Below the pieces are notes generated by a model. It made no database searches. It saw nothing but the letters and a program-made list of their open reading frames with translations, and was not told the origin of the DNA. Shown here one piece after another: positions 1-25,607 of a stretch of DNA of 25,607 nucleotides. This stretch comes from a virus. Made by a program: the position numbers and the translations under genes. Location: the IMG/VR virus record IMGVR_UViG_3300032084_000291, positions 1-25,607 of that record; one strand, 5' to 3'. The first letter of the stretch is position 1; each line of letters starts with the position of its first letter.

Positions 1-8
1 ATGAGGAT

Positions 9-884
9 ATGGATCCTCTTGTATTAAAAGAATTAATAAAACAAAGACGAATTTTAGATAATCTTAGGGAAAAAAGATTCAAAGAAATGCCTTCAGGAGA
101 GTACACACGATTAGCTAACGGCGGTTCCCCCGAACAAGAATTTGTAAATCAGCGGATAGCTGAGTTGATGATGGAAGAACCCGTCAATGAAATGCGGGCA
201 ACGAATCCCGATATGTTTGAACGTCAGAAACTAGGTATCGAAAGACTTCTTTCCAATCTTTACGAACCGCGTCGGGCGAGAGATATTGCTGAAACAATTT
301 CTACAGGTATGGACTTTACTCCGTTAGGAGATCCCGCCGCACTTGCCGAAGGTTTTCAGATGATGGGCGACGACCAACCGTTGATGGGCGCAGCACTAAT
401 GGCGAGCAGTATTTTTACAAATATGCCTGCGAATAAGTTAAAAGGTTTACTTAAAAAAGCCGATGAAAAGTTAGATAACCTTAGAACAAGACAATACCAA
501 GCTGAATCTAAAATGAAAGGCGGACTAAGCAAAGCTGACTTTGATGAGGGCTTTAAAGAAAGCAATAAAATTCAAGCAGACATAAATAAAACCGAAAAAG
601 AAATAACTGAAATTAAAGAAGCATTAAACCCAACAGCTGTTCCTGAGTCAGGCACTCCTAAACAAGTCAAAGGCATTATCAATGCGACTCCCGAAACGCA
701 AAAATTATACCAAGAACTTTTAGACAGTCCTTCTACAATCAACACTCCTAGACATAATAAAGTTGGAAAAGATGCAAGCGAACAATTACGGGAAATTAAG
801 AAACAAGTAGAGGAATCAGATTTAGAAGATAGAAACGAAGTCCTTCGTTTATTAGCGCAGCTAAGAGATAAAAAGCCTAAATGA
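9..884 (+). CDS. Probable virion-associated or polyvalent-type phage protein; true start may lie upstream
   Basis: I do not recognise a defined family. The 291 residues are hydrophilic and mostly helical, with a Lys/Glu-rich coiled-coil-like part (about residues 145-205) and a short apolar stretch near 110-140 (GDPAALAEGF, then LMGAALMASS). Near residue 35 it has an RLANGG motif, a type of Gly-Gly motif I associate with internal or polyvalent proteins of marine phages. The frame is open to the window edge, and GAGG at 3-6 sits only two bases before the ATG, too close to act as its ribosome site. A start upstream of the window is therefore quite possible. The stop overlaps the terminase start in ATGA (881-884), so the two are co-translated. 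A small terminase subunit is a positional alternative, but I see no helix-turn-helix. Confidence 0.75.
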   Translation: MDPLVLKELIKQRRILDNLREKRFKEMPSGEYTRLANGGSPEQEFVNQRIAELMMEEPVNEMRATNPDMFERQKLGIERLLSNLYEPRRARDIAETISTGMDFTPLGDPAALAEGFQMMGDDQPLMGAALMASSIFTNMPANKLKGLLKKADEKLDNLRTRQYQAESKMKGGLSKADFDEGFKESNKIQADINKTEKEITEIKEALNPTAVPESGTPKQVKGIINATPETQKLYQELLDSPSTINTPRHNKVGKDASEQLREIKKQVEESDLEDRNEVLRLLAQLRDKKPK

Positions 885-2407
885 CCTCAAATAAAGAAAA
901 GCTCAGAGCTTTAAAAAACATCGATCTTTCTTATCTCAACAAAGCTGAAGCGAAAGAATTCACGATCCTTTTAGAGGAACTCGAAAAGCGCGAGTTTCAA
1001 GAAAAAGCCACAGGAACTTTTTTAGATTTTGTAAAATCAATCTGGGGCGAGTTTATTTCAGGCGATCACCATCAGAAGATGGCAAAGGCTTTTGACGATA
1101 TAGCCAGTGGTAAACTAAAACGGCTCATTATCAATATGCCGCCACGTCATACGAAGTCTGAATTTGCTTCGCATTTATTCCCCGCGTACCTTTTGGGAAA
1201 GAATCCGAAACTAAAAATCATCGAAGCAACACACACCGCCGACTTAGCAATCAACTTTGGTCGTAAGGTTAGGGATTTGATCGATGGAGAAGAGTATCAC
1301 GAACTTTTTCCTGAAACAGAACTAAAAGCGGACAGCCGTTCGGCGGGTAAGTGGCTAACAAACAAAGGTGGGGAATACTACGCAGCAGGTATTGGGGGTG
1401 CACTTGCTGGTAGGGGAGCGGATTTGTTTATTATTGATGACCCGCATTCAGAGCAAGACGCGATGTCCGATAAAGCAATGGAAGAAGCGTATGAGTGGTT
1501 CATGGCAGGTCCGCGACAAAGGTTACAACCAGGAGGAGCAATCGTAATTGTGATGACTCGTTGGTCTAAAAAAGACTTAACGGGAAGATTGATCAAGAAG
1601 ATGGCGCAAGATCAAGGCGCAGATCAGTGGGAAGTAATTGAATTTCCTGCAATACTTCCTAGCGGCAATCCTCTTTGGAAAGAGTATTGGAAATTAGAAG
1701 AACTTGAAAGCATAAAAGCCTCCGTTAGTCCTTCAAAATGGGCGGCGCAGTACATGCAAAGACCAACAGGTGAGGGAATATCAATTATTCCAAAAGAGTG
1801 GTTTATGGTTTGGGAAGAAGAAAAACCTCCAAAGTGCGACTACATCATTCAATCATACGATACGGCTTTTCTAAAAAGCGAAAGAGCCGACTTTACTGCA
1901 ATTACAACGTGGGGAGTTTGGTACCCTGAAGGCAAAATTGGCGAAGAACTATATACAGGCAACGAAGCGCATCTGATTTTAATTGATTGCATAAAAGAAC
2001 GGTTCGACTTTCCTGAACTAAAGGCAGAAGCCCTAAGATTATACGAATTTTGGCAACCCGATACGGTAATTATTGAGGCAAAAGCCAGCGGCATACCGCT
2101 GGTTCAAGAATTACGGCGGGTAGGTATTCCCGTAAATACCTTTTCTCCAGGAAAAGGACAGGATAAAATAGCCAGACTAAATTCAGTGTCCCCAATATTC
2201 CAAGATGGACGTGTTTGGGTGCCTGATAATCGTTGGGGCGAAGAATTGATGGAAGAAGTCAGTGATTTTCCTGGAGGCGAACACGACGATTTAGTAGATG
2301 CAACAACTTTAGCACTAGCTAGGTTTAGAGAAGGTGGATTTTTACAACTCACAACTGATTATTATGAGCCTGAAGAATATTATCCAACGGAAAGAGTTTA
2401 TTATTAA
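881..2407 (+). CDS. terL: Terminase large subunit (packaging ATPase and nuclease)
   Basis: This is the motor that cuts concatemeric DNA and pumps it into the prohead through the portal. The ATPase half shows a Walker A-like loop MPPRHTKS (residues 86-93), a Walker B strand DLFIIDDPH (181-189) and a coupling motif VIVMTRW (222-228). The RNase H-like nuclease half shows the expected acidic residues in SYDTAF (D327), IIEAKASG (E399) and GEHDDLVDA (D469, D470, D473). At 508 aa it has full family length with both domains intact. It starts within the stop of the preceding gene (ATGA) with no clear Shine-Dalgarno site, suggesting translational coupling. The portal gene follows after 25 bp, the usual order. 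No small terminase subunit is obvious in the window. Confidence 0.97.
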   Translation: MTSNKEKLRALKNIDLSYLNKAEAKEFTILLEELEKREFQEKATGTFLDFVKSIWGEFISGDHHQKMAKAFDDIASGKLKRLIINMPPRHTKSEFASHLFPAYLLGKNPKLKIIEATHTADLAINFGRKVRDLIDGEEYHELFPETELKADSRSAGKWLTNKGGEYYAAGIGGALAGRGADLFIIDDPHSEQDAMSDKAMEEAYEWFMAGPRQRLQPGGAIVIVMTRWSKKDLTGRLIKKMAQDQGADQWEVIEFPAILPSGNPLWKEYWKLEELESIKASVSPSKWAAQYMQRPTGEGISIIPKEWFMVWEEEKPPKCDYIIQSYDTAFLKSERADFTAITTWGVWYPEGKIGEELYTGNEAHLILIDCIKERFDFPELKAEALRLYEFWQPDTVIIEAKASGIPLVQELRRVGIPVNTFSPGKGQDKIARLNSVSPIFQDGRVWVPDNRWGEELMEEVSDFPGGEHDDLVDATTLALARFREGGFLQLTTDYYEPEEYYPTERVYY

Positions 2408-2432
2408 TAAAATAAAGGTATGATTTACAGAC

Positions 2433-4865
2433 ATGGCTATTGAACAACAACCTTTATCCGTACTTTCTCCGATGCAGGAAGAAATTGAACTCGAGATTAT
2501 AGCTCAGCCTGAAGAAGAAACGGAAGTTTTTATTCAGCCTGATGGAACGGTTGTTATGGGCAGCGATATGCCCGATCAAACAACAAGTAAGTTTGGTGAA
2601 AACATAGCAGAGTCCCTAGATGAACGGGAATTGTTTACAATATCTAATGAATTAATTGCTTCTTTCGAAGATGACCTTGATTCTCGAAACGATTGGTTTC
2701 AAACATATACCGAAGGACTTGATTTATTAGGAATAAACGCAGATTCAAGATCACAACCGTTTATTGGTGCATCAGGGGTGCATCATCCGATACTCGCTGA
2801 AGCCGTAACTCAGTTTCAAGCGCAGGCTTACAAAGAAATGTTGCCAGCAGGGGGACCTGTTGACACAGAAGTTTTAGGAATGACAGACGATGCGAAGTTA
2901 GAAAAAGCAAATCGCGTTAAAAACTTCATGAATTACCAAATTACTTATAAAATGGAAGAATACGATCCTGAAATGGATCAGCTTTTGTTTTATTTACCGC
3001 TATCGGGTTCCGCATTTAAGAAAATTTATTACGATCCAGCAGTTGGCAGAGCTGTAGCACGTTTTGTTAAGTCAGAAGATTTAGTTGTTCCGTATTATGC
3101 GGTTGATTTACTAACTTCTCCACGAATAACCCACGTTATTCATATGACTGAAAACGAATTACGCAAATTACAAATGTCTGGGTTCTATCGAGACGTAGAT
3201 ATGATGTCTCCTTCGGGATCTATAGAAGACACAGAGGTTGATGCAAAAATTGATGAGCTTCAAGGGCTAACTCGTACTGCATCCGATGAAGAATACACGC
3301 TTTTAGAAATGCATGTTGACTTAGATATCACGGGTTACGAGGATACAGACGACAGTGGCGAAGAAACAGGTATTGGACTGCCTTATATCGTAACAATTTG
3401 CAAAGATAACAATGAGATACTCTCAATTCGTCCAAATTACGACGAAAATGACCCGATGCGCAAGAAAATTGAACATTTTACGCATTATAAGTTCCTTCCA
3501 GGACTTGGATTCTACGGATTTGGCTTAATTCACATGATGGGCGGACTAACTAAGTCTGTTACTGCGATTTTACGTCAATTAATTGATGCAGGCACACTTT
3601 CTAACCTTCCAGCGGGTTTTAAATCACGAGGATTGAACATTCAACGTCATGATGATCCGTTACAGCCTGGAGAATGGCGAGATGTCGACGCTCCAGGAGG
3701 AAAACTTGCAGATTCGTTTTTACCGCTTCCGTATAAAGAGCCAAGCAACACTTTAACCGCGTTATTGGGTTCTTTAGTTGATTCAGGCAAAAGATTTGCC
3801 GCGACGATAGAAGATCCAACAGGAGACGGCAATTCCGAAGCGCCCGTAGGTACAACTGTAGCACTTATGGAAAAAGGACAGCGGGTAATGTCCGCAATTC
3901 ATAAAAGACTGCATTACGCACAGCGTTGCGAGTTTAAAATTTTAAAAAGAGTATTCGGTGAGTTTTTACCGCCCGAATACCCTTATCAAGTACAAGGTGC
4001 TTCTGAAAACGTATTTAAGGAAGATTTCGACAACAGTGTAGACGTAATTCCTGTTAGTGATCCAAATATTTTCAGTATGACCCAAAGAATTACTTTAGCG
4101 CAAACACAATTACAAATGGCACAATCTGCTCCCGAATTACATGATTTACGAGAAGCGTATCGTAAAATGTATATTGCTTTAAACATTAAAGACATCGATG
4201 CCGTTCTTCCGCCTGAGGAAGAAGTACCTCCAAGAGATCCAGTCAGTGAACAAACTTCCGCACTAACAGGTGATCCGATTAAGGCATATGATTTTCAAAA
4301 TCAAGAAGCATATATCGCATCTCATTCTGCGTTTTTGCAAAATCCGATGGTACAGCAAAATCCAGCGGCGGGTCAAGCAATTAGTGCAAATATTCAAGAA
4401 CGACAAGCGATGTTGTACAGACTACAAGTCGAACAAGCACTTGGTCAGCCTTTGCCACCGTTAGACGAGCCAATGCCGCCAGAAATGATGAACGAAATTG
4501 CGATGGCAGCTGTTGCGGCAACACAACAAGTCACAGGTCAGGCACAAGCAATGGCGCAAGCACAAATGATGGCACAACAAGATCCGCAACGACAGATGTT
4601 CGAGCAGCAACTACAATTAGAGCGTGATCAGTTAATGCAAAAAGAACAAGAAGATATGCGCGATAAAGAAGTCGAAATGGCTAAAGCCGAACTTGACGCA
4701 CAAGTTAAACGTGAGAAAATTGAAGCAGACGCTCGAAAAGAAGACACAAAAGCGGCGATTAATTTACAAGAACTTGAACAAAAAACAAAAAGAGACGCTG
4801 AAAAGAATTACACTGAATTAGTAAAAACCGTTCGAGATACTCGAACTACAAATGGAGAAAAGTAA
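2433..4865 (+). CDS. Portal protein, P22-like long form
   Basis: The portal forms the twelve-fold ring at the capsid vertex through which DNA passes and to which the short tail attaches. Position after the terminase, size (810 aa, near the P22-type portals and much longer than HK97-type ones) and internal sequence (DQLLFYLPLSGSAFKKIYYD, LPAGGPVDTEVLG, ATIEDPTGDGNSEAPVGTTV) support the call. From about residue 690 to 800 the protein is rich in Gln, Lys, Glu and Ala in heptad-like order, matching the C-terminal helical barrel of P22-type portals. The ribosome site is weak: the AAAGG near 2415 is too distant from the ATG. The next gene starts on the last base of the stop codon (TAATG). Confidence 0.93.
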   Translation: MAIEQQPLSVLSPMQEEIELEIIAQPEEETEVFIQPDGTVVMGSDMPDQTTSKFGENIAESLDERELFTISNELIASFEDDLDSRNDWFQTYTEGLDLLGINADSRSQPFIGASGVHHPILAEAVTQFQAQAYKEMLPAGGPVDTEVLGMTDDAKLEKANRVKNFMNYQITYKMEEYDPEMDQLLFYLPLSGSAFKKIYYDPAVGRAVARFVKSEDLVVPYYAVDLLTSPRITHVIHMTENELRKLQMSGFYRDVDMMSPSGSIEDTEVDAKIDELQGLTRTASDEEYTLLEMHVDLDITGYEDTDDSGEETGIGLPYIVTICKDNNEILSIRPNYDENDPMRKKIEHFTHYKFLPGLGFYGFGLIHMMGGLTKSVTAILRQLIDAGTLSNLPAGFKSRGLNIQRHDDPLQPGEWRDVDAPGGKLADSFLPLPYKEPSNTLTALLGSLVDSGKRFAATIEDPTGDGNSEAPVGTTVALMEKGQRVMSAIHKRLHYAQRCEFKILKRVFGEFLPPEYPYQVQGASENVFKEDFDNSVDVIPVSDPNIFSMTQRITLAQTQLQMAQSAPELHDLREAYRKMYIALNIKDIDAVLPPEEEVPPRDPVSEQTSALTGDPIKAYDFQNQEAYIASHSAFLQNPMVQQNPAAGQAISANIQERQAMLYRLQVEQALGQPLPPLDEPMPPEMMNEIAMAAVAATQQVTGQAQAMAQAQMMAQQDPQRQMFEQQLQLERDQLMQKEQEDMRDKEVEMAKAELDAQVKREKIEADARKEDTKAAINLQELEQKTKRDAEKNYTELVKTVRDTRTTNGEK

Positions 4866-5068
4866 TGCGTGATTATTACGATAATGACAAGTACCCTTCG
4901 CCTTCGCCTAAGAAAACTAAAGCTGCACCAAGTTTTCCTAGCGTAGAAGATATGACTAAAATAGAGTCTGTAAAAGCGGGTGAATGTCTTGATGAGCCTG
5001 AAAAAGCTAAAGTAAAAGCAGCTTACGGGCAGACTAAAGGTCTTCTTTGGTATCGTTCTATTAAGTAA
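4865..5068 (+). CDS. Small conserved-type phage protein of unknown function
   Basis: A 67-aa Lys- and Pro-rich protein (SPSPKKTK near the N-terminus) with one Cys and a C-terminal GQTKGLLWYRSIK. No membrane segment or signal peptide is visible. GGAG at 4854-4857 lies 7 nt before the ATG, and the start overlaps the portal stop (TAATG), so it is well supported as a real gene. Its place between the portal and the co-chaperonin suggests a late morphogenesis role, but nothing in the sequence tells what it does. Confidence 0.75.
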   Translation: MRDYYDNDKYPSPSPKKTKAAPSFPSVEDMTKIESVKAGECLDEPEKAKVKAAYGQTKGLLWYRSIK

Positions 5069-5071
5069 TTA

Positions 5072-5269
5072 ATGGACTATATCGTTGCAACGGAGCATTT
5101 GCTCCGTAAAATCCGAGAGAGGAAAGAAGCTCTCTCGCAAACGTTGGCTGGCGGTGGTATTGAGAATTTTGAGCAATACCAAAGAGTAGTTGGCGAAATC
5201 GCAGGTTTGACTTTCGTTGAACAGGAAATTCAAACCCTACATTCTAATATGGAGGATGCATATGACTAA
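5072..5269 (+). CDS. Small helical protein with two RNA hairpins in its coding sequence
   Basis: A 65-aa protein predicted to be almost wholly helical, with heptad-like spacing (HLLRKIRERKEAL, then FVEQEIQTLHSNMEDAYD). The ATG follows the previous stop after three bases and lacks a clear Shine-Dalgarno site, so translation probably re-initiates from upstream. Codons 7-22 hold two consecutive perfect inverted repeats (listed separately). The 3' end overlaps the start of the co-chaperonin gene by 8 bp, and the co-chaperonin ribosome site lies inside this frame. Function unknown; a role in head assembly or only in setting expression of the next gene are both possible. Confidence 0.72.
   Translation: MDYIVATEHLLRKIRERKEALSQTLAGGGIENFEQYQRVVGEIAGLTFVEQEIQTLHSNMEDAYD
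5090..5107 (+). promoter_or_regulatory. Inverted repeat (hairpin 1) inside the 65-aa gene
   Basis: ACGGAGCA and TGCTCCGT are perfect 8-nt arms separated by two bases, so at least seven pairs with a four-base loop can form. It is followed by only six bases before hairpin 2. There is no U-tract, so it is not a standard intrinsic terminator; RNA processing or translation control is more likely. The arms are coding, which limits certainty. Confidence 0.5.
5114..5137 (+). promoter_or_regulatory. Inverted repeat (hairpin 2) inside the 65-aa gene
   Basis: CGAGAGAG at 5114-5121 and CTCTCTCG at 5130-5137 form a perfect 8-bp stem around an 8-nt purine loop (GAAAGAAG). It stands immediately after hairpin 1, about 115 bases before the co-chaperonin ribosome site. 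No U-tract follows. Role inferred only. Confidence 0.5.
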
Positions 5270-5699
5270 GACTGTTCCAGACCGAGTAGCTAATTTTGGC
5301 AGCACTGATGTTGACGAGATCCCTATTGATCCCGTTCAAGAAATCACAGTTGACAATTTAGACTCTCATGCAGACAAGCTACCCAAACCAACGGGTTATC
5401 GTGTCTTAATATTACCTTTTACTTTACCCGAGCAAACTAAAGGTGGAATTTATCTAGCTAAACAAACTTTAGACAAAGAAAGAATTGCTACAGTTGTTGG
5501 CTATGTGGTTGCAATGGGCGCAGATGCTTATAGCGATCCACACAAGTTCCCTGAAGGTCCTTGGTGTAAAAAAGGTGATTGGGTTATTTTTGGCAGATAT
5601 GCTGGAGCTCGTTTTCAAATTGAAGGTGGCGATATGCGACTTTTGAACGACGATGAGATTTTAGCAACTATTGAAGATCCCGAAGCAATTTTATCATAA
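5262..5699 (+). CDS. GroES-like co-chaperonin
   Basis: GroES rings cap the host GroEL chamber to fold client proteins; T4 gp31 is the known phage analogue, needed for capsid protein folding. Residues 41-137 follow GroES: KPTGYRVLILPF (roof/core strand), a mobile-loop segment PEQTKGGIYLAKQT (57-70) with the apolar IYL tripeptide where GroES has IVL, then KKGDWVIFGRYAG (103-115) and LLNDDEILATI at the end of the barrel. The first 40 residues are an extra, acidic, probably disordered extension. I chose the ATG at 5262 because AGGAGG-like sequence (GGAGG 5251-5255) is correctly spaced; an in-frame TTG at 5217 and ATG at 5256 are poorer. Its position just before scaffold and capsid genes fits a role in capsid folding. 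The insertion around residues 90-102 (DPHKFPEGPW) is longer than in host GroES. Confidence 0.92.
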   Translation: MTKTVPDRVANFGSTDVDEIPIDPVQEITVDNLDSHADKLPKPTGYRVLILPFTLPEQTKGGIYLAKQTLDKERIATVVGYVVAMGADAYSDPHKFPEGPWCKKGDWVIFGRYAGARFQIEGGDMRLLNDDEILATIEDPEAILS

Positions 5700-5720
5700 T
5701 TTAACCACATGGAGAAGACC

Positions 5721-6590
5721 ATGCAACAAGAAGCAGAAAACCAAGACATCGAATTAGAACTTCCCGAAGGGGAAGGAGCTGTCCCTGCTGTAGAAGTTGT
5801 ACAAGAAACAACAGCTCAGCAAGAATCTAAAAAAGACGAGTTAGACCAAATCAGTGATTCTGTACAGAAACGAATTGATAAGCTAACTTACAAAATGAGA
5901 GAAGCAGAAAGACAGCGAGATGAAGCTGTTAATTATGCCCAAAGCATGACTCAAAACAACACTACTTTGAAAGAAAAGTTAAAGAATTCCGATTCTTCCC
6001 TTTTCAAAGAGTACGATAATAGAGTACAATCGGATATTGATAAATCGAAAATACTTTTAAAAGAGGCACAAGATGCAGGAGATGCAAATGCGGTTGCAGA
6101 TGCTACTGAAAAACTTTCAAGAGCGAGTGCTGAGGCTGAAAACCTTAGAAGACTCTCTGCGCAACAGCAGATTAGAGAACAAAAACAAGCTCAACAAGTT
6201 CCTGTCGAATCTTATCAGCCTACTTTACAACCAGAACAGCCTCAGGTTGATCCTAAAGCAGAGGCTTGGGCTAAGAAAAACTCATGGTTTGGAGACGACC
6301 AAGCGATGACTTTTGCAGCTTTTGGTATTCATAAAGAATTGGTAGAACGTGGAGTTGATCCAACTTCTGACCAATATTATGAAATGGTTGATGAAGAAAT
6401 GAGAAGTAATTTTCCTCAAAAGTTTTCACAAGAGCAATCTGCCCCCGTGCAACAGGTTGCTGCCTCTAGCAGAGGTGCTAGTGGGAAGAAAAATGCGCGC
6501 AAAGTAAGGCTAACACCGAGTCAAGTAGCAATAGCGAAAAAACTCAATGTGCCACTAGAAGAATATGCTAAGCATATCGAAGGAGTATAA
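5721..6590 (+). CDS. Putative capsid scaffolding protein
   Basis: Scaffolds fill the prohead, guide capsid assembly and then leave. The call rests on position between portal/co-chaperonin and capsid genes and on composition: an acidic N-terminus, a long coiled coil (about residues 38-152, DELDQISDSVQKRIDKLTYK onward), a Gln/Pro linker, a conserved-looking block with SWFGDDQAMTFAAFGIHKEL, and a basic C-terminal helix ending KVRLTPSQVAIAKKLNVPLE. A basic C-terminal helix that binds the capsid protein is usual in scaffolds. The start at 5721 is preferred over the in-frame ATG at 5709 because GGAG at 5711-5714 is spaced six bases from it. The product is 289 aa. Confidence 0.8.
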   Translation: MQQEAENQDIELELPEGEGAVPAVEVVQETTAQQESKKDELDQISDSVQKRIDKLTYKMREAERQRDEAVNYAQSMTQNNTTLKEKLKNSDSSLFKEYDNRVQSDIDKSKILLKEAQDAGDANAVADATEKLSRASAEAENLRRLSAQQQIREQKQAQQVPVESYQPTLQPEQPQVDPKAEAWAKKNSWFGDDQAMTFAAFGIHKELVERGVDPTSDQYYEMVDEEMRSNFPQKFSQEQSAPVQQVAASSRGASGKKNARKVRLTPSQVAIAKKLNVPLEEYAKHIEGV

Positions 6591-6591
6591 A

Positions 6592-7092
6592 ATGACAGAA
6601 GAAATAAAACATTCAGAAGTCGCATCAGATCGAAACTCACGATCTGCCGAGACACGAGACTCTCAAACTCGCAGAAAACCTTGGCAACCCCCGTCTATGT
6701 TAGACGCACCCGAAGCTCCTCCTGGATATAAATTCAGGTGGATCCGTGAAGCCACTCGAGGCGAAGATGATAAATCTAATATGTCTAAACGTATTAGAGA
6801 AGGATATGAACCTGTGAGAGCAGAAGATTATCCTGATTTTGAAGCGCCGACTATCGAAAATGGCTCACATAAAGGAGTAATTGGGGTTGGAGGATTAATT
6901 CTCGCTAAAGTCCCTGTTGAAACTGCAGCAGAGCGTAATGCTTATTTTCAAAAGCAAGCACATGACGCAATGCAAGGAGTGGATCAGAACTATATGCGAG
7001 AAAGTGACCCTAGAATGCCTATTAAGGATAGTGATATCCAAAGGACTTCTAAGGTTGAATTTGGTAGTAGGAAAACTTCCGACGAATCGTAA
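6592..7092 (+). CDS. Conserved phage head-module protein of unknown function
   Basis: A 166-aa soluble protein with a disordered, charged N-terminus, then PPSMLDAPEAPPGYKFRWIR, EGYEPVRAEDYPDF and GVIGVGGLILAKVPVETAAE. I recognise this layout as a recurrent protein found just upstream of the major capsid gene in many marine short-tailed phages, but its function is not established as far as I know. AGGAG at 6581-6585 is six bases before the ATG at 6592; the longer in-frame start at 6565 lies inside the scaffold gene and has no better site. It could be a minor head protein or an assembly factor. Confidence 0.8.
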   Translation: MTEEIKHSEVASDRNSRSAETRDSQTRRKPWQPPSMLDAPEAPPGYKFRWIREATRGEDDKSNMSKRIREGYEPVRAEDYPDFEAPTIENGSHKGVIGVGGLILAKVPVETAAERNAYFQKQAHDAMQGVDQNYMRESDPRMPIKDSDIQRTSKVEFGSRKTSDES

Positions 7093-7117
7093 CTTGTATT
7101 AATAATAGGAGATTATT

Positions 7118-7657
7118 ATGGCTAATACAGATAAACCTGATGGTTTTACCCCCGCATATCACATGTACGGTGGTGTTATTCGTCCTGCAGAGATGAGAAT
7201 CGCTAGTGGCTACGGAACCTCTATTTTTAGTGGTGATGTTGTTACTCTTGCTAGTGGTTATGTAAATCAAGCAGGTGCGACAAGCACTCCTGTAGGTGTA
7301 TTTTATGGGGTATTTTACACCGCGTCCGATGGCACACCTACGTTTTCTAAAGTATGGACAGCAAGTACAGCCACACAGGGTAGTGCAGATGCTGAGGCTT
7401 TGATTTATAACGATCCTGGTATCGTTTACGAAGCTCAATTTACCGCTGGAACACCAGCAGTAAGTTTTATCGGCAATAAGTACACTCTTTCAACAACCGC
7501 AGGTTCTACAACCAACGGTAGGTCGAAAGAAGGAGTCACTGCGACTACTTCAAGTGGTGTTGCTCTATGTGTCGGTTTCGCGGACACTCCTAGTAACTCT
7601 ATAGGAGCATATGCACGTGGACTCTTCACATTCCCAACTAATACATTCGCAGTCTAA
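7118..7657 (+). CDS. Probable capsid decoration or minor head protein
   Basis: A 179-aa Gly/Ser/Thr-rich beta-type protein starting MANTDKPDGFTPAYHMYGG, an N-terminus typical of head proteins coded immediately before phage major capsid proteins. It has no signal peptide or membrane segment and only one Cys. AGGAG at 7107-7111 with six-base spacing gives strong initiation, as expected for an abundant virion protein. The major capsid gene follows after 13 bp. A decoration role is inferred from position and composition. Confidence 0.72.
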   Translation: MANTDKPDGFTPAYHMYGGVIRPAEMRIASGYGTSIFSGDVVTLASGYVNQAGATSTPVGVFYGVFYTASDGTPTFSKVWTASTATQGSADAEALIYNDPGIVYEAQFTAGTPAVSFIGNKYTLSTTAGSTTNGRSKEGVTATTSSGVALCVGFADTPSNSIGAYARGLFTFPTNTFAV

Positions 7658-7670
7658 TTAGGAGAATAAC

Positions 7671-8579
7671 ATGGCTATAAACAGAGCACAACTCGTAAAA
7701 GAACTTGTACCTGGACTTCATGCTCTCTTTGGATTAGAGTACGAAAGGTATAACAACGAACACGAAGACATCTTTGACACTGAAAGTTCTGAAAGAGCTT
7801 TTGAGGAAGAAGTAATGTTGACTGGGTTCGGGGAAGCACCTGTTAAAGGTGAAGGCGCTGCTGTCATCTATGATACTGCACAGGAATCGTGGACTGCTCG
7901 TTATTCGCATGAAACAATCGCACTAGCGTTCGCGCTAACAGAAGAAGCAATCGAAGATAACCTCTACGATACACTTTCTTCTCGTTACACGAGAGCACTA
8001 GCACGTTCGATGCAACAAACAAAGCAAGTTAAGGCGGCTAACGTTCTTAACAACGCTTTTAGTTCATCTTATGTTGGCGGTGATGGAAAAGAGCTTTGCG
8101 CTACAGACCATCCAACCGTTGCGAACGTAGACCTCGCGAATGAGCTATCCACAGCTGCAGACCTTAACGAAACTTCTCTTGAACAGTCTTTGATTGATAT
8201 CGCAGGCTTTAAAGATGAGAGGAATCTAAAGGTTAATGCACAGGCTAGGAAACTTATTATCCCGCCTGCTTTGCAATTCGTAGCCGATAGGCTTATGGAA
8301 ACTCCAGGAAGAGTTGGTACTTCAGATAATGACATCAATGCAATTCGCAACATGGGAATGATTGCGGAAGGCTACGTTGTTAATCATTATCTAACAGATA
8401 CTGATGCTTTCTTTATCAAAACTGACGTTCCTAACGGACTTAAACATTTCGTTAGAACTGCCGTATCTACCAGCATGGAAGGAGACTTCGAAACTGGTAA
8501 CGTAAGATACAAGGCTAGAGAACGATACAGCTTTGGTTGGAGTGACTGGAGAGGCATTTTTGGCTCACCAGGAGCGTAG
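7671..8579 (+). CDS. Major capsid protein (HK97 fold)
   Basis: This is the main shell subunit. The 302 residues have the order expected of HK97-fold capsid proteins: N-terminal helix (MAINRAQLVKELVPGLHALF), an extended loop region with FGEAPVKGEGAAVIYDTAQE, a spine helix TEEAIEDNLYDTLSSRYTRA, a P-domain with LIIPPALQFVADRLMETPGR, and a C-terminal strand block ending YSFGWSDWRGIFGSPGA. The sequence most recalls gpT-type head subunits. It has an excellent ribosome site (AGGAG 7660-7664, six-base spacing) and is followed by a strong terminator. No N-terminal scaffold (delta) domain is fused, in line with a separate scaffold gene. Confidence 0.92.
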   Translation: MAINRAQLVKELVPGLHALFGLEYERYNNEHEDIFDTESSERAFEEEVMLTGFGEAPVKGEGAAVIYDTAQESWTARYSHETIALAFALTEEAIEDNLYDTLSSRYTRALARSMQQTKQVKAANVLNNAFSSSYVGGDGKELCATDHPTVANVDLANELSTAADLNETSLEQSLIDIAGFKDERNLKVNAQARKLIIPPALQFVADRLMETPGRVGTSDNDINAIRNMGMIAEGYVVNHYLTDTDAFFIKTDVPNGLKHFVRTAVSTSMEGDFETGNVRYKARERYSFGWSDWRGIFGSPGA

Positions 8580-8597
8580 TTCCATTTACGTGAACTT

Positions 8598-8627
8598 GAA
8601 AGGGAGCTTCGGCTCCCTTTCTTTTTT
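8598..8627 (+). terminator. Intrinsic terminator after the major capsid gene
   Basis: A 10-bp perfect stem (8598-8607 with 8612-8621, core AAAGGGAGC/GCTCCCTTT) closed by a stable TTCG tetraloop and followed by six T residues (8622-8627). It lies 18 bp beyond the capsid stop. It probably limits, rather than abolishes, transcription into the downstream fibre and tail genes, since those are also on the + strand. Confidence 0.92.
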
Positions 8628-8633
8628 GAACTT

Positions 8634-8639
8634 TATACT
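8634..8639 (+). promoter_or_regulatory. Candidate -10 element after the capsid terminator
   Basis: TATACT matches five of six bases of the sigma-70 -10 consensus, directly after the terminator and about 95 bp before the next gene, where a fresh promoter would be useful. No fitting -35 hexamer is seen 16-18 bases upstream (the terminator stem occupies that place), so the call is weak. The overlapping ACTATAGAA (8638-8646) could instead be part of a phage polymerase promoter. Confidence 0.3.
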
Positions 8640-8657
8640 ATAGAATAAAAAACGAAC

Positions 8658-8720
8658 TAGGAGTAAATTGTCCTACAGACTGACCTAGCAGACTCGCCAA
8701 GACGGTAGGACTTATTTTTT
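8658..8720 (+). ncRNA. Structured leader with alternative pairings (candidate cis-regulatory RNA)
   Basis: GTCCTAC at 8670-8676 can pair with GTAGGAC at 8705-8711 (perfect 7-bp stem, 28-nt loop, followed by TTATTTTTT at 8712-8720) or, through its TCCTA part (8671-8675), with TAGGA at 8658-8662 (5 bp, 8-nt loop). The two structures exclude each other. The first looks like a weak long-loop terminator or a stem just upstream of the GGAG ribosome site (8722-8725). I recognise no Rfam family. The loop holds ACTCGCCAAGACG, similar to a motif in the leader at 24340-24420. Confidence 0.45.
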
Positions 8721-8733
8721 CGGAGAAAAAATT

Positions 8734-9240
8734 ATGGCACAATCAACCTTTTCAGGTCCAGTAAGATCATTGGCTGGCTTTATTTCAGCAGGGAACGCTA
8801 ACGTAGTTAGTCTAACCGCTGACACTTCAATTACGGTAGCTTCTCATTCAGGCAAAGTATTAACATGTAATGATGCAGATGGTAAATTTACTTTACCTTC
8901 TATCGTTGCAACTGCTCCTGGACGAGATGACGATCCAAATCAAACTAACAATCTGGGCGCTACTTTTATATTTATCGTAGAAACTGCTGCAACAGATATG
9001 GACATCTTAACTGACGGAACCGATAAATTTGTTGGTGGTCTTTACACGGGTGTAACTGACGCTACGGGTAAAACGTTTATTTCAGGTGCGTCTAACGACG
9101 TTATCACTATGAACGGAAGCACTAAAGGTGGACTAGCTGGCAGTATCGTAAAAGTAACTGCAATGGCTTCTGCTAAGTATGCGGTGGAAGGAATCATACT
9201 TGGTTCGGGAACACTAGTTACTCCATTCGCTGACGCTTAA
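8734..9240 (+). CDS. Virion structural protein, probable capsid surface (decoration) protein
   Basis: A 168-aa beta-rich protein opening MAQSTFSGPVRSLAGFISAG, a start I recognise from structural proteins coded right after the capsid gene in many marine phages. It is rich in Gly, Ala and Thr and has one Cys, with no signal or membrane segment. GGAG at 8722-8725 lies eight bases before the ATG. It is set off from the capsid gene by a terminator and a structured leader, suggesting separately set expression. Decoration is inferred; head fibre subunit is the main alternative. Confidence 0.75.
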   Translation: MAQSTFSGPVRSLAGFISAGNANVVSLTADTSITVASHSGKVLTCNDADGKFTLPSIVATAPGRDDDPNQTNNLGATFIFIVETAATDMDILTDGTDKFVGGLYTGVTDATGKTFISGASNDVITMNGSTKGGLAGSIVKVTAMASAKYAVEGIILGSGTLVTPFADA

Positions 9241-9255
9241 TATTAGGAGAACATT

Positions 9256-9582
9256 ATGAGTTCATCAGATGTAAAAGCCTCTGTACCTCTAACGTCCACA
9301 GGTCAATTACAGGGAACCATTGGTAGTGGAGCAGGAACAGCAACTAACTTGGGACCGATACGGATTCAATCTGTACAAGCTCAAGCAAGTGCTGCAGATG
9401 CAACTATAAAAGTATATGACGGTACGAGCGCTTCTGGAACTAAACTTCTAATGGAGTTTAAGTTCGGCAGTGCTGCAAACGAATCGTTTGATCATTACTT
9501 ACCTAATGACGGAGTTAAGTTTAATACAGGCGCTTATGTCGTATTGGCTAACTGCGACTTTTTTGTTGCTTATCACTGTTAG
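9256..9582 (+). CDS. Small virion structural protein
   Basis: A 108-aa beta-type protein; the middle (ADATIKVYDGTSASGTKLLM) and the end (NTGAYVVLANCDFFVAYHC) resemble small jelly-roll-like capsid accessory proteins of marine phages. It has a strong ribosome site (AGGAG 9245-9249, six-base spacing) and follows the previous structural gene by 15 bp, so the two are probably co-expressed in similar amounts. The exact place in the virion is unknown. Confidence 0.7.
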   Translation: MSSSDVKASVPLTSTGQLQGTIGSGAGTATNLGPIRIQSVQAQASAADATIKVYDGTSASGTKLLMEFKFGSAANESFDHYLPNDGVKFNTGAYVVLANCDFFVAYHC

Positions 9583-9584
9583 TA

Positions 9585-10256
9585 ATGGCAACCTCTGGCA
9601 CTCGCGCATTTAATTTAGATGTTGCGACAGCAATAGAAGAAGCATACGAACTTGCGGGTTTAGAAGCCCGCACTTCGTATGACGCAGTTACTGCTCGTCG
9701 TTCTTTAAATATCATGTTTGCTGATTGGTCAAACAGAGGTATTCAAATGTGGGAAGTTTCTAAAGTAGAGCTAACACTTACTGAAGGAGACAATGATTAT
9801 TCTATTAACGCTTACGATATTGATATTTTAGATGCTTATATTCAAAGAACTGTAAACGGTATTGTTACAGACTACACGTTAGACAGAATAGATCGTAATG
9901 AATATGTGGGAATTCCTAACAAAGCAACAAAAGCAAGACCAACTGAGTTTTGGTTAGAACGTTTGAAAACTCCTGTTATTCACCTTTATCCAACACCAGA
10001 GAACTCAACGGACAAACTCATTTACTATTCTTGGCAAAGAATTGAAGATGCCAGTGCGTCTGCTCAAGACGTAGACATTCCAAGTCGTTTCATGCCTTGC
10101 TTAGCTTCAGGATTAGCTTATTATTTGTGTTTAAAAAAGAATACTCAAAAACTTCCAATTATTAAACAACAATATGAGCAAGACTTAGCCAATGCTTTAA
10201 AGTATGATGAAGACCGTTCTTCCATAAGACTTGTTCCTAAGCATGAGTATATATAA
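9585..10256 (+). CDS. Head-tail adaptor (head completion) protein, P22 gp4-like by position
   Basis: In short-tailed phages an adaptor ring binds the portal after packaging and carries the tail. This 223-aa protein shows the helical N-terminal block I associate with such adaptors: AIEEAYELAGLEARTSYDAV followed by ARRSLNIMFADWSNRGIQMW, then a beta part (LTEGDNDYSI, VIHLYPTPENS) and a C-terminal helix (PIIKQQYEQDLANALKYDED). The start follows the previous stop after two bases without a ribosome site, so re-initiation is likely, and the stop overlaps the next start (TAATG). P22 gp4 homology is a fold-level judgement. Confidence 0.75.
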   Translation: MATSGTRAFNLDVATAIEEAYELAGLEARTSYDAVTARRSLNIMFADWSNRGIQMWEVSKVELTLTEGDNDYSINAYDIDILDAYIQRTVNGIVTDYTLDRIDRNEYVGIPNKATKARPTEFWLERLKTPVIHLYPTPENSTDKLIYYSWQRIEDASASAQDVDIPSRFMPCLASGLAYYLCLKKNTQKLPIIKQQYEQDLANALKYDEDRSSIRLVPKHEYI

Positions 10257-10621
10257 TGAGCTATGCCAGTGGTAAATATGCACAATTTATATGTGATACT
10301 TGTGGATGGGCTTTTGCATATAAAACAGCAAAAACCACATGGGAAGGAAATAGAGTTTGTGGAGAATGTTACGAACCGAAACATCCTCAATTAGATCCTC
10401 CTCCAATTAGTGTAGATGCGGAAGCCTTATGGAAACCAAGACCAGAAGTGCCCATGCCTCAATCTCAGTTGGGCGCAGTAACTACAGAAGACCCTTCGTC
10501 TGCTGTTATTGATTCCAGAGGAACGAATGCAATGTCCTTTACAGATGATCGCATAGGAAGTAAATTTGAGGGAGAAGAAGGAACAGGTGAACTTGGCGAT
10601 ATAACAGTGAGTACAACATAA
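10256..10621 (+). CDS. Zinc-ribbon-like phage structural or assembly protein
   Basis: A 121-aa protein with two CxxC pairs, CDTC (C13, C16) and CGEC (C35, C38), 18 residues apart, as in a treble-clef or zinc-ribbon knuckle. It then has EPKHPQLDPPP and a long acidic, probably disordered tail. I recall the MSYASGKYA..EWxG..EPKHPQ layout as a recurrent protein between adaptor genes of marine phages; in many of those the Cys residues are absent. It starts on the last base of the preceding stop and ends on the first base of the next start, so it is tightly coupled to both adaptor genes. Role unknown; a small connector component is plausible. Confidence 0.7.
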   Translation: MSYASGKYAQFICDTCGWAFAYKTAKTTWEGNRVCGECYEPKHPQLDPPPISVDAEALWKPRPEVPMPQSQLGAVTTEDPSSAVIDSRGTNAMSFTDDRIGSKFEGEEGTGELGDITVSTT

Positions 10622-11286
10622 TGGCAGGATTTACATACAGTAGTTTAAAAACAGCGATTCAGGATTATTTAGATAATTCTGAAACAACCTTTACTAATAA
10701 CTTAGATAATTTTATTCAAACAACAGAGGAAAGAATCCTAAAAGCGGTTCAGCTTCCTGTGTTTCGTAAAAACGTAACAGGAAGTGTTACGGCTTCTGAT
10801 ACCTATTTAGCGGCTCCTGATGATTTTTTATCGCCCTTTAGTTTGGCTTTAATAGATGGAAGCAGTAATTATAGTTATTTATTGCTAAAACATGTTTCCT
10901 GGATTCGAGACTACACTCCCGCCGTAGCTACAACTGGGGAACCCCTTTACTATGCTATTTTTGATAACGACAGTTTTATATTGGCACCCACCCCTAATTC
11001 TAACTACAGCGTAGAACTTCACTATTACTATCGTCCTAATTCATTGACAACCGTTAGCTCTAGTAGTCAAACATGGTTATCTGAGAATGCTCCTAATGCG
11101 ATGTTGTATGGTTCTTTAGTAGAAGGAGCGGTGTTCATGAAATCTGACCCTCAAACAATCGCTTTATACGATAGTAAATTTCAAGAAGCATTAGGAATGT
11201 TAAAACTTTTGGGAGAATTTAAAGATGTCAGAGATGAAGCTAGAAACGACCAAATAAAAATTTTAGCACAAACTCCTGATGTCTAA
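10621..11286 (+). CDS. Second head-tail adaptor-like protein
   Basis: A 221-aa protein whose N-terminus (TYSSLKTAIQDYLDNSETTF, then LDNFIQTTEERILKAVQLPV) matches the helical start of adaptor proteins of the kind seen in SU10-like and related podoviruses. A beta part with YLAAPDDFLSPFSL and PLYYAIFDNDSFILAPTPNS and a C-terminal helix follow. Coupled to the zinc-ribbon gene by TAATG. Two adaptor-like genes in one cluster imply a multi-ring neck between portal and tail hub. The last eight bases overlap the next gene. Confidence 0.7.
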   Translation: MAGFTYSSLKTAIQDYLDNSETTFTNNLDNFIQTTEERILKAVQLPVFRKNVTGSVTASDTYLAAPDDFLSPFSLALIDGSSNYSYLLLKHVSWIRDYTPAVATTGEPLYYAIFDNDSFILAPTPNSNYSVELHYYYRPNSLTTVSSSSQTWLSENAPNAMLYGSLVEGAVFMKSDPQTIALYDSKFQEALGMLKLLGEFKDVRDEARNDQIKILAQTPDV

Positions 11287-11992
11287 AGAAGCTACGGGCA
11301 AAAAGATCGCCATTGTTGCGATGGGTAAAAGTCAAATAGATTATCATTTGTCCATAAGTCACAGTCAAGAATATGATGAAGTTTGGGCGATTGGCTCAAT
11401 GTGCGCTGTTGTAAAAGCAGATAGAGCGTTTATTATGGATCCTGCCACAAGATTTTTTGACACATTTGATGCGGGTCCTCAAACCCACGTTATGCGCAGA
11501 ACATTGCCAAGGTTAGATATTCCAATTTATTCTTGTGTAAAAGATGTTCGTGTTCCTGGCATCGTTCTTTATCCTTTAGAGGAAGTCATTCAGAAAACAG
11601 GTTGTTCTTATTTTAATAATTCTATTTCCTACGCTATTGCTTATGCGTTGTACCAAGAAGTTGATTCTATTAATATGTTTGGCGCTGATTTTACATATAA
11701 AACCAATGTACATTTCGGAGAGATGGGACGAGCATGCTGTGAGTTTTGGTTATCTAAATGTATACAAAAAAGAATCGATGTATCGATTGCTCCAACATCT
11801 TCTCTATTAGATACGAATGTTCCTATACAAGAAAAATTATATGGGTATCATAGATTAGAGGATCCGCCAGTTGTTTACTCTGATCAAGGTGAATTAGCTA
11901 TTGGAAAAACCTCAGAAGTTTTAAAAGAAAAACCAATTACAGGGCTTTCTGGAAGAAAAGATATAGGACCTCCAGAACCAGAGAAATATTAA
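11279..11992 (+). CDS. Rossmann-like protein with DUF115/GT42 sialyltransferase-like motifs
   Basis: The 237-aa protein opens with a strand-turn-helix KKIAIVAMGKSQIDYHLSIS (8-27), then a second strand DEVWAIGSMCAVVKADRAFI ending in MDP (53-55). Around residues 109-140 it has CSYFNNSISYAIAYALYQEV then DSINMFGADFTY, which resembles the 'serine-containing helix, strand, G-x-D-F' segment of GT42 sialyltransferases and DUF115/MptE-like proteins. No signal peptide or membrane segment. It overlaps the adaptor gene by 8 bp and ends in TAATG with the next gene, so it is made with connector proteins although it looks like an enzyme. Activity unproven: a nucleotide-sugar transferase, a nucleotide-binding structural protein or an inactive relative are all possible. 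Confidence 0.65.
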   Translation: MSKEATGKKIAIVAMGKSQIDYHLSISHSQEYDEVWAIGSMCAVVKADRAFIMDPATRFFDTFDAGPQTHVMRRTLPRLDIPIYSCVKDVRVPGIVLYPLEEVIQKTGCSYFNNSISYAIAYALYQEVDSINMFGADFTYKTNVHFGEMGRACCEFWLSKCIQKRIDVSIAPTSSLLDTNVPIQEKLYGYHRLEDPPVVYSDQGELAIGKTSEVLKEKPITGLSGRKDIGPPEPEKY

Positions 11993-12282
11993 TGCAAACA
12001 GATAAATTTGAAATATCTATAGGAAATTTAGGGGTAAAAACGACTCACCACAGAGGGCATACTCCAGAAGAAGTTGCGGAAATGGCAACTGATAAAATTA
12101 TTTCGGTAAGTGATACAGCACCGCCGCAAATTAAAGCACAGGCGCATGCTTTTAAAAATTTGTGTCAAAAAATTATTACTCATTATATGCATGAGGCAAT
12201 TAAAAACCATATGTGTACAATAGGTAATCAACTAGAACAGCAAGGTCATAAGGACTTAGCTGAAATTATAAGGAGACTATAA
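11992..12282 (+). CDS. Conserved-type small phage protein, unknown function
   Basis: A 96-aa His-rich, mainly helical protein. The N-terminal beta part (KFEISIGNLGVKTTHHRG) leads to HTPEEVAEMATDKI, then DTAPPQIKAQAHAFKNLCQK and GHKDLAEIIRRL. I recall this architecture in the connector region of many phages and prophages with no known role. Its start overlaps the previous stop and its stop overlaps the next start (TAATG), and the next gene's AAGGAG lies inside it. Confidence 0.72.
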   Translation: MQTDKFEISIGNLGVKTTHHRGHTPEEVAEMATDKIISVSDTAPPQIKAQAHAFKNLCQKIITHYMHEAIKNHMCTIGNQLEQQGHKDLAEIIRRL

Positions 12283-12713
12283 TGGCTATAACACAAGCGA
12301 TGTGTACTTCTTTTAAGAAAGAACTTCTTGAGGGAACGCACAACTTTAAAGCGAGTGGAGGAAACTCTTTTAAACTTGCTTTATATACTAGCTCTGCGAC
12401 TATGAGTGCTGCTACTACAGCCTATAGCACAGGACAAGAAGCGTCAGGCACAAACTATACTGCGGGTGGAGCAGCTTTAACAAACGTCAATCCTACAACA
12501 TCAGGAACAACTGCGTTTACTGATTTTGCTGATTTGACTTTTGGAACAGCTACTATTACTGCAAGAGGTTGTATGATTTATAATGATACAGCCAGTGGTG
12601 ATCCATCTGTTGCAGTTTTTGATTTCGGTGGAGACAAAACAAGTACAGCAGGTAGTTTTACAATATCTTTTCCAACCGCAGACGCAAGTAACGCTGTTAT
12701 TAGAATAGCGTAG
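12282..12713 (+). CDS. Virion structural protein, beta-type (tail or minor structural)
   Basis: A 143-aa protein starting MAITQAMCTSFKKELLEGTH, with FKLALYTSSATMSAATTAY and a Gly/Ala/Thr-rich beta body. I recognise the N-terminal helix plus 'FKLALYTS' strand as a widespread small structural protein of marine phages, often labelled minor tail protein. Strong ribosome site (AGGAG 12271-12275, six-base spacing) points to high expression. Exact location in the virion is inferred. Confidence 0.72.
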   Translation: MAITQAMCTSFKKELLEGTHNFKASGGNSFKLALYTSSATMSAATTAYSTGQEASGTNYTAGGAALTNVNPTTSGTTAFTDFADLTFGTATITARGCMIYNDTASGDPSVAVFDFGGDKTSTAGSFTISFPTADASNAVIRIA

Positions 12714-12721
12714 GTTAGCCA

Positions 12722-13417
12722 ATGGCTAATATTACTGGCTGGGGTCGAGGTACTTGGGGTCAAGGCACTTGGGGAGAGCCTATACCTGTTGTACTTACAG
12801 GCTTGGCTGGTACAGGTGCAGTTGGTTCGTTAAGCATAAGTGCTGATGCTAATGTCAGTGAAACAGGAGTAGCAGGAACAGGAGCCGTTGGCTCACTTAC
12901 TATTACAGGTGTTGCAAACGTATCTGTAACAGGACTAGCAGGAACCACTGCTTTAGGAACTGAAACTGTTAGTGGCGATGCCAATGTCAGTGAAACGGGT
13001 GTTGCTGGAACAGGGGCTGTTGGCACAGTTATTGCTAATGGTACAGCTATTACAGGTGTTAGTGGTACGGCATCGACTGTTTCTCAAGGCGATGAGACTG
13101 TTACTTGTGATGCCAATGTTTATCCAACAGGATTAGCGGGAACAAGTGCATTAGGTACATTAAGTCTTGTAACAAATAATATTATTTCTGTTACACAAAG
13201 TGCTAGTACAGGACAAACTGGAGACCTTACTCCTCAAGCAAGTGCAGGAGTTTCAGTTACAGGAGTTAGCGCAACTGGAGCAGTTAGTCAATTACAAGTT
13301 TGGGGAAAAATTGTTCCTTCGCAAACACCAAATTACACAGAAGTAACGGAAACTCAGGATCCGAGTTGGACAGAAGTAACGGAAACTCAGGATCCAGGAT
13401 GGAAGGAAGTTGCTTAA
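12722..13417 (+). CDS. Repeat-rich fibre-like structural protein with Gly-Trp N-terminus
   Basis: The 231 residues open with GWGRGTWGQGTWGEP, then carry a repeat of 22 residues starting TG[LV]AGT..LG at residues 26, 48, 70 and 92, with degenerate copies near 111, 136 and 180. The C-terminus has an 11-residue repeat (TEVTETQDPSW, TEVTETQDPGW), encoded by exact 26-bp DNA repeats. Such regular Gly/Val/Thr repeats suggest an elongated beta structure on the virion. Start context is weak (TAGG overlapping the previous stop at 12711-12714). A -10-like element for the next gene follows. Function beyond 'structural' is inference. Confidence 0.68.
   Translation: MANITGWGRGTWGQGTWGEPIPVVLTGLAGTGAVGSLSISADANVSETGVAGTGAVGSLTITGVANVSVTGLAGTTALGTETVSGDANVSETGVAGTGAVGTVIANGTAITGVSGTASTVSQGDETVTCDANVYPTGLAGTSALGTLSLVTNNIISVTQSASTGQTGDLTPQASAGVSVTGVSATGAVSQLQVWGKIVPSQTPNYTEVTETQDPSWTEVTETQDPGWKEVA
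13337..13395 (+). repeat. Two exact 26-bp direct repeats, period 33 bp
   Basis: Copies at 13337-13362 and 13370-13395 are identical and spaced by 33 bp, an exact number of codons. They encode the 11-residue C-terminal repeats of the fibre-like protein. Identity at DNA level points to recent duplication. Confidence 0.9.
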
Positions 13418-13435
13418 TTTTTATAAAAAATGCGC

Positions 13436-13441
13436 TATAAT
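13436..13441 (+). promoter_or_regulatory. Candidate promoter -10 before the long fibre gene
   Basis: A perfect TATAAT in the 44-bp gap before the fibre gene, preceded by the AT palindrome TTTTTATAAAAA (13418-13429). A TTGCTT lies 20 bases upstream, longer than the ideal spacer, so -35 support is poor. The transcript would have a very short leader. Confidence 0.4.
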
Positions 13442-13461
13442 CAATAAATTGGAGACAGAAC

Positions 13462-15777
13462 ATGGCAACTTATGTAAATAATTTAAGATTGAAAGAAATC
13501 GCAACGGGCGATGAATCGGGAACGTGGGGAACGAGTACCAACACGAATCTCGAGTTGATCGGGGAAGCACTTGGTATAGGCACTGAAGCCATAACTACCA
13601 ATGCAGACACACATTCAACTGTTGTAGCAGATGGTTCTGCTGATGCAGGCAGAGCCATGTATCTTAAATACACTGGTACGTTAGATTCAGCTTGTACGAT
13701 TACAATTACTCCAAACACTATGAAACGAGTTCAAATAATTGAAAACGCTACCAGTGGATCGCAAAATATTATTATTTCACAAGGCTCTGGAGCAAATGTA
13801 ACGATTGGAAATGGTAAAGTAGCAATAGTACAACTCGATGGTGCTGGTTCTGGAGCAGCAGTATTGGATGCTTTGACTGATCTACAAGTTACAGATACTT
13901 TATCGGTTAATGGAACAACTATAACTCTTGGCGATGGAACAGCAGAAGATACAAAACTTGTATTCGATGGTAATGCACAAGATTTTTATATTGGACTAGA
14001 TGATTCAGCCGATGATTTACTTATTGGTCTAGGTTCAACAGTAGGCACTACACCAATCATTTCTGTCGATGAGAACAAAGATGTTGCGATCCCAGATGGC
14101 GGATTAACCATTACGACAAGCGATAATACCGATCAGCTTTCACTTATATCTACGGATGCTGATTCAGCAGTTGGTCCAAATCTTAGAATGTATCGAAACT
14201 CAGGATCACCAGCAGACGGAGATATGTTGGGCGCTATTGAGTTTGAAGGCAGAAACGATAACTCGCAAGATGTGATTTATGCTGAATTGTTTAGTGAAAC
14301 TTATGATGTTTCGGATGGCACAGAAGATGGTCGATTCTTTATAAAAACAATGGTTGGTGGAACTCGTACTCATAGAATGTATATGAATTTCAATGAAACT
14401 AATTTCAATGAAGGTGGTGGAGATATAGACTTCAGAGTCGAGAGCAACGGCAGTGCCAATATGCTCTTTATTGATGGTGGTAATAATAATGTTCATATAG
14501 CAAATAACTCAACAGGGTTTCATTCATCTGTTCAACCACTTATTGTAGGTTCAGGTTCAGGTGACGAAGGAATGACAATATTCTCAGGTTCTAGTAATAA
14601 AGGAAAATTAGGTTTTGCTGATAGTGCTAGTGATGATTCAGGTTCTTATCGTGGATATTTACAATACGATCATTCTGGAGACAATTTAAATATTGGTACT
14701 GCAGGAAGTGAGGTTATGAGAATAGACAGCTCTGGAAAAGTCGGAATCGGCACCACAAGTCCTTCTGCAATGCTTCATTTGTATAAAGCCACAGGTTCAG
14801 GTGCTTTAGAGCCAGAACTAATAATAGAAAATAATCACAATACATCTTCGGTGACAGATGGCGCAGGTAGATTAACTTTCTATAGTGATGACAGCAATAA
14901 TTCAGGCATACCTGATAATGCTTGGCTTGGTCAAGTCAGATTTATGGGAGATGATAAAGATGGTTCAGCTACAGAGTTTGAATATGCTTATATGGTCGGT
15001 CAAGCAAGAGATGCAGGCAGTGGGTCAGCAAGAAAAGGCGGGTTTTCTTTTTATACAAGAAATGGTAATTCTATAACTGAAACTGTAACTATTACAGAAG
15101 ATAAGGTTGGAATCGGCACTACAAGTCCTCAAAAGATACTTCACACTGCAAGTAATGGAATTAGAATTGACAGAGGCGGTGGCGGTTCTTATTGGGATAT
15201 TGGACCTGACGGAACAAATGATTTTAAATTTGTACCTAATGGAAGTGAAGTTGCAAGAATTACTACAGATGGAAATTTGTTGTTGGGTACAACCTCAAAC
15301 TATTCTCCTGCTGGAAGAATGGCTGTAAAATCTATTGCAAATGGTGGTACAACTCCTGTAGCAAGTTTCCAAGCTAATACATCAACATCTTCGGGTTCTC
15401 TTATTGTATTTTATTCAGGAGATGGAAGTGAAGTAGGCTCTATTGGTATGTCTAACCTTAATGCAGGCTCTGCTGTTGCATATAACACTTCTTCAGATGC
15501 AAGATTAAAAGATGTCACAGGCGAAGCAAAAGGTCTTGAAGTGATTAACGCTTTAAAACCTGTTGCTTTCAACTGGAAATCAGACAACGCAGAAGATGAA
15601 GGCTTGCTGGCTCAAGAAGTTAAAGAAATTGTACCCAATGCTGTATCTCAAGGCGAAGATGAATACTATCAAATGGACTACAGCAAACTCGTCACACCAC
15701 TGATCAAAGCGGTTCAAGAACTTTCGGCAGAAGTCGAACAATTAAAACAACAAGCACATGATAAGTGCGAAAACTAA
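13462..15777 (+). CDS. Long tail fibre with C-terminal S74 intramolecular chaperone
   Basis: A 771-aa fibre for host recognition. The N-terminus (MATYVNNLRLKEIATGDESG, then TWGTSTNTNLELI) is a recurrent virion-attachment start in marine phages. The middle is beta-rich with two KVGIGTTSP motifs (near residues 426 and 548), typical of phage fibre stems. The end is a peptidase S74 (endosialidase-type chaperone) domain: SSDARLKD gives the Ser678-Lys683 dyad for self-cleavage just before Ser678, then NALKPVAFNWK, EGLLAQEVKEIVPNAV, YSKLVTPLIKAVQELSAEVE and a terminal coiled coil. These domains trimerise the fibre and then cut themselves off. Ribosome site GGAG 13451-13454, seven-base spacing. The receptor-binding part (about 150-660) has no motif I can name. 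Confidence 0.88.
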   Translation: MATYVNNLRLKEIATGDESGTWGTSTNTNLELIGEALGIGTEAITTNADTHSTVVADGSADAGRAMYLKYTGTLDSACTITITPNTMKRVQIIENATSGSQNIIISQGSGANVTIGNGKVAIVQLDGAGSGAAVLDALTDLQVTDTLSVNGTTITLGDGTAEDTKLVFDGNAQDFYIGLDDSADDLLIGLGSTVGTTPIISVDENKDVAIPDGGLTITTSDNTDQLSLISTDADSAVGPNLRMYRNSGSPADGDMLGAIEFEGRNDNSQDVIYAELFSETYDVSDGTEDGRFFIKTMVGGTRTHRMYMNFNETNFNEGGGDIDFRVESNGSANMLFIDGGNNNVHIANNSTGFHSSVQPLIVGSGSGDEGMTIFSGSSNKGKLGFADSASDDSGSYRGYLQYDHSGDNLNIGTAGSEVMRIDSSGKVGIGTTSPSAMLHLYKATGSGALEPELIIENNHNTSSVTDGAGRLTFYSDDSNNSGIPDNAWLGQVRFMGDDKDGSATEFEYAYMVGQARDAGSGSARKGGFSFYTRNGNSITETVTITEDKVGIGTTSPQKILHTASNGIRIDRGGGGSYWDIGPDGTNDFKFVPNGSEVARITTDGNLLLGTTSNYSPAGRMAVKSIANGGTTPVASFQANTSTSSGSLIVFYSGDGSEVGSIGMSNLNAGSAVAYNTSSDARLKDVTGEAKGLEVINALKPVAFNWKSDNAEDEGLLAQEVKEIVPNAVSQGEDEYYQMDYSKLVTPLIKAVQELSAEVEQLKQQAHDKCEN

Positions 15778-15789
15778 GAGGAAACTAAA

Positions 15790-16134
15790 ATGGCAATAAC
15801 TTATGAATGGGATGTAAAAACTTGTGATGTTTACCCTTCAAAAAGCGGAAAATCAAATGTTGTCCATAATGTTCATTGGAGGCTCACAGCCGAAGACGAT
15901 GCCAATCAAGATGCAGATGGAAATAACATCACTGCAAGCGTGTATGGCTCACAAGGCTTGGATACATCTGATCTATCCAGTTTTACAAATTGGTCCAGTT
16001 TGAACGCATCCAAAGTACAAGGATGGGTTGAAACTGCTATAGGAGCTGATGAAGTAACAGCAATGAAAGCTGGGTTGGATGCACAAATTGGTGAAATAGT
16101 GTCGCCTAGCTCAGTAACTAAAACATTAAGTTAA
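15790..16134 (+). CDS. Conserved phage protein next to the fibre gene (DUF7936-like)
   Basis: A 114-aa protein with the pattern ITYEWDVKTCDVYPS, then VVHNVHWRLTAEDD, a Gly/Asp-rich loop, and FTNWSSLNASKVQGWVETAI. I associate this beta-then-helix layout with a small family (DUF7936) often coded beside fibre genes in marine phages; the assignment is from memory. GAGG at 15778-15781 is eight bases before the ATG. No signal or membrane segment. It may be a fibre-associated structural protein. Confidence 0.68.
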   Translation: MAITYEWDVKTCDVYPSKSGKSNVVHNVHWRLTAEDDANQDADGNNITASVYGSQGLDTSDLSSFTNWSSLNASKVQGWVETAIGADEVTAMKAGLDAQIGEIVSPSSVTKTLS

Positions 16135-16147
16135 AAAAGGAATAGAC

Positions 16148-16369
16148 ATGGCAGAAGCAGCAGAGAATATCATCTCGATTGATGATAAGGAAATTAAGTA
16201 TGACGAGTTGAACGAACAACAAAGATACTGGCATCAACAGATGCTAGACCTTCGCAACAAGCAAACTCGTATTCAGTTTGAATTAGATCAAGTCAACGCA
16301 TCTTTTAGCGTGTTTCAGAACCTTTTTGTGGGTTCTTTGCAAGAAGAGGAAGAACAAGAGGAAAAATAA
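16148..16369 (+). CDS. Small coiled-coil protein (DUF6447-like)
   Basis: A 73-aa protein: a short beta start IISIDDKEIKYDELNEQQ, then a long helix (RYWHQQMLDLRNKQTRIQFE) and an acidic tail (EEEEQEEK). The beta-hairpin plus helix layout resembles DUF6447 proteins of marine phages. AAGGA at 16137-16141 with six-base spacing supports the start. The stop directly abuts the TTG start of the membrane protein downstream. Function unknown. Confidence 0.68.
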   Translation: MAEAAENIISIDDKEIKYDELNEQQRYWHQQMLDLRNKQTRIQFELDQVNASFSVFQNLFVGSLQEEEEQEEK

Positions 16370-16564
16370 TTGACTAAAATATCTAATGTTGAGTTCGAGT
16401 TAAACAATCGAATATCAAATGTGCATACACGAATAGAAAGCCACGAGGCGGTCTGTGCAGAGCGTTGGCTTGAAGTCATTAACAGGGTCAAACGACTGGA
16501 ACACTTTATAGTGGCTACACTGATTACTTTGGTAGTTGGTATGGCTGGAATTTTATTTGGATAA
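16370..16564 (+). CDS. Small membrane protein, possible holin (XhlA-like layout)
   Basis: A 64-aa protein with a soluble amphipathic N-terminal helix (about 5-42) and one C-terminal membrane segment (FIVATLITLVVGMAGILFG, 46-64). This matches the layout of haemolysin XhlA-type phage holins. The start is TTG at 16370, directly after the upstream stop, supported by GAGG at 16358-16361 with eight-base spacing; no ATG is available. Holin activity would fit a late gene, but no endolysin is recognisable nearby. Confidence 0.6.
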   Translation: MTKISNVEFELNNRISNVHTRIESHEAVCAERWLEVINRVKRLEHFIVATLITLVVGMAGILFG

Positions 16565-16580
16565 TTAAAGGAGAAAATAA

Positions 16581-18482
16581 TTGGCTTTACAAAAAATTAT
16601 TTTCAAACCAGGAATCAATAGAGAAGGCACGGACTATTCTAATGAGGGAGGTTGGTTTAATTCTAACCTCGTTCGTTTTCGTAAAGGGTTACCTGAAAAA
16701 ATTGGCGGGTGGCAAAAATCTACAACAAATACTTTTAAATCAACAGGTCGAGCACTTCATGCTTGGGTCAGTTTAGCAGGGACTAAATTTATTGGATTAG
16801 GTGCAACGTGGAAATATTACATATTAGAAGGTTCTAACTATTACGATATAACACCAATACGAGCTACAACTTCTGCTGGAGACGTGACTTTTTCCGCAAC
16901 AAACGGTGATGCGACTATTACCGTAGCAGACACGTCTCACGGAGCAGTTCAAAACGATTTTGTCACCTTTAGCGGTGCTGCTACTTTGGGTGGTTTAATC
17001 ACTGCCAATGTTTTAAACCAAGAATATCAAATAGCAACGATTGTAAACGCCAACAGTTACACCATTGAAGCCAAAAACACCGATGGCGATACAGTTACAG
17101 CAAACGCAAGTGACTCTGGGAACGGTGGAGGAAGTACGGTAGGTGCTTATCAAATTAACGTAGGGTTAGATGTTTACGTCCCTTCGACTGGTTGGGGAAT
17201 AGGAACATGGGGTTCTGGTACTTTTGGTAGTGCAGGAACATTAGGACTTACAAATCAGCTAAGACTTTGGTCTCATGATAATTTTGGTGAGGATTTAGTT
17301 ATTAACCCTAGAATGGGGGGCATTTATTATTGGGACACTAGTGCAAAAACATTGGGAACAGATAGAGCTGTTTCTTTATCTGATTTATCAGGGGCTAATT
17401 TACCGCCTACAAAAGCACTTCAGGTATTAGTAAGTGATATTGACCGACATGTTATTTGTTTCGGTGCAGATCCTTTAAACGATGGAGGAACAGCAAGAAC
17501 AGGAACACTAGACCCTATGTTCATTGCTTGGTCAGACCAAGAGAACATTACCGAATGGGAGCCCAAAGCAACCAATACTGCAGGTTCTTTTAGACTTTCA
17601 GCGGGTTCTGCTATCGTTGGGGCTGTTCGAGCTAGACAAGAAACTTTAGTTTGGACCGATACTTCTCTATACGCTATGAGTTTTATAGGTCAGCCTTTCA
17701 CTTTTAGTGTTAATTTAGTTAATGAAGGTGTTGGGCTAGTTGGACCAAATGCGATGATAAATTCACCAAAAGGTGTGTTTTGGATGGATAAAAAAGGTTT
17801 TTATAACTACGGCGGAAACATCCAACAGCTTCCTTGTAGTGTGGACGCTTATGTGTTTAATGATTTAAATCAAACACAAAATTATCAAATTTTTGGTTTT
17901 TTAAATAAAGCCTTTGATGAGGTCGGTTGGTTTTATTGTTCAGGGGACAGTACGGTATTAGACCGTTATGTTGTTTATAATTATGAAGAAGGAACATGGG
18001 TTATAGGAAACCTTACAAGAACCTGTTGGTTAGATGAGGGTATTTTTTCAGAACCAAAAGCAACTTATTCTAGTTCCGATGTTGGTTATTTATACGATCA
18101 TGAGACAGGGAATGATGCAGACGGCTCTGCAATGACCGATGTATTTATCGAGTCTAGTGATTTTGATATTGATCCTGCAGGAGAACAGTTCCAATTTATT
18201 AGTAAAATAATTCCTGATATAAAATTTACAGGTTCTGGCTCAACAGGAACAGGAGGACAAACCGCAGAGGTTGTTTTGAAAAAACGAAATTATCCTGGGG
18301 AAGACTTAACAACAGCAACAACGAGTTCTTGCACTTCTAATACAACTAAAATAGATACTCGAGTAAGAGGACGACAAGCTGTTTTACGGATACAATCTAA
18401 CGACGACGATACAACAAAAACAGGTATGAGTTTTAGGGTAGGCGCAATGCGTTTAGATATTAAACCCGATGGTATGCGTTAG
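16581..18482 (+). CDS. Tail hub / stabilisation protein (P22 gp10-like by position)
   Basis: A 633-aa beta-rich virion protein. The N-terminus IIFKPGINREGTDYSNEGGW followed by RFRKGLPEKIGGWQ is a recurrent start of large tail hub proteins in marine podoviruses. Later come repeated blade-like blocks with VFWMDKKGFYNYGG, FNDLNQTQNYQIFGFLNKAF and YNYEEGTWVIG, suggesting a beta-propeller or sandwich similar to P22 gp10 (packaged DNA stabilisation) or tail-tube B proteins. The start is TTG, with AGGAG at 16569-16573 and seven-base spacing. An inserted Gly/Ser/Thr-rich domain (about 95-185) interrupts the pattern. The stop overlaps the GTG start of the next gene. Confidence 0.75.
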   Translation: MALQKIIFKPGINREGTDYSNEGGWFNSNLVRFRKGLPEKIGGWQKSTTNTFKSTGRALHAWVSLAGTKFIGLGATWKYYILEGSNYYDITPIRATTSAGDVTFSATNGDATITVADTSHGAVQNDFVTFSGAATLGGLITANVLNQEYQIATIVNANSYTIEAKNTDGDTVTANASDSGNGGGSTVGAYQINVGLDVYVPSTGWGIGTWGSGTFGSAGTLGLTNQLRLWSHDNFGEDLVINPRMGGIYYWDTSAKTLGTDRAVSLSDLSGANLPPTKALQVLVSDIDRHVICFGADPLNDGGTARTGTLDPMFIAWSDQENITEWEPKATNTAGSFRLSAGSAIVGAVRARQETLVWTDTSLYAMSFIGQPFTFSVNLVNEGVGLVGPNAMINSPKGVFWMDKKGFYNYGGNIQQLPCSVDAYVFNDLNQTQNYQIFGFLNKAFDEVGWFYCSGDSTVLDRYVVYNYEEGTWVIGNLTRTCWLDEGIFSEPKATYSSSDVGYLYDHETGNDADGSAMTDVFIESSDFDIDPAGEQFQFISKIIPDIKFTGSGSTGTGGQTAEVVLKKRNYPGEDLTTATTSSCTSNTTKIDTRVRGRQAVLRIQSNDDDTTKTGMSFRVGAMRLDIKPDGMR

Positions 18483-18805
18483 TGGCTAGACTATTAGAAA
18501 CAAAACTTCCTGTAGCTTACGGAGAAATATCTCCAGAAATATTTAATCGTTTAGTTAGGGTTTTAGAACTTAGTTTAAATACAAAGGACGTAGATGCGAC
18601 TTTAAATGTTAATGAAACACAAAGAAACGAAAATAAATTTAATGCTGGCGATTTAATTTGGAATTTATCCACAAGTCAGTTACAACTATGGACAGGATCG
18701 AAATGGGTAGATATTTATGCAGGCTCAGAAGAAGGACTTCAGGCTTCTGGGGAAGTTGGGTCACTCACGGTTTCAACCAATGGAGCAACTGTAATATCTT
18801 TATAA
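18482..18805 (+). CDS. Small structural protein linked to the tail hub
   Basis: A 107-aa protein with a helical N-terminus (YGEISPEIFNRLVRVLELSL) and a beta segment GDLIWNLSTSQLQLWTGSKW, a pattern found in many phage fibre or hub accessory proteins. The start is GTG at 18482, sharing its first base with the hub stop (TAGTG), so it is translationally coupled. No membrane or signal segment. Probable tail-associated component; role inferred. Confidence 0.68.
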   Translation: MARLLETKLPVAYGEISPEIFNRLVRVLELSLNTKDVDATLNVNETQRNENKFNAGDLIWNLSTSQLQLWTGSKWVDIYAGSEEGLQASGEVGSLTVSTNGATVISL

Positions 18806-18814
18806 GGAGATAAA

Positions 18815-19024
18815 ATGCCAAAGAAAAAGAAAAAAAGCGGTAAGAAGTACCACACTACAAAAGACGGCAGACGGGCTAAAAGGGGTCTTTATTATAATAT
18901 AAATAAAAAGAGGAAGTCTGGTAAGAAAATGCGTAAAAAAGGCGCTAAAGGCGCTCCTACGGCTGCCGCTTTTAAAAAATCAGCTAAAACAGCTAAGAAA
19001 AAGAAAACAAAAAAGAAAAAGTAA
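18815..19024 (+). CDS. Lys-rich small basic phage protein (1)
   Basis: The 69 residues are almost half Lys or Arg (MPKKKKKSGKKYHTTKDGRR, then GLYYNINKKRKSGKKMRKK). I recall the DGRRAKRGLYYNINKRRKAG layout as a conserved small phage protein. Likely nucleic-acid binding by charge alone; possibly an internal packaged protein. AGGAG at 18805-18809, five-base spacing. The stop overlaps the next start (TAATG). Confidence 0.72.
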   Translation: MPKKKKKSGKKYHTTKDGRRAKRGLYYNINKKRKSGKKMRKKGAKGAPTAAAFKKSAKTAKKKKTKKKK

Positions 19025-19179
19025 TGAAAGTAAAAGCACCAAAAGGGTTTCATTGGATGAAACAAAAAAGAGGATCCCCTAAGTTGATGAAACATACGGG
19101 TAAATATAAACCGCATAAGGGCGCAAGTCTTTATGCAAATTTTGATGTTCAAAAAACACATGGCAGCAAAAAAGCGTAA
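19024..19179 (+). CDS. Lys-rich small basic phage protein (2), 51 aa
   Basis: A 51-aa frame between the two other basic genes, coding MKVKAPKGFHWMKQKRGSPK then LMKHTGKYKPHKGASLYANF and DVQKTHGSKKA. The KAPKGFHWM, PHKGASL and VQKTH parts recall a conserved small protein of marine phages. It starts on the last base of the previous stop (19024) and overlaps the next gene by 20 bp. The tight packing and family-like sequence make it a credible gene although it is short and lacks a clear ribosome site. Function unknown; DNA or RNA binding is suggested by charge. Confidence 0.65.
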   Translation: MKVKAPKGFHWMKQKRGSPKLMKHTGKYKPHKGASLYANFDVQKTHGSKKA

Positions 19180-19432
19180 AAAGACTAAACCGATAAGAAG
19201 AACGACTAAAGGTAAAAACGCTAATTATCGTTCAACTAAGTCTGGTGCGGGAATGACCGCAAAAGGTAGAAAAAGATATAATAAGAAAAATAAAAGTAAT
19301 TTAAAAGCACCTGTTACAGGCAAAGTTAAAAAAGGCAGCAAAGCCGCAAAAAGACGTAAGTCTTTTTGTGCTCGGTCAAAAGGATGGACGGGCAAAAGAG
19401 GCAAAGCTGCTAGAAGAAGATGGAAATGTTAA
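19160..19432 (+). CDS. Small basic phage protein (3), DUF6321-like
   Basis: A 90-aa very basic protein with the family-like run YRSTKSGAGMTAKGRKRYNK, VTGKVKKGSKAAKRRKSFC and ARSKGWTGKRGKAARRRWKC. I recognise this as the DUF6321-type protein found in many marine phages; its function is unknown. Two Cys (SFCARS and the C-terminal WKC) are kept. I chose the ATG at 19160 because family members start MAAKKRKK-like; upstream in-frame ATGs at 19133 and 19145 lie within the 51-aa gene. The SNase gene begins immediately after the stop. Confidence 0.78.
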   Translation: MAAKKRKKTKPIRRTTKGKNANYRSTKSGAGMTAKGRKRYNKKNKSNLKAPVTGKVKKGSKAAKRRKSFCARSKGWTGKRGKAARRRWKC

Positions 19433-19861
19433 ATGTACGAATATAACTGTGAAATTAAACGAGTCGTTGACGGCGATACTGTTGATGTAATTATTGATCT
19501 GGGTTTCGATATATTTTACAAAAGTCGAGTTCGTTTATACGGTATAGACACACCTGAATCTAGGACTAGAAACAAGGATGAAAAAGTTAGAGGACTGATG
19601 AGTAAACAGTATTTAATAGATGAGTTAGAAAAAGGACAAGTTGTTATAAAAACTTATAAAGATAAAAAAGGTAAGTTTGGTAGAGTATTGGGCGAAATGT
19701 ATGTTGGCGATAAAAACATAAACCTAATGATGGTTGACGATCATATGGCGGTAGAATATAAGGGACAAAATAAAAAAGAAATTGAAGAAGAACATATAGT
19801 TAACAGAAAGGTGTTAATAGAAAAAGGCAAGTTTGATCCAGAAACGGTAGAAAAGGAGTAG
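19433..19861 (+). CDS. Thermonuclease (SNase/micrococcal nuclease family)
   Basis: A 142-aa OB-fold nuclease cutting DNA and RNA with Ca2+. Key family elements are present: VVDGDTVDV (11-19), RLYGIDTPES with R34, D39 and E42, and FGRVLGEM with R84, matching the Arg-Glu-Arg active set of Staphylococcus nuclease. No signal peptide, so it acts in the infected cell or the virion rather than being secreted by Sec. The start follows the basic protein stop with no gap and no Shine-Dalgarno site. It could degrade host DNA, process DNA or act as a packaged enzyme. Confidence 0.88.
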   Translation: MYEYNCEIKRVVDGDTVDVIIDLGFDIFYKSRVRLYGIDTPESRTRNKDEKVRGLMSKQYLIDELEKGQVVIKTYKDKKGKFGRVLGEMYVGDKNINLMMVDDHMAVEYKGQNKKEIEEEHIVNRKVLIEKGKFDPETVEKE

Positions 19862-19863
19862 TT

Positions 19864-20244
19864 ATGAACGATGAAAGAGATTATCACCCTAGCGGAAGAT
19901 TCGGAGGCGATATGGATCGCAATGAAGTCGAAATGGATCTCAGCAAGTTTATGGCAATGGTTGAAGAAATCGGGGCTTTAAAAGATAAAATTCGAGATTT
20001 AGAAGATAAGAAAAATGATAACCCTTTCCAAAAGTTTATTTTTGTTGCACAAGCTATAGACAGCTGGCGGATTATTCCTAGAGCATTTTTAGCGGTGTAT
20101 ATGTATTTGCTTTATTACACAACTTTTTGGTTTATGGATTTACCAGATCCTAGCTTTGAACAATCAGGTTTAATTTCCATTGTTGTTGGCGCAGGTGCTG
20201 CATGGTTTGGACTCTATACAAACAGCCATAAGGGTAAAAAATGA
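19864..20244 (+). CDS. Two-span membrane protein, holin-like
   Basis: A 126-aa protein with an acidic coiled-coil-like N-terminus (about 20-50) and two membrane segments (about 73-92, RAFLAVYMYLLYYTTFWFM, and 102-118, GLISIVVGAGAAWFGLY) joined by a short DLPDPSFEQS loop; a basic tail (HKGKK) follows. The layout fits a holin with both ends in the cytoplasm, and I recall VVGAGAAWFGLY in marine phage membrane proteins. AGGAG at 19854-19858, five-base spacing. Its stop overlaps the next start (ATGA). No endolysin is seen beside it, so lysis function is inferred. Confidence 0.65.
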   Translation: MNDERDYHPSGRFGGDMDRNEVEMDLSKFMAMVEEIGALKDKIRDLEDKKNDNPFQKFIFVAQAIDSWRIIPRAFLAVYMYLLYYTTFWFMDLPDPSFEQSGLISIVVGAGAAWFGLYTNSHKGKK

Positions 20245-20423
20245 AAATATTTTTAACTGAATACAAAATAGGAAAAGAAATACTTGATGGTCCTGTTATC
20301 GCAGCGGATTCTTTTGAAGAAGCAGAAGAAGAAGCTCAAGTTTATAATTTGATAGTCGTTGGTATGTTAGATGTTTATGTTTTAGAACCTTCAGAAACGA
20401 GTATAGACAGAGTATTGCATTGA
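20241..20423 (+). CDS. Small phage protein of unknown function
   Basis: A 60-aa alpha/beta protein (MKIFLTEYKIGKEILDGPVI, then DSFEEAEEEAQVYNLIVVGM). The strand-loop-strand-helix-strand order with an FEEAE helix is a recurrent small phage protein of unknown function. It is coupled on both sides: ATGA with the membrane protein and TTGA with the secreted protein downstream. Soluble, acidic. Confidence 0.68.
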   Translation: MKIFLTEYKIGKEILDGPVIAADSFEEAEEEAQVYNLIVVGMLDVYVLEPSETSIDRVLH

Positions 20424-21604
20424 TTAGATATATTAAATACATTCCTTTTTTATTTCTACTAGGTTTGACGCAACCGTCTTACGCAGATCAAACTGGTGAT
20501 TGCACAGCGGGTTCTCAGTATTGTGAACAAAATTCGATGACTACTACATCGGCTACGACCACAACAAACACCAACACCAATACAAACACAAATACGAATA
20601 CCAACACAAACACCAACACAAACACGAATAATAATACCAACACAACTACTGCAACGAACACGAATACGAACACCAACAACAATACAAATAATAACACGAA
20701 CACGAATACTTCGACATCAACAGCAACGAACACAAATAACAACACGAATACGAACACGAATACTTCGACATCAACAGCAACGAACACCAATAACAACACT
20801 TCGACATCAACAGCAACGAACACCAATAACAACACTTCGACATCAACAGCAACGAACACCAATAACAACACAAACACCAGTACATCGACAAACACAAACA
20901 CAAATAACAATAACAATAACAATACCAGTACATCGACCAATACAAACAACAATAACAACACGTCGACAAGTACAAACACCAATACAAACAACAATAACAA
21001 CACGTCGATTTCTAATAACACAAACGTAAATAAGAACGAGTCGAACTCAAACTCAAACGTAAAAACAGACAATAAAAACGTTAATGAAAATACCAGCACT
21101 TCTGACAACACCAATCGAAACATTAATGAATCAAAGTCTGAACAAACTATTAATCAAAACATCACGACTAAAGCACCGCCTGCTTCTGCGATTGCTCCTT
21201 CTATAATGAGCTATAGTCAAGACCTATGTACTGTAGGTCGTTCTGGCGCATTTCAAGGACAGGTATTTGGTTTATCGGCTGGAAGAACAGTCAGAGACGA
21301 AAACTGTGAACGATTAAAATTAGGTAAATACCTATACGACATGGGCATGAAAGTCGCAGCAGTTGCTATTATGTGCCAAGATGTAAGAGTATTTAGTGCG
21401 ATGTATATGGCTGGTACTCCCTGCCCGTATGAAGGAAAAATAGGCGAAGAAGCAAGAGTAGCATGGGCTGCTAATCCTAAAGATCGACCAGATTATAAAG
21501 AAGCAAAAGCCAGTTATGTTGCCAAATGCGTTAGAACAGAAAACTCGGCTGGACAAAATAAATCAAGACTGACTTGTAAGCGTGAGTTTGATAAGGGCAG
21601 TTAG
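20420..21604 (+). CDS. Secreted Asn/Thr-repeat protein with C-terminal Cys-rich domain
   Basis: A 394-aa exported protein. The TTG start at 20420 (overlapping the upstream stop as TTGA) gives a clean Sec signal peptide: MIRYIKYIPFLFLLGLTQPS then YA|DQ, cleaved after A22. Residues 41 to about 210 are nearly pure Asn and Thr (NTNTNT, with NTSTSTATNTNN units), grading into a Lys/Glu/Asn segment. From 251 a compact domain follows: APPASAIAPSIMSYSQDLCT, then RDENCERLKLGKYLYDMGMK and VAAVAIMCQDVRVF, with six Cys that could form disulphides in the periplasm or outside. I recall similar C-terminal domains in marine phage proteins but know no function. A phage gene for an exported stalk-plus-head protein suggests a cell-surface or exclusion role. 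Overlaps the next secreted-protein gene by 23 bp. Confidence 0.78.
   Translation: MIRYIKYIPFLFLLGLTQPSYADQTGDCTAGSQYCEQNSMTTTSATTTTNTNTNTNTNTNTNTNTNTNTNNNTNTTTATNTNTNTNNNTNNNTNTNTSTSTATNTNNNTNTNTNTSTSTATNTNNNTSTSTATNTNNNTSTSTATNTNNNTNTSTSTNTNTNNNNNNNTSTSTNTNNNNNTSTSTNTNTNNNNNTSISNNTNVNKNESNSNSNVKTDNKNVNENTSTSDNTNRNINESKSEQTINQNITTKAPPASAIAPSIMSYSQDLCTVGRSGAFQGQVFGLSAGRTVRDENCERLKLGKYLYDMGMKVAAVAIMCQDVRVFSAMYMAGTPCPYEGKIGEEARVAWAANPKDRPDYKEAKASYVAKCVRTENSAGQNKSRLTCKREFDKGS
20560..21020 (+). repeat. Low-complexity AAC/ACN repeat tract encoding Asn/Thr
   Basis: About 460 bp of alternating Asn and Thr codons. A near-identical unit (ACTTCGACATCAACAGCAAC and flank) begins at 20708, 20762, 20798 and 20834; the last three have an exact 36-bp period, giving a 12-residue protein repeat. 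The strong strand asymmetry makes long spurious reverse-strand frames. Confidence 0.85.
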
Positions 21605-23948
21605 TCTATTTGCATTATTATTTGTACCTACAGTCAATGCAGGTTATATCTATGAAGCAAATCAATCTTTAATTGATCTAACAAGCGAAAGTAACACAAC
21701 CAATATGGGCGTTGGCGATGACCAAGTATCGTCTGCGTTTAATTTAGATTTTACATTTACATTTTATGGTGAGGATTTTACATCTGCTAGAATGGCAACC
21801 AATGGTTGTCTACACTTTGGGTCGACAGGAGGTTATTGTAATGACTACACACCTGATCCTTTAGCGGGACAACATACTTACACCTTATATCCTTTTTGGA
21901 CTGATTTAATACGAGACAACGGCTCCAGTGTTCTCGCTAGAAACTTTACAGATAAAGCTGTATTTGGTTGGTATAACTTACGAGAATACAACAGAAGTGG
22001 CTCAGATAACTCTTTTGAAGTCATATTATGGAAGTCAGACGACAGCTTTGAGTTTCGTTATGGCGGTTTAGATGTTATCAATCACGATGTATTAATCGGT
22101 GAACAAGGAAGCTCAAGCGAATCATACACTTATTTGTATCACGATGAATGCGGTACAGGCTCAACGAATGTCGCTGGCGTTTGTGTCAATACCAACTGGA
22201 ACGACACTTCTTTTAATACTTTGCTAGAAAATGGCGGAAGTTTATACGGTGTGGGTTCTGGTAATGGGTTAGACTGTAGCAATCCCCTAAATGATACCGC
22301 ATGTACTGGTTACCAAGCAGCTTTTTTAACTCAACAGTGTGATTTAGATGGATTGTATTCTACTCAATGTCCTAACTATTGGGACGATTTGTTTGATTAT
22401 GAGTGTGCTTTGGACTCGCAGTATTCGCCAGCTTGTGCTGGATATATGGTCGAAACTTTTGTCGAGGATGCCTATTATCAAGACGATATGTATGGGTATG
22501 ACACTTACGAAGACGATCAGTATGGTTATTCTGACCCTTTCCAAGAAGATTATTACTTTGAAGAAGACCCTGTCTATATTACTGAGCTACAGGGGATAGA
22601 ACATTACGAAGATGAGTTTTATTTTGAAGAACCCTATTACGAAGAAGAACTGTATTACGAAGAAACACTTTATTTTGAAGAAGAATACCTTGAACCTTTT
22701 GTAGAAGAGTTTGACACATTACCTGAAGAAATTTTTATTCCATTAAGTTATATCGAAGAAGAACCTTATATAGAACAGCTATATGAGGAAATATTATTGG
22801 TGGAAGAATATTATCAAACAGATTATGATCTTCCAGTATTAGAAGATATTTTATTAGATCATTTTGAACATGAAGAATTTATTGAAGAAACTTTTGAAGA
22901 GGACTCTGTAGAATTTTTAGAATTTGAAACAATAGAAGAACTGGAGGAGTGGATTGAACAAGAAGAAACGGAGGAAATACTTGAGGAACTTGCTGTTTTA
23001 TCTGATGATGAAGATGGAGACTTGGAGGATTCGGAGACAGTTGAGGAAGAAATACAAGACCGAGAAGAAGATATCGAACTTGTTGTCGCGGAGAATGAAG
23101 AAAAGAAAAACAACAAAAGAGCAGAACAATTAAACGTTGTAGCTAACAGTATTCTTGCGGCAAGCAATAGTGTAAGCGGAACAACAGCTGGAACGTCGGC
23201 ACAAGCAACAGGAATGTCTGCGTCTTCAGGCGGTTCTTTTTCTACAACAACGTCTTCACAAGCAAACGCAGTGACTTCTTCAGTGTCTGGAGGAACGGTT
23301 AGTATCAGTAACTCCCCCAGTATCTCTGCTCAAGTTGCAAGTTCCGCAATACAAACACAACAAGTTTTATCAATGAGTGCTAATACTACTGCTATAGGTA
23401 ACAATAATACCGCAGTTGGTCAAACGGACTCAAATACTATAGGTAACAATAATACCGCAGTTGGCGGCTCAACAACAGTTGCCTCTAACACCTCAGCAAA
23501 TACAGGGACTTCAGGCAATACTAGCGGTACTCAAAACGTAGCAGTTGGTCAAAACGACTCAAACACTAGTGGTTCTCAAAATACCGCAGTAGGTTCAATG
23601 GAGTTAGAGATTGATACAGCGATGTCTGAAATGCCCGCTTCAGAAGCTGATTTAATTGCCGATCAAATCGTTGCTCAAAATATAGAGAATCAACAAGAAG
23701 AATTAGAACAACAGCAACAAGAAACAGGTGAGTATGGTGATGAAGCACAACTGATTGCTTATATGGGTTTTGTTCCTGGCTTTAGTGCTTATAGCCAAGT
23801 AGAGGTGCCACAACCTAGCGTTTGGTATGAGCCTGAGTTAATATATACTAATGTTAATATCCCAGATAATAACTCAGCGTTTCGTGGGTTATATGGTGAA
23901 AGTTTAACTGGGATGAACGATATAATAAAAATGCAACCTAACTTATAG
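21582..23948 (+). CDS. Large secreted acidic protein with YadA-head-like repeats
   Basis: A 788-aa exported protein. GTG at 21582 (TTG at 21588 is the alternative) gives a signal peptide MSLIRAVSLFALLFVPTVNA cut before GYIY. Residues 21-210 form a beta domain (FNLDFTFTFYGEDFTSARMA, TNGCLHF) like nidogen-type or similar extracellular domains. Residues 232-290 hold Cys repeats of the type CDLDGLYSTQCPNYWD. Residues 294-505 are extremely Glu/Asp/Tyr-rich. After a Ser/Thr/Ala linker, 604-680 carry AIGNNNTAVGQ-like repeats resembling the YadA adhesin head. The C-terminus is a separate conserved-looking block (PSVWYEPELIYTNVNIPDNN). No C-terminal anchor is evident. It overlaps the previous secreted-protein gene, so both are made together; an adhesin or surface protein is the natural guess, not proven. 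Confidence 0.78.
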   Translation: MSLIRAVSLFALLFVPTVNAGYIYEANQSLIDLTSESNTTNMGVGDDQVSSAFNLDFTFTFYGEDFTSARMATNGCLHFGSTGGYCNDYTPDPLAGQHTYTLYPFWTDLIRDNGSSVLARNFTDKAVFGWYNLREYNRSGSDNSFEVILWKSDDSFEFRYGGLDVINHDVLIGEQGSSSESYTYLYHDECGTGSTNVAGVCVNTNWNDTSFNTLLENGGSLYGVGSGNGLDCSNPLNDTACTGYQAAFLTQQCDLDGLYSTQCPNYWDDLFDYECALDSQYSPACAGYMVETFVEDAYYQDDMYGYDTYEDDQYGYSDPFQEDYYFEEDPVYITELQGIEHYEDEFYFEEPYYEEELYYEETLYFEEEYLEPFVEEFDTLPEEIFIPLSYIEEEPYIEQLYEEILLVEEYYQTDYDLPVLEDILLDHFEHEEFIEETFEEDSVEFLEFETIEELEEWIEQEETEEILEELAVLSDDEDGDLEDSETVEEEIQDREEDIELVVAENEEKKNNKRAEQLNVVANSILAASNSVSGTTAGTSAQATGMSASSGGSFSTTTSSQANAVTSSVSGGTVSISNSPSISAQVASSAIQTQQVLSMSANTTAIGNNNTAVGQTDSNTIGNNNTAVGGSTTVASNTSANTGTSGNTSGTQNVAVGQNDSNTSGSQNTAVGSMELEIDTAMSEMPASEADLIADQIVAQNIENQQEELEQQQQETGEYGDEAQLIAYMGFVPGFSAYSQVEVPQPSVWYEPELIYTNVNIPDNNSAFRGLYGESLTGMNDIIKMQPNL
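23392..23464 (+). repeat. Exact 28-bp direct repeats in the YadA-like region
   Basis: Copies at 23392-23419 and 23437-23464 are identical (period 45 bp) and encode the AIGNNNTAVG/TIGNNNTAVG units. More diverged units continue to about 23600. Sequence identity suggests recent duplication or gene conversion. Confidence 0.88.
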
Positions 23949-23957
23949 AGGAATAAT

Positions 23958-24323
23958 ATGGACTGGTTTCAGAATAAAACAACACAACTCATCGCTCTTG
24001 CGGGGATTGTCAGCACATTGGCTGGATTTGGTTATACAGGTGCAACGTATGTTAATCGCATAGAAAACCTTGAGTCTAAGATGACTCGTTATATTAACGA
24101 GATAGATGCTTTAGCGGACCAAGTAACGGGTTTAGATAAAAATGTGGTTGCGGTTGGCGAACAAATTAAGTCTTTAAATATCGAAACGGAAGATTTAAGC
24201 CCGATAAAAGCGGACATTATCGCTATTCAAACAAGCGTTGCGGGCATAAATTCGAGTATTGATTCGATGTACGATGACGTACAAGCCCTGAAAAACAAGA
24301 ATGATAACCCTTTAGCTAACTGA
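23958..24323 (+). CDS. Membrane-anchored coiled-coil protein (spanin- or holin-like layout)
   Basis: A 121-aa protein with one N-terminal membrane segment (about 10-30, LIALAGIVSTLAGFGYTGAT) and a long heptad-patterned coil (33-115, VNRIENLESKMTRYINEIDA onward). The layout, a short cytoplasmic start, one span and an extended periplasmic coil, is that of an inner-membrane spanin (Rz-like) but also of other anchored coils. No overlapping Rz1-like lipoprotein frame was noticed. GAGGA at 23948-23952, five-base spacing. Being the last gene of the secreted-protein cluster, it could also assist those proteins. Confidence 0.65.
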   Translation: MDWFQNKTTQLIALAGIVSTLAGFGYTGATYVNRIENLESKMTRYINEIDALADQVTGLDKNVVAVGEQIKSLNIETEDLSPIKADIIAIQTSVAGINSSIDSMYDDVQALKNKNDNPLAN

Positions 24324-24333
24324 TATTTTGTTA

Positions 24334-24339
24334 TATAAT
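24334..24339 (+). promoter_or_regulatory. Candidate promoter -10 after the spanin-like gene
   Basis: A perfect TATAAT in the 97-bp gap, followed by CAAGAAAT, close to the CAATAAAT that follows the TATAAT at 13436. The -35 region (TTTAGC at 24311-24316) is poor. It would start a transcript for the 35-aa and cupin-like genes. Confidence 0.4.
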
Positions 24340-24420
24340 CAAGAAATCAGGCATGTACTGCAGCTTACGGGAAGGGCTTTAACTCGCAAAAACGTTTATA
24401 TATAACGCTGTAGGAGACTC
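24340..24420 (+). promoter_or_regulatory. Leader with a stem that covers the ribosome site
   Basis: CTGCAGC at 24358-24364 can pair with GCTGTAG at 24407-24413 (six Watson-Crick pairs and one G-U), which would hide the first bases of the AGGAG ribosome site at 24412-24416. The enclosed loop holds AACTCGCAAAAACG, similar to the motif in the leader at 8628-8733. No open frame or tRNA was seen here. Confidence 0.38.
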
Positions 24421-24528
24421 ATGTTTGGAGTAGATAAAAAAGCATATTCTAAAAAAGCGGAACGTCGTTCTGCTTTTGTTCGTTATTTCGCCAACGGTAA
24501 AAAGCAAAAGACAAGGAGCCGATTCTAA
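24421..24528 (+). CDS. 35-aa basic small protein
   Basis: A short frame coding MFGVDKKAYSKKAERRSAFV then RYFANGKKQKTRSRF. AGGAG at 24412-24416 is four bases before the ATG, and the stop overlaps the next start (TAATG). The strong ribosome site and coupling support it as a real gene. Highly basic and soluble; function unknown. It holds the AAGGAG that serves the cupin-like gene (AGGAG 24514-24518). Confidence 0.6.
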   Translation: MFGVDKKAYSKKAERRSAFVRYFANGKKQKTRSRF

Positions 24529-25082
24529 TGGCACTTCCCTCGTTGAAAACAACAGAACTTACTTATCAAGAGGCTTGTGAGTTTTTTGAATATAAAGAAA
24601 ATCAACAAGAGTTTAGAAATAAAGTAAATGTTTTTGAAAAATCTCTTTCTGAGTTTTGTGAAAAAACAAATCAAGGGATAAATTTTCCATCTCTTAAAGG
24701 AGAAACGGAAGGTGTGGTTACACATGCTTTTGCTGACGGTCAATACATAAGAACTATTGTGATGCCTAAAGGCTTAACTTTGGTTAGTAAAATACACAAT
24801 AAAAACCACCCTTTCTTTATTATGAAAGGCGAATGTTCTATTTATACAGAAAAAGGACTTGAAAAAATTAAAGCTCCTTATCATGGAATAACTAAAGCAG
24901 GCACTCAAAGACTTATGCATATTCATGAAGAATGCACATTTATAACTGTTCATAGAACAGATTGTTTAACTCCTGAAGAAGTTCTTAATGAAGTAACCGT
25001 TAAAGATTTTTCTCAAGTTTCAAAAAAAGTTGATTTAAAACAGATAGACAAGGTACTAGAAAAATTTGAGGTGTCTTCATGA
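24528..25082 (+). CDS. Cupin-like protein
   Basis: A 184-aa protein with a helical N-terminal third and a cupin-type beta barrel: GQYIRTIVMPKGLTLVSKIH (71-90), NKNHPFFIMKGECSIYTEKG with H90 and H94 in motif-1 position, then APYHGITKAGTQRLMHIHEE (117-135) and FITVHRT as motif 2. The His set could bind a metal, but the spacing is not the textbook HxH(x)4E pattern. I recall similar cupins in marine and T4-like phages, role unknown. Coupled by TAATG upstream and ATGA downstream. Enzyme, sugar binder or structural barrel are all possible. Confidence 0.7.
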   Translation: MALPSLKTTELTYQEACEFFEYKENQQEFRNKVNVFEKSLSEFCEKTNQGINFPSLKGETEGVVTHAFADGQYIRTIVMPKGLTLVSKIHNKNHPFFIMKGECSIYTEKGLEKIKAPYHGITKAGTQRLMHIHEECTFITVHRTDCLTPEEVLNEVTVKDFSQVSKKVDLKQIDKVLEKFEVSS

Positions 25083-25607
25083 CTATGTTAAAAGTAGCCG
25101 CGATCACTATAGGGGGAAGTCTTCTTCAAGGCAAAATAGCCTCTAATCGAGGACAAAAAGGAGCTATAGGAAGCGGCACTGTTCCTCAAGTTGAAGCAGG
25201 TCCTGCGCCAGAAATTGCACCTGTAGAGGGAACAGAAGTTTTAGATTTTGAGGATTTTAGTTCAGAATCCTTCGCGGAACCTGAAATAGATCAACAAGAA
25301 CAACAACAACAATTAATACAACAATTAATTGATGCTGGATATGATCCTGAAGCATTGGGTATTGCAGGACTTGCTTTTGGGGGTCCTGTTTATCGATCAA
25401 ACGGAGGAGGACTGGAATCTCTTATTGATTTATCAAATTTAGATCTCACAAATTTGTCTGATCTTTTAGGACTTAAACCTCCTTCCTTGGATAATCCTGG
25501 ACCATATCAAAACGATGTAGTTGACATGTTATTGACAAAAGATTACAAAATAGACTTACCGAAACCAAGTGTTCCTGATCAAATGGGACCTTATCCAGAT
25601 TTTGAAA
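25079..25607 (+). CDS. Partial virion-associated or polyvalent-type protein (runs off the window)
   Basis: An open frame from ATG 25079 with no stop before the edge (176 codons seen). GAGG at 25068-25071 is seven bases before the ATG, and the start overlaps the cupin stop (ATGA). An apolar N-terminus (MTMLKVAAITIGGSLLQGKI) leads to an acidic Pro/Glu stretch, a Gln run (DQQEQQQQLIQQLIDAGYDP) and AFGGPVYRSNGGGLESLIDL, the kind of Gly-Gly motif seen in internal proteins of marine phages and also in the first gene of this window (RLANGG). If the window ends are adjacent in a circle, this frame runs directly into the first gene to make 470 aa. Confidence 0.72.
   Translation, partial: MTMLKVAAITIGGSLLQGKIASNRGQKGAIGSGTVPQVEAGPAPEIAPVEGTEVLDFEDFSSESFAEPEIDQQEQQQQLIQQLIDAGYDPEALGIAGLAFGGPVYRSNGGGLESLIDLSNLDLTNLSDLLGLKPPSLDNPGPYQNDVVDMLLTKDYKIDLPKPSVPDQMGPYPDFE

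Follow-up and report, generated by a model that had tools for sequence, protein, structure and literature searches.

We found that three adjacent genes of an ocean phage, here called NT, BIG and coil, form a conserved unit. The export signals of their products, the position of the unit in the lysis cassettes of related phages, and bacterial NT relatives that carry an OmpA domain or have an exported neighbour together point to a late-expressed module at the host outer envelope that displays a secreted partner on the cell surface, a reading to which we assign a probability of about 0.5. The first-pass annotation had proposed that five genes at this location act on the envelope as one functional unit. 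This proposal holds for NT, BIG and coil, whose order is kept and which are jointly absent from three close terminase relatives; it fails for the holin-like gene and the gene for a 60-aa protein, and the conserved unit is therefore one of three genes, not five. That annotation mentioned neither the place of the trio among the lysis genes of many relatives nor the bacterial occurrences of the NT domain. The window, meaning the whole stretch of DNA that was analysed, is the 25,607-bp virus record IMGVR_UViG_3300032084_000291, with the following features:

19,864–20,244 (+), holin-like small membrane protein, 126 aa; matches phrog_10198 (E 2e-24)
20,241–20,423 (+), 60-aa protein without a membrane segment, present only in the closest relatives
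20,420–21,604 (+), NT, exported protein of 394 aa, TTG start; matches phrog_20531 (E 8.6e-14)
20,567–21,003 (+), tandem-repeat DNA coding for the NT linker, from repeat analysis
21,146–21,601 (+), C-terminal region of NT (four-cysteine domain) modelled with AF2
21,582–23,948 (+), BIG, exported protein of 788 aa, GTG start; profile match to RemA (8gl6)
23,958–24,323 (+), coil, 121 aa, with an N-terminal membrane segment, a coiled coil and a C-terminal NPL motif
24,453–24,477 (+), terminator-like hairpin with a T-rich tail just 3' of the coil gene, from a consensus scan only

The five open reading frames are linked, in order, by overlaps of 4, 4 and 23 bp and then by a 9-bp gap, in agreement with the overlaps and short gaps described at first pass, and an SNase gene ends 2 bp upstream of the holin-like gene. 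Tight packing alone is ordinary for phages; what exceeds chance expectation is that the order NT-BIG-coil is conserved. Comparison with close relatives gave dN/dS values mostly between 0.01 and 0.13 for the NT domain, BIG, coil and holin-like genes, and values of up to 0.26, in the most distant pair, for the 60-aa gene. Since these values are mostly low, we conclude that the genes are real and maintained under purifying selection. An antisense reading frame of 202 aa (20,515–21,123, minus strand) overlies the repeat array, and is most likely a low-complexity artefact.

The terminase of the window phage is 53–58% identical to those of HTVC023P-type phages (023Pt_psg01, HTVC027P and HTVC023P) and 59% identical to that of the freshwater phage DSL-LC04. 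The window phage itself is an ocean phage, whose host and lifestyle we infer. Relatives were sampled as 80 of BIG, 80 of the NT domain and 23 from genome assemblies. We give no weight to the host names attached to loci in metagenome-assembled genomes, because such loci probably represent phage contigs that were misbinned.

Relatives of the NT domain occur in at least 597 IMG/VR stretches, and BIG follows NT in 148 of 167 loci. In 18 of the remaining 19, the contig stops no more than 437 bp after NT, and one (L191) has a partial match. In the 108 non-redundant loci, BIG comes after NT wherever the contig goes on, with one partial exception; coil comes after BIG in 78 of 82 non-redundant loci. 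The trio is intact in hundreds of marine phages, including the isolates HTVC115P (gp54-53-52), HTVC023P (gp45-46-48), HTVC202P (gp24-25-26), HTVC033P (gp46-45-44) and Baldr, the T4-like Mosig (202-201-200), an uncultured Votkovvirus, and the Roseobacter phages CRP-207 (gp75-74-73) and CRP-810 (gp53-52-51). Its order is therefore kept across podophage and myophage lineages, and the genes that the first-pass annotation suggested might co-occur as a block, or else be scattered or independently lost among relatives, do stay together as far as NT, BIG and coil are concerned. In three of the closest terminase relatives the trio is missing as a whole: none of its genes was found in the parts of HTVC027P, 023Pt_psg01 and DSL-LC04 that we searched, and a search of the whole records with NT gave no match in any of these phages. 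Isolate phages were reached only with the NT domain; tblastn with BIG or coil returned no informative one. Distance matrices of NT, BIG and coil were correlated with each other (rank correlations of 0.71–0.80, versus 0.20–0.28 with neighbouring genes). On matched loci, however, NT and BIG showed no excess over neighbours except against hol3, and we therefore dropped the argument from co-evolution. The trio has no name in Pfam, NCBIfam or PDB, and we found no description of it in the open-access literature. The cluster phrog_20531 (PHROGs v4, no function assigned) is matched by NT of the window, of pelagiphages, of CRP-810 and of phiAxp-2; it is a sequence cluster, and the partner genes BIG and coil lie outside its description.

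The two genes just upstream of NT behave differently from the trio. The holin-like gene, whose family (phrog_10198) is found in 358 phage records, lies upstream of the trio in 23, downstream in three and is absent in 31 of the 57 testable non-redundant loci. It adjoins endolysin or spanin genes in relatives such as L105, L106, L125 and L164, and does not do so in KVP40. We conclude that it is a frequent neighbour of the unit, not an obligatory part of it. The 60-aa gene is local to the closest relatives and likewise lies outside the unit. A second family of small membrane proteins ('MGFPFEIITMLGS', phrog_38283) is encoded just 5' of the trio in T4-like, Votkovvirus and podovirus contigs (L195, 9059–9490; L148, 8057–8488; L085, from 514), and is a candidate holin.

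We judged signal peptides and hydrophobicity with simple scripts, using a hydropathy cut-off of KD >= 1.6 over a 19-residue window. By this heuristic, signal-like N-termini are present in 146 of 153 NT and 141 of 148 BIG reading frames, and a lipobox is present in none of the former and four of the latter. The description of NT and BIG as two overlapping exported proteins is thus borne out, with signal-peptide-like starts on both and a 23-bp overlap between their genes, as is that of coil as an anchored coil, the 121-aa protein having one N-terminal hydrophobic segment followed by the coil. The broader statement that four of the five genes encode a membrane segment or signal peptide stands for NT, BIG and coil; the holin-like protein has two moderately hydrophobic segments by eye, both of which fall below the cut-off.

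NT consists of a signal peptide (residues ~1–23), a linker rich in Asn, Thr and Ser (~30–240) and a domain in which four cysteines are invariant (~264–360). The linker is encoded by imperfect tandem repeats, and its length varies among relatives, as slippage by repeat units of a length divisible by three would predict. The AF2 model of residues 243–394 has a pLDDT of 80.7 and predicts a beta hairpin plus helices. No relative of NT was found in PDB by sequence or, with Foldseek, by fold, and its relatives in BFVD come from phages only. BIG consists of an N-terminal beta-sandwich (~30–220), an acidic disordered middle, a segment rich in Ser, Thr, Gly and Asn, and a conserved C-terminal motif, WYEPxxIYxxxxxxDN; the beta-sandwich is confident in the AF2 model, and the rest of the model is mostly disordered. 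A profile of the N-terminal part (profile positions 12–164) matches RemA (PDB 8gl6, E 6.3e-9), a Flavobacterium gliding adhesin and type IX secretion substrate. The RemA chain has 1436 aa, and the remainder of BIG is unrelated to it. Single-sequence search found nothing linking BIG to RemA, Foldseek gave no fold match for BIG in PDB, and Pfam NIDO matched one of 60 BIG-family members with an E-value of 0.041, below the cut-off. The N-terminal part of BIG differs in other phages, one of which has a weak match to CBM_4_9. In coil, an N-terminal hydrophobic segment precedes the coiled coil, and the protein has a weak match to the Rz-like family phrog_739 (E 0.0013); the coiled coil is probably in the periplasm, a topology that is a guess.

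Related phages have lysis genes interspersed with the trio, namely an endolysin (phrog_7; PF00959 with an E-value of 3e-47 in L164) and, also beside the trio, an i-spanin (phrog_739, E 7e-11) and a lipobox-containing o-spanin (phrog_812, E 2e-16). L105 has the order endolysin-SNase-Rz-Rz1-hol-NT-BIG-coil, and L125 the order hol-NT-BIG-coil-Rz-Rz1-SNase-lysozyme. To measure this association, we took 39 non-redundant loci whose contigs extend at least 4 kb to either side of the trio. Of their endolysin and spanin genes, 27 are no more than 2 kb away from it (0.173 per kb) and three are in the approximately 379 kb beyond (0.008 per kb), a ratio that is not a probability because the set of loci is weighted to related lineages; 19 of the 39 loci have at least one such gene within 4 kb. 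In the clade of the window we recognised neither endolysin nor spanin, whether in the neighbourhood or in a 64.6-kb relative (G002, L193–L196), in which M15 peptidase, lysozyme and other hydrolase families were also not found. The link of the window's trio to lysis consequently comes from its relatives. Two Roseobacter phage proteins, CRP-207 gp73 (L088, 3292–3870) and CRP-810 gp51 (L199, 6198–6617), are labelled lysozyme in GenBank. We rejected this label, since both are coil-family proteins in which no lysozyme domain was found, and took them out of the lysis argument.

The density of lysis genes near the trio, together with the gene orders in L105 and L125, would fit an accessory of lysis or release as the primary role, added to holin, endolysin and Rz/Rz1, with such possible actions as loosening of the outer membrane, regulation of a holin from the periplasm or the freeing of progeny from debris. 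We regard this as a real possibility, albeit a doubtful one. The trio has no catalytic domain, the clade of the window has no recognisable endolysin or spanin either nearby or in the 64.6-kb relative, and no lysis genes were seen around the four bacterial NT loci that we read at length. The trio resembles the Rz/Rz1 spanins in combining a putative inner-membrane coiled coil with adjacent exported proteins in a lysis cassette, and differs from them in having no outer-membrane lipoprotein. Canonical o-spanins occur alongside the trio in seven of 22 contigs, which tells against the accessory role too. Given that true Rz and Rz1 genes adjoin the trio in relatives and that lipoboxes are essentially absent from NT and BIG, we rejected the trio as the spanin itself.

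The NT domain is not confined to phages: it occurs in Burkholderiales and in Novosphingobium, and we found it in Burkholderia, Variovorax and Novosphingobium replicons. It occurs in six of 300 sampled genomes from the order of G538 and is rare in two other classes (2 of 289 and 2 of 274 sampled genomes, seeds included). Four cysteines, two glycines, one aspartate and one arginine are invariant in phage and bacterial domains. The Novosphingobium protein, alone among the bacterial relatives, combines the NT domain in one chain with an OmpA peptidoglycan-binding domain (PF00691, E 1.2e-17). This domain is not found in phage NT: there was no match to PF00691 in NT of the window or of roseophages, and Pfam does not back the 'OmpA family' label given to CRP-810 gp53. 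In 11 of the 12 bacterial loci (of which L214 and L215 are from one genome), a gene for an exported protein composed of 55–80% Ala, Gly, Ser, Thr and Asn lies directly upstream of NT on the same strand, with an extra short exported reading frame between the two in L205 and L216. This pair is present in Achromobacter phage phiAxp-2 as well, and the operons of this type in bacteria and Achromobacter phage are those of L205–L207, L214–L222 and L204 (44,598–45,710). Apart from the OmpA domain, the proteins of the bacterial operons have no Pfam or NCBIfam name. The bacterial partners share their composition with the Ser/Thr/Gly/Asn-rich segment of BIG and have no sequence in common with it; their genes lie upstream of NT, and that of BIG lies downstream. 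This pairing suggests a rule, namely that NT travels with a secreted low-complexity partner, and that BIG is this partner in marine phages.

Based on these observations, we favour surface display of the secreted partner as the role of the trio. NT and BIG would leave the cytoplasm through the host Sec pathway, and the disulphide-rich domain of NT may fold at the outer membrane or peptidoglycan, where it could help to export, anchor or assemble the partner. BIG would be that partner, an adhesin-like protein with an N-terminal domain that varies between phages and a constant C-terminal motif. Coil would be an inner-membrane protein with a probably periplasmic coiled coil, and may link the complex across the envelope. 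We infer late expression from genome position; the module would be made with the lysis genes and would remodel the outer cell surface late in infection. Such a module could serve in adhesion or aggregation, in superinfection exclusion or in aiding release, and sequence does not decide among these roles; adhesion or aggregation and superinfection exclusion would both make use of surface display, and a role in release would follow from genomic position.

Superinfection exclusion is a subset of display, in which BIG at the surface would mask a receptor or block re-adsorption to infected cells or debris. The export signals and the variation between phages in the binding-type domain of BIG are consistent with it; we consider it unlikely, as nothing links the trio to a receptor and its late position would give protection only in the final stage of infection. 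Still less probable is that the trio is a component of the virion, such as a spike or fibre, and not of the host envelope. In the 64.6-kb relative, the trio region is flanked by tail-fibre and SNase genes on the one hand and DNA-ejection genes on the other, which is in favour of a virion component; however, conserved signal peptides on NT and BIG are unexpected for tailed virions, which assemble in the cytoplasm, and the four conserved cysteines of NT suggest an oxidising compartment.

The known system closest in idea to the trio is the curli (type VIII) module of pelagiphages, a multi-gene exported system of the same phage groups for which aggregation, exclusion or lysis timing has been proposed (PMC9599517, PMC7029224, PMC9004378); lysis timing is the proposal of PMC9004378, and type VIII secretion was reported in nine HTVC023P-type genomes (PMC9599517). 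The shared hosts and the shared idea of an exported Asn-rich protein could be taken to mean that the trio is a divergent form of this module. The curli module is based on CsgG, CsgF and CsgA, however, none of which we found for the trio. CsgG (PF03783) had no match in 20 trio-bearing contigs, although control genomes were positive, and NT, BIG and coil of the window had no match to curlin repeat, CsgA, CsgF or CsgG in Pfam at E <= 1 (for coil, among the best 25 of 33 weak matches). As NT also lacks a fold match in PDB, we rejected homology to curli, and regard a divergent curli module as extremely improbable.

The preferred reading, surface display by the phage trio, can be extended to a broader and tentative one, which we think rather unlikely to be correct: that NT, partner and coil are an unrecognised export and display system of the Gram-negative envelope common to bacteria and phages, with the NT domain as an outer-membrane assembly or secretion element, and that marine phages adopted this system and incorporated it into their lysis cassettes as a means of coating the dying cell. 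Whichever applies, three genes are held together across unrelated virion types, even though not every member carries them. Should the trio place adhesins on the surface of dying cells, it would be relevant to the release, retention and re-adsorption of progeny, and also to the possible aggregation of infected SAR11 cells. The bacterial NT relatives open the trio to study in culturable hosts.

Two further regions of the window flank the genes described here. Upstream of the SNase gene, positions 18,815–19,432 encode three consecutive small proteins that are very rich in lysine. Just past the terminator-like hairpin, the gene at 24,528–25,082 matches the tail-fibre adhesin families phrog_12032 and phrog_24280. 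This gene was not detected in L004 or L005, and is only 65% identical in L002, a relative that is otherwise very close, marking it as a variable adhesin spot.
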